The notes beneath the pieces were generated by a model that did not search any database, had not been told where the DNA came from, and was given only the letters and a program-made list of their open reading frames with translations. Positions 1-64,000 of a stretch of DNA of 64,000 nucleotides are shown one piece after another (the first letter of the stretch is position 1; the number at the start of each line of letters is the position of its first letter). This DNA is from Phytoseiulus persimilis. Its lineage: Eukaryota > Arthropoda > Arachnida > Mesostigmata > Phytoseiidae. The stretch is taken from assembly GCA_037576195.1 (NCBI GenBank), contig CM075102.1:9238001-9302000 (forward strand), read 5' to 3'. Made by a program: the position numbers and the translations under genes.

Positions 1-3000
1 GAGTTGGAAAGTAATGGCCAGATTGGTCTCAGAATCACCCCTCCAGACTTGGAAAGTGATAGTCAGAATAATCCCGTAATCACCCCTCCAGAGTTGGAAA
101 CTAATGGCGAGATTGATACCGGAATCACCCCTCCAGAGTTGGAAACTAATGACCAGATTGGCACCGGAATCACCCCTCCAGAGTTGGAAACTAATGGCCA
201 GATTGGCACCGGAATCACCCCTCCAGAGTTGAAAACTAATGGCCAGATTGGTCTCGGAATCACCCCTCCAGAGTTGGAAAGTAATGGCCAGATTGGTCTC
301 AGAATCCCCCCTCCAGAGTTGGAAAGTAATGGCCAGATTGGTCTCAGAATCCCCCCTCCAGAGTTGGAAAGTAATGGCCAGATTGGTACCGGAATCACCC
401 CTCCAGCGTTGGAAACTAATGGCCAGATTGATACCGGAATCACCCCTCCAGAGTTGGAAACTAATGGCCAGATTGGCACCGGAATCACCCTTCCAGAGTT
501 GAAAACTAATGGCCAGATTGGCACCGGAATCACACCTCCAGAGTTGGAAACTAATGGCCAGATTGGTCCCGGAATCACCCCTTCAGAGCTGGAAACTAAT
601 GGCCAGATTGGTCCCGGAATCCCCCCTCCAGAGTTGGAAAGTAATGGCCAGATAGGTACCGGAATCACCCCTCCAGAGTTGGAAACTAATGGCCAGATTG
701 GCACCGGAATCACCCCTCCAGAGTTGGAAACTAATGGCCAGATTGGTCTCGGAATCACCCCTCCAGTGTTGGAAAGTGATGGCCAGATTGGTCTCAGAAT
801 CACCCCTCCAGAGTTGGAAAGTCATGGCCAGATTGGTTCCGGAATCACCCCTCCAGAGTTGGAAAGTAATTGCCAGATACGTTCCGGAATCACCCCTCCA
901 GAGTTGGAAAGTAATGGCCAGATTGGTCTCGGAATCATCCCTCGAGAGTTGGGAAGTAATGGCCAGATTGGTCTCGGAATCACCCCTCCAGAGTTGGAAA
1001 GTAATGGCCAGATTGATACCGGAATCACCCCTCCAGAGTTGGAAAGTAATTGCCAGATAGGTTCCGGAATCACCCCTCCAGAGTTGGAAAGTAATGGCCA
1101 GATTGGCACTGGAATCACCCCTCGAGAGTTGGGAAGTAATGGCCAGATTGGTCTCGGAATCACCCCTCCAGAGTTGGAAAGTAATGGCCAAATTGGTCTC
1201 GGAATCACCCCTCCAGAGTTGGAAAGTAATGGCCAGATTGGTCGCGGAATCACCCCTCCAGACTTGGAAAGTGATAGTCAGATTGGTCTCGGAATCAACC
1301 CTCCAGAGTTGGAAAGTGATGGCCAGATTGGTTTCAGAATCACCCCTCCAGGGTTGGAAAGTAATGGCCAGATTGGTACCGGAATCACCCCTCGAGAGTT
1401 GGGAAGTAATGGCCAGATTGGTCTCGGAATCACCCCTCCAGAGTTGGAAAGTAATGGCCAAATTGGTCTCGGAATCACCCCTCCAGAGTTGGAAAGTAAT
1501 GGCCAGATTGGTCTCGGAATCACCCCTCCAGACTTGGAAAGTAATGGTCAGATTGGTCTCGGAATCAACCCTCCAGAGTTGGAAAGTAATGGCCAGATGG
1601 GTTTCAGAATCACCCCTCCAGAGTTGGAAAGTAATGGCCAGATTGGTACCGGAGTCACCCCTCCAGAGTTGGAAAGTAATGGTCAGATTGGTCTCGGAAT
1701 CAACCCTCCAGAGTTGGAAAGTAATGGCCAGATGGGTTTCAGAATCACCCCTCCAGAGTTGGAAAGTAATGGCCAGATTGGTACCGGAGTCACCCCTCCA
1801 GAGTTGGAAACTAATGGCCAAATTGGTCTCGGAATCACCCCTCCAGAGTTGGAAAGTAATGGTCAGATTGGTCTCGGAATCAACCCTCCAGAGTTGGAAA
1901 GTAATGGCCAGATGGGTTTCAGAATCACCCCTCCAGAGTTGGAAAGTAATGGCCAGATTGGTACCGGAGTCACCCCTCCAGAGTTGGAAACTAATGGCGA
2001 GATTGATACCGGAATCACCCCTCCAGAGTTGGAAACTAATGGTCAAATTGGCACCGGAATCACCCCTCCAGAGTTGGAAACTAATGGTCGGATTGGTCTC
2101 GGAATCACCCCTCCAAAGTTGGAAAGTAATGTCCAGATTGGTCTCGCAATCAGCCCTTCAGAGTTAGAAACTAAAGGCCAGATTGGTCTCGGAATCACCC
2201 CTCCAGAGTTGGAAAGTCATGGCCAGATTGGTTCCGGAATCACCCCTCCAGAGTTGGAAAGTAATTGCCAGATACGTTCCGGAATCACCCCTCCAGAGTT
2301 GGAAAGTAATGGCCAGATTGGTCTCGGAATCATCCCTCGAGAGTTGGGAAGTAATGGCCAGATTGGTCTCGGAATCACCCCTCCAGAGTTGGAAAGTAAT
2401 GGCCAGATTGATACCGGAATCACCCCTCCAGAGTTGGAAAGTAATTGCCAGATAGGTTCCGGAATCACCCCTCCAGAGTTGGAAAGTAATGGCCAGATTG
2501 GCACTGGAATCACCCCTCGAGAGTTGGGAAGTAATGGCCAGATTGGTCTCGGAATCACCCCTCCAGAGTTGGAAAGTAATGGCCAAATTGGTCTCGGAAT
2601 CACCCCTCCAGAGTTGGAAAGTAATGGCCAGATTGGTCGCGGAATCACCCCTCCAGACTTGGAAAGTGATAGTCAGATTGGTCTCGGAATCAACCCTCCA
2701 GAGTTGGAAAGTGATGGCCAGATTGGTTTCAGAATCACCCCTCCAGGGTTGGAAAGTAATGGCCAGATTGGTACCGGAATCACCCCTCGAGAGTTGGGAA
2801 GTAATGGCCAGATTGGTCTCGGAATCACCCCTCCAGAGTTGGAAAGTAATGGCCAAATTGGTCTCGGAATCACCCCTCCAGAGTTGGAAAGTAATGGCCA
2901 GATTGGTCTCGGAATCACCCCTCCAGACTTGGAAAGTAATGGTCAGATTGGTCTCGGAATCAACCCTCCAGAGTTGGAAAGTGATAGTCAGATTGGTCTC

Positions 3001-3690
3001 GGAATCAACCCTCCAGAGTTGGAAAGTGATGGCCAGATTGGTTTCAGAATCACCCCTCCAGGGTTGGAAAGTAATGGCCAGATTGGTACCGGAATCACCC
3101 CTCGAGAGTTGGGAAGTAATGGCCAGATTGGTCTCGGAATCACCCCTCCAGAGTTGGAAAGTAATGGCCAAATTGGTCTCGGAATCACCCCTCCAGAGTT
3201 GGAAAGTAATGGCCAAATTGGTCTCGGAATCACCCCTCCAGAGTTGGAAAGTAATGGTCAGATTGGTCTCGGAATCAACCCTCCAGAGTTGGAAAGTAAT
3301 GGCCAGATGGGTTTCAGAATCACCCCTCCAGAGTTGGAAAGTAATGGCCAGATTGGTACCGGAGTCACCCCTCCAGAGTTGGAAACTAATGGCGAGATTG
3401 ATACCGGAATCACCCCTCCAGAGTTGGAAACTAATGGTCAAATTGGCACCGGAATCACCCCTCCAGAGTTGGAAACTAATGGTCGGATTGGTCTCGGAAT
3501 CACCCCTCCAAAGTTGGAAAGTAATGTCCAGATTGGTCTCGCAATCAGCCCTTCAGAGTTAGAAACTAAAGGCCAGATTGGTCTCGGAATCACCCCTCCA
3601 GAGTTGGAAAGTAATGGCCAGATTGGTCTCGGAATCACCCCTCCAGAGTTGGGAAGTAATGGCCTTATTGGTCTCGAAATCACCCCTCCA
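1..3690 (+). repeat. 45-bp satellite array 1 (82 units)
   Basis: Tandem 45-bp units run from the first base of the window to 3690, exactly 82 units with no indel, so the array probably extends further upstream. Because 45 is divisible by three and the unit lacks stops in several frames, long open frames exist on both strands; the longest encodes a 15-residue repeat of the type ELESNGQIGLGITPP for 1250 residues. Most unit-to-unit differences change an amino acid in that frame (S/T, N/D/H, G/S, L/T/F/S/P, G/R, T/N), and opposite-strand frames are equally open. I therefore read it as non-coding satellite DNA rather than a gene. Confidence 0.93.
822..3555 (+). repeat. Higher-order duplication inside array 1
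   Basis: The block at about 822-2160 recurs at about 2217-3555 with an offset of 1395 bp (31 units), shown by shared rare variants such as the units ending CTCGAGAGTTGGGAAG and those with TGCCAGATACG. The two copies differ inside. Copy 1 carries a three-to-four-unit subrepeat near 1546, 1681 and 1861. Copy 2 carries a seven-unit (315-bp) duplication near 2673/2988. The equal total length appears coincidental. Confidence 0.85.
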
Positions 3691-4032
3691 GGAATTTTTA
3701 TGATAGATTTTTATGATAGATGTATAGGAGAGGAGGTGGGGAAGGATATCCGATGACGATGGGATGAGTCTGGCTGGCGTCATAACGGGGCGGTGCACCT
3801 TATCGTCAGAATTTGGATGCGGATGACAGTATGGAGGGGGTCAAAGTTGGGTTAAATCGCGAGGGGGGGAGGAGGGGAGGAGGAGGGGGGGAGTGGTGGG
3901 TGGCCTATGTCCTTCCCGGAGAGCCGCCCTACATTATGCAGTTTGTTCCAAGTCGATCCGATCAATACCAGAGGAGCCTATTGAGGACAAACAAACAAAC
4001 AAACAAACAAACAAACAAACAGACCCTGGATT
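3691..4032 (-). repeat. Satellite boundary module, copy 1
   Basis: This 340-bp segment abuts the last 45-bp unit. Read on the minus strand it runs from the end of the adjacent LINE through a (TTTG)n tract, a unique-looking stretch, a C-rich tract (G-rich on the plus strand at 3862-3893), and an AT-rich end with repeated TCTATCATAAAA, and then enters the satellite. The same module occurs twice next to array 2. It may be the 3' untranslated region of the LINE or an independent element; the sequence alone does not decide. Confidence 0.85.
3988..4021 (+). repeat. (CAAA)n microsatellite
   Basis: Eight CAAA tetranucleotides lie inside the boundary module. On the minus strand this is a (TTTG)n tract just downstream of the LINE coding region, the kind of simple repeat often found in LINE 3' regions. 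Confidence 0.9.
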
Positions 4033-4033
4033 T

Positions 4034-4857
4034 TTATATATATAGATATGAACCCTTTTTATTACAGGGGTGAGTTGAATTGTAGTCACAGATCTTGTCT
4101 CTCCCAGCCTGAGTTGTGTTCGGCGAGAGTCCGATGCGGTCGGGGAATTCCTCTGGGGAGAAAGAGTCTTCCTCGCATCCCAGGACCACGTGTCTGTCCG
4201 TTTCGGTTCTGCCGCATCTTGGGCATTTGATGTCGATGGAAGAGTCACGGTTCCGGTGCTTTTCCAGGATGGTTAACATCCCTGCTCTCGTTAGAGCTAA
4301 AAGCTGGCTTCCGCGCGTGTTGTCGTACAGCCTTTGTTGGAGACCTCTGGACTCCTTGTGTTGCCGATAATACGTCAATGTGGATTTGGAATGCATGGCT
4401 TGTTTCCATGTAGAGTCCAGTTTATCTTGCACCTTTTTTCAAAGTCTTTGCGGAATGCGTTCCACATTGGCTGTCCTGATGGGTTTCTGGCCATTCCGAA
4501 GTCACTCAGGTCAAATTGTGTTCTCAGTTTTCTGAGTCTCTCTGTCGCTTCGAACCTGGTGTTTGTTGTCTCGGTAGCCTGGAGGAAAAGTTTCGGCCAT
4601 CTGTGTGGGTCCATTCGTTTTATTCTCTCGAAGTACATCAGTTTACTTGTGGTCTCCCTGGCGTCGAACGAGCTCCAGCCTAGTTCGCCCTCCGTGAATT
4701 CGTTGGCTATGGTGGAGTGTGCTATGCCAAGGGCCCACCGTCCCGCCTCTCTCTGCCTGACCCCGATGTGGTTTCTTAGTCTCTTTGGCATGGTTATTAC
4801 TGAGTTGCAATATGTGAGTTGCGGGACTGCTGTAGCTTTCCAGAGAATTTCTGTCAC
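4034..4857 (-). pseudogene. LINE-1 C-terminal tail with zinc knuckle
   Basis: Two overlapping frames encode the region after the RT. The first (4857-4375) has basic, arginine-rich helices typical of the LINE thumb and linker. The second (4432-4034) carries a CPRCG...HVVLGC motif near 4215, the C2HC knuckle seen at the C terminus of many arthropod LINE ORF2 proteins. A frameshift joins them near 4430. The frame ends a few bases before the boundary module. Confidence 0.8.
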
Positions 4858-4875
4858 CTCAAATCCATTGAAGCT

Positions 4876-5892
4876 TCATAGGGTTCTCGAGTTGAGTCTC
4901 TGGCTAGCTAGGTTGGCTTTGGTGAACATATTCTCCCAGTGTTTGGTGAGATAGTCTTCCTCTGCCGATAGATCGAGCCCAAGATACTTGTGGGATTCTA
5001 CCATTGGTATTGAATTTCCTTGTATTTTGAGGTGTCTACTATCGATATGGTCGTCGTGTGGTCGGGAGAACATTATCACGCCGCTCTTTTGAGGGTTGAA
5101 TTTGATGGACATTTTGTCCCCGAAATTCGTTGTTGCCTCGAGGAGTCTTTCCGTATCTGTTGAGTTATTCGCTATTCAGATCGTATCATCAGCGAATAGC
5201 AATCCCGGGATTCTGAGGGGCTCGTTGCCCCCTTCTTTCCAGTAACGGTCCATTCCAGTCGGAACTCTGAATCCGCACCCTATAGCAAGCAGTTCGCGTT
5301 CCACGTTCGCGATGTATAGACAGAAGAGAGGTACGGAGAGCGGACAGCCCTGGCGAAGCCCAATGGGTATGGATACTTCATCGTATGCTTCCGTGGCATC
5401 CGGGAAGACGCAATATAGTCCCTTCTTCTGGGATCTTGCGATCACAATGGCCGCAGTGAGCACGAGGATATCATCATCCCCCCTGCGTTATCTCCTAAAC
5501 CCATTTTGCATTTCTGATAGCTGTCTACTGTCTTCCGTCCAATCTTGTCTGTGTTTCCCCAAAATTTCGGTGAAAACCCTGTACAGGACGTCCGACACTG
5601 TAATGGGTCTGTATGTTGTGAGCTTTCTCTTGGTAGAGTTCGGTTTCTCTATCAAGGATACTCTTCCTTTCCTCCATTCCCGACGGAGTACGTGTCTCGC
5701 TTCTAGAATCGCGTTGAAGGTGCCTAATATGTATTCATATCCAACCTCGTCGAGCGCTTTGAGGACTTTGGCAGGTATTTTGTCTGGGCCAGTAGCAGAG
5801 GAGGCTGAAATCGACGCGAACGGCGCCTTTGTCATCTTCCCCGTCATGGTCAGTTCTACCGGTTGCCTGATTTGGGGAGGGGGGGGTTGCAT
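4876..5892 (-). pseudogene. LINE-1 reverse transcriptase remnant
   Basis: RT motifs appear in order on the minus strand: a KIPAKVLK start, YRPITV near 5610, QNGFRR near 5500, a degenerate motif A (FPDATEAYDEV) near 5390, GLRQGCPLS near 5340 and FADDT near 5190. Motif A normally precedes GLRQGCPLS by about 60 residues; here only three residues lie between them, so an internal deletion has removed that part of the palm. In-frame stops follow QNGFRR and FADDT. The catalytic DD pair is still present. Confidence 0.87.
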
Positions 5893-6449
5893 TTCCTTGT
5901 GATTGCTCCCTAGCGCCTAACAGGCTTTTTGCTAATTGAGAGAGATAAGACGCGATCTCCGGTGTCTGAATGATGTTGTCACTCTCATCTATCAGCTGGG
6001 CTCTGTTTGGCGGTTTCCTTTCCCCTCTTTTGATGTGGTCCCAGAAAGCTTTGGATCTTGCTTGTCTAGGTGCACCCATGATTCGATCGTAAACTTTGCG
6101 ATCTTCAATTTCGAGCAAGCGTGTTACCTCGTTCCGAACATCGTCCTGTGCCTGTCGGTATCGTGTTTCCGCTTCTCTGTCGTCGAGTTTGTTCTTCCAC
6201 GCTCTTCTCCATTCCCTATTTCGTTCTTTGCTGAGTCTCGTTAGTTCCGATAGCTCTGGTGAGAACAATTTCTCTCTCGGGTTTAGAGTTACGAGTTTAG
6301 TGCTCTGTGCCATTGCATCCTGGAGGGTGTTTAGTAGGTCCTTATAGCTGAGGAGTCTTCTCAGCTTGCCTTTGGCTGCAAGGATGTCTGTCACCGCCTC
6401 AGCAGCATTTTTCGGTCTCAGAATATGCACTCGCACCTTCTTGGGTGAA

Positions 6450-7110
6450 CCTCTACCTTTCTGTTTCCCCATTTGTATGGTTATCAGGTTGTGGTCACTC
6501 CAGTGGAGGATTTATTTTTTATCGTCTATGTGCATGTTCTCCACTTCTTTGTAGGCTAGAGAATTGCACAACACATAGTCGATTGTTGAGGCAATTCCTC
6601 CCTGTCTTTGGGTGATTTTGCCGCGACATTTTTTTGTTGGGTTCAGAATAGTTAGGTTGTTTCCGTTGGCAAGCTCCCTGAGGAGTCTACCACGCCCGTC
6701 CATTCTCCCGTCTAGTTCTGGCAGATGGGTGTTCATGTCGCCTCCCACCAGAGTTCTGCTGCTCTCCGTTTTTCGGCGCTGAATAACGTCGAAAATCTCG
6801 TTGACTTGTTCCTTATTCACCTGGAGGTGGGCTATAGCCCCGTAGACCCCGTTCACCCAGGTCGGACCGAACAAGTATTCCGGTTCCGCCGGCTGATTTT
6901 GCGCCTGAGAGACCGATTCGATTGCTTGCGTGGAATGAGTAACCCTCTATTTGCGGTGGTTCCTCTAGATTCATTAGGCTTGTTTCAGACAGGAGGAGCA
7001 CCTCGTGTGTTGATGTCCTCCTCCCGTGAATTCCTAATGAATCTCTTGCAATGCTTTCCCACTTTGTGACACATTCCCCCCCCCCCTCCCCCCCCTGCAT
7101 ATTGAAAACA
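6450..7110 (-). pseudogene. LINE-1 endonuclease domain remnant
   Basis: The APE/EEP-type endonuclease domain nicks target DNA during retrotransposition. Visible motifs in order on the minus strand are an LSETSL block near 6985, GGDMNTH near 6750 (the metal-binding D and N), STIDYVL near 6580, and SDHNLI near 6500 (the catalytic D-H pair). A frameshift lies near 6850 and a TAA stop at about 6512 separates the DH motif from the rest, so this copy cannot make the enzyme. Flanking linker sequence to about 5735 continues with basic, helical-looking residues. Confidence 0.85.
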
Positions 7111-7350
7111 CCGAGTCTTGAGCGAGTAAAATCGCAATCGCGGGTTCTATCCCCGGCCCCGGACAACAAGAATTTCTTATGTGGTAGAAAGAGGATTTAA
7201 TTTATATGAGGATTAAATCCGAACCATCTTAAGATCCAAGCCCACCGCGCGCAATGGGATTTGCGAGGCGATCGGGAGTGTTACTGAAGCAATACCGAAA
7301 GTTGATCTCGGGACACTTCAAGGGCTGGCTGAGAGGTTCAGCCGGAAAAC
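7105..7350 (+). mobile_element. tRNA-derived SINE, copy 1 (5'-truncated)
   Basis: This copy matches the full-length copy at 59459-59724 from the B-box region (GCGGGTTCTATCCCCGG) to the shared 3' end GGTTCAGCCGGAAAAC. The A-box half is replaced by unrelated sequence, so it is truncated or recombined at its 5' side, next to the 5' end of LINE-1. Confidence 0.87.
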
Positions 7351-7755
7351 AGAGGAAGCGAGTAGAATAATTTTTTATTTGTCTGACTCTGCGGTTCCTC
7401 CCGTCGTCCTCTCCGGCCGTGGGGTTGGTGTATAAATGTTGAATATAAGCTTGAGACAGCTCTCCGCGCCATTGCCTCCATCGTCTGTCCCTCGTCAGCT
7501 CATGGACTCCAAACATTTCTCCATCTCCACATACCCCGTTCGATTTCCCGTTTCACAAATCTCCGACTCCTGTATTCCTGGTATTCCTTCCTTGATGAAC
7601 AGAGAATGATTTACGTGTTTTCTTCACGCACCATAGCAACGGAAACGTGACATCGAATACGATCACGTCAATCGTTGTCCAGGGAAACTTCTTGGAGGAG
7701 AACTCACTCGTCTCGGCTCATTCTCTTCCATCTCAGTGAGAGAACAAACAAGGTG

Positions 7756-8162
7756 ATGTTCACGGGAAAGTTGCGAGCTCTGTTCTTGTGGGGTACAGTG
7801 CTATCTCGACCTGCTCCCGCGATCGACTACGCCTTCAGCTTGATCAAAACCATCCGAACGTGAAAGACATTCCACATCTCCTTGGCTGTGTCCGGCTGTG
7901 CCTCTGCTGGCTTCGAACATTTGCGGATGGAGGAAGTATCGTTCCGAGATGCTGGGTCGACTCAATGGTTTCCCCTGAATCAACGTGAGATTGTTCTTGT
8001 TTGTGCAAAGAATTATGAACGACCTGAGATCTTCTTTTGTGGCCATGGAAATTGTGAAGCTGCGATCGAGAACGTGGACAGATACAATTGTAAGTCGCAG
8101 CTTGACGAATGTCTTCGGTTGTCTCTGGAGGGTCCCTCGTTGGTTTTGCTGCATGTTCATTG
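7756..8162 (+). pseudogene. IR-like exon 1 fragment, opposite strand (IR-D)
   Basis: The plus-strand frame starting MFTGKLRALFLWG has a hydrophobic leader, then aligns with the N-terminal domain of IR-A: IDYAFSLIKTI, SLAVSGC, VSFRDAGSTQWF, NQREIV, CGHGNC and DRYN match IDYALNLIQII, SIAVSGC, VTFLRDTQPTAWF, NQREIV, CGHQNC and DVYN. A TGA at 7861-7863 interrupts it without changing frame, and homology fades after 8100. No transmembrane half follows within 1.5 kb. It is an isolated, broken relative of the IR genes at 16.9-42.8 kb and lies on the opposite strand. Confidence 0.78.
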
Positions 8163-8349
8163 ATGTGACATCGAAGCGCTTCATCAAGTTTGTATGGAGC
8201 TCGTGTTGTGGTTTTCACTTCAGCTCCACAAAATCCACGTTGAATGTTGCCTTCGGATGCTTCTGAAGCCCTTCTCGTGGACTGCGTATCATCTCCTCGA
8301 GTCTGACCCTGAACTGCTTCGTGTCTAGTGTATAGGTCCTATATGGGCC

Positions 8350-8425
8350 TGTAGATACTCGAAGACGGTCGTGTGGCCTCTTGAATACGGTCTAGTGGAT
8401 TCTTGAAGACGGTTTGTAGACACCT
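8350..8425 (+). repeat. Short imperfect tandem repeat (about 28 bp)
   Basis: Three degenerate units contain GAAGACGGTC or GAATACGGTC followed by a GTGG-type motif. No function is apparent. Confidence 0.6.
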
Positions 8426-8454
8426 GCATACGTCAAATCACGTCTTCAGACCCA

Positions 8455-8720
8455 GAAGAGTTCAGTCATATCGATCTTGGAATCACTCCCATGGACTCCG
8501 GAGAGCATGGTCAGACCGATCCCGGAATCAGCTCGTTAGACTTCAAAAAGTGTGATAATATCGCACGATGTGGCAACGTTTCGTCGACATCGGAATCACC
8601 TCCATATACCCTAGAAAGTGTGGACAGATAAACCCCGGAGTCAACTCCATGGACTCAGAAAAGTTTGATCCGATCGACCCCGGAATCCTCTTCGACAGAT
8701 CGACGCCGGACAACTTGGAG
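8455..8720 (+). repeat. Diverged relics of the 45-bp satellite
   Basis: About five or six degenerate units of 45-46 bp keep the satellite skeleton: a CCATGGACTC-type start, ATGGTCAGACCGATC in the centre and CGGAATCA at the end. Translation in the satellite frame gives IDLGITPMDSGEHGQ, clearly akin to the ELESNGQIGLGITPP unit. This is an older copy in the same orientation as array 1. Confidence 0.8.
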
Positions 8721-8879
8721 AAGTGACAGACGAATCGGATAATATAAAGTAAGGATATTACTCGGTTTCCAAAGTAAGAGATCCAATAATCTATTCGCAA
8801 CTCCGCTCCTGACAGAATATCAAAGGAAAATTCACGGGCTCCCGAAGACGGACACCTATAACGCGTACATTGAATCCTG

Positions 8880-9414
8880 GCATGACAAGATGGCTAAGAT
8901 CAACCCCGAGTTCTACGGCGTCCCCGCCATGAAGTCCGATGCGTGGAGGAAACCAAAGTTTGATACACGACACAGAATGACAAGAGGGGCGATTCATTGA
9001 TATCATAAATGGATTTGTCAAAGTCTTGAGAAGTATCATGACCTGTGGAAATACGATGAACATAGCACATACTACCAGCCTTGTGACAAAGGCTACGTTC
9101 ATCGAGCAGATATTCTGAAATTACCCCACAATTATGACATTCGCTATATCGAAGTTCCGAATTCCATGTTCGAACTCAAATCCCGGAACAGTGCATCATC
9201 CTCATCCAGGTTCTGCAATTTGATGCATCAAACGAATATCGAACAGAGAGCTTTGATGAAGCACTGTATCGCTCGAATCATGGATCCCAAACTACCTCCC
9301 CTGACATCAGAAAGTGCATGGAACAGAATCTCAAGAAAGGTGGAATGCATCCCCCAGAAAAAATACCATCTCATCAAGCTGATATTGCAGCGACTGGGAC
9401 TCGACACCAACTAG
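8880..9414 (+). other. Unrecognised coding-like stretch
   Basis: A plus-strand reading from about 8880 (WHDKMAKINPEFYGVPAMKSD) passes a stop and possible frameshift near 8998, continues through YHDLWKYDEHSTYYQPC, and enters an open frame ending at 9414 (final residues LILQRLGLDTN). The composition looks protein-like. The W-x-P-C pattern faintly recalls carbohydrate sulfotransferases but is not enough for a call. It could be a decayed gene fragment or a chance frame. Confidence 0.35.
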
Positions 9415-9647
9415 CGCCCTTCATAGCATAAGAGAGAACTAGCGAGAAAGAAATCAGACATCCGCAAATCTGAGGCTCCGATGACCGCGTGGAAGTAATA
9501 TCGAGCGTGGAAGCTTTGCTTTCCTCGAGTGCCCAGCGTTCACCGGCGTCGAGAAGGGAGGTTTTAGTGGTGACACCACACTCCCGGGTTGACGGACCAA
9601 TGGGTTCTATCCCCGAGGTCCGAAGGGATTTCTCCCTTCGGACCCTA

Positions 9648-9668
9648 ACGGGAGGGGGGGGGGGGGGT
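9648..9668 (+). repeat. Poly-G tract
   Basis: A run of G interrupted once by A, ending GGGGTTA. It may be length-variable and prone to sequencing error. Confidence 0.9.
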
Positions 9669-9866
9669 TAGAGGCCAAACCTCAAGAACAGGGCGAGGGA
9701 CTCTCCGCCCCTACTCGTGGTGTCCTAAGAAAATTCCCCTCTTGCCATATGAAAATTTGAATGATTAGTCCCCCGACACATCATTTTCGAATGCGTTCGG
9801 TGAAGGTCTTCATCTCTCCCCTATTCGACGCTTCTGCCGTGTGCGCGCAGTAGATCGATATTACGT

Positions 9867-10240
9867 AATCCATTCAGCTTCCCCGGTCGTCTGCACGTTC
9901 CATGCGGTTTGGAGAACCCCCCACACTAGGACCGACTCGTGGACCAAACTCAAAATTCACCTCTTGCAGTTTGAAGTGGAGCATTTCAACGGGACAACCT
10001 CCATGTTCAATGACTGTCTCATATAACTATCGATCGAGCTACGGACTAATAATCCATTCAGCTTCTCCGGTCGTCTGCACGTTCCATGCAGTTTGGAGAA
10101 CCCCCCACACTGAGACCGACTCCTGGACCAAACTCAAAATTCACCTCTTGAAGTTTGAAGTAGAGCATTCCAACGGGACAACCTCCATGTTCAATGACTG
10201 TCTCATATAACTATCGATCGAGCTACAGACTAATAATCGA
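9867..10240 (+). repeat. 184-bp tandem duplication
   Basis: The segment beginning AATCCATTCAGCTT at 9867 recurs at 10051 with few mismatches, and the start of a third copy (ACTAATAATC) follows at about 10229. Open frames in the copies are short and parallel and look incidental. Confidence 0.92.
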
Positions 10241-10644
10241 TGGCTGCGTGAATAATGGATGTATTCATGGTCGAAATGATACTTGAGGTCAAAGGCTGCA
10301 AATGTCCTCCCTATGTGAATACTGAGAAATCATAGGTTTCCGTTCTGTTCGGAAAGATTCGATGACATACACACACTCCCGATCGAGATTTTCCCCATTT
10401 TCCATCTCTTTATTCTCATGGGCGAGTGCTGTAGATACACGAAAGTCAGCCGTCTACCATCTTCCACGCCTCATGTAAGGACGAGCAACAGCACTTTTAG
10501 TTATATCTCATCGGACATACGAATTGGGTTTGAATTTCCCGCGCTTCGACCGCTATCTTCAAGGCCTCCCGCTGCGCTTTTTTCGATACGATATTTTCGT
10601 TCCTTTCGTTCCCCAATCACACCCCAGCCCTCTGGCCCGGAGTG

Positions 10645-12520
10645 GAGAACAATCTTTGCCACCTCCAGCAGCGTTCTCGATCGATTCCAACTAGTTCGTC
10701 CCAGGCACAACGCTCTGACTTCAAAGTACATACTCAGCATCGATTTTAAGAACGCTGTTCCAGAATTACAGACGATGATTGAGAAACGTGAGAATGAGTT
10801 TGGGATTCCATTCTACAAGTCGCAACAACAAATGACGAACAAGCCTGCTCTCCATTGATCTGTGTTGAGAGAATGGAGAAGAACTCGTTATCAAAAGCAT
10901 TTCCCCTCCTCCTGGTACTTGAAGGGGACCTAGAATCAACTGTCATGAATCGTCTCCAAAACCTCGCAGCCAGCGGTAGAGGGAGCCGTTCATTCTGATA
11001 CTGTTCGATATTGACAAAAGTTTATAGGCTACGGATCCTCTATCGATCCATTTCAGACTGGGGAAATCAATCCAAGTTATTTCTATTGCTTCGTTTCCCT
11101 TCCACAAAAAGCATTATTTCGTGCAGCTTGTCCCGAGGATGGGCTTGCCGTCAATGGGCGCAGGCTCCCCGGAGTATCATCGAGATGGCTTGGTTGTGAG
11201 CGACAGTGCGACAATCTTGACGCCTGGTGGTCAGTTGACCCTCGCCCTATAAATCGCTATCGCATACTTGAACTATCCATCTGACTATTACGAACAATGC
11301 CACTCACTCAAGTTTCAGCTTGGAGTTGAGGTAGCTGTGGTGTTCTCATGTTCTCTAATACGAAACTCCACCTGAAGAAATCTCTAATTTGTTGTGGTTT
11401 GCTCAACGCGTTGACGTTTGGCGACCAATGATCGCTCCAACTCCCGTTTCTTTTTCCACGCATTTGCTCTTCTCGCGTTCGTTCGTGAGTGTGAATGAGT
11501 AATTACCAATCTTCCAGAGATGCATTGAGAAGCGTCTCGTGGTCGAGTCTGTGCGGATGGACTGACCAGCTCAAGCTTGTCTTCTAGGACCAGGGCCTTT
11601 CCTCCGATCGTCCTCGTACGTACCATATCCGGATGGGTTCCCCCGCAAGCTTGGTGGATCGAACAGTTCTAATCCGTCATACGGATTCCTGACTGAAGGC
11701 AATCGCCCCACTCGGAGCATGTTGGGAACCATGAACCCGAAGTTCATGCGGTGTGTTGGAACGATGCCGCTCACCGGAGAGAATTGCGCCAAGGAGAAAT
11801 ACGCGAGGAGGAAACAGATCTAGCATGTTGAATGGGTCCAGCATGTTGACCAAATTTTGAGGGACTGCCGAGCGGGCGACTGATGACACATGACAACGCT
11901 AGAAATGAACGCTCTGAACCTCATCTTCATACGATTTGGGTCGGATACGGCACTGAGCCGGACAGGTATGCTCGGAACCAGGACTTTCAGACAGAACTCC
12001 GAACCGGGATTGGAAACCAGGTCCGTCAGATGTGGAGTATACCCTGAGCCACATCACCTTGGAATTCAACGAAATATACCACGAGGAAGAGGAAACAATG
12101 AATCGACTAGGACTCGTCGTAAATCCTTCTTCAGAGATGACCAGCCACACCAAGAGGCTCCTACAGCAGTGGGAGAAAGAAACTACAACTATCCGCTGAG
12201 GAAACTCGCCACTGAAACTGAAGTGTCATGCATATTTATGAGGAGAATAAATACCAATATCAATCAGTTGACAAAATCGTATATCCGACATGGATTTCTA
12301 CATTCTGAAGTCTCCCGGTTCGAATGCGGAATGCGGGAAAAACTATGAGATTATATCCGCCCGGGACCCGTCGAGAGTCCTCTGAGAAGGGATAACTTTC
12401 GTTCTTCTGAGAGACGAAACGGGCTATTAGCTGCGGCTCCCTCTCGTCTGCAAGACAGTATTCGTTGGTTCTACATATCGCCTAGCTGTTCGTGAATGAC
12501 ATCTGGCGACGGTACCTTTC
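10645..12520 (+). repeat. Dispersed repeat block, copy 1
   Basis: This block aligns with 20620-21600, 31843-32910 and 53706-54750. Shared landmarks are TTCGATCGATTC, a GACGATGATTGAGAAAC stretch, ATTGTCTCCAAAACCTC, CGATCCATTTCAGACT, GCTTGTCCCGA and GACAATGCCGCTCAC. Copy 1 is the longest and also carries a 300-bp stretch at about 11950-12265 that is absent from copy 2. I see no conserved reading frame. It lies upstream of the IR genes in the other copies and may be non-coding DNA duplicated with them. Confidence 0.82.
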
Positions 12521-13680
12521 AATCAGCAATCTATCATCTAACAAATACTATCTCCACGTCTCAGGAGACCTCTCTACCTTTCTTTTCGTACATGAGTGGT
12601 ACGGGATGCCTATCAGTCGACCGGTTCCGAGAATATTGAACTCGATCGAACACAAAAGCACTCAAATTCCATGATAAGTGATCCCACGTTAGAGGAGGGA
12701 TTTCTCAAAGAGCGTTGAGAATTCAGAAGAATTCACCTCCGGCTGGACGTGACAGCCCGTTATAGGGAGCATCTCTTTCCTCTTTTCGGAGATGGAGCCT
12801 GACTACGCCATGTCCAAAGAAGGGAATTTGTGAGCCGTTAGAACTCGCGGTCGGGAGCCGAAGTCCGTTTTCCACCGATGTTCTGCTCAGGGACCCAGTG
12901 CTTGGAGCCAGGTTTGGAAATCCGGAGCGGCGCTCAGAACTCAAAATTTATCCGAAACGATGAACGGTTCCAGAGGTGTGATGAACCCAATCACGGGGAT
13001 CGGACGTTTGCAGTACGCTTCGCAGAACGATTTAACAACGATTCCAACGAAGCTCGCTCAGGTTAAAACTTGGTCAGTGGGAGTTTCCGCCCGCAACCAG
13101 GAACGGGTGTAGGAGAACCAGGATACGGAACTCCTAATTGTATCTATCCACGTTTTTCCTCGAAGCATCGGGAGGATGATGACCACAATGGTCAATGCAC
13201 GATTCATATTTTCCCAGTTCGGGACAAGTGAAGACTATTTAGCTGATTCGGGTGAAAACACGAGATCATGTACCGCTGAGAAAGGACACTCTCCCCCCCT
13301 GCGAAGCTTATCAAAGCCTGCTCCCGAGCGCGGAATTGACTCTCGGTTCGGAGAAAACAAAAGTCCAAAATGAAGAGCAAGTCGCGGAAAATCTAGGAAT
13401 TCGGTATGGGTCTGAAGTAGGCTTCGAGGCATTCCTTGGAGGGTCGATTCGGGTTGGCTCTGAGTGTCGCTTCTTGGCGACATGTAAATGGTTTGGAGGT
13501 TACAATGATGCGGTCCTTTTTGTTCTTTTGACTTGGAGGCGACCACACGCTGCTGCGTGAGCTCTCAGTCAATTAGAGATTTCTACGACTTCTAGACAAG
13601 AATCCCGTGCTATCGTTAGTGAGACCCACTCAATCGTCTTCAGAGCACTTCCGACGAATCCTTTATCTCATCCTCTCACC
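12521..13680. other. No gene recognised
   Basis: Open frames here are at most about 100 residues, lie on both strands and show no recognisable motif. No strong repeat is visible. Confidence 0.6.
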
Positions 13681-13688
13681 GCGTCGAC

Positions 13689-14822
13689 TTGGAGACCTCA
13701 CTGAAGATTTCTGAGCTCGCCCATCTGGAGCAGACAACAGGAGCGAATCCCGGTGTAGGTGACAAGAGGCGGTCGATGTCGACTGCTTCGGCGACGTCGA
13801 GACTTGGCGACACCACCGTCATGTCTCCGCTGATGACACCGTGTGTTGACAATGACGACATGGTTAGCACCTGCGTGCATGCACAGCATCGAGACATGCA
13901 AGGCGATTCCACAGAGGGCGGGGAATTCGAATTCCCGAAAAGTCGCAAGCTTCGGCTCCAGCATGGGAAGCGGGCGATCATCTTTTCGGGTGACATCGGG
14001 GACATCACGGCGACATCTCTGGCGGCAGCCAAGCTCTTGTCGGGCGATTTTACGGAGCCGAGAATGACGGCGAATGGTGCACTGGCAGTGGAGGTGGACA
14101 ACGCGGACGACGCGGCCGTTCTCTCCCGGATCGAAACCCTGGCGGGCGTGTCGGTAACTCCGAGGGAGTCCAAGCCAAGGGTCCTCTCTAAGGGCATGGT
14201 GCTCGGCTTCCATCGCTCGTTCTCCGAGCCGTTGCTGCTGGAATCCTTGCGGAGCAGTGGCGTCACGGAGGCGGTGCGCATCAAGGCTCGGGACGCTCGT
14301 CTAGGAGCGCTCGTCCCGACTGACAGGGTCTCGTTGACTTTTGCGGATGGGCTTTCCATTCCAGAGCAGGTCGGCATCGGTCTGAAAGTTCATGCGGCCG
14401 TAGCCCACTACGAGTCGCTCCAGTGCTTCCGCTGCAACGTTTTCAGTCACGTATCGAAAAGCTGCGTGGTCCCTCAGGATTCGTCCGTCTGCCGCCGCTG
14501 CTCGGAGCGCGGGTACTTGGGGAAGCCGGCGCCTCTCCAATCAGCCCCGATCCACATCTAGGTTCTAACGGAGAAGATCTGCGCGCGGGTCATGGAGCGG
14601 TTTACTGCTGCGTGTTCCGCGATGAACGACGACTTGGTTACGGCTGTACTAATCAAGCTTATGTCGGCCTTCACGGAACAGATGGTTACAACTCTGCGCC
14701 GCTTGATGCCATCGTCCGCAACGGCACCCGTGGCGACTTTTGAGCAGACCTTCAACATCGAAGCGCTCGTCCGCAACGCGGCGGCCTCGCATAGGGCAGA
14801 ATCACCCCGTTCGAAACCATGA
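13689..14822 (+). pseudogene. LINE-2 ORF1, gag-like with CCHC knuckles
   Basis: One frame runs from 13689 to 14822 with a single TAG at 14559-14561. The N-terminal third is acidic and low in complexity. The middle (residues about 95-240) reads like the beta-alpha fold of arthropod LINE gag proteins. Near residues 243-275 are CFRCNVFSHVSKSC and CRRCSERGYLGKPA, zinc knuckles of which the second is degenerate. The part after the stop (ICARVMERF to SPRSKP) is alpha-helical. It ends in TGA overlapping the ATG of ORF2 as ATGA at 14819-14822, which indicates that the two ORFs belong to one element. Nucleic-acid chaperone and particle formation is the expected role of such ORF1 proteins. Confidence 0.78.
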
Positions 14823-16710
14823 CCAGCAGAAACCCACAAACAGGAGTGAACAGTGCGCCTGCACCTTCCTCCTCGGCGTTCCGCTGTCCTGTGTGCGACT
14901 TCGTCTCCGTCAGCCGTCGCGGTCTCAGCCATCACACGAGCCGCATGCACCCATCCGACCGCACAACCACTTCTAGTCAACCGTCTGGTCCTTCAACTTC
15001 ACTCAACGCACCCTCGTCGCCCACCGCGGTCTCTCAGGGGGCGCCAGAACCTCCTGAGGCCCTCATAAAGCGCATCAATACCTACAGGAAGAGCGCGAGG
15101 CTCATTTCTATCATCCCTCGGACTATACGAGCCGCGGTCGCCCAGGAGCTCACGGAGCCTCCAGTCGGCGCGCTGTGCTCTCGCAGCCCGTAGACGACCC
15201 TTCGCGGGTCGCTCGACTGGTCCAGCTCAAGCTCGCTCAGAGGGACGTTTGAGCCACGGCGCGCACTTTGCTCTCAACGGACGTCACGGCTCCTGCGGAC
15301 CTGGCCACGAGGCAGACTCTCGAGTCAAACAACCCGATTTCCCTCCTTCGTCGCTGTTCCCTCCGGCGCCCCGCCCACCCGCTGTCATCGATGAGGTTCA
15401 GGTTTCGGATTTGGAGGTACGAGCAGCTATTCTCAGCTCCCCCAGCAGTTCCAGCCGCGGCCCGGACGGGATTCGTCCGCGCCACCTGAAGGATCTCATC
15501 TAAAATTACTGTTACCCGTTGGTGGGGGCACTAACAAAATTCTGCACGATGGTGATCAACGGGAGACTCCACGAATTCGTGTTGGACACGTTTCAAGGCG
15601 CTGACCTCCTGGCGCTCCGCAAGAAAGACGGTTGGATTCGGCCAATTGCTATTGATCTTGCATCCGCCGCCGACGCCTGGAGGCAGGCCTCCTTGCGGTC
15701 TCTGTCGGCGATTTGGGGATTCGTTCCGTTGAGGATCTCGCCACGCCTGTTCACGTGAGCTCCATGTGCCAATTCAGGGAGCTAGCCGCTAGCTTCTCAC
15801 CCCCGGCCGTTAATGCCCACCTCGGATCGAGAATCGACAACCAACCCCAGGCTTTCCGGGATCGCTGGCACGCCACTCCGGAGAAGATCTCCCAGGCGGC
15901 ATTCGACGGTATTGTCATTGGGGTGCGTCGAGCTGAGCTCATTGAGGCCGCCTCCGGGGAGCGTGAGCGCGCAAGATTCAACGCGGCATTCCATCCCAGT
16001 AGCGGCAAATGGCTTTTCGCGATTCCGTCACCCTCCGTTGGCACGTGCTGGACAACAACACACTCCGCATCGCTGCCGGCCTCCGTCTGGGGTTGCCTTT
16101 GTGCTCACCCCATACATTCGCCAGATGTAGCTCTACGGTGTCCGCGATGGGCGATCACGGCCTCAGCTGTTCGCGAAGCGCAGGTCGTCACCCTCGCCAT
16201 AGGGCCCTAAACGCCGTCATCTCCCGCGCACTTGGCTCCGCTATGATTGCCGACCAGCTGGGGCCCACGGGCCTCTCCCGGAGCTCAGCTCTCCGCCCCG
16301 ACGGCATAACACTGACGTCGTGGGCCAGGGGAAAGTCGCTCGTCAGGGACGCCACAGTGTGGGATACCCTCGCGCCATCACACCTCACCGCTGCAGCTAG
16401 AGAGGCCGGTGCGGTTGCTTGTCTCGCCGAGAAGAACAAATTCACGAAATACCGAGAGTTCGAAAGCCGCCATATCGTGCAACCCATTGCCTTCGAGACG
16501 CTTGGCGTCGTTGGGTCATCCACCGAGGGTTTCCTCAAGGACCTGGGACGCCGAATCGAAATCTCTTCCGGGGACAAACGGGCGTCTGAGTTCCTCTTCC
16601 AAAGACTCTCAATCAAGATTCAAAGGAGCGGCAGTTCGCAGGTCTCTTCCGACCGGGCCGGACCTACCTGGCATCGGTTAGCGGGTCCTCAACTTTCAGA
16701 TCCACATTGA
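14819..16710 (+). pseudogene. LINE-2 ORF2: C2H2 finger, RT remnant, RLE-like nuclease
   Basis: The order is a C2H2 zinc finger (CPVCDFVSVSRRGLSHH...H, 14883-14950), a helical stretch, the RT entry motif SSSRGPDGIRPRHLK near 15455, ALRKKDGWIRPIAI near 15620, then immediately AWRQASL near 15675 and LGIRSVEDL. The roughly 300-residue RT core between IRPIAI and AWRQASL, including the catalytic DD motif, is missing. The C terminus has a C/H cluster (GDHGLSCSRSAGRHPRH near 16150) followed by RPDG and DATVWDTLA near 16300-16370, resembling a PD-(D/E)XK restriction-like endonuclease. Several frameshifts (near 15200, 15710, 16030) and a stop at about 15503 disable it. Confidence 0.78.
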
Positions 16711-16734
16711 CTGCTAATTATGATGAATGAATAG

Positions 16735-16932
16735 AATCTCATGATGCGGTTGAGATGCTCATTCCTTCAGACTTCTGACAGGGGGGAATGTCTTGAACCG
16801 ATCCTCGTGGGGATCAACAACTGCCGCTATGAGGTGCGACAATCGAGAAGCGCCACCGTCGATGGCACGGTCGAAGGTACGATCCAGTTCTCTGAGCTCT
16901 CTCTACAGTGGATTATAGTAGTCTCGTCAACA
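16735..16932 (-). repeat. Conserved 3' flank of the IR segment, copy A
   Basis: The stretch downstream of the IR-A stop matches 26690-26940 (IR-B) and 40500-40740 (IR-C), with shared GATGCG...TGAGATGCTC, TCCTGACAG and GATCCTCGTGG or its variants. In B and C it still encodes a similar peptide (FLPSTDSWHQLWRGKEEPLC) on the minus strand, so it may be a former 3' exon or conserved UTR. Confidence 0.65.
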
Positions 16933-18960
16933 TTAAGTCCGCTTCACTATCATCTTCCGAGCGCGAAAACTGCCCATCAATGAAAAGGGTGGATAGAGCA
17001 TGAGTGCGCGGATCTCATTCCAGTTCTCGAGCGCCAGCACTAGAGCACAGAGAAGAATCGCGGACAACGAGAAGAAGATCGAACCTTTCAGAGAATCCAG
17101 GGATACCGCTGCCCTTTGATCAAAACCGACCATATTGTATCTGATGTACTCCTCTTTCAAGTGGAGCATATTCTGCTTCAGGTAGGCTTTCACTTTTTGG
17201 ACATACGGGTCGCCACTGGCCCAATATCTGTTCTCTCTTTCGTCGTCCCCGGCACTCGATCCAAGCTGGTTCCCGCGGCGAGTATAAGTGAACAAAGAGT
17301 TCTCCAAACCTTTCCGGAGAATCCAACGCACGGGGAGAGTTATGCAGAGCTCCGCCGATCGATGGCTCAGGACGATTTTCTCTTCTAGAAGCAGCCCTTC
17401 TGCTTTGATCATGTTTGCTTGGATCTTGATCAAATCCAACTCCCCGCAGAGAGCTTGATCGAGAAAGAGCAGAAGTAGGACAGTTTCATTCCCGAATGAG
17501 ACTGAGCGACACGCACTGTGCTCTTTTTCTGTCGGATGGCACTCCTTGTGTGAAAGACTGGGTCGGACGGCGCTTCGGTTCCAAACCCTGGAGTCATGGA
17601 ATAGATCCTGGGAATAAATGTTGCTCTGCTTCAGCAGGTCTCTGGCGGCGCCGTTCATACAATGTGAAAAGCGGCACCCTGAGACAGGTATTCGCGAATC
17701 TTGAGCGAAAGAGATGACTTCGCCTTGTAGAACGTAGAGCAGAAGGAACTCGAAAAACATACTCAATGCAAGGAGAAATTTCACTGAGAAATTCACGTTC
17801 CTGAGACAAAAGTGGAATAGCATGACGCAGGAGAAGAGCGCGTCGAAGAACACATCAAGCATCCTGAACCAAAGATGCTGTCGAGGCTCGCTGCTCGAGG
17901 CGGAGGTGACGATCATTATGTAGAGACAGCCGAGCATCGGTGGAAAGAACGAACCCATTATCAGGTAGCCAGCAGATCGGGAAAAGGCGACTGAAACGAG
18001 TGAAGCCTCACGATGCTGTTCGGGGATTGCTAATCGGAAGACTCCTGAGTTGTAGTAATGCATGAAGTAAACGCTCTGGAATATCAGACGTTTGCTGTGA
18101 TGTTCATGCAATCAGGACCCGCCCAAATGGAATTCTTGGAGCAATTCTAAACACCTATATCTTACCTCGCCACGACAGTCGGAAACATGTAGGAGTCGCG
18201 AATCTTCAGCTTTTTGCATGACTCCATTCAGTCCGAAGTAAAGCCTCTGGGAACCGTTGCGTTCAGGAATATCGAATGGATTCCCAATAAGTTTTCTGCT
18301 CAAACGAAGAACCTTCCTGGCGGCCAGCTTCGGATATCCGAAGCAAGGGTCAGAATCCACGATACACCCGAATCGATAGATGCTTTCAGAGGTCAACTCT
18401 CGCGATCCTCTGAGTCCTGGAACGTCCGGTGCGGTGTACATCAAGAGGAGCAGCTTGGTGAACCTTATGGCGGGATGCAGATATCTCAAGAGTGCTTTCA
18501 GAACGGTTTCCCCGAAATGCCTGTGTTGCTGATGCATGTTAGATCCGGAAGGCAAGGAATCCTTGTCCGCCCCCTCAACTGAGTACGGATAGAGGAGGAT
18601 CAGAACGCGAAACTTCCAGTTGTACACATCGAGGTCCACCCTCGCACGATCGCAGTTTTGATGACCACAATGGGGAACTTGGGAGCCTGTGCGACTCCCG
18701 AGCTCGAGGCAGGTTGAAACGATCTCTCGTTGATTTTTGTGAAACCAGGCCGTTGGCTGTGTATCTCGGAGGAATGTGACTTTTCCCGAGCGAAACCGAT
18801 CGAGGTTGACTGTGGGACAACCGGATACAGCTATCGAAAGATGGAAATCCGCTGCCGTTTGAATGATCTGAATCAGGTTCAAGGCGTAATCTAATACGGG
18901 TTCCTCTCGAGGAATAACTGATTCCAGGAGGGCTATCATCAGGAAACCAGCCGCCAGCAT
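16933..18960 (-). CDS. Divergent ionotropic receptor (IR-A), two exons
   Basis: Exon 1 is 18960-18166 and exon 2 is 18075-16933. The 90-bp intron has a GAG|GTAAGA donor and a TTCCAG acceptor in phase 0, giving 645 residues. I start at MLAAGFLMIALLESV, a good signal peptide also present in IR-B and IR-C, rather than 54 codons upstream. Exon 1 encodes the extracellular N-terminal half. Exon 2 has TM1 at residues about 302-322, a pore-like hydrophobic stretch at about 341-355, TM3 at about 363-385, a long S2-like region, and TM4 at about 595-615 preceded by VSLDSLKG and followed by LENW, the typical end of arthropod IRs. It is expected in the membrane of chemosensory neurons as a ligand-gated cation channel subunit; the ligand is unknown. 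Divergence is high, so assignment to the IR family rests on topology and the TM4 motif. Confidence 0.75.
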
Positions 18961-20460
18961 GGTTTCCCTCCAGATCTCTGTGTGAGTTGAGAATGATAGA
19001 GAAATTAAATCCCTTGTCGTTCGGATCTGAAGCAAGGAGTCCGCTCTTCCAACGACCCGTTTGATGCAATCTGCTGTTGTTAGGGTATGCCCAGGGATTT
19101 CGGTGCGGCACTTCGAAGCCACTCTAAATTTTGGGGCAAGATAAAGTCAAGGAAACCGCCTCTCTCGGCGGCTTCCCAGGAAGGCACACCTGGAGCCGCG
19201 CATGGGATGCTGAGAGCGTGTTCTTCCTTCAAATATTTGCGCGGGATAGATCGATGGAAACCGAACGTGTCCAAAATGGAGCCACTCGCGTTTTGCGCCC
19301 AGCAAGGTCCTCGGACACAATTTGAGGTCTTGCTGAATCAAATCGGCATAGCAGGCAGCTGGGAGCTCGTTTCATTCGGCCAGCGAGACTGATGAAGGAG
19401 CCGAGTCAGAAAACTAGCCGCCCGCAGAAAAGTTGGAAAGAGTAGAGGGGGAGAGAAAGCTTCGCGAGAAATCGCCACGACATGAAGCAAGCGGATGTGC
19501 TGTGTCGGATTGATACGAAGGCTGAATATTCACAGAGTAGAAGACGGGATCGTTCTCTCATGATTTCCGTTGAATTCCATTGGTCGGGCCAGGGGTGTGA
19601 TGATGATGAAGATTATGATGGTCATCATCGTCGTGAGCTATTCATAACGCAATCAACGTAGTTTTCAAGCCTGTGAGGATGTTTCTGATGAGACTGAATC
19701 TTTACGGGATACTTTATTCGTTCCAAGTAGAATATAGTCCGCCCTTTCCAGCATGAGCGAAGACCTCTGAGGGGGGCATGGGTGACCCTTCTCTTTGTAT
19801 ACGCCACGGCGTCCACCGTAAACAGGGTGTTCGCTGTAATCTGTGCCAAAGCCGTTGAGGATTGACGATTTACGAGCCTGTTGGAGTTGGGAGTAGAGAA
19901 AAAAAAGGGAGTCGACTTCGACAAGCTCTCGAATCACCAATTCTCAACCGGATTTTGGAGAAAAAAATCGAAAAGATACGTCTTCTGAAGAACGATCGGA
20001 CAAAAGTATGCACATCCCAAGGTTCGAGGCTTTCTTGGACCCCGTCCAACACGCATCTCAGCGGGGCGATGCTTCGCCACATGTTCGTCTTCGGAATGAT
20101 CGAAAATGGACATCTTGAACGTGCTACACTTCTACCAGATCGAAGAAAACTCCCAATTTCCTCTCCGTGGGGGCGGAAAAGAGTGCTCCGGAATTTGACC
20201 CAATCAAGCACTCCGGATCGATCGAAGAACCGAGGAATTCTCTCCGCTCTGAGAACCATGCCACATAAGCAGGCCTGGTTCTGCCGATTGAAGGCTCATC
20301 TAGATGCAACTCAACGAATTCTAATATTTTTAGGCGGAAATAATGCTCCTGCCTCATGGAGTTCGAGCGGGAATGAGCCATGGAGGGGGGATTCCGAGCC
20401 AATGACACCAGCGCCTTCTTCGTCTGATGAATGCTGTTTACTCTATCACGCGAAGGCATA
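18961..20460 (-). repeat. Upstream DNA of IR-A, shared with IR-B and IR-C
   Basis: Sequence upstream of IR-A recurs upstream of IR-B (30118-31740) and partly upstream of IR-C (42766-43618). Landmarks are GAGAATGATAGAGAAAT, AACGACCC near the gene, GGAAAGAGTAGAGGGGGAGAG, and a GATGATGAT/CATCATCGTCGTGAGC stretch near 19600-19640. It may contain the promoter. I see no independent gene, and short open frames here do not stay open in the other copies. Confidence 0.7.
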
Positions 20461-20619
20461 GCTTAATTAGTCGATCGGACTTGGAGGTATTAGCTGACCC
20501 GCTGCCCTCCTCGTTAGCCTCATAGAGTGTCCTCCCCTTCCTTTGAGTTCCTTGAAGTAGCTCGGAGCGCGCTCGGGAAGCGATATCGAGGACAAATACT
20601 TCAAAAAACGATCTTTGCT

Positions 20620-21600
20620 ACCTTCAGCAGCATCTTCGATCGATTCGATCTGAAATTGTCCAAGGCACAACGCTCCGGAGTACATTCTCGGCGTCGATTT
20701 AGAGGACGCCGTTCAAGACGATGATTGAGAAACATCAGAATCTTTCCAGATTCTATTCTTCAGGTAGCGATGAGAAACGCAGAACGAGCCTGTTTCCTAT
20801 TGATCTGTTTTGAGAAAATGGAGAAAACCTTTTTATCTATAGAATGTTTCCGTTTCCCTGGTACTTCAACGGGACTCAAAAGTAACTGCCATGAATTGTC
20901 TCCAAAACCTCACAGCGAGCGGTGAGGAGTCAGTTCACGCTGATTCTGTTTCAGATTCTACTTCGTCGAATCTCGTGACTGAGGTTTATAGAGTATCGAT
21001 CCTCCGTCGATCCATTTCAGACTGTAGAAAGTAATTCGAGATCTTTCTGCTGCTCCGATTCCTTTGCACTAGAGGCAGCATCGATCGAGGCCTGTGCGGC
21101 TTGTCCCGAAGTTGAGCTCGCCGTCAATGAGCGCAGGCTTCTCGAAGCATAGTCGAGCTGAATTGATAGTGAGTGACTGTTGAGTATCTTGCAAGATCCA
21201 GCATGTTGAATTTCTCCAGCCCACATTCTTCAGGGATACACAGGCGAGCGACTGATAACTCAGGAAATGAAAGCTCCGAGCCCTATTATTCGGACGATTT
21301 GCATCGGATCGGTTGACAGAAGCGCATATCCGACATGACTTTCTCCAGCTTGGAATGATGGAAACTCTCTGCATTCTACAGTCTCGCGATTCGGATGCGA
21401 AGGGCGAAAAAAGCTATGAGATTCCTTCCGCCCTGGACGTGTCGGGAGTCCTCCGAGAAAATATAACTTTTTCCCCCCGTTCATCTGAAAGACGAGATGG
21501 GCTATCGGCAGCGTTTTTCTCGAGTCTGCAAGACAGTGTTCGTTGGCTCGAGATATCGCCCAACTGTTCGTGAATGGCATGACCTGACGAACACTATAAG
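20620..21600 (+). repeat. Dispersed repeat block, copy 2
   Basis: Aligns with copy 1 at 10645-12520, including the later part (GCATATCCGACATG, CCAACTGTTCGTGAATG), and with copies 3 and 4. No conserved open frame. Confidence 0.82.
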
Positions 21601-21689
21601 CAGCAATGTATAATCCGGTTACCACTCAATTGTGGGGAGTCGAGTTTGAGCGGGAGTTGAATTCGAGCGATGACTCCATTTGATCGACA

Positions 21690-22600
21690 GCTCGATTCGA
21701 GCGGAGGTCCAGTTCGAGCGAATCGCCGTCGATTTCGGCGGACGCCGGATTGGAGCGAAACAATCGTCGAGCGGATAACCATTTGGCTAGAGTCCAAACT
21801 GATGCGAGGATGCTGAGGCAGCTGTGTCATCGGGCCGAAAGAGAGATCAGGACGGCCACAAGGAACACAATCGGTCGACCGAACAGCCTTACCCGAGCAC
21901 ATGAACTGAGACCGACCCACAGAAGGCTGCCGAAACAGACGAAGAGTGACTACGGATTCGAGCAGAAGCCACGCCCCATTACTGAAGCCGCTCAAAATCC
22001 TCACCGGTGGTTGAAGAAATAACAAACCAGGGGGAGCTGCCCGATCCCATCAGACAAAATTATTGAAAACTTCGAGCAACGTCACCATGCAGGCTCCACA
22101 CCATACCCCCGCCCGCCCGCAGTAACAGACCTCACCCGGCGCCAAGGAATATACTGCGGGGCTCGAAGAAATGAGCTCGCCTTCGTCGGTGCGATAATAC
22201 CACACATCACTCTCCTAAACACCTGCTACGGGAACATTCGCTCCGACTGGCGGGCTGCTCGCTGGCGATAATTCCGAAAGGCGGAGGAAACCCTCAGGAT
22301 GCCTCCTTGGGGGAAGGAATTGCGGAAAGGGACGTACTGAGCAAACTTATGTCCTTACTGGTAACAGCAAGCTACTCATCAGCTACTTGGACCACAGATA
22401 CTTTGTACCGGAACAGCCATTCAGATTCATAACGGGAAAGTCGACCATGATGGCATGAGAGATTCTAATAGAAAAAATCAGAAACTCGACGAAGAAACAC
22501 CGAACACCCCTCTGCACCGTCTTCGTGGACTGCAAAGCAGCCTTCATTCTGAAAGAAGATCTAGAGACTCTGGCAAAAGGTGAGCCATGTCGCTGTTCTC
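21690..22600 (+). mobile_element. LINE fragment with partial RT (LINE-4)
   Basis: The plus-strand frames include a basic, arginine-rich region (MERNNRRADNHLARV to HRWLKK, 21750-22022), a PPAVTDLT stretch near 22120, and the RT entry pattern EQPFRF-GKST near 22410-22450, followed by PLCTVFVDCKAAF near 22510-22545, equivalent to RT motif A. Frameshifts and stops occur throughout, and nothing of the catalytic DD motif follows. It is a truncated, decayed non-LTR element of uncertain clade. Confidence 0.62.
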
Positions 22601-22739
22601 TCGAGAGTCGAGAATTCTCGCCCAAAGGTCGTAGGGGATCTGCCCCGCCGGGACCTCTATTCCAAGCGTTGATACTGTGCGGTTCGTCCGTGAAATGCCC
22701 ACGCAGACAACGCTGAGTCCTGTTGAGAACTCCATTCCA

Positions 22740-24190
22740 CTCGTTATCTTATAATTAGAATAGATACACTTTTGGCGGAAATCCAGTATCAGGGTTACCC
22801 TTTCTCTATTTTCCGCTCTCTATTTTCTCTATTTTTCCAATCGGATCATGATGGTCTGGTCGTCGTTCCTATTCGAACCGTTTTATACCGGTCAGGGCAC
22901 TCCGGGTAATCTTCCTGCGTCGAAATATTTGTTGGAAAAATGGGCGCGAAGTGAAATAGGTTGCGGAACGAACGGGAGCTCGGTACGGAATGAGTTCTGT
23001 TCTTCCTCGGCCTCACAGGAGGTCTTGCTGGCCTGTGCTGGCCCTTTGCGTTCATGTTCCCATCCGAAGCTCTATGTAAACATTGAACGGGCAAAACTAG
23101 TGTTCGTGATATCTCATGAAAGCACATTGAATGTTGAATCCTTCAGGAGCGGCCACCTAACAATCCCTCAAAGGCGATTTGCTCGAGTTTTCTGCAGTAC
23201 TTTGTTTTGGAGCATGGTGATTTCTCTGTAGAAAGAACGGCTCATATTGTCCTGAAGAATCATACTGAGCGAACCGACAGAAGCGGGGAAGCCGATCAGA
23301 ATGTTAGAATTGATTCAACAGATAATAGAAGAAGGCGTAGTCTCCCTGGACGAAGAAGTCTGCGAAAAGGTACAGTCTCGCGCAGCCCCAATTTTCTAGA
23401 GCCAGGGATCCCGCGAGCTCAAAATCCCCCGAGACCGAGTTTCCTTCAGCCCGGTTTCCCGCGAGCCTGAAAATCCCTTCTCTCAATTTCAATCTCGACG
23501 GAAGTCCGAGAAGCTTCCATGTTCCTTACGGAGTCCGGAGTGTCATCTCCCCGGCATAGGACGAAAAACTTTGGGTGGGACGTCCGAATTAAGCTATCGG
23601 AGTATGACTCTCTCTCCGAACCAAGTGCTGAATATGCGCAGTGACGTCTTAAATTACTCCAGGAGTGTCGCTGACAGTTGGGAATCATATTCTAACTCAA
23701 ACGAGCGGGAGCGGATGCCACTTCGGCAAGAGCTCCGCCCGAGAACAGCGCTTCCATGGGTGCTGGACACGTAAAAAAGCAAATACCGTGAAAACTTTCT
23801 CCCTGTAAGCCTCGCTTGGGAGAAAAAAACAGGAACGGTTCAACCAAAGGGCGAACCGGAGCGAGCAAATGCGAAGTGCCGAACACCAAGTCGGGATACA
23901 GATAAGATTTGTCAACAAATGAATCGGGAAGTACGGTGAGAGGTCTTTGGAACACCTACAGAAAAACGATTCAACGGTCTTTTCGGGGGTGTGCGCCACC
24001 CCCTCGAGAGGGAAACATGCTGTAGCACATCGAGGTTATCTGTCAACAGCGGTAACAAGTGTTCAAAATTTCTGGAGTGCTTTCGCCCAAAACGCCCCTC
24101 AATTTATTCTCGACGTTCTTGTCTCCAGTGCTCTGGAACGTCGGCAGGCGGTTATCAAATTGTCATGGAAGGGTTAGAAGATCGATTGAA
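22740..24190. other. No gene recognised
   Basis: Frames of up to 127 codons occur on both strands without recognisable motifs. The sequence may contain degraded repeats. Confidence 0.55.
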
Positions 24191-24199
24191 ACTACATGA

Positions 24200-26580
24200 G
24201 GAAAGATAATACCGGGTTATGACGACTGCAGTAGCTCATGTGTGTAACACAGGAGCAAGCTTGGATGCCTCTTGAGAATATACAATCGATGCATGTATGG
24301 CCACGTGTTGTCGATATCTCGGCAAAAAGTTCGGGATCAAAATGATCTCGCATGAATTCGATCATTTTCTTCCTTTTGAGGGGGTCCTCCAGGTTCCGAT
24401 CGGAACCACCGCCTAGAATCAGCGGAGTTTCCTGGTTTTGTATTCCAGGGAACAGAACATGGTCATATTTCAGCGGGAACTCTTTGATGAGTTCGAACGG
24501 TGTTCCCGGATTCATGTACAGGGCGGTCATCGTAAGTCGGGAACTTTCTTACCCTCTCTTCTTTTGCTCATAACTCGGTGAAAAATCGCGAAGGACGGCG
24601 CGTCTTTCTCCCGTCGAATTCCGTAAATCGGTAGAAAATTGAATTTCGTAAATCGGCCTGAAGATAGCAATTTTTTCTTTCAACTTTTCTCGAAAAACTG
24701 ATCGACAAACTTCTAAAGTCAACCGATCGAATTCGGAAGTACCAAGTTCGACGCAGGATAGGATGCCGCTCAAACGCCCGGTAACTCCAGATTTCTACCT
24801 CAGGATCTGTGAGAAGGACGGAAGATCGCTTCACCTTGACCTCAAGATCGACCCCTGACAATATTGCGTCCTCTTTGCAATTGGGCCCATAACTCCTCAG
24901 GGAAGCCGAATGCGGAAAATTTTCCGATGGCAAAAAAGTCTTAGATTGGTCCAAACTACCTGAGGAAGAAGTTTACGGGTCGATCCGACAACTTTTTTTT
25001 TCCGGAAATCTCGATTCTTCAATTTTTTGAAAAATTTGTCGGATCGACCCGGCAACTCCAAAGTCGGGTAGTCTGAACCAATCTAAGAACTTTTTGCCAT
25101 CGGAAAAATTTTCGAATTCGGCATCCCTGAGGAGCTAAGGCCAAATTGCAAACAGGACGCAATCTTGTCAGGGGGTCGATCTTGAGGTCAAGGTTGAAAC
25201 GATCTTTCGTCCTTCTCACAGATCCTGAGCTAGAAATCTGGAGTTGCCGGGCGTTTGAGCGGCATCCTATCCTGCGTCGAACTTGGCACTTTCGATTTCG
25301 ATCGGTTGACTTTAGAAGTTTGTCGATCAGTTTTTTGACGAAATTCGACGAGAAAAAGACGTGCCGTCCTTCCAGCTATCGAGCGGAAGGTTGCCCATAA
25401 TCCGACCATTTCCAACCGAGTTATGAGCGAAAGAAGAAAGGGTAAGAAAGTTCCCGACTTACGATGACCACCCTGTATACTGTCGCAAGGACGGTTAACT
25501 TCTCCCGTAGAAGTATTTTACAGGCACATATGTCACCATGATCCTCGTCAATGAAATCTGGTGTAATTGTGGGACTTGCTTGTGTAGGTGCTGCTCTCCG
25601 TTCGTAAATAGCTACTCCACCTGTGCGGTGTTTTCTCTTGTTTCGGGTCACGAGGTTGGAATTAACTAGAATGACGGTTGTGGGTTCCGAGTTTCACTGA
25701 CAGAAAATTGTGGATTGAATGTGGACGTTGTCGCTTGTGATATCCAATGCGTGTGTTGGCAAACTTCGGATGTTCAAGACATCAGGATCGTGCTCACAGA
25801 ATCCATTCTTTCTAATAATCGATGATCTTGAGTTTTGAATCGTAGATTATTCGTGTAGTTCTGTTTGAAGTTGCACCATTTGAGGAGCGGTTGCTTGTTT
25901 GGAATTACGAACCTGAAATTCATCGGGACAATCGTCAGGTGTTGTCACGAATGAGCCTCCGACCGTTTTCACGCTCGACGAAGGACAAAGTAGGGATTTT
26001 ATTCGATCCGGAAGGACTGTCAGGAGTTTCAATTCGGTCAAACGGAGTTTTTCCTCGGCGTAGATCTATCCGACTCTAAGAAGCGAGGATTTTTCCCTCG
26101 TATCAACGTGGTGCGAGGAAGCATAATCATCACACCAACCAACAGGGGGCGTACCGCTCAAGGCTGGGCGTCATTTCCGGAACGACTCTTTGTTGTCGGA
26201 GTAACGTCATGGAGGATGTCCACGAAACATGGATGGTCGATCAGATCAACAGTTTTCAGCACTCCTTGCTCTGAGAGAGGCTTCTTGGATTCATTCATCA
26301 AACAAAGGAGAATATGAACATGTGGGCTCCCGTCATGTTGAAACTCCACGCGTAGCAAGCGGTTGACCACCGCGCATTCTCCGAATGGGCTCCCGGGTCT
26401 TGACCGGAGGAGTCCTATGAATGTGTTCATAATTTTCGAGAAGCAAATGCCACAAGTGACACAGCCATCATTGTCGAGATTCGATCTATGAGCCGCGTAG
26501 AAGTCTAGCAGTGGGTTTTCTGTGTCTTCATTCTCTTTGGTCTTTATATTGTTCGTCTGCCGCTCCGTCAGGTTTCACTT
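24200..26580 (-). mobile_element. Helentron-type Helitron remnant A
   Basis: On the minus strand, 26430-26158 encodes a Helitron Rep (HUH nickase) fragment with RVEFQHDGSPHVHILL, the HUH-motif block. Downstream (25660-25480 and 24516-24200) are pieces of an APE-like endonuclease: TRNKRKHRTGGVAIYE, ACKILLREKLTVLATVY, then MNPGTPFEL, ILGGGS (a damaged GGDFN) and TTRGHTCIDCIFSR. Rep and endonuclease in one element is the Helentron arrangement. The helicase domain expected between them is missing, as in remnant B. A 957-bp foldback element sits inside the endonuclease frame. Confidence 0.75.
24519..25475. mobile_element. 957-bp foldback element flanked by TA
   Basis: Two inverted arms of roughly 440-460 bp face each other across a spacer of about 50 bp (24990-25035). 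The outer ends read CAGGGCGGTCATCGTAAGTC on the left and the near-perfect inverse on the right. TA dinucleotides lie just outside both ends (24517-24518 and 25476-25477), matching the target duplication of the IS630/Tc1/mariner superfamily. There is no transposase frame, so it is non-autonomous. It splits the endonuclease frame of Helentron A between VLATVY and MNPGTP, so it inserted after that copy. Confidence 0.88.
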
Positions 26581-26942
26581 ATCATGATTTGGAATAGGGT
26601 CGTTTTCACTCCTCGACGAAACTGGCGAGCTCGGAGAAAAGCGCAGTTCTGCGCCAGAACAGAACTTCGGAGCCGTAGGCGATTCTGAGGGGGTACGATA
26701 ATGCGCTTGAGATGTTCTCCCCCCACACTCCTGACAGTGGGGGATGTCTGGAACCGATCCTCGTGGCAATTGACAAGTGCCGTTGTGATCTGCGACAATC
26801 GAGAACACTTTATCCTCCTCTGTCACCGAGTTGTTCGTACATAATGGTTCCTCTTTTCCTCGCCACAGTTGATGCCACGAATCGGTAGGAGGCAGGAATC
26901 GAGTTCCTTGAGCTTTCTCGATAGTGAATGATGGTGGTGTCG

Positions 26943-29900
26943 TCAATATTGTGACCGCTCCCCTATCATCTCTCGAGCGCGAAAACTGGCCATCAATGAA
27001 AGAGGTAGATAGAGCATGAGTGCGCGGAGCTCATTCCAGTTCTCGAGCGCCAGCACTAGTGCACAGAGAAGTATCGCGTACAACGAGAAAAAGATCGCGC
27101 CCTCCAGATCATCCAGGGATACCATCGCTCCTTGATCGAAAGCGACCATATTGTATCTGATGTATTCCTCCTTCAAGTCGTGAACATTTTGCTCCAGGTA
27201 CGCTTTCACCTTCAGGACATACGGATCGCCACTGGTCCAATATATGTTCTCTCTTTCGTCGTCCCCGCCACTTGATCCGAGCTGGTTCCCACGGCGAGTA
27301 TACCTTACTCAAATCCCAGAATTCACAGGTTCTGCACTTAGAGGGGTGGGACCATGGCCATCAGCAAGGGCACCCGCGATTATCCCCACAGGGAAAAAAA
27401 GAAAACCCGCAAACTTCGTTGTCTTCGAATCAATGGCGAAAAATCATGGGTTCGGGCGAGACCGGTTCCAGAGAAAACCACGCGTATGAGTTCCGCGGGA
27501 CAGGTGGCAATGTGCAAAGGAGGGGTGGGGGCGAGTGCGTATGTATCTGGAATTTGGATATAATTTTCCAGGAATTTTTCACGGAGTTGAGATTCCGAAT
27601 CGCGGAAAAATCACGGTTCATCCTAAGAGGCCCGATTTCGAGGCCGGCGATCTAATAACCTGAGCGAAATAATCCGAAGTCCGATACTTACGCATCAACC
27701 CCCAACCATGCTCCAAGGAACCGGTTCTGGAGATGAGCCGGAATGCAATTTCCACGGACTGAGAAAAAAGCATTCAAAGTTTTTGAACCCTGAAACTTCC
27801 GAACGAGAGCATTGATACCGATCAAATAAGTTGCAATAGACTTGTAATCCAAGAGACCAAAAAATTCTTGTCGGTATCGGAACTTTCGAAGAAGACCAAG
27901 TTTTTCCTTGGAACGCGACAATCATCATTACGAGATGACTGAACTTGGTACATGTCAGTTTGGCGGCCTCCACGCGAGCAGCCAGTTTTCCAAGGCTGGA
28001 AAACCAACTCACTGCAAGCCACCAACAGGGCCACGAGAACAGGATACTCGCGCGCTCCGAACGGTTGGCTCGACCGTGGCCAAATGTAAATAGTGACTTG
28101 AAGGTGAACGGCTCTGAAACTAGGAAAGATTTCCGTCTCCCGAGGTTTTGATTTGGTCGTGGTGGGCCACATTTCTTCCAGAGTGGACTGTGGCACGCTC
28201 CCGAGTCGCTGAATTCGTACTCGTTCGGAGTCCGATGCAAGCCTCAGGAATTTACAGCGTTTAGGAGCCTGGAGTTCGGAAGTGACCATAGCGCCATCTT
28301 TAAAAATGCGTCCATGCGCTGCTCGCTCGATTCCAAATTTCCGCGTGTGGATTCTGAAAGGTCCTCCCTACCGAAATATGCACAGAACAAAAATCGGTGG
28401 GGTTGACAAAAATATCGATTTTTCGAGTAAGGTACCCCCATAAGTGAACAAAGAGTTCTCCAAACCTTTCCGGAGAATCCAACGCACGGGGAGTTTTATG
28501 CACAGCTCCGCCGATCGATTGCTCAGGATGAGTTTTTCTTCTAGGAGAACCCCTCATTCTTTTATCAGGTTCGCTTGAATCTTGATCAAATCCAACTCCC
28601 CGCAACGAGCTTTATGGAGAAACAACAGAAGGAGGAGAGTTTCATTCCCGAATGAGACTGAGCGATACGCTTTGTACTCTTTTTCTGTTGGATTGCACGT
28701 CTTGGATGAAGCCCTGGGTCGGAAAGCCCTTCGGTCCCAAACCCTGGGATCATGGAATAGATCCTGGGAAGCACGGCTATTTATCCGCAGCAGGTCTCGG
28801 GCAACCTCGTTCACACAATGTGAGAAGCGGCATGCTGAAGCAGGTATTCGCGAATCTTGAGCGAAAGAGATTACCTCGCCTTGCAGAACGTTGAACAAGA
28901 GGAACTCGAAAAACATGATAAACGGGAGCAGAAATTTGACGGAGAAATTCACGTTCTTGAGACAAAAGTAGAATTGCATGACGCAGGAGAAGAGCGCGTC
29001 GAGGAACACATCAAGCATCCTGAACCAGAGATGCTGTCGAGGCTCGTTGCTTGAGGCAGAGGTGACGATCATTATGTAGAGACAGCCGAGCATCGGTGGC
29101 AAGAACGAACCCATTATCAGGTAGCCGGCAGATCGGGAAAAAGCGACTGAGACGAGTGAAGTCTCACGATACCGTTCGGGGATCGCCAATCGGAAGACTC
29201 CTGAGTTGTAGTGATGCACGAAGTAAACGCTCTGGAATATGAATTGTTAGCTGTGATGTTTATGCAACGAGGATTCGCCCGAGTTTCGGTTCTCGGAGCG
29301 ATCCCAATGACATATATCTTACCTCGCCGCGGCAGTCGGAAACAAACAGCATTCGCGAATCTTCAGCTGTTTGCATGACTCCAAGCAGTCCGAAGTGAAG
29401 CCTTTGGGAGCCGTTGCGTTCAGGAAGCTGGAAGGGCTTCCTGATGAAATCTCGGCTCAAACGATAAAGATTCCTGGCTCCCAACTTCGGAAATCCGAAG
29501 CAGGCGTCGGAATCCACGATCCATCCAAATCGATAGATGCTCTTTGAGGTGAACCCTCCTGGTTGTTTGAGTCCTGTAACGTCCGGTGGGGTGTACATCA
29601 AGAGAAGCGGCTTGGCGAAACTCATCGTGGGATGAACGTATCTCAAGAGCTCCCCCACAACGCTTTTCCTGAAATGCTCTCGTTGCTGATGCATGTTAGA
29701 TCCGGAAGGCCAGGAATCCTTGTCCGCCCCCTCAACTGAGAACGAATAGAGTAGGATCAGAACGCGAAACTCCCAGTTGTATACATCGATGTCCGCCCTC
29801 GCAGGATCGCAGATTTGATGACCACAATGGGGAACTTGGGAGCCTGTGCGACTTCCGAGCTCGAGGCAGGTTAAAACTATCTCGCGTTGCTTTTTGTGAA

Positions 29901-30117
29901 ACGAGGCCGTTGGCTGTGTATCTCGGAGGAATGAGACTTCTTCCGAGCGGAACCGATAGAGGTCGACTCCAGGACAGCGGGATACAGCTATCGAAAGATG
30001 AGAATCCGTATCCGTCTGAATGATCTGAATCAGGTTCAAGGCGTAGTCAAATACGCGTGCCTCACGTGGAGGAACCGATTCCAAGAGGACTAGTATCAGC
30101 AGAGTAGCCGCCAGCAT
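26943..30117 (-). pseudogene. Ionotropic receptor pseudogene IR-B
   Basis: Exon 1 (30117-29323) begins MLAATLLILVLLESV and is open to a GAG|GTAAGA donor. Exon 2 starts at 29231 after an 86-bp intron with the same acceptor as IR-A. The frame runs through TM1 and TM3 to a TGA at 28554, where IR-A has GAA. It then continues in the same frame to FTY at about 28443, where a 1138-bp insertion (27303-28440) splits the coding sequence. The C-terminal part, with TM4 and VSLDDLEG, resumes at 27300 and ends near 26943. Two independent lesions make it non-functional. It is otherwise very similar to IR-A. Confidence 0.85.
27303..28440. mobile_element. 1138-bp TA-flanked insertion in IR-B
   Basis: Comparison with IR-A and IR-C shows this segment is an insertion at a TATA site. 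It is flanked by TA (27301-27302, 28441-28442). The ends carry an inverted TACCTTACTC/GAGTAAGGTA, with six extra bases (CCCCCA) outside the right copy. That fits a Tc1/mariner-like non-autonomous element with one frayed end. Its open frames (up to 181 codons) show no transposase motif. Confidence 0.72.
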
Positions 30118-31840
30118 GATTGCTCTAAGATCGCAGACTACGTTGAGAATGATAGAGAAATCGAATCCCTAGTGGATCGTATCCGAAGCAGGAAATCCAT
30201 TCTTCTAACGACCCATTCGATGCGTTCTGCTGCTGTTCGGGCTGCACAGAAATTTCGCCGCGTCACTCTGAAGCCACTCCAGATTCTGAGGGAAACGAAG
30301 TCAATGAGGCCGTCATTCTCAGACCGGATGTGCCTGAAACGAGGCCAGTCGAGGCACTCCGTCCTCACCACGGTGCAAGCGGGCGTTTCGCCTCCAGCAA
30401 CGCCCTCGGACACAATTCGAGGTCTGGCTGAATCAAATCGGAATAGCACGCAGCAGGGAGCTCGCTTTATTCGACCAGCGAGATTGATGAGGGAGCCGAG
30501 TGAGAAAACTAGCCGACCGTGGAAAAGTTGGAAAGAGTAGAGGGGGAGAGAAGCTTCGCGAGAAAAAGGTAACGACATGAAGGCAGCAGATGCGCTGTGA
30601 CGGATTGACACGGCGACTGAGCATTCTCAGAGTAAGAGAGGGGGTTGTTCTCGCATGATTTCCATGGAATGCCATCTTTCGATTGTAACTAATCCACCAG
30701 CATTTCCGTTTTGCCCCATAAGCACCCGACCCCGGGAGCCCTCGGCATGTCTCGCGCAGGTAGCGGTATGAACCTAATGTTTTCCTTTGGAGGAGTATGG
30801 AAACCTGGGAACGAAGCTCCTGGCTCGAGAGAGAATTCTCAGATGAGCGCATACTCATAGACGTGCGACTACGAAACATACCTCTCTTCCTGATCGGAGT
30901 GTTGAGGGCAGGCGACGCAAGCCGGCTACAACTGAAGATGCCATTCTACGATCCCGTCAAGTCCGCCAGCAGGGATTTGTTGACAAGCAGCGTTCAGACT
31001 TACAGTTCTGTCGGATCGTTTGTGCCGAGTTATGGATCGCTCTACATCTCTACGGAATAGCTCTCGCTGGTATTGGCTGCTAGCTAATGATAGCTGTGAT
31101 GATGACCAAGGTGATGATGATCATCGTCGTCGTGAGCCTTTCATGACGCAATCAACGTAGTTTTCGCACCTGTGGAGATGTTCCTGATAAGACTGGATCA
31201 TCTCGAAATAGTTCCATCGTTACATGTAGAATGAAATCCTCCCCATCCACAGTGAGTGAAGACTTTTGAGAGGGGCCATGATGTGCCACGGCGTCTACCG
31301 ACATATACAGGGTGTTAGCTGTAAGCTGAGCAAAATCTGTTGAGGATTGATGATCTACGAGCTTGTTGGAGTCGGGGGTCGAGGAAAGAAAAATCGACTC
31401 ACACATGCTCTCAAATCACCAATTGTCAACGGTATTTTGGAGAAAATAAACGGGGAAAATGCGTCGTTTAAAAAGAGCGATCAAACGAAAGAGTGCAGAT
31501 CCCAAGGCTCGGGGCTTTCTTGGGTTTCGTCCAACACGGATCCCTGCGGAGCTATTCAGTATTTATCTGAAGTCGCTGGATCAGATCCCCCCTCCATGGC
31601 CGATGAAATTATCTTACTTATCGGAGCGGCAATCGGCCATGGAGGGGGGATCTGAGCCAGCGAAACCAGATAAACACTGAATACTCTGTCACGCGAAGGC
31701 ATACTTCAACTTATGGATCAGACAGGCAGTTGCTGGCTGGCTGATTTCCTGATTCCCACGTCAGCCTCACAGAGTTCGTGACTCCGCTTGGCGGAGAGAA
31801 CTCGAGGACAAGCAGTTCAAAAACGATCCTTTCTGCCTTC
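30118..31840 (-). repeat. Upstream DNA of IR-B
   Basis: Homologous to 18961-20460 and 42766-43618. The first 850 bp are close to the IR-C copy. No separate gene is recognised. Confidence 0.75.
31582..31654. repeat. Perfect 23-bp inverted repeat with 27-bp loop
   Basis: The arms 31582-31604 and 31632-31654 are exact inverse complements containing GATCCCCCCTCCATGGCC. The IR-A copy of this region keeps only one arm-like stretch (CCATGGAGGGGGGATT at 20379). Transcribed RNA or single-stranded DNA could form a strong hairpin. Confidence 0.85.
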
Positions 31841-31842
31841 AG

Positions 31843-32910
31843 CAGCTTTTCGATCGATTCGATCTGACTTTGTCCCAAGTACATGCTTGGCATCGATTTG
31901 GAGAACGCCGTTCCGGACGATGATTGAGAAACATAAGAATCTGTTTGGGATTCCATTCTACAGGTAGCGATGAGAAAAGTAGAACGAGCCTCTTACCTAT
32001 TGATCTGTTTTGAGAGAATGGGGTACAACTTGTTATCCAGAGCATGTTTACGTTTTCCTGGTCCTTCAACGGGACTCGGAAGTAATTGCCATGAATTGTC
32101 TCCAAAACCTCACAGCGAGCGGTGAGGAAGCGGTTCATTCTGATTCTGTTCCAGATTCAACTTCGTCGAATCTCGTCCCTGAGGTTCATAGAGTATGGAT
32201 CCTCTGTCGATCCATTTCAGACTTTGGAAAGTGATTCGAGTTCTTTCTGTTGCTCCGATTCTTATAAACTAGAGGCAGCGGCTTGTCCCGAAGTTGAGCT
32301 CGCCGTCAATGAGCGCAGGCTCCTCGGAGCATATTCGAGAACATTTGGTTGTGAGTGACAGTTGAGTATCTTGACGAATGATGAACAGTTGACCATCGCC
32401 CGATAAGCCGCTATCGCATACCTAAACTATCAATCTGACTATTCCTGACAATGCCGCTCACTCAACTTTCAGGTCGGACTTGAGGTAACTGTGGTGTTCC
32501 CATGTCCTCTAATACGAAACGCCACGAAAAATGATCATCAATCCGTTATAGTTTGCTTCACGTATTGACGGCTTGCAACCAGTTATCTGTTCCGTTCCCA
32601 TTCATTTTCCCACGCAGCTGCTCTCTCCGTGATCGTGCGTGAGAGCGAATGAATAATTCCCTATCTTCTGGAGAAACCTCGCGAGGAGACTTGTGGTCGA
32701 GTCTGTGCTGATGACCTTCGATCGTCCTCGTTCATATAATTTCGGCACGGGTTTTCTCGCAAGCTTTGTGGATCGAGCAGTTCGGATCCCGATTCTGGAA
32801 ACCGTGAATGAGTCGGCATCAGAGATTCCTGAGTGAAGGCGACCGCCTCACTCGGAGCATGTTGAGACCCATGAATCTGAAGTTCATTCACCGCATTAAA
32901 ACGATACCGA
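31843..32910 (+). repeat. Dispersed repeat block, copy 3
   Basis: Aligns with copy 1 from the TTTTCGATCGATTCGATCTG start through GGAGCATGTTGA...CATGAA near 32875, and with copy 4. No conserved frame. Confidence 0.85.
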
Positions 32911-33274
32911 TATCGGGTACCGGTTACCCGGGTCCCTTTTACCCGAATCCAAATGACCCTCTCTCACCGCTAAGACTCATGCGTTGAAGCTCCTTGTGCT
33001 CAGCGATTCGCGCGCCGATACAGCTTCGGAAGTTCAACTCAACCGATACTACCTTTCCCTCGCTTGAAGTTTTCCATATTTCTACTGGGACTCCGAAAGT
33101 CATCCTTCACAGTGAAGTTTCGTTCTCAATATTCTTATCTTGATACTCGCTCGCTAATTTACTGGTCAACGAAAACGACTTCGTGTATTCCTATGAGTTC
33201 CAGCCTCGCTGCATCAGTGAAGTGGATATCTCTCTCAGTCAGTTTCTATGCTTCTCCTAGGGGTCCGTTTAGAC

Positions 33275-33488
33275 CAGTGGTTCTCAAAGTGGTCGATGGC
33301 GACCCCCAGGGGGTCGATGGCCGATCTCCGATTTACAGAGGTGATGCCGGGGTGGATTTGACCATACTTCTTAGCGTCCACATAGGTGGATCAGGGGTCG
33401 ACGGTCGACCCCTTGGGGGACGGCAGTCCCTAAACTTCTACGAAGTCGCCTAGGGGGTCGATGGGTCAGTGGAGTTTGAGAACCACTG
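33275..33488. mobile_element. 214-bp hAT-like MITE
   Basis: The terminal inverted repeats are CAGTGGTTCTCAAA and its inverse, the classic hAT-type end. Flanking 8-bp sequences GTTTAGAC (33267-33274) and GTCTAAAC (33489-33496) agree at six of eight positions, consistent with an aged 8-bp target duplication. The interior repeats GGGGGTCGATGG motifs and encodes nothing. Confidence 0.88.
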
Positions 33489-33499
33489 GTCTAAACTCT

Positions 33500-34680
33500 A
33501 AGCTCTAGAGCGCGAGGATTTGGCGATGAGAGAGAGTAATTTGGATTCGGCTAACTGGGATAGGACGCCCTGGTTTCGTATACCAGGGGACAGAACATGG
33601 TCATGTTCCATTGGGAACTGCTTGTGTAGTTGCTCCTCCGGCTTTTGAATAGCTACTCCACCTGTGCGGTGTTTTCTCTTGTTTTGGGTCACGAGGTTGA
33701 AGTTATCTAGAATGACAGTTGTGGAGTTATCATTCCGAGTTTCACTGAGACAGAAAATTGTGGATTGCATGTAAACGTTGTCGCTTGTGATAGCCGATGC
33801 GTATGTTGGCAAAACTTTGGACGTTGAAAGACATTGGGTTCCTGTTCGCAGAATTCATTCTCTGATAATCGATGATCCTGAGTTTCGAATCGGTGATCAT
33901 TCGAACGTTGTAGTTCTGCCCGAAGTTGCACCATTTGAGGGCCGGTTTCTTGATTAAAATGATGAGATTGGAACACATCGGGACAATCGTCTGGTTGTGT
34001 CAAGAATAAGCCCCCGTCCGTTTTCACTCTCGACGAGGGAAAAGGTAGGGATTGTACCCAATCCGGAAGGACTGTGAGGGGTTTCAATCTGCTCAAACCT
34101 CTGACTCAGTTCTTCCTCGGAGTGGATTTACCCGACTCTAGGAAGCGAGAATTTTACCCTCGTATCAACGTGATGCGAGGAAGCATATTCATGACACCAA
34201 CCAACAAGGGACGTAGCGCTCAAGGCTGCACGTCATTCCCGGAACGACTCTTAGTGGTCGGAGTAAGGTCATGGAGAATGTCCACGGGAGTTAGATGGTC
34301 CATCAGTTCCACAGTTTCCGCCATTCTGAGGAGGGCACAATGCAGAATGATGCCTTGCTCTGAGAATGGTATCTTGGTATCATTCATCAACCAAAGGAGA
34401 ATACTAACATATGGGCTGTCCCTGTGTTGGAACTCCACACGTAGAAAGTGGTCCACCACCGCGCATTCTCCGAATGGGCTGCCAGTTCTTGGCCGGAGGA
34501 GTCCTATGAATGTGTTTATGATTTTCCAGAAGTAAATTCAACAAGTAACGGAGTCATCATCGACGAGATCCTAGATTTGAGCCGCGGAGAAGTCTCGCAG
34601 TGGGCCTCCTGTGTCGTCATTTTCTTCAGTTTTTAACTTGTTCGTCTGTCACTCCGTCGAATTTCACTTGTCATGATTTG
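33500..34680 (-). mobile_element. Helentron-type Helitron remnant B
   Basis: This is a second copy of the Rep and endonuclease remnant. The Rep fragment (34459-34220) has SPFGECAVVDHFLRVEFQHRDSP, with the HUH histidines degraded (SPYVS for SPHVH). The endonuclease start (FNVQSFANIRI near 33800, FCLSETRND near 33735, RKHRTGGVAI near 33660) lies downstream. The helicase is absent. Relative to remnant A it lacks the endonuclease segment between ERRAAPTQ and EFPLKYDH. Similarity to A extends past both domains, so it may be a segmental duplicate rather than a separate insertion. Confidence 0.72.
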
Positions 34681-34699
34681 GGATAGGGTCGTTTTCACT

Positions 34700-36150
34700 C
34701 CTCAACGAAACTGAAGAGTGACCCCCTGATGAATGGCAAAGAAGGATAACTTTTCGGAATGCTCATCGTAGATTATACTCAATTGAGTCGATGTTTGTCC
34801 GGAAGCTATGTTCAAGTATTCTTCTCCGCTTCAAATGGGCGATTGTTGTTTTCTAGAGCAGACGCTCGCAATCATTCTCCTCATCAAGTTCCTCGATTTA
34901 TTCTCGGTCGTTGTCATCATGATTGAATTCGAGCTCCGCCCAATCAACTTCAGTAATGTAGAACTCAGGTGATGGAGTTCCTTGTGGATAGGTTAATCGA
35001 GGCTTCGTTTCCAAGAAGAGTCACTTCTTTCAACTTGTCCAGAATATGCGGAACTCGTGTGGATTGTGTGTTTTTTCAACGAAACATTGAACGCATAGTC
35101 ATACGCTGATTCTCTTGGGAGGCTAGAAATCACTTCTTGTACGTCAACTGTTACATTTATGATCCTCCTGATGATTCTGTGTGTTCGCGATTCTACTCGG
35201 AGCCGCCGGACTCGTATGGACTGGATCCGAGGACTTATGAGTCGCATCGTGATGGCGTCCAGCTCCGGCAGAATCATCGTTGGCGGCGTGTACTTGAATC
35301 CGTTGGAGATGGCAAACGTAGGAATTTTTCCTTTTCTTGATAAGGCGTCTCAGGTGTAACACAATTTTTTACCAACCACAACCAAACAAACCTACTCCTT
35401 GATCGTAGTTACCTTGAAGCTGAGCTGCAAGACATCGGCTCAAGGGCTCGAGATACATTGGTGAACACGATTTCGCCGCATGGTGCAGCGTCTCCATGGG
35501 GTGCTCTCTTCATCCACAACAAGTAACAGAGTTTCATATTAAACTAGGTCATCTACCGGGAACCGAGTACCCGCTGGGTGGAATGTATATTCCACTTCTA
35601 GTGAAGAGACAATTATCAGAATGATCCACATACGTCAGGCCTCGAGTTCATTTCTCAGAGTCATTCTCTCGAACGAATTCCGAGTGACCCACAACTCATC
35701 ACGAATCCCTCCGGAATTGAGATCGGAAAAGGAAAAGAGATGTGATCAAGTTCCCAGCTCTATATGAGATGAAAAGTGAACAATTCGAGAGATTGCTCGT
35801 CGGTGAGTACTCTCCGTACACTCGTGGGGGCGTCGAGGTTCACTGCGAAAGTGAACTCGGTTCAGTGAGATTCCGCGGACGATGAAGCCGGGGGCAAGTG
35901 AGTCACGATCTCGTTCTCCCATCCACCACACGCAGTTCGAACTACCAACGAGCTGGGCTTGGCCTCCTCGCAGACCCAGTGCCTGAATGCTCATTTTATA
36001 CTTTCCCCATAATCGTAAAAGCCCACTCTTGTGTGAATCGCGGCGGATGTCGTCGCGAATTCCGAAACGACAGGGTTTGATCACGATTGCCCTGCAGCAG
36101 TCGAGAACGCTGCATGCAGCGAAGAGCCCTGGTCGGAGCTAATTCGAGAC
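34700..36150. other. No gene recognised
   Basis: Only short frames without motifs. Some AT-rich and GAATC-rich stretches occur, and there is no clear repeat structure. Confidence 0.55.
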
Positions 36151-36289
36151 ACGACTCAAGATGATCCAAATTTCAATCGACCAGACCACAGGTCGTCAAA
36201 CCATCCCGACATTGGCACTCCAGGGTGTCGAGGGGTGCCGCAGTCGTGAGCTCGTCGATAAGGAGCCGAAGGATGCCTCCTTTGGTTCT

Positions 36290-36420
36290 GACCGCACTTG
36301 AGAGATGATTCCGTCTCGATCTGACCATATTTCTGGGGATCTATTGAGGTGATTCCGAGGTCGATCTGACCATACTTTCCGGAGTCCATGGAGAGAGTTC
36401 CGTGATCGACCTGAACCCAA
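36290..36420 (-). repeat. Diverged satellite relic, inverted
   Basis: Two to three units on the minus strand keep the CCATGGACTCC, TATGGTCAGATCGA and CGGAATCA blocks at 45-bp spacing. The translation KYGQIDLGITS parallels the array unit NGQIGLGITPP. Orientation matches array 2. Confidence 0.82.
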
Positions 36421-36740
36421 GAAATATTGTTTCAGAATGCGTTCATCAGTTGATTCGTGATTATCTCACTCGTTCGATCGCGCCAAATTATCCAAATTCA
36501 CCAGTGTTGAGTGTAAATCAAGTGGCATCTTAGGTGAGGAATGGTTCGATTCGACAAAGAGCAGTTGGAGCAGCTCAATGTCCTGTTTGACACGAAGCCC
36601 AAGGTAATCGTGATGGAGATCACATGTGTGACAGAATGGAGCCGATCTCCAAATAACTCACGTCGCTGAGGTAAGATAACAGGAAACTGAACAGTAGACT
36701 GATTCAACTCGAATCAACTGCATTACAGAATCAAATCGAG

Positions 36741-37139
36741 ATGAGTGGAGTGCCTACTGATCCTAAAGTAGCTGAGAAAGAAGTGGTGACCCGACTTGCC
36801 AAAGTGGCGGGATTGGACATTTCGGAACATATGCTCTACTCGGCTCACAAGATTGACCTCCCTAAAGTGAAGAATAGCGTCAGCACGCAAATCCTAATTG
36901 CTGAGTTCCTACGGCCGGACACCTGCAACGCTTCTCTTGACCGTTCGACGAATCTCTTCAAAGCGAACAAGGATCTGAACAAAAAGATGATCAGCTCGAG
37001 AGTTAGACAGCAAACTCTAATGTATATCTCACGAAGGGTTCCGGGGGAACTCAAACGATTGCGATGGCTGGCTATGCAAAAAAAACTGCCCTCCACTAGG
37101 ACTTCTGTTGGATCAGCGATTCAGGAAGGCTTTGCTTAA
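36741..37139 (+). pseudogene. LINE-3 ORF1, FP25K-like C-terminal part
   Basis: A 132-residue frame begins MSGVPTDPKVAEKEVVTRLAKVAGL and continues to HKIDLPKVK and VRQQTLMYISRRVP. This is the pattern of the FP25K-like ORF1 proteins (IEISGIP..., HRI...) of CR1-group LINEs, which bind RNA. The preceding sequence (INQIE) is probably the end of its coiled coil. It sits just upstream of endonuclease and RT remnants in the same orientation. Confidence 0.62.
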
Positions 37140-37225
37140 AAAAGAAACAAGGAGACCCAAATATTGTGATTTCGTGTGAAGAAGACGTTCAACGAAGGTA
37201 ATAGTCAACGAAACCCGTCCCATGG

Positions 37226-39640
37226 GTGATCACCCATGACCGTGGTGTCAGCTCTCAGTTCATTATGAAAATTATCACCTCAATATGTATAACGGACTTC
37301 CTCTTGATCTCTAGTGCGATAGGGCGAGCGTATCCCGACAGAAATGCTGAATGTTACCAGTTATCCTGGGGGGACGCGGCTGGGCAGATCTCTGGTGGTA
37401 TCGGTGTCCAAATGATTAGCATAAGAAACGCTAGGAAGAACTTCGACTTATGTGTAGGTACCCTCCCAAAGTTGAACGCGGGTATTGTATTACTTACGGA
37501 AACATGGCTGTCGTCGAACTCGGAAAATCTCATCTCGTTACCGGGATATAGAGCCCACTTAGCTTGCAACGACTGCTACAGGGCCGACAGTGCGGCCATA
37601 ATGGTGAGGACGAATATCTCTATGAAGATCGACTTGGAGAGAAAGGCATGCGACCTGGTCCTGGTGGAAATGATGGTTGGTAAGACTTAGACCCGCCTGG
37701 CCTGTGTCTACCGATCACAGAGCCCGGCTATCTCTGAGTTGGACTCCTTAGTAAACGATGACCTCGTCGGGATCTTGAAGCGGCTGCGAGGTGTCTCAGA
37801 GAGCGCATTGGGGGTGACATGAACTTATGTCTCCTCAACTGTTCTGAGGCCAGGAACCAGTATTTACAACAGGTTTGCTCACATTGCTCCCAGACTATGA
37901 ATGGCTCCTCTCCGGCCCGAACTGTGGGTGCCTCGGTGTCGCTGATCGATCACGTCTTTTTCAAGCTCAAAAGTTTTCGGTGAACAAATTCAGAGTTGGA
38001 CTCGAATGGAGTATCCGACCACAAACGTATTGAGTTCTCGTTCAGTTCTGATACTCCCAGCCTCTAGGAGCTTTTCCAAGCGCATAGATCACATTCGTTT
38101 GGAGGAAGAGTGGAATGGGCTGGACTGGTCACCTTTTTATGCAACAAAAGACCCTTAGACCAAATCGCATTTATTCAAAGTATGTGCTCCAGGGGAACTG
38201 CGGCAGCAACCTCGCTCCTGGAGATCCAGACCCGTTATCGCCCGTTGAGAGAGTAGATGACTCCAGGCCTGGTGAGAGCCATTGGAAAACGCAACAATCT
38301 CTACAAGCTACTTTGGTCAAAAGGAACGATAGAGGCCATATGCCTATAGGACCCGTATCACATCAAGCTGAGAAGACTGCTCGCCAAGGTAAAAGACTCA
38401 TACTACAAAGAGAGATTCAGGGAAACGGAAGGTTGCGCAGCATCGTCATGGCCTCTTATAAACTCTTGCTCCCGCGGCAAAAGCGGTTCATAAACGTTGG
38501 ATCCAAACATCGTCGGACTCTCATTGGATGGCATAAACAACTATTTTGCGAAACTCGGAGCCAATACGGTTCCCTCACTAAACAGCCCCCAACCGGCTGC
38601 CGCGTCTTGTGATCCCAATCAGAAAACCAGAGCCAATTCCCAGGGTTTCGCTATCCCCACAGCACAAGAAATCGAAACCATGCTAAAGAGCCTCGATGTG
38701 AAAAAAACGTCTGGTGCTGACGGCAGAGGGGGCGTGTTCCTCGAAAACGTTTCCTAAGCCCTTGCACCCCCTTCCAGAATCTCATAGAATCGATACTTGA
38801 GTGCGGAAAATACCCGGATAATCTGAAAATCGCTTCAGACCAATATCTCCTCCCGCTAACGAACAACATTGTAGGAGGAGTTCTGGTCAGCCAAATTACC
38901 CACTTTGTCGGAGATAACGGATTGCTCAATGAAAATCAGTTCGGATTCAGAAGGGGCCGCAGCTGCGACGGTGCGGCACAGAAGCTTATGGAGTACATGG
39001 TGGACGCAGTTGACAGTGACAAATGCTGTGTTGCAATCTTAAGCGACATAAGCAAGGCTTTTGATACAGTCAATCACATATTGCTCCTCGACAGACTTAA
39101 CAGACTGGAATTCGAAGGGTGCCCGCTGAGACTTATTCGATGATATCTAACGGGTCGGACGCAATTATACAAACATCGAGGGATGAGTAGCGGCCTATGC
39201 CTCATAAGTTGCGCAGTACCTCAGGGTTCAAACATGGCCCCAGGTCTCTCTGAGCTCTTCCCAAATGACTTTTTAGAGCAACCCATCGACGGACCATGAT
39301 CTTCTTCACGATGATCCCACGCATCTAAGCCGAATGGCCTCTCGAGCTATCCCAGCGGTTAACGACTGGATGACTCGAAATGGGCTACTCCTTAACGCGA
39401 TGAAGGCGAAGTACATTGTGTTCGGTCGTAGAACTCTGAGCAGTCTATTGGAGATTCACATCCTCGGTTGTACCACCCCGGATAGTTGCAACTGTGACCA
39501 AATCGAGGCAGTGCCGACTCTTCGTCTCCTTGGCCTTATGCTTGACTCTGATTTGAAGTTGTGAACGCACATTGAACGAGTTTGCTCCGAGGTCAGAGTA
39601 GGAGTCGCAGTACTCGATTGAAGCATATCTGCTCTGTACC
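37226..39640 (+). mobile_element. CR1-like LINE ORF2 remnant (LINE-3)
   Basis: The APE-type endonuclease starts near 37410 (ISIRNARKNFD), with LLTETWL at about 37490 and VSDHKRIEFSF at about 38015-38045. The RT shows INNYFAKLG near 38530, LNENQFGFRRGRS near 38925-38960, motif A DISKAFDTVNH near 39045, PQGSNMAPG near 39220, and HDDP near 39305 in place of the catalytic ADD. WMTRNGLLLNAMKAKYIVFG follows. Stops and frameshifts are frequent. This is a 5'-to-3' ordered but dead copy of the CR1/L2 group. Confidence 0.83.
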
Positions 39641-40499
39641 CCTTAAGAGATAGATCTATCCGGTGAGTGATATGATCCTATCGACGCGAGTGATGTGAAA
39701 TTTCTCAAATCGATGTAGAAAAATTATTACTCGCAGATAACAACGAAGGAACTGAGGAAAATCCTCGAATAGATTCGCACCAATACTGTTGCTCCGAGAT
39801 CTTCCGTGAGACCTTAGCATTGAATCAACGGATATTGCAACGCATCATGAGCGCGATGCGTTTCACATATCATCTCCAGGTCTCCATTCATAACCTCAGT
39901 CGCAAGGCTGCGATACTCTCGTTAGTCCAGCTATTAGTTCTCGTGAGGGTTCAGGGGTTAGTGCCAGGGGCAACAGTTTCCCTGTTCCATTCCCACAACA
40001 CAAACCTGTGGGCTCACCCCTGTGTTTCAATGGGTGACAATAGACACACACCTTATCAATCTTCCCGATGAGAACGCTCGGAGGACTTCCGTGGTCATAC
40101 TGAGGACAGTACTCGTACGCAACACCGCTCAGCCCACAGATCCTTGATCGACGCACTCGGTTCATCCGCTCTGAAGTCTCAGATGCCTTTGCTCTCCTGT
40201 GTCCCTGAGAGACGATTCGCTTCGTTTCATACGCGATCGACTTACAAATTCATTTGTCTTTGTTCCTCCGCCGCTGAATCATGAATACAGTTATGCTCTC
40301 GAATCCCGTGCGGTCTTGCCACCAGTCCGAACTCTATGTGGCTGATAATGTAAACAACGAAGTTCCATTTTTCCCGGTTTTTCTGCTACGGTTATCTGAG
40401 GCGTGTACCATTAACGACCGAAGCGACAGTAAAACCTAGCTTAGAGGCTCTTCGACACCCTCCTGAGATTCCATGTTTTTGGCGGCAACCAAATAGCCC
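39641..40499. other. No gene recognised
   Basis: The first 300 bp may be the 3' part of LINE-3. Beyond it only short frames without motifs are present. Confidence 0.5.
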
Positions 40500-40740
40500 T
40501 GGGGTCACGATGATGCGCCTGAGATGCTCGTCTCGTCACACTCCTGACAGTGGGGAATGTCTAGAACCGAGCCTCGTGGGGATTGACAACCGAGAACAAC
40601 ATCCCATCCTCTGTCACCGAGTTCAATCGTACATAATGGTTCCTCTTTTCCTCGCCACAGTTGATGCCACGAATCGGTGGAAGGCAGGAATCTAGCTCCT
40701 TCAGCTTCCTCGATAGTGGATGATGGTGGTCTCGTCAATA

Positions 40741-42765
40741 TTATGTCCGCTTCACAATCATCTTCTGAGCGCGAAAACTGCCCATCAATGAAAGAGGTAG
40801 ATAGAGCATGAGTGCGCGGAGCTCATTCCAGTTCTCGAGCGCCAGCACTAGTGCACAGAGAAGTATCGCGTACAACGAGAAAAATATCGAGCCCTTCAGA
40901 TCATCCAGGGATACCATCGCTCCTTGATCGGAAGCGACCATATTGTATCTGATGTATTTCTCCTTCAAGTGCACAACATTTTGCTCCAGATAGGCTTTCA
41001 CTTTCAGGACATACGGATCGCCACTGGTCCAATATCTGTTCTCTCTTTCGTCGTCCCCCGCCACTCGATCCGAGCTGGCTCCCGCGGCGAGTATAAGTGA
41101 ACAAAGAGTTCTCCAAACCTTTCCGAAGAATCCAACGCACGGGAAGTCCTATGCAGAGCTCTGCCGATACATTGCTCAGGGCGAGTTTCTCTTCTAGAAG
41201 TAGCCCTTCCGCTTTTATCATGTTCGCTTGAATCTTGATCAAATCCAACTCCCCGCAAAGACCTTGATAGAAAAACAGCAGAAGTAGGAGAGTTTCTTTC
41301 CCGAATGAGACTGAGCGATGCGCTTTATTCTCTCCTTCGGTTGAATTGCACTCCTTGGACACAGCCCTGGGTCGGACAGCGCTTCGGTGCCAAACCCTGG
41401 AGTCATGGAATAGATCCTGAGTATCACGGCTGCTAAGCCTCAGCAGGTCTCTGGCGGCGCCGTTTACACAATGTGAAAAGCGGCAGGCTGAGACAGGTAT
41501 CCGCGACTCTTGAGCGAAAGAGATCACCTCGCCTTGTAGAATGTTGAGCAAGAGGAACTCGAAAAACATGCTCAACGCGAGGAGAAATTTCACCGAGAAG
41601 CTCACGCTCCTCACAGAAGTAGAATCGCATGACGCAGGAGAAGAGCACGTCGAGGAAAACATCGAGCATCCTGAACCAAAGATGCTGTCGAGGCTCGTTG
41701 CTTGAGGCAGAGGTGACGATCATTATGTAGAGACAGCCGAGCATCGGTGGCAAGAACGAACCCATTATCAGGTAGCCGGCAGCAGATCGGGAAAAAGCGA
41801 CTGAGACGAGTGAAGTCTCACGATACCGTTCGGGGATCGCCAATCGGAAGACTCCTGAGTTGTTGTAGTGATGCACGAAGTAAACGCTCTGGAATATGAA
41901 TTGTTAGCTGTGATGTTTATGCAACGAGGATTCGCCCGAGTTTCGGTTCTCGGAGCGATCCCAATGACATATATCTTACCTCGCCGCGGCAGTCGGAAAC
42001 AAACAGCATTCGCGAATCTTCAGCTGTTTGCATGACTCCAAGCAGTCCGAAGTGAAGCCTTTGGGAGCCGTTGCGTTCAGGAAGCTGGAAGGGCTTCCTG
42101 ATGAAATCTCGGCTCAAACGATAAAGATTCCTGGCTCCCAACTTCGGAAATCCGAAGCAGGCGTCGGAATCCACGATCCATCCAAATCGATAGATGCTCT
42201 TAGAGGTCAGCCCTCGTGATCCTCTGCGTCCCTGAACTTGTGGTGTACACCATGAGGATCAGCTTGGTGAACCTCATCGCGGGATTCTCTGATCCCAGGA
42301 GCGCCTTCAGAGCGCTTCTCCAGATATGCTCTCCTTGCTGATCGATGTCCGATCCGAAAGGTGAGGAATTCTTGTCCGCCCCCGCAACTGGGGACGGATA
42401 GAGTAGGATCAGAACGCGAAACTTCCAGTTGTATACATCGAGAGCCGCCCTTGCAAAATCGCAATTTCGATGGCCACAATAGGGGACTCTGGTTGTGCCA
42501 TCCTCGAATTCAAGGCAGGTCAGAACAATCTCACGTTGATCCTTGTGAAACCAGGCTGTTGATTGTGTGTCTCGGAGGAATGAGACTCTTTCCGAGCGGA
42601 AGCGATAGAGTCGACTCCAGGACAGCCGGATACAGCTATCGAAAGATGAGAATCCGTATCCGTCTGAATGATCTGAATCAGGTTCAAGGCGTAGTCAAAT
42701 ACGCGTGCCTCACGGGGAGTAACCGATTCCAAGAGGACTAGTATTAGCGAAGTAGCCGCCAGCAT
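40741..42765 (-). pseudogene. Ionotropic receptor pseudogene IR-C
   Basis: The start MLAATSLILVLLESV and the intron (between about 41981 and 41890) match IR-B. Lesions seen against IR-A and IR-B are a 1-bp deletion near 42610, a compensating indel before 42180, a 2-bp loss near 41618 after RFYF, and a 1-bp insertion near 41057 in the GSS...GDDERENRY segment. Two in-frame codon insertions (NN and AA) occur in exon 2. TM1, TM3 and TM4 segments are all recognisable. About 520 bp including the intron are almost identical to IR-B, whereas the adjacent part of exon 1 is closer to IR-A. Confidence 0.84.
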
Positions 42766-43618
42766 GATTGCTCTCAGATCGCAGACTACGTTGAGAATGA
42801 TAGAGAAATCGAATCCCTAGTGGATCGTATCCGAAGCAGGAAATCCATTCTTCCAACGACCCATTCGATGCGTTTCTGCTGCTGTTCGGGCTGCAAAGAA
42901 ATTTCGCCGCGTCACTCTGAAGCCACTCCAGATTCTGAGGGAAACGAAATCAATGAGGCCGGCATTCTCAGACCGCATGTGCCCAAAATGAGGCCAGTCG
43001 AGGCACTTCGTTCTCACCACGGTGCACGCGGACGTTTCGCGTCCAGCAACACCCTCGGACACAATTCGAGGTCTGGCTGAGTCAAATCGGCATAGTACGC
43101 AGCTGGGAGCTCGCTTCATTCGACCAGCTAGGTTGATGAGGGAGCCGAGTGAGAAAACAAGCCGACCGTGGAAAAGTTGGAAAGAGTAGAGGGGAGAGAA
43201 GCTTCGCGAGAAAAAGGTATCGACATGAAGGCAGTAGATGCGCTGTGACGGACTGCTACGGCGGCTGAGCATTCTCAGAGTAAGAGAAGGGGTTGTTCTC
43301 ACATGATTTCCATGGAATGCCATCTTTCGATCGTTACTAATCCGCCAGCATTTCCGTTTCGCCCCAGAAGGAGCTGACCTCGGAAGCCCCAGGCGTGTCC
43401 AGCGCAGGCAGCGGTATAAACCTGATGTTTCCTCCGGGGGAATTCGGAAACCTGGGAACGAAGCCCCGGGCTTGAGAGGAAATTCTCAGATGAGTACATA
43501 CTCATAGGCGTGCGACGCCAAAACATACCTCTGTTTCTAACCGGACGGTACGAAAAGTGTTGAGGGCAGGCGACGCAAGCCGGCCACAACCCGACGATTT
43601 CATTCCACTATTTCGTCA
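42766..43618 (-). repeat. Upstream DNA of IR-C, interrupted
   Basis: Nearly collinear with 30118-30965 upstream of IR-B, up to the CCCGTCAAGTCCGC-like point at about 43618. There the boundary module and satellite array 2 begin. The segment's continuation reappears at 53706. Confidence 0.8.
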
Positions 43619-43624
43619 ACTCCG

Positions 43625-44305
43625 CAATCCAGGGTCTGTTTGTTTTGTTTGTTTGTTTGTTTGTTTGTATGTCCTCAATAGGCTCCTCTGGTATTGATCG
43701 GATCGACTTGGAACAAACTGCATAATGTAGGGCGGCTCTCCGGGAAGGACATAGGCCACCCCCCCCCCCCCCCCCCTCCCCCCCCTCCCCCCCCCTCGCG
43801 ATTACCCCAACTTTGACCCCCTCCATACTGTCATCCGCATCCAAATTCTGACGATAAGGTGCACCGCCCCGTTATGACGCCAGCCAGACTCATCCCATCG
43901 TCATCGGATATCCTTCCCCCCACCTCCTCTCCTATACATCTATCATAAAATCTATCATATAAAAAATCCTGGAGGGTTTGTTTGTTTTTTGTTTTTGTTT
44001 GTTTGTTTGTCCTCAATAGGCTCCTCTGGTATTGATCGGATCGACTTGGAACAAACTGCATAATGTAGGGCGGCTCTCCGGGAAGGACATAGCCACCCCC
44101 CACCCCCCCCCCCCCCCCCCCCCTCCCCCCCCTCGCGATTTACCCCAACTTTGACCCCCTCCATACTGTCATCCGCATCCAAATTCTGACGATAAGGTGC
44201 ACCGCCCCGTTATGACGCCAGCCCAGACTCATCCCATCGTCATCGGATATCCTTCCCCACCTCCTCTCCTATACATCTATCATAAAAATTCTATCATAAA
44301 AATTC
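43625..44305 (+). repeat. Satellite boundary module, two tandem copies
   Basis: Copy 1 (43625-43968) and copy 2 (43969-44305) match 3691-4032 in inverted orientation, with the same TTTG tract, unique core, poly-C tract (43758-43796 and 44095-44132) and TCTATCATAAAA end. Poly-C lengths differ between copies. The second copy leads directly into array 2. Confidence 0.9.
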
Positions 44306-47300
44306 CTGGAGGGGTGATTTCGAGACCAATCTGGCCATTACTTCCCAACTCTGGAGGGGTGATTCCGAGACCAATCTGGCCATTACTTTCCAACTCTGGA
44401 GGGGTGATTCCGAGACCAATCTGGCCATTACTTTCCAACTCTGGTGTGATTCCGAGACCAATCTGGCCATTACTTTCCAACTCTGGAGGGGGGTGATTCC
44501 GGGACCAATCTGGCCATTATTTTTTCCAACTCTGGAGGGGTGATTCCGAGACCAATCTGGCCATTAGTTTCCAACTCTGGAGGGGTGATTCCGAGACCAA
44601 TCTGGCCATTACTTTCCAACTCTGGAGGGGTGATTCCGAGACCAATCTGGCCATTACTTTCCAACTCTGGAGGGGTGATTCCGGACCAATCTGGCCATTA
44701 CTTCCAACTCTGGAGGGGTGATTCCGAGACCAATCTGGCCATTACTTTCCAACTCTGGAGGGGTGATTCCGAGACCAATCTGGCCATTACTTTCCAACTC
44801 TGGAGGGGTGATTCCGAGACCAATCTGGCCATTACTTTCCAACTCTGGAGGGGATTCCGAGACCAATCTGGCCATTACTTTCCAACTCTGGAGGGGTGAT
44901 TCCGAGACCAATCTGGCCACTTTCCAACTCTGGGGGGTGATTCCCATTCCGGACCAATCTGGCCATTACTTTCCAACTCTGGAGGGGTGATTCCGAGACC
45001 AATCTGGCCATTACTTTCCAACTCTGGAGGGGTGATTCCGGACCAATCTGGCCATTACTTTCCAACTCTGGAGGGGTGATTCCGGACCAATCTGGCATTA
45101 CTTTCCAACTCTGGAGGGGTGATTCCGAGACCAATCTGGCCATTAGTTTCCAACTCTGGAGGGGTGATTCCGGACCAATCTGGCCATTACTTTCCAACTC
45201 TGGAGGGGGGTGATTCCGAGACCAATCTCTGCCATTACTTTCCAACTCTGGAGGGGTGATTCCGAGACCAATCTGGCCATTACTTTCCAACTCTGGAGGG
45301 GTGATTCCGAGACCAATCTGGCCATTACTTTCCAACTCTGGAGGGGTGATTCCGAGACCAATCTGGCCATTACTTTCCAACTCTGGAGGGGTGATTCCGA
45401 GACCAATCTGGCCATTAGTTTTTCCAACTCTGGAGGGGTGATTCAATCTGGCCATTACTTTCCACCATTGGCCATTTTCCAACTCTGGAGGGGTGATTCC
45501 GAGACCAATCTGGCCATTACTTTCCAACTCTGGAGGGGTGATTCCGGACCAATCTGGCCATTACTTTCCAACTCTGGAGGGGTGATTCCGAGACCAATCT
45601 GGCCATTACTTTTCCAACTCTGGAGGGGTGATTCCGAGACCAATCTGGCCATTTACTTTCCAACTCTGGAGGGGTGATTCCGAGACCAATCTGCCATTAC
45701 TTTCCAACTCTGGAGGGGTGATTCCGAGACCAATCTGGCCATTTTTTCCAACTCTGGAGGGGTGATTCCGAGACCAATCTGGCCATTACTTTCCAACTCT
45801 GGAGGGGTGATTCCGAGACCAATCTGGCCATTACTTTCCAACTCTGGAGGGGTGATTCCGAGACCAATCTGGCCATTATTACTTTCCAACTCTGGAGGGG
45901 TGATTCCGAGACCAATCTGGCCATTACTTTCCAACTCTGGAGGGGTGATTCCGAGACCAATCTGGCCATTACTTTCCAACTCTGGAGGGGTGATTCCGGA
46001 CCAATCTGGCCATTACTTTCCAACTCTGGAGGGGTGATTCCGAGACCAATCTGGCCATTACTTTCCAACTCTGGAGGGGTGATTCCGAGACCAATCTGGC
46101 CATTACTTTTCCAACTCTGGAGGGGTGATTCCGAGACCAATCTGGCCATTACTTTCCAACTCTGGAGGGGTGATGATTCCGGACCAATCTGGCCATTACT
46201 TTCCAACTCTGGAGGGGTGATTCCGAGACCAATCTGGCCATTACTTTCCAACTCTGGAGGGGTGATTCCGAGACCAATCTGGCCATTACTTTCCAACTCT
46301 GGAGGGGTGATTCCGAGACCAATCTGGCCATTACTTTCCAACTGGAGGGGTGATTCCGAGACCAATCTGGCCATTACTTTCCAACTCTGGAGGGGTGATT
46401 CCGAGACCAATCTGGCCCATTACTTTCCAACTCTGGTGGGGTGACTTTCCAACTCTGGAGGGGTGATTCCGAGACCAATCTGGAATTACTCCAACTTTCC
46501 AACTCTGGAGGGGTGATTCCGAGACCAATCTGGCCATTACTTTCCAACTCTGGAGGGGTGATTCCGACCAACCAATGGCCATTACTTTCCAACTCTGGAG
46601 GGGTGATTCCGAGACCAATCTGGCCATTACTTTCCAACTCTGGAGGGGTGATTCCGGACCAATCTGGCCATTACTTTCCAACTCTGGAGGGGTGATTCCG
46701 AGACCAATCTGGCCATTACTTTCCAACTCTGGAGGGGTGATTCCGAGACCAATCTGGCCATTACTTTCCAACTCTGGAGGGGTGATTCCGGACCAATCTG
46801 GCCATTACTTTCCAACTCTGGAGGGGTGATTCCGAGACCAATCTGGCCATTACTTTCCAACTCTGGAGGGGTGATTCCGAGACCAATCTGGCCATTACTT
46901 TCCAACTCTGGAGGGGTGATTCCGGACCAATCTGGCCATTACTTTCCAACTCTGGAGGGGTGATTCCGAGACAAATCTGGCCATTACTTTCCAACTCTGG
47001 AGGGTGTGATTCCGAGACCAATCTGGCCATTATTTTTTTCCAACTCTGGAGGGGTGATTCCGTGACCAATCTGGCCATTAGTTTCCAACTCTGGAGGGGT
47101 GATTCCGAGACCAATCTGGCCATTACTTTCCAACTCTGGAGGGGTGATTCCGAGACCAATCTGGCCATTACTTTCCAACTCTGGAGGGGTGATTCCGAGA
47201 CCAATCTGGCCATTACTTTCCAACTCTGGAGGGGTGATTCCGAGACCAATCTGGCCATTACTTTCCAACTCTGGAGGGGTGATTCCGAGACCAATCTGGC

Positions 47301-50300
47301 CATTTTTTTCCAACTCTGGAGGGGTGATTCGGAGACCAATCTGGCCATTACTTTCCAACTCTGGAGGGGTGATTCCGGACCAATCTGGCCATTACTTTCC
47401 AACTCTGGAGGGGTGATTCCGAGACCAATCTGGCCATTACTTTTCCAACTCTGGAGGGGTGATCCGAGACCAATCTGGCCATTACTTTCCAACTCTGAGG
47501 GGTGATTCCGAGACCAACCAATCTGGCCATTACTTTTCCAACTCTGGAGGGGTGATTCCGGACCAATCTGGCCATTACTTTCCAACTCTGGAGGGGTGAT
47601 TCGAGACCAATCTGGCCATTTTTCCAACTCTGGAGGGGTGATTCGAGACCAATCTGGCCATTACTTTCCAACTCTGGAGGGGTGATTCCGAGACCAATCT
47701 GGCCATTACTTTCCAACTCTGGAGGGGTGATTCCGAGACCAATCTGGCCATTTTTCCAACTCTGGGGGGTGATTGATTCGAGACCAATCTGGCCATTACT
47801 TTTCCAACTCTGGGGGGTGATTCCGGACCAATCTGGCCATTACTTTCCAACTCTGGAGGGGTGATTCCGAGACCAATCTGGCCATTACTTTCCAACTCTG
47901 GAGGGGTGATTCCGGGACCAATCTGGCCATTACTTTCCAACTCTGGAGGGGTGATTCCGAGACCAATCTGGCCATTACTTTCCAACTCTGGAGGGGTGAT
48001 TCCGAGACCAATCTGGCCATTACTTTCCAACTCTGGAGGGGTGATTCCGAGACCAATCTGGCATTACTTTCCAACTCTGGGGGTGATTGATTCCGGACCA
48101 ATCTGGCCATTACTTTTCCAACTCTGGAGGGGTGATTCCGAGACCAATCTGGCCATTACTTTCCCAACTCTGGAGGGGTGATTCCGAGACCAATCTGGCC
48201 ATTACTTTCCAACTCTGGAGGGGGGGTGATTCCGGACCAATCTGGCCATTATTTTTCCAACTCTGGAACTCTGAGGGACCAATCTGGCCATTACTTTCCC
48301 AAATTCTGGGGGGTGATTCGGCCAATCTTTCCAACTTCTGGAGGGGTGGGGTGATTCCGGACCAATCTGGCCATTACTTTCCAACTCTGGAGGGGTGATT
48401 CCGAGACCAATCTGGCCATTACTTTCCAACTCTGGAGGGGTGATTCCGAGACCAATCAATCTGGCCATTTTCCAACTCTGGAGGGGTGATTCCGGGGACC
48501 AATCTGCCATTACTTTACTTCCGAAACTTTGATGCTGGGGTGATTCGAGGAAAGTGCCCATTCTTTCCAACTCTGGAGGGGTGATTCCGAGACCAATCTG
48601 GCCCTCCCGAAGGTCTCATGACACTCTGGAGGGGTGATTCCGGACCAATCTGCCATTACTTTTCCAACTCTGGAGGGGTGATTCCGGACCAATCTGGCCA
48701 TTACTTTCCAACTCTGGGGGGGTGATCCCGAGACCAATCTGGCCATTACTTTCCAACTCTGGAGGGGTGATTCCGAGACCAATCTGGCCATTACTTTCCA
48801 ACTCTGGAGGGGTGATTCCGAGACCAATCTGGCCATTACTTTCCAACTCTGGAGGGGTGATTCCGAGACCAATCTGGCCATTACTTTCCAACTCTGGAGG
48901 GGTGATTCCGAGACCAATCTGGCCATTACTTTCCAACTCTGGAGGGGTGATTCCGAGACCAATCTGGCCATTACTTTTCCAACTCTGGAGGGGTGATTCC
49001 GAGACCAATCTGGCCATTACTTTCCAACTCTGGAGGGGTGATTCCGGACCAATCTGGCCATTTTTCCAACTCTGGAGGGGTGATTCCGGACCAATCTCTG
49101 CCATTTACTTTCCAACTCTGGAGGGGTGATTCCGGACCAATCTGGCCATTACTTTCCAACTCTGGAGGGGTGATTCCGAGACCAATCTGGCCATTACTTT
49201 CCAACTCTGGAGGGGTGATTCCGAGACCAATCTGGCCATTACTTTCCAACTCTGGAGGGGTGATTCCGAGACCAATCTGGCCATTACTTTCCAACTCTGG
49301 AGGGGTGATTCCGAGACCAATCTGGCCATTACTTTCCAACTCTGGAGGGGTGATTCCGAGACCAATCTGGCCATTACTTTTCCAACTCTGGAGGGGTGAT
49401 TCCGGACCAATCTGGCCATTACTTTCCAACTCTGGAGGGGTGATTCCGGACCAATCTGGCCATTACTTTCCAACTCTGGAGGGGTGATTCCGAGACCAAT
49501 CTGGCCATTACTTTCCAACTCTGGAGGGGGGGTGATTCCGAGACCAATCTGGCCATTACTTTCCAACTCTGGAGGGGTGATTCCGAGACCAATCTGGCCA
49601 TTACTTTCCAACTCTGGAGGGGTGATTCCGAGACCAATCTGGCCATTACTTTCCAACTCTGGAGGGGTGATTCCGAGACCAATCTGGCCATTACTTTCCA
49701 ACTCTGGAGGGGTGATTCCGAAATGACCAATCTGGCCATACTTTCCAACTCTGGAGGGGTGATTCCGGGACCATTCTGGCCATTACTTTCCAACTCTGGA
49801 GGGGTGATTCCGAGACCAATCTGGCCATTACTTTCCGCCCTCTGGGTGGAGGGGTGATTCAGGGACCAAGCCCTGTATTGGCCATTACTTTCCAACTCTG
49901 GAGGGGTGATTCGTCAGTCAGCCAATCTGGCCATTACTTTCCAACTCTGGTCTTGATTCGGGGGTTTCCCTCTGGAGGGGTGATTCGGGCCATTATTACT
50001 TTTCCAACTCTGGAGGGTGGTTTTTTCCGAGACCAATCTGGCCATTTTTTTCCAACTCTGGAGGGGTGATTCCGAGACCAATCTGGCCATTATTTTCCAC
50101 CATCTCTGGACCAGTTCTGGTGATTCCGAGCCAATCTGGCCTCGCCATCTTTCCAACTCTGACCGGACAATCTGGCGACTTTCCAACTCTGAAGACCGTG
50201 ATCCGAGACCAATCTGGCCATTACTTTCCAACTCTGGGGGGTGATTCCGAGACCAATCTGGCCATTACTTTTCCAACTCTGGAGGGGTGATTCCGGACCA

Positions 50301-53300
50301 ATCTGGCCATTACTTTCCAACTCTGGTTGGGGTGATTCCGAACCAATCTGTACCAGCTTACAGATCCAATGCTATCTGGAGGGTTTGATTCAGCGAGCTG
50401 CTCCAATCTGGCCATTGTTGCCACTCTGGAGGGGTGATTCCGACCAATCTTCGCATTCTTTCAATCTGGAGGGGTGATTCCGAGACCAATCTGGCCATTA
50501 CTTTCCAACTCTGGAGGGTGATTGTCGAGACCAATCTGGCCATTACTTTCCAACTCTGGAGGGGGTGATTCCGGACCAATCAGCCATTACTTTCCAACTC
50601 TGGAGGGATGATTCCGAGACCAATCTGGCCTACTTTTCCATCCTTATCGCGGTGATTCTTCCCACTGCGCTGTTCCAGACCGTCTCTGTTCTTTTGTCAA
50701 CTCGGAGGGGTGATTGGACTCCAATAGGGGCATTACTTTCCATACTTGCGATGGACTCTGGGGGGTGATTCCGGGCCAATCTGGCCATTATTTTCCAACT
50801 CTGGAGGGGTGATTCCGGACCAATCTGGCCATTACTTTCCAACTCTGGAGGGGTGATTCCGAGACCAATCTGGCCATTACTTTCCAACTCTGAGGGGTGA
50901 TTCCGAGACCAATCTGGCCATTACTTTCCAACTCTGGAGGGGTGATTCCGGACCAATCTGGCCATTACTTTCCAACTCTGGAGGGGTGATTCCGGAGACC
51001 AATCTGGCCATTACTTTCCAACTCTGGAGGGGTGATTCCGAGACCAATCTGGCCATTTTCCAACTCTGGAGGGGTGATTCCGAGACCAATCTGGCCATTA
51101 CTTTCCAACTCTGGAGGGGTGATTCCGAGACCAATCTGGCCATTACTTTCCAACTCTGGAGGGGTGATTCCGGACCAATCTGGCCATTACTTTCCAACTC
51201 TGGAGGGGTGATTGGACCAATCTGGCCATTACTTTTCCAACTCTGGAGGGGTGATTCCGAGACCAATCTGGCCATTACTTTCCAACTCTGGGGGTGATTC
51301 CGAGACCAATCTGGCCATTACTTTCCAACTCTGGAGGGGTGATTCCGAGACCAATCTGGCCATTACTTTCCAACTCTGGAGGGGTGATTCCGAGACCAAT
51401 CTGGCCATTACTTTCCAACTCTGGAGGGGTGATTCCGAGACCAATCTGGCCATTACTTTCCAACTCTGGAGGGGTGATTCCGAGACCAATCTGGCCATTT
51501 TTTCCAACTCTGGAGGGGTGATTCCGAGACCAATCTGGCCATTACTTTCCAACTCTGGAGGGGTGATTCCGGACCAATCTGGCCATTACTTTCCAACTCT
51601 GGAGGGGTGATTCCGGACCAATCTGGCCATTACTTTCCAACTCTGGAGGGGTGATTCCGAGACCAATCTGGCCATTACTTTCCAACTCTGGAGGGGTGAT
51701 TCCGAGACCAATCTGGCCATTACTTTCCAACTCTGGAGGGGTGATTCCGAGACCAATCTGGCCATTACTTTCCAACTCTGGAGGGGTGATTCCGAGACCA
51801 ATCTGGCCATTACTTTCCAACTCTGGAGGGGTGATTCCGAGACCAATCTGGCCATTACTTTCCAACTCTGGAGGGGTGATTCCGAGACCAATCTGGCCAT
51901 TACTTTCCAACTCTGGAGGGGTGATTCCGGACCAATCTGGCCATTACTTTCCAACTCTGGAGGGGTGATTCCGAGACCAATCTGGCCATTACTTTCCAAC
52001 TCTGGAGGGGTGATTCCGAGACCAATCTGGCCATTACTTTCCAACTCTGGAGGGGTGATTCCGGACCAATCTGCCATTACTTTCCAACTCTGGAGGGGTG
52101 ATTCCGAGACCAATCTGGCCATTACTTTCCAACTCTGGAGGGGTGATTCCGGAGACCAATCTGGCCATTACTTTCCAACTCTGGAGGGGTGATTCCGAGA
52201 CCAATCTGGCCATTACTTTCCAACTCTGGAGGGGTGATTCCGAGACCAATCTGGCCATTACTTTCCAACTCTGGAGGGGTGATTCCGAGACCAATCTGGC
52301 CATTACTTTCCAACTCTGGAGGGGTGATTCCGAGACCAATCTGGCCATTACTTTCCAACTCTGGAGGGGTGATTCCGAGACCAATCTGGCCATTACTTTC
52401 CAACTCTGGAGGGGTGATTCCGAGACCAATCTGGCCATTACTTTCCAACTCTGGAGGGGTGATTCCGAGACCAATCTGGCCATTACTTTCCAACTCTGGA
52501 GGGGTGATTCCGAGACCAATCTGGCCATTACTTTCCAACTCTGGAGGGGTGATTCCGAGACCAATGGCCATTATTACTTTCCAACTCTGGAGGGGTGATT
52601 CCGGGACCAATCTGGCCATTACTTTCCAACTCTGGAGGGGTGATTCCGGGACCAATCTGGCCATTACTTTCCAACTCTGGAGGGGTGATTCCGAGACCAA
52701 TCTGGCCCATTACTTTCCAACTCTGGAGGGGTGATTCCGAGACCAATCTGGCATTACTTTCCAACTCTGGAGGGGTGATTCCGGGACCAATCTGGCCATT
52801 ACTTTCCAACTCTGGAGGGGTGATTCCGAGACCAATCTGGCCATTACTTTCCAACTCTGGAGGGGTGATTCCGAGACCAATCTGGCCATTAGTTTTCCAA
52901 CTCTGGAGGGGTGATTCCCGAGACCAATCTGGCCATTACTTTCCAACTCTGGAGGGGGTGATTCCGGTACCAATCTGGCCATTACTTTCCAACTCTGGAG
53001 GGGTGATTCCGAGACCAATCTGGCCATTACTTTCCAACTCTGGAGGGGTGATTCCGAGACCAATCTGGCCATTTTTTCCAACTCTGGAGGGGTGATTCCG
53101 AGACCAATCTGGCCATTACTTTCCAACTCTGGAGGGGTGATTCCGGAGACCAATCTGGCCATACTTTCCAACTCTGGAGGGGTGATTCCGAGACCAATCT
53201 GGCCATTTTTCCAACTCTGGAGGGGTGATTCCGGGACCAATGGCCATTAGTTTCCAACTCTGGAGGGTGATTCCGAGACCAATCTGGCCATTACTTTCCA

Positions 53301-53440
53301 GCTCTGGAGGGGTGATTCCGAGACAAATCTAAGCCATACTTTTCAAAACCTGGAGGGGTGATTCCGGGACCAATCTGACCATGCTTCTCCGAATCTGGAG
53401 GGGTGATTACGACACCAATCTGACCATACTTCTCGAGACC
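44306..53440 (-). repeat. 45-bp satellite array 2 (about 200 units)
   Basis: This is the reverse complement of array 1, about 9.1 kb. The unit adjoining the module shares the GATTTCGAG and CTTCCCAAC variants with the module-side units of array 1. Unlike array 1, it has dozens of 1-4-bp indels (repeated loss of GA in CCGAGACC, TTTT expansions, missing bases) scattered through otherwise identical units. The last units (53290-53440) are older and diverged. Open frames are incidental. Confidence 0.93.
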
Positions 53441-53705
53441 ATGATGCTGACCAAGTGAAGAGAGAGGAAAGTGCCTCGATTCCAGGTCAGAACCCTTTCG
53501 AGAATCGGTGGCCACTCCCGAAGGTCTCATGACACTACATTTAAGGCGATGGTGTCTGTCAGCAGTACGGGCTTCGGGCTTCTTGCCTCCTCCGCTCGTA
53601 CCGCCTGTAGCACGTTCGGTGACCCTGCGGGAGCAATGTCATTCTGGAACGCGTTGAGTCTTTGGATCGCCTCGTCCGCCTCGAAAACGAGAATACTATC
53701 TACGG
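53441..53705. other. Right flank of array 2, unidentified
   Basis: This is unique-looking DNA between the array and the repeat block. On the minus strand about 55 residues read open (VFEADEAIQRLNAFQ near 53650), but I do not recognise them. Pieces of this flank also occur inside the array near 48520-48630. Confidence 0.5.
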
Positions 53706-54750
53706 CAGCTTTTCGATCGATTCGATCTGACTTTGTCCCAAGTACATGCTTGGCATCGATTTGGAGAACGCCGTTCCAGACGATGATTTAGAAGCATAAG
53801 AATCTGTTTGGGAGTACATTCTACAGGTAGCGATGAGAAACGCAGAACGAGCCTCTCATCTCTTGATCTGTCTCGAGACAATGGTGTACGACTTGTTTTC
53901 AGAGCATGTTTCCGTTTCCCTGGTACTTCAACGGGACTCAGGGGTGATTGCCATGAATTGTCTCCGAAAGCTCGGAGCGAGCGGTGGAGGAAGCGTTCCA
54001 TTCTTATTCTGTTTCAAATTCTACTTTATCGAATCTCGTGACAGAGATTCATAGGGTGCGGACCATCAATCCATCTGTTTCAGACTGAGAGGAAAAATTC
54101 GAGCTCTTTCCGTTGCTTCGCTCCCCTTGCACCAAAAACATCATCGATGACGATTTGTGCGGCTTGTCCTGGAGTTGGGTTCGTCGTCAATCGGCGCAGG
54201 CCTCCCGAAGCATCATCGAGATTGATTGGTTGTGAGTCAGAGCTGGTATCTGATGAACAGTTGACCATCGCCCGATAAGTCCCCCGATAAGTGCTTGGGT
54301 GCCACGCTAAGCTACCAATCTTGGGTTCAATCCCCGGCCGACAACAAAAATTTCTTATGTGGTAAAAAGAGGATTCAATTTGTATTAGAATCAAATCTGA
54401 ACCATCTCAAGACCCAAGCCCACCAACCGCAATGGGATTTGCGAGGCGATAGGGAGTGTTACTGGAGCAATACCGAAAGGTGATCCCGGGACACTTCTGA
54501 GGGCTGGCTGAGAGGTTCAGCCGGAAAACAAACGACCCAACAATCTGGTTATTCTTAGCAATGCCGCCCCTTAGAGTTTCAGCTTGGAGTTGAGATAACT
54601 TAGGTGTTCCAATGTTGTCCAACGCGAAACTGCACTTGAAATGATCTGTGATTTGTAGTCACTTGCTTAGCGTATTGAGATCGTGCGACCAATAGTAATC
54701 GCTCCCGCTCTCGATTCTTCTCCCACACATTTGCTCCCTCATGTCAACGT
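53706..54750 (+). repeat. Dispersed repeat block, copy 4, split by a SINE
   Basis: Starts at the same CAGCTTTTCGATCGATTCG point as copy 3. It is interrupted at about 54290 by a SINE and resumes at about 54540 (CAATCTGGTTATTCTTAGCAATGCCGCC). Taken with 42766-43618 it is the continuation of the IR-C segment beyond array 2. Confidence 0.82.
54291..54531 (+). mobile_element. tRNA-derived SINE, copy 2
   Basis: Has the B-box GGGTTCAATCCCCGG and the common body and 3' end (GAGAGGTTCAGCCGGAAAACA). The 5' end starts at TGCTTGGGTGCCACGC, so the A-box part is missing. It is inserted in repeat block copy 4. Confidence 0.9.
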
Positions 54751-54759
54751 AATTCGGAA

Positions 54760-54990
54760 AAAAATACTCGGAAGCACTGCTCGTCAAACGTCTCAAGTGA
54801 GTTCAATTCATTGAAATCAATACGAGCCGCATCGGCTCGCTTCGGACGTTTCACTGGCAGTTTTTCTTCAAAAAAAATAATAGACATCTCTCGAGGCTTC
54901 ACGCGGATCACACGCGGAAAAGAATACCAGAGTCGGACCATTTTCCACCGAGTTATGACCAAAGGAACGAAGAGTAAGAGAATTTCCGAA
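54760..54990. repeat. Fragment related to the foldback element
   Basis: The part CATTTTCCACCGAGTTATGACC...GAGTAAGAGAATTTCCGA near 54938-54990 resembles the right arm of the 24519-25475 element (CCGAGTTATGAGCG...GGTAAGAAAGTTCCCGA). The rest is diverged. Confidence 0.55.
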
Positions 54991-57800
54991 TTGCGGGCTG
55001 GAAGGTGAGCCTTGATAACTATTTTCATCGCGGAAACGCGTGGTTCCAGTCGCGCACATCGACCCTGTATCTATCGAACGTTGTTGTATAGCGCGCGGCA
55101 TGATGAACGAGTAGACGGTGAACCATCGACGAATTTGTCGTATCTTCAGCCTCAGGCTGTTCTCCGGGCGAGGGCTCGAGGTGCAACGGATTTCCTTCCA
55201 AACCCTCCCGCCATCGATGTCGACGACAAATTGCAACCGTCTGCGACCGCAGTATCCGTTTTGTTTCTCTGACGTGCCGCAAAGGTCTATCTTATAGCAT
55301 CCACACGTCCTTGTTGGACCAGCTCACGATGACATTCCATACGAGCAAGAGAGATGGCCACGCCGCCACTGGCATCAGCCTAACGGCCCGGAGACGGCAG
55401 ACGGGAGTCATCATGGCTCCGAAGAAATGGAGAACTGCAACGCATACAATCTAGTTCTTCGGCCACTCGAAAGTGACCATCGAGCAGCTCACTCGGAGAG
55501 GCGAGAATGTCAGTTCCGGAAGGAAGTGCGCCTGAAGCCCCGATCATCATCGCAACGCAGACAGTCGATGATTTATCGTCGCTTCTTCAATTGCGCCGCT
55601 CGTTATCCGTGAACATCCGATAGGACGAGCAACACTCGAATCTACCGTTCCATTTCATCCTATGAGTACTTCTGCCATCAAGGTGATACCCACCAAGATC
55701 ATTGGATGTTCTGCGGGTAAATCCGAAACCAAATCACGTGAGTCCTCCCGAGCACTGGAGGGTGGAGAACCCTCCTTCCGTGGGACCCTCTCCACATTGT
55801 CCTCCTGTGCGCAGGCGCCTCCCGGCTGCTCTCAAGCGCAGCATCAGGACACTCCTGCTTGTGAGCGTCGAAGGCAGGATGAAGTTCCTCTGACATCCAC
55901 TATGTATCAACAAACACAACAAGCACAAGGTGAGTCTCTGAACTGCACTGGGACAGTTCCGAGGGAATGTCTCATTGAATACGAGGCGACTCCCTCACCA
56001 CGAATGATTTCATCTTCTCCTATGATCTTGGTTGGTTTTTGCTTCGTTGTGAGAAGGGTTTGAAGCGTTCGGAGAGCGGTCTCGAGAACCGTTGTGTCAA
56101 CGACGTTTCATTCATCCCCGATCGGGAGGCATAGTCGACAGATAGTCTCTCTTATTTCTGGTTTGCGATCAGGATCCACGAAGCGCGGATTTGATTGCGT
56201 CGTAAGGAGATCGTTTGCGTTCTCGACACTCCACGCGAGTCTCTCTCTCACAGCATCGCAGAGTCATCCCCGGGAACAGCAAAGATTTCCGGTGAAGGCA
56301 TGACATTCGCTCATCGAGCCCCCACGTGTCGCTTCTGCACTCATTTTTATCTCGAGGAGATATCGTCGAAATTCATCCGAAATATGTAGCTTCACGATTC
56401 GTATTTCGTGATTATTGAATTGTGCCAGAACGTCGCCTCCCCAGTTTGGTTCGGCAAGTGATCGTCATTCGAAATTCGCGAGGAAACGGCGAGAATTCCG
56501 GGTGAGGGCTGCCAGCGCCTTCCGAACGAAAATGAAGGGCGGTCACGAGCTAGACTCACTCTTTTGTCGTTGAGTTTGGCCCAGCTGTGCTGCTTCGAGC
56601 AATCCATGTGTGCCTTCCCTGATGAAAGCAACTCCAAGCGCATCGCACCAGTCTCGATTAAACGATCCGTCGTTCGGAAGCGGTGTTCCGATAGAATCGG
56701 ATGGATGGGTTTCCCGAGGGACAAGCTTCGCAAATTTCGCGCGCTCATACGCACATGGGTGTCATGTTCGGACGGAAGCATCCCTTGAATAAGTCAGGTA
56801 TTTCCCTTCGACCCCCTCACCGCATAATTCAGGTGTCGCGTGACGACATACCTCGTCAAGAAACGATCATCAGGCGATCAGCCGTGTTTGCACTTACGCG
56901 AATTACAAGACTTTCGATCTGCATCCAGTCGGTGGAGCTCCGAGCAAGACCTCCTGTAACGTGATGGAGAAATATCAGTAGACAATACCGGAATGCACCA
57001 CCTCTTGAGTTTCAATTCGAACTTTATTCTAGAAGCTACGGATGCGCGCAGCCATATAAGCTCCTGATAAGGTGAGGTTATCTTAGTAATCGCTACGAGG
57101 CCGCGTTAGCCATGTTTCGTTAGTTGACTAAGCTGGTGGTGAAGTTGCCCACCGGCGGGTTGGCACAAGAATTGCGTAGAAAGTCAAGGTACTGGCTCCA
57201 TTTCCGACGAGGAATATGAGCCCAATCATTCTCTCTGGGACGAATGTCACGCGAACAGAACATGGTTCCCGGCCGCCTCACCCCTCAATAGGATCTCCTT
57301 CGAGCATGAGTGCTGGCGAAAGAGCTCAAGTCAATCGGGCCCACTTCTTGGAGTTCGGTACAGTCGGAAGACGTGCACTTCGCGAGACTGTACGATGGCA
57401 AGATCCCCAATGAGGTTAGCATCGTGAGACTAGTTATTCGCAAACACATGCGCTTCAGTGAGGTGAAAGCAGACAATATAATACTTGTTACAAGAGCTGG
57501 AACGGAAACAACTACCGTGCCAGCGTGGACGTTCATCGGGCTGAATAATCTGTAACTCAACATACTCTGTCATCGTTTTCGCTGACCGCTGAGCGGAACG
57601 GGCGGCAAATACGGGAAATTGCTCGGCCACTATGGCTTACTTTACTACTCACCCCAAGCTGAGCGTACTATATCAGGTGAACCAGAGTTTGAGTTCCCAA
57701 TCCAGAAGTTCAACTGAAAAATGGCGACTCAGCTCGCTGAAGTCATTCCAAAGCAGCAAATTCACGAGCCGCACACCCTTCCCGTAGGCCATGACCCCAA
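54991..57800. other. No gene recognised
   Basis: Several frames of 60-133 codons exist on both strands (for example 55662-56063 and 57310-57555 on plus, 56781-56392 on minus) without recognisable domains. A good donor-like AAG|GTGAGT occurs at about 55930 in the first. Part of this may be upstream or regulatory DNA of the fucosyltransferase gene; a TTTCAG at about 57825-57830 just before its start could be the acceptor of a 5'-UTR intron. Confidence 0.5.
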
Positions 57801-57842
57801 GATTCACCGAATCGTTTTTCACTTTCAGGCAACGCGCTGCCA

Positions 57843-59292
57843 ATGAAGTTGTCGCGGTTACACTGGTTCCACCGGTGGAGCCCCTTCTACGAAAGACCAA
57901 CGCTTCTACGGAATCCATCCCAGAAACTTTTGTTCGTATATTTCGCTGCGTGTATCGCTTGCGTCTACGTTGTCTACGTGGTCTCAGCTCCGAACGGCGC
58001 TCCCTCAGTGTCCGATCTCGAGGTTACTTCGAACGATTATCCGGCCAGAGTGGCGATGCCCACTGTGCACCATGAGCCTTCGAAACGAATCAATTTTAGC
58101 CCGATCAAAGACATGAATTCAGATGGGGGAACTAAAGATCAAACCGTGCTCTCGATCACGGAATTCAAAACGATTTTACTCTGGAATTCATTTTTCAAAC
58201 AACCCGACTACATTCCGCCGCTATCGAGCATGTGTCCTGGCTACCCCTGCAACATCACATCGAACCGCTCAGCGGAGGCTGACGCTGTCATCGTTCACCT
58301 AAGAGACATCGACGCCGGGGATGTTCCGAAACGCAGGTCACGTGATCAGATTTTCGCGCTCCTGAATGCAGAAGCGCCCCCGTACTCCCCGCCACTTCCC
58401 GACACATTCAACGATCTATTCAATTGGACAATCACATATCGGCTGGATGCTGATTTTCCACTGATCAAGACGGCGGAGAGCTTCTATCGCTATAAACAAA
58501 TGAGCAAGCAAGACTACTTTGCCAACAAAACGAAAATGGCCGCCTGGTTCGTGTCTCACTGCAGTACTTCAAGCGAGCGCGAGACTCTGGTGTCTGAACT
58601 CGCAAAGTACGGTGTCCATACCGATATTGTCGGAACCTGTGGGCCATTGAAATGTCCACGCGACGAAGCCAATGATTGTTACAAAGAGTTCTCGAAACAC
58701 TATCTTTTTTACCTGAGCTTTGAGAATGCCATATGTACAGATTATGTGACTGAGAAACTGTTCAACGCGCTGCAGTTTGGAGAAATGGTCCCTGTGGTAC
58801 TTGGCGGTGCAGATTATTCGAGGGTCGCGCCACCCGGAAGCTATATAAATGTGAATAAGTTTGGTAGTGTCAAAGAGCTCGCGCTATACCTGCAGAAAGT
58901 TGGCAACGACCCGAAACTCTACAACAGCTACCATCAGTGGAGGTCAGTCTGAAGATCAATAACGAAAACGTATACGCTTCATTAGATCATTTCAATTGTC
59001 AATTGAACGGAACGATGAGCGGAAACTCTGAGCTCGAGATTGTATCGAACAATTACTTAGCCTTGGTCCAAGGAATCGACGATTCCCGGGGTGGTCGAAG
59101 TCTACAATGACTCAATGTCTCAATTTTTCTTTCAGGAATTTCTATCAGTTGACGGAGCCCATGCACTACGCCTGCAGACTCTGTGCCAGACTGCACACAG
59201 TTCATCGGCGGCGCATGTACCAGGACTTCAACGCTTACTGGCATACGAACACATGCCATGGGAGTTGGAGGAAAGCCTACAAGATCCATTGA
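57843..59292 (+). CDS. Alpha-1,3-fucosyltransferase (GT10)
   Basis: Two exons, 57843-58942 and 59136-59292, with a GAG|GTCAGT donor and a TTTCAG acceptor 193 bp apart, give 418 residues. It is a type II Golgi membrane protein: short cytosolic tail, TM at about residues 29-48 (LLFVYFAACIACVYVVYVV), stem, then the GT10 catalytic domain. Conserved blocks are FNWTITYR, the VSHCSTSSER to VGTCGPLKC region, and the nucleotide-sugar motif LSFENAICTDYVTEK with FNAL-GEMVPVVLGG. Exon 2 supplies the cysteine-rich C terminus (CRLCARLH...TCHG) normal for insect core alpha-1,3 enzymes. The enzyme transfers fucose from GDP-fucose to N-glycans or related acceptors; the exact acceptor is not visible. Splicing at the first donor-like site is required, since the unspliced frame stops 10 bp later. 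Confidence 0.93.
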
Positions 59293-59458
59293 CAGAGTTT
59301 CGGGCAAACGAATGAACCATCGGAGACCGACCATTTTTGGCCCCAGCGAATTCAATTACATTATTGACGCTTCTAGTCGTCGTTCCCGTTGAGGAAAAGT
59401 GATACAACATGTGAAAGGGTATTTAAAGTGAGAGGAGTAGTTAGAATTTTCCAGTAGC

Positions 59459-59724
59459 TCGTTGGCCGTGTGGCATAAACCAACGCCTTGGGTGCCACGC
59501 TGAGCTAGAAATCGCGGGTTCGATCCCCGGCCGGGACAACAAATTTCTTGTGTGGTAAAAAGAGGATTTAATTTATATCAGAATTGAATCTGAGCCATCT
59601 TAAGACCCAAGCCCACCGCCCGCAATGGGATTTGCGAGGCGATAGGGAATGTTACTGAAGCAATGCCGAAAGGTGATCCCGGGACACTTCGGAGGGCTGG
59701 CTGAGAGGTTCAGCCGGAAAACAA
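59459..59724 (+). mobile_element. tRNA-derived SINE, copy 3 (full length)
   Basis: About 266 bp. The A-box-like TGGCCGTGTGG (59463-59473) and B-box GGTTCGATCCCC (59517-59528) are spaced as in tRNA genes. The body and CAGCCGGAAAACAAA end are shared with the other two copies. AGTAGC on both sides (59453-59458 and 59725-59730) may be the target-site duplication. It lies 170 bp downstream of the fucosyltransferase stop in the same orientation. Confidence 0.92.
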
Positions 59725-59730
59725 AGTAGC

Positions 59731-62500
59731 AGAGTACAGATGCGAACCATGTCGTCAGTCTGGAGAGAGTCAACTCGAAGCGCTCAGAGATGTAACAAGA
59801 GGCGAGAAACATCGGAAGTTTCATTAAGAAAGTAAATATATCGATGATCGGATGTCGATGATCATTGTGGATGACAGAATATGCTATTCTTTCTCTCGAC
59901 TCATTGGTATCATATCGGGTACGTCATTGGTGTGTTGGATTTGGCGGAGAATATCGAGTTCCTGTGAATGAGGAGACTTTGGGGAAGGGGTTTTCGAGAG
60001 GGAAGGGTCACCTTATCTAACCTGAGCATCGGGTGAAGTTTTCATATCTGTCCTGTACTGGAGGAGCATAAACTGTACAGACTGTATCCTGCCTGCCCAC
60101 TCGGGCGCAAGTAGTATTTGAAGCTTCATTCACGGCCAGGTAAACCGTGAGGTGACCAATAATCCTCGCAAGTTTCCGTGATGTCATCCACGGCTCTACT
60201 GGAACCCGCTATTCTCTGGTCTGATTGATGCTCGCCGAATCTCGAATTATGAGTCCTGATTTCGCATGTTTTGCGGTGGAGACTGGAAACCAATGTGCCT
60301 CAAGAGGCTCTCGCTGTCCACAAAATCAGCTGTCCGAGACAAATCTCTTCACTGCGATGGTCCGAAACCGATAGTTTTTGTTCAATCCTACAATCTGAGC
60401 AAGTGCTACAGCTGTGTTTGGGAGTCGTTCTCGTTTAATCGGTCAAGAGAGGAACGAATAGAGATGACAAGCATACAGACCACCTGTGACATCGTCGTTG
60501 GAGGCGATCCCTCATCGGAGCGATCAGGAATGCCAAGGCGAATCGTAACATTCCCGCGAAGCTCGGCATCCTGAGTATTCTCATCAGCTGAGGAACAAAC
60601 AACCGAAGTCAGTCGAATTGATTCTGCCCAATTCAGACTCGAAGTTCTGGATGTTCGACATTCCGTGAGGTATCCCCAAACTTTTGGATTCAAATAGAAC
60701 CCCTGAAGAAGTTTTAGCCCGAGGCTTGCCACGAAGTCAGTCGTGAGTGGATCCGATCTGCGCACCCTCCGAGGGCGAACGCTCCGCTCACACTATATTT
60801 CTGCTTCTGGGCTCGCAGACAACAGCGGGAGTGACTGTGGCGCCAAGCTGACCCCGGCGCCAGATAGACCCGGTCCGCCATCCTCAAATGTCCCTGGTAG
60901 AATACGTGTCAGGTCAGGAAGATCGTGCGCAGAATTTTCGTCGGAAAATGATAGGAATCAGTTTGTAGTGTTCCTAATCGAGCTATCGCTGAACGTGGCA
61001 CAGTATGCGGCGGTGGTTTCACCGCGTCGATAATAAGTTTATCGCCGAATATATGACGATTGCAACAGAGTGGCGATGCGACGCATCTTGACGCGACACC
61101 ACGGGCGACACGCTCGCTTTCGACATTCTTCGTAAGCGCATCAGCTGCGTGGGACGAAAATGCGAGACTTTCAAGGGAACTCGCTCACAATATTTCTCGA
61201 GCTCAGCTCCCTCGAAGTCCGAGTCAGCTATCGGAGTGGATTCTACCTGATGCGTCGATTAATTTCCAGTGATCGTGAACACAGGAGGAGAGATGATATA
61301 TTAACAGATACCTACGTATTCTGCAAGAACACTCAACGATCACTATCAGCGATTAGCAGCCCCTGAACAAAAAAACACATTCGTCGAACTCAGGTACAGC
61401 CCCGTGAATTTTCTTGTCGGTGGAGTGCTCCCATCGTCAGGCTGTTTCAGAACGCTGGCGTTCTCCCTCTGGGGTCGATTTTCTTTCTTTTTCGGATGAG
61501 ATTCATCATATTCATCCCCGATTCCGGCTCGCACTTCAAACTGGAAACTCTGTCAACTTCGTTGGTTGAAATTCGAGGGGGCTTAAGGGATTGGGAGCCG
61601 TTGTCGAGAAGTGAACAGTATCGGAAAGACTCGTATGACGACGATCTTCAAGCGGAAATGCCACAGCGAGCCACGAAGATCGGATACCACACTCCTGGAA
61701 CGACTTTCCAATGGGTTCTTTTCCCGGGGTTGGAACGGACTCCCTCCAGATCTGGACGATAAACAGAACGAAGAGAGTCTACCGTGTTTCTCAGGAAATA
61801 AGTCATGGCTTATATTTGTCTTGGGATCCGAAAATTGGACAACGGCTCATTTTCGGGGAATGGCTCATATTCGTTTCATCTATATCAATGTTCACCAAGA
61901 CGCTTTGAAATTTGCACTTTGAGATGCGAGACAACGGTTCCCGGCACTCATGGCGTCATGTGGGCTCCTTCTAACGAGCTGGTTCTGTCAAGCTGCCGGT
62001 TCCGAGTGCGTTTCTCACACAGTAACTGGAGATTTTTGCCCATTAGTTTCAGCCATCTCACTACATCAGATAGGCTGGGTTTGACGGAGTCGCAGCGTTT
62101 TCCTGCTTCCGGCGGTTTACAGGATGGCATTTTTCAGTCGAGAATTTTCGAGCCCGATTTTTTTTTGGCCAGATCGATTTCGGGGCGGTCATTCCAAATA
62201 CTTTCTGATGTTAATATGATGAGAAAGTTGGCCAGGAGATGGTTTTGAGACAAGCCCATCTTGTTTCTCCGAGGTCCTCCCAAAAGTTATCGGGAAAACG
62301 TCAAATTTCATGGGATCTCGAGGGGGTCGCACTCAAGGCGCTAAGGGAAGCCGGTCATTCGCCAGAATACCGATTGAAGTTTTCTCGTTTTCTCGAAAAA
62401 TGGCAAGCGATGGCATACCGATATAGCGAGAGCCAGAACCGCGACCGTGCGCAGAGAGTAGAGAAACGTCGTCACGGTCCGATGATCCAAACTTACTCGG
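59731..62500. other. No gene recognised
   Basis: Frames up to 147 codons (61805-62248 plus) lack recognisable motifs and are not conserved elsewhere in the window. Confidence 0.55.
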
Positions 62501-62519
62501 GGGTCGCCCCCTAGATATT

Positions 62520-63850
62520 TGACCAACAGAAGCTGAACGACCTCATCAGGCTTCTTCGCCTGCCGAAGAAATCTGCGGAACTCTCTGCTTCGAGGTTGGA
62601 AGGAAATAATTTGTTGGCGCCGGGTCTTTTCGCGGACTGACCATGTTGAATGCAATTCGTAAATAATGTAATGAAAGGTTCGAGTTTGAATTCGACTTCT
62701 TCAATGGCAGGCACCAAAGTGACGCTCTACCGCACACGGGCAACGGAACTTCTTCCGAAGTCTATCCCCAGCATCAGTGAGCCAGAACTCTCCGGTCCTC
62801 ATTCATATTCAAGAAGTTCTCCTCGTTTCAAGTCCTGATCGGAACATCTGAAGCTTCTTCTCCAAGCTTCGTCCAAGCTCTGGCGCTTTGGAATTATAAT
62901 GTGTCCTGGTTCTGACTCGCCTTCGAACACATGGGTCCGCCACGATACGCCGTCAGGGAGTGGCGGCTCTTCCACGCCAGTGAAGCTTGAAGAGCGTCGT
63001 CCTGCACAGCGGAGCGGCAACCAGTGCGCTTCAATCCCGAACGGTCTTTCCACTAGACTACGTGAGGACTACGACGCCAACGCGTTTGAGTTGGAAAAGA
63101 TCGAATACGAGGAGTACCAATGGCCAGTTTGTGTCGATTGAGGGTGGTCTCGATTATTTTGTGCCAACGAGCCGGTGACACAAGATTTCCGTGCTAGTTG
63201 TGTCCTTGGAACAGCCGAGCGGATGACGAACATTCGACTCGAGCGATTTGGCCTTCAAAGGGATATCTAGGAGTTGGGCAGCCCGACCAACTCATAGACG
63301 CTTTGGTTCCGAAGGGAAGATCATTCCCCCACCGCTGTATTTCAAATAGGGCCTGATGGAACAGTTCGTCAAAGCATTGGACGGACACGGTTCATGTTTC
63401 ACCTACATCGTGCGCAAGCTGGCCGCTGTGAGCATCCAGAAGCTTCAAGCTGAGGTTTAAGACGGACCTCAAATCCGGGAGCTCATCGGAGACCCTGTTT
63501 TCATTCACTCAATGAAAAATCGAGAAGCCAATGCTTGGCGGTGATTTGTTCTGGTCGTCCGAAATTCCCTCGGGAACACGTTAGCTGGAAACTGCGTACA
63601 ACTTGTTAAGATCATGATCGTGAGCTTTTCAGAACCAGAGTGTCGGACGAGCATAAAGATGCACTATCTGCACTGCCATCTCGGAGGCTTCCGTGAAAAT
63701 TTGGGTTCTATGAGTTATGAACGAGAAGGAAGGTTCCAACAATACATAGCTACCATGGAAGAGAGGTACTAGGGAAGACAGGACGTGCACATGATGGCAG
63801 ACTACTGTTGGACTCTTATACGGAATGCCCCGGATTGGCCGCTTTCAAGG
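62520..63850 (+). pseudogene. Decayed repeat-borne arthropod protein of unknown function
   Basis: Pieces in several plus-strand frames follow one known pattern in order: LNDLIRLLRLPKKSAEL and NNLLAPG near 62540-62625, GTKVTLYRTR near 62710, EWRLFHASEA near 62960, KSVVLHSGAA near 62987, EYEEYQWPVC near 63107, GLMEQFVKALDGHG near 63350, GPQIRELIGDP near 63465, LGNTLAGNCVQLV near 63575, MHYLHCHLGGF near 63660, and ERYXGRQDVHMMADYCWTL near 63760-63815. I recognise this as a protein family found in many copies in insect and arachnid genomes, often near transposons and usually annotated as uncharacterised. Numerous frameshifts and stops make this copy non-functional. Confidence 0.72.
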
Positions 63851-64000
63851 TAATCCGCGCGAGACGTTCTGTCGGCTCCGACGGGTTCTGGGATCGAGGT
63901 GAAACCCAGTTCCATAGTTATTCGTTTTCACGAATGAAATATGGAAGGCACGTCGTATCACGCTCAACTCGGTCTAGAATGTTCGTGATTGAAGTCCATG

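Follow-up and report, generated by a model that had tools for sequence, protein, structure and literature searches.

A decayed LINE in Phytoseiulus persimilis from a family that pairs a gag-like ORF1 with a putative restriction-like endonuclease ORF2

We analyzed a 64,000-nucleotide stretch of Phytoseiulus persimilis DNA (the ‘window’) and found that the element between positions 13515 and 16740 is very probably a dead copy of a non-LTR retrotransposon with two ORFs, the second of the restriction-like endonuclease (RLE) type. This decayed LINE is wider than the interval first given for it (13689-16710) and lies between 10-bp repeats. A genome search with the element yielded at least 67 matching stretches, several of which likewise hold ORF1 parts followed by ORF2 parts, and this match to genome copies is not due to chance. 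The GC content of the window is about 50%. The features of the element are as follows.

13505..13514, no strand: left target-site duplication ATGATGCGGT, exact 10-bp repeat at both flanks
13515..13775, + strand: 5' untranslated part; shared 5' end from about 13517 (matches of L031, L032, L035 and L036 start at 13517-13523)
13776..14822, + strand: ORF1 remnant, frame of 13602, from the first Met of the family to TGA 14820-14822; in-frame TAG 14559-14561
14424..14465, + strand: CCHC knuckle 1 (CFRCNVFSHVSKSC), from the motif search
14522..14525, + strand: ORF1 deletion scar; 315 L031 bases gone (rest of knuckle 2, knuckle 3 and the following part), 4-base microhomology
14819..15193, + strand: N-terminal piece of ORF2; its ATG overlaps the ORF1-frame stop (ATGA)
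14885..14950, + strand: C2H2 zinc finger CPVCDFVSVSRRGLSHHTSRMH, from Pfam and motif search; weak alignment to the R2 N-terminal finger
15153..15155, + strand: ORF2 deletion scar; 157 L031 bases gone, frame lost
15249..15653, + strand: start of the RT domain (..SSSSRGPDGIRPRHLKDL..KKDGWIRPIAI), frame of 14820; in-frame stop 15501-15503
15654..15654, + strand: RT deletion scar; 891 L031 bases gone (fingers and palm of the RT, catalytic Asp pair included)
15655..16040, + strand: post-RT linker, frame of 14819, from reading frame and alignment
16117..16170, + strand: C/H knuckle ahead of the nuclease, frame of 14821; first Cys is Phe in the window copy
16171..16632, + strand: putative restriction-like endonuclease region; RPDG at 16294, ..VRDAT.., AEKNKFTKY; R2Bm alignment reaches the PD
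16633..16740, + strand: last part of the ORF2 frame, ending at 16710, then the 3' tail, from locus comparison
16741..16750, no strand: right target-site duplication ATGATGCGGT, exact 10-bp repeat at both flanks

The first-pass annotation had described a gag-like ORF1 with zinc knuckles and an ORF2 running from a C2H2 finger to a C/H cluster and an RPD...D nuclease-like motif. For ORF1, the frame and the knuckle at 14424-14465 are indeed there, but the frame is closed by the TAG, knuckle 2 has an H-to-Y change and has lost its last Cys, and knuckle 3 is deleted. A reading of ORF1 as a 290-aa ORF starting at a TTG was rejected; in the family frame, the first Met falls at 13776, and the TAG comes after the deletion scar. 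For ORF2, the finger, the C/H cluster, the RPD and the VRDAT stretch hold, but the ORF is not open: it is scattered across three frames and lacks the RT core together with its catalytic motif. The finger piece is the only part of the window element with a Pfam match. Because neither the window ORF1 piece (13689-14561) nor the nuclease piece (16009-16710) matched any Pfam model at E up to 1, our domain reading rests on the relatives.

One such relative, the sister copy L031, is 91-95% identical to the window element, block by block. By arithmetic on the alignment, the window lacks 315, 157 and 891 of its bases, losses that interrupt ORF1 and remove the RT core. Introns were considered as the source of these three gaps and rejected. 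None of the missing blocks has the form GT...AG; for the 891-base block a GT start is a possible reading, but its end is not AG. Given this, and the 3-4 bases shared at two of the three junctions, we read the gaps as deletions. Of the 14 loci listed, 10 carry ATGATGAATRAA at their 3' end.

In L031, ORF1 carries three CCHC knuckles and measures 450 aa from its first Met, and ORF2 encodes 870 aa to a late stop, with a C2H2 finger, an RT (FLDD), a C/H knuckle and an RPD...D region. Both ORFs are also present in L045, where ORF2 is in two pieces, and L051 and L052 likewise carry ORF1 and then ORF2. The ATGA overlap claimed for the window at 14819-14822 was confirmed, with the ORF1-frame TGA at 14820-14822 and the ORF2 ATG at 14819. 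The same ATGA occurs in L031, L045 and L052, and ATGTCTAG takes its place in L051. Thus, the proposal that both ORFs belong to one element is upheld by four copies with the ORFs in the proposed order and with overlapping stop and start, and the pairing recurs among copies that share just 27-47% protein identity.

We also counted this adjacency over the genome, using ORF2 matches that begin at residue 130 or before. ORF1 lies within 2.5 kb upstream of 17 of the 20 matches that reach the N-terminus (within 250 bases in 13 of these 17), so a meeting of the two ORFs in the window alone is excluded; no ORF1 was detectable at the other three. The 20 matches include L031 itself and one insertion twice; by distinct insertion, the ratio is 16/19. 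A search with L052 gave four further N-terminal ORF2 matches, and inspection found ORF1 ahead of all four. Between L031 and L045, dN/dS was 0.112 for ORF1 and 0.116 for ORF2, at a dS (2.1-2.5) that is near saturation. Most likely, ORF1 has been kept with the family ORF2 long enough for the two to diverge jointly. The insertions seen are dispersed at unrelated sites and are not in 28S rRNA genes, and the three distinct insertions with both ends known have target-site duplications of 10, 11 and 11 bp, all different. There was no Rfam match at the gathering score in 119,007 bases from eight sources, and no signal of RNA structure at the ORF junction or the 3' end (z-scores +1.90, +0.86 and +0.07). 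The prokaryote and viral contig collections contained no relatives of the L052 ORF2, which says little given the nature of these collections.

Among solved structures, the family RT is, judged by profile comparison, nearest to R2. The RT profile matched R2 proteins in the PDB at E-values of 9.6e-20, 6.9e-18 and 1.5e-17, R2Bm at 1.6e-10 and human L1 at 2.4e-9. In an 11-row RT tree, the family formed one clade (100/99) that did not join R2, and R2Bm, which covers 39% of the columns, stood apart from the other two R2s. The motif search found one C2H2 finger in each of five family ORF2s, and alignments to the R2 N-terminal finger had domain E-values of 0.098 to 6.7. APE models (Exo_endo_phos) matched none of five ORF2s (L031, L045, L051, L052 and L055), and both positive controls, R1-like ORF2s of the same genome, were matched (4.7e-22 and 5.9e-23). 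Pfam also gave no Myb match in the family ORF2s, in a run made without an R2 control.

The tail of ORF2 can be assigned to a putative RLE from its place after the RT, the preceding knuckle, its conserved motifs and the extension of the R2Bm match (domain E 6.6e-6), which continues through the knuckle to the nuclease PD. RPDG, LV.DAT, AE..K and KY are invariant in six aligned tail rows, where identity to the first row is 49% for L051 and 47% for L052. LVWDAT is found in every row except that of the decayed window copy. Further copies vary, with RPDC and TEY in L041 and TKH in both L003 and L040. By our own count the pre-nuclease knuckle is CX1-2CX9HX3C, slightly off the CX2-3CX7-8HX4C given in the accessible text of PMC5678591. 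The tail profile alone matched no PDB chain up to E 10, no Pfam model matched the tail, and an R2Tg alignment of the PD...D stretch carries no weight, its scores being negative (-1.8 and -2.1 bits). In a Foldseek search with the ORF2 model, human L1 ORF2p came first (1.2e-7) and R2 followed from 2.5e-7. However, the two AlphaFold models were poor (mean pLDDT 45.5 and 43.9) and TM-scores were about 0.2, and these fold matches therefore count for nothing outside the RT.

The family ORF1 most likely belongs to the type-I kind (RRM plus CCHC) found in R1/Jockey-like APE LINEs. Three CCHC motifs are present in all four family ORF1s (CX2CX4HX4C twice, then CX2CX3HX6C), with Pfam zf-CCHC above the cut-off in L031 and L052 and below it in L045 and L051. 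Compared with R1-like ORF1s, identity was 31% over 147 residues around the knuckles by BLASTP, and the profile comparison gave an E-value of 8.5e-11 over 85 columns. This similarity comprises the knuckles, about 20 residues before them and, in BLASTP, a stretch after them; because it is limited to the knuckles and their flanks, support for an RRM part and for the origin of ORF1 is weak. Pfam detected no RRM in the family ORF1s, and the predicted order of strands and helices would fit two RRM-like units, with a block pLDDT of only 39-64 there. From the R2-nearest RT, the lack of APE matches and the APE-LINE-like knuckles, we infer that the family is a LINE lineage of the RLE type whose ORF1 is type-I-like.

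Could an ORF1 fragment of an APE LINE simply have come to lie beside a fragment of an unrelated, R2-like ORF2? The window holds only damaged pieces of both ORFs, and ORF1 does have distant relatives in R1-like APE LINEs. However, the order and overlap are the same in four other copies of differing families, the adjacency count points the same way, and a single target-site duplication encloses the whole unit. Such a chance meeting is extremely improbable, and the copies with both ORFs have already refuted it. It is also improbable, though less so, that the downstream part of ORF2 is a tail that has decayed or that binds RNA, cutting being done in trans; the missing PDB and Pfam matches of the tail alone would suit this explanation, whereas the invariant motifs and the R2Bm alignment, which reaches the PD at the same place, argue for a nuclease.

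A more serious possibility, although one we would not call probable, is that the family belongs, as an ordinary member, to a catalogued RLE clade (NeSL, HERO, R4, CRE or non-site-specific R2) and that Repbase or the literature already records this two-ORF form, with nothing new about it. SLACS, after all, has two ORFs. The accessible texts also describe Entamoeba LINEs with two ORFs and a restriction-enzyme-like nuclease (PMC3118788; PMC2996970), as well as non-site-specific R2-like elements (PMC5035012; PMC7650587). On the other hand, the RLE group or R2 is presented as single-ORF in the portions available of PMC5678591 and PMC7650587, and Utopia as generally encoding one protein in that of PMC4640811. 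A literature search, which ran outside Repbase and most subscription papers, showed, among the matches listed, none whose title or opening of the abstract names a type-I ORF1 with an RLE ORF2. The pairing is seldom described in animals. Since two-ORF RLE LINEs are already known in Entamoeba, we regard the family as a rare variant and not a first, and the suggestion of a little-described architecture stands in that form.

In our main reading, a single bicistronic RNA would serve both ORFs, ribosomes would reach ORF2 through termination-reinitiation at the AUGA overlap, and ORF1p may coat and chaperone this RNA via its knuckles. ORF2p would bind the 3' end of the RNA, nick dispersed targets with its RLE and copy the RNA by target-primed reverse transcription. 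We also tentatively propose, as a reading that may well be correct but falls short of probable, that the type-I, R1/Jockey-like gag ORF1 came from APE LINEs by capture into an animal RLE LINE lineage. This lineage would have retained it, with the coupled stop-start junction, while several families diverged, and would insert genome-wide and not at one rDNA-like site. If this is true, the lineage supplies a combination that is missing between the R2 group, with its single ORF, and the APE LINEs, with two. A stable family with a gag-like ORF1 and an RLE-type ORF2 means that the two modules are not exclusive, and it makes testable whether ORF1 is tied to freedom from a fixed target and whether it can move between LINE groups. 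With its two proteins, the family would also form a natural counterpart of R2, which, according to the accessible text of PMC12222951, is under development for transgene insertion.

Among known systems, the two R1-like ORF2 controls belong to L053 and L054, which we take to be R1-like APE LINEs and which share with the family an ORF1 with three knuckles; they differ in an ORF2 with an APE domain and a conventional YADD palm, and no RPD tail was found in the frames read. SLACS/CZAR (CRE clade) resemble the family in having two ORFs and an RLE but, unlike it, target the spliced leader in trypanosomes. EhLINE/EdLINE of Entamoeba share the two ORFs and, in the literature available, the restriction-enzyme-like nuclease in ORF2. 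Their ORF1, in contrast to that of the family, is not known to have CCHC knuckles. According to the accessible text of PMC5678591, RLE LINEs have a single ORF and APE LINEs two; the family does not share this trait of the RLE group. BLAG of Blattella germanica and R2NS, as far as PMC7650587 is accessible, have one or two C2H2 fingers, an RT, a CCHC motif, a nuclease and dispersed insertion; c-myb was not found in BLAG. BLAG is described there with one protein each and without a gag-like ORF1. Membership of the family in BLAG was rejected, as BLAG motifs 1 and 2 had no significant match in five family ORF2s (best E 0.32). R2 (R2Pm 9nl2, R2Tg 9nl3 and 9dou, R2Bm 8gh6) shares the order of C2H2 finger, RT, C/H knuckle and PD nuclease and gave the best PDB sequence matches. 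However, the available part of PMC7650587 describes R2 with a single ORF, a Myb motif and 28S rDNA as its target, whereas the family has an ORF1, dispersed insertion, no Myb match (in the run without a control) and a palm motif of Y/FLDD in place of the FADD or YADD of the aligned R2 proteins.

Translation of the plus strand of the window copy recovered, in order, the features that the first-pass annotation had reported, namely a frame with a CCHC knuckle, an ATGA, a C2H2 finger and, at the C-terminal end, a C/H cluster and RPD, with the beginnings of a reverse transcriptase (RT) between finger and cluster, but the two ORFs themselves are not intact. The ORF1 frame contains a stop at 14559-14561 and has only the first of its knuckles whole, ORF2 is split over three frames, and the RT motif carrying the catalytic Asp pair is missing. 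The only Pfam matches in this copy were finger models at 14819-15193; no family (E up to 1) was detected in the ORF1 piece or the nuclease piece. DNA alignment with L031, a sister copy in the same genome that covers 4,582 bases between the corresponding ends, showed blocks of 91.5-94.8% identity and the loss of 315, 157 and 891 bases from the window copy.

Features of the window, within and outside the element
4-3756, + strand: 1250-aa open frame, no Pfam match at 0.001
13505-13514 and 16741-16750: ATGATGCGGT, a 10-bp target-site duplication (TSD) repeated on both sides of the element
13517-13523 and about 16731: 5' and 3' ends common to copies, from alignment to fetched copies
14819-14822, + strand: ATGA, located by translation
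16933-19122, - strand: two adjoining long open frames (392 and 336 aa) directly after the 3' end of the element, neither matched by Pfam at 0.001
57843-58952, + strand: fragment of a host gene encoding fucosyltransferase domains (Pfam Glyco_transf_10, 2.9e-50; N-terminal partner, 2.4e-20)

Searched at the DNA level, the source genome (181 Mb in 127 contigs) yielded at least 67 matching stretches, with 40 of 142 candidates scored. We looked for TSDs at five loci whose 5' coordinate was known. L031 and the copy L035 each showed an 11-bp duplication, different in sequence from that of the window copy and some bases outside the aligned ends; the close copy L032 showed none. Because the 3' coordinate used for L032 is a match break rather than an element end, and L036 repeats the L035 insertion with identical flanks and was not counted apart, TSDs were present at 3/3 distinct insertions with both ends known. 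Their sites are unrelated, and these insertions did not fall in the rDNA target of R2. L035 (contig C2, ~28.37 Mb) and L036 (~28.32 Mb) represent one damaged insertion with identical 45-base flanks, ~50 kb apart, pointing to duplication of a host segment.

The proposal that the gag-like ORF1 and the finger-bearing ORF2 form one element was borne out by other copies. We considered the 20 of 70 ORF2 matches that start at residue 130 or before, a set that takes in the query copy L031, and found a same-strand ORF1 match no more than 2.5 kb upstream at 17 of them (13 within 250 bases). Since the insertion in the duplicated segment at C2:28.3 Mb is counted twice here, this corresponds to 16/19 distinct insertions. 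The three matches lacking an upstream ORF1 match are C3:25295381, C3:6076093 and C4:27235533. By eye, four further ORF2 matches from L052 searches also adjoin ORF1 (C48:7697, C3:35289098, C1:2529329 and C1:28140214). Furthermore, both ORFs are present and overlapping in L031 and in the more diverged copies L045, L051 and L052; the overlap is ATGA in the window copy, L031, L045 and L052, and ATGTCTAG in L051.

In L031, ORF1 has 450 aa from the first Met, or 501 when counted from the stop before it, and ORF2 has 870 aa up to a stop within the nuclease region. L045 is 67% identical to L031 in ORF1 (442 aa from a Met) and 63% in the longer of its two ORF2 pieces. L051 and L052 are more distant (31% and 27% in ORF1; 41% and 39% in ORF2); ORF1 measures 581 aa from stop to stop in L051 and 555 aa from a Met in L052, and both ORF2s are open as far as the fetched DNA reaches. 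Recent copies of the family exist, with protein matches reaching 99% identity to each of these ORF2s. In L055, another diverged copy, ORF2 stays open up to its own stop codon (990 aa, counted from a chosen Met), and ORF1 is damaged; at 284-3748 (- strand) of this locus, decay has fused a portion of ORF1 with the whole of ORF2 in one 1155-aa open frame.

Between L031 and L045, dN/dS was 0.112 for ORF1 (434 codons, dS 2.08) and 0.116 for ORF2 (680 codons, dS 2.53), values that indicate constraint rather than a precise rate because dS is near saturation. Among the remaining 14 between-family pairs, nine had ratios in the range 0.085-0.383 and dS was infinite for five. Close copies, compared in ORF1 only, gave 0.284 (L031-L032, 360 codons) and 0.354 (L031-window, 297 codons).

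All five ORF2s scanned contain Pfam RVT_1 (2.6e-15 to 3.2e-20), and C2H2-like fingers were also found, mostly below the cut-off. APE models matched none of these five, and matched strongly in 2/2 R1-like LINEs scanned from the same genome. The best matches of an ORF2 profile were R2 proteins (9nl2, 9.6e-20; 9nl3, 6.9e-18; 9dou, 1.5e-17; 8gh6, 1.6e-10), followed by human L1 (2.4e-9). The alignment to R2Bm (domain E 6.6e-6) starts in the RT, crosses the knuckle and reaches the nuclease PD. At the N-terminus the fingers aligned weakly to R2 proteins (domain E 0.098 to 6.7); no weight was given to the PD...D stretch of R2Tg, which aligned at negative scores. The tail profile alone had no match in PDB. 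Across six aligned ORF2 tails RPDG, LV.DAT, AE..K and KY are invariant, with deviations in further copies (TKH in L003 and L040; RPDC and TEY in L041). By our count the C/H spacing is CX1-2CX9HX3C, slightly different from the CX2-3CX7-8HX4C given in one published account (PMC5678591).

Three knuckles, CX2CX4HX4C, CX2CX4HX4C and CX2CX3HX6C, occur in all four ORF1s, and the best PDB matches of the L031 ORF1 were to retroviral nucleocapsid knuckles (2.3e-5). Of the low-identity genomic ORF1 matches, two were examined, at L053 (32%) and L054 (30%), and both proved to be R1-like APE LINEs. The likeness covers the knuckles and ~20 residues before them, and in BLASTP also a stretch after. L053 and L054 combine a CCHC ORF1 with an APE, the APE-RT frame of L054 being 1138 aa. 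Before the knuckles, the predicted strand-helix order is compatible with two RRM-like units, at low confidence (block pLDDT 39-64). Type I ORF1s, with RRM plus CCHC, have been reported from the clades I, Jockey, R1, Tad1, plant L1 and L2 (PMC4120745).

The order and overlap of the ORFs, their domains (by sequence), the constraint on them, the TSDs and insertion at dispersed sites are established for the family. By analogy with other LINEs, one RNA would carry both ORFs, and translation of ORF2 would be coupled to that of ORF1 at AUGA, a parallel being the UAAUG coupling of SART1. The ORF1 protein may act as an RNA chaperone, and the RLE would nick the target before target-primed reverse transcription. 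When copies were folded, no RNA element at the ORF junction or 3' end scored better than shuffles.

An RT tree of 11 rows groups the family in a single clade (100/99), inside which L051 and L052 join each other (99/99). It recovers no link to R2, L1 or R1, and R2Bm, with 39% of columns filled, likewise stands apart from the other two R2s. Because the tree recovers no such link, we file the family at the level of RLE-type LINEs and not under R2. The palm motif is F/YLDD in four of the five ORF2s (L031, L045, L051 and L052) and FSDE, with the catalytic Asp pair changed, in L055, whereas the aligned R2 and L1 proteins have FADD or YADD; Y/FLDD may be a signature by which to find the lineage elsewhere. 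Among the literature matches listed (titles and abstract openings, with Repbase and most subscription literature outside the scope), none named an animal RLE LINE with a CCHC ORF1, and we do not claim its absence from print. One account assigns a single ORF to the RLE group and two to the APE group (PMC5678591). Dispersed R2-like elements have been described (PMC7650587, PMC5035012), and Entamoeba LINEs are described as having two ORFs and a restriction-enzyme-like nuclease (PMC3118788, PMC2996970).
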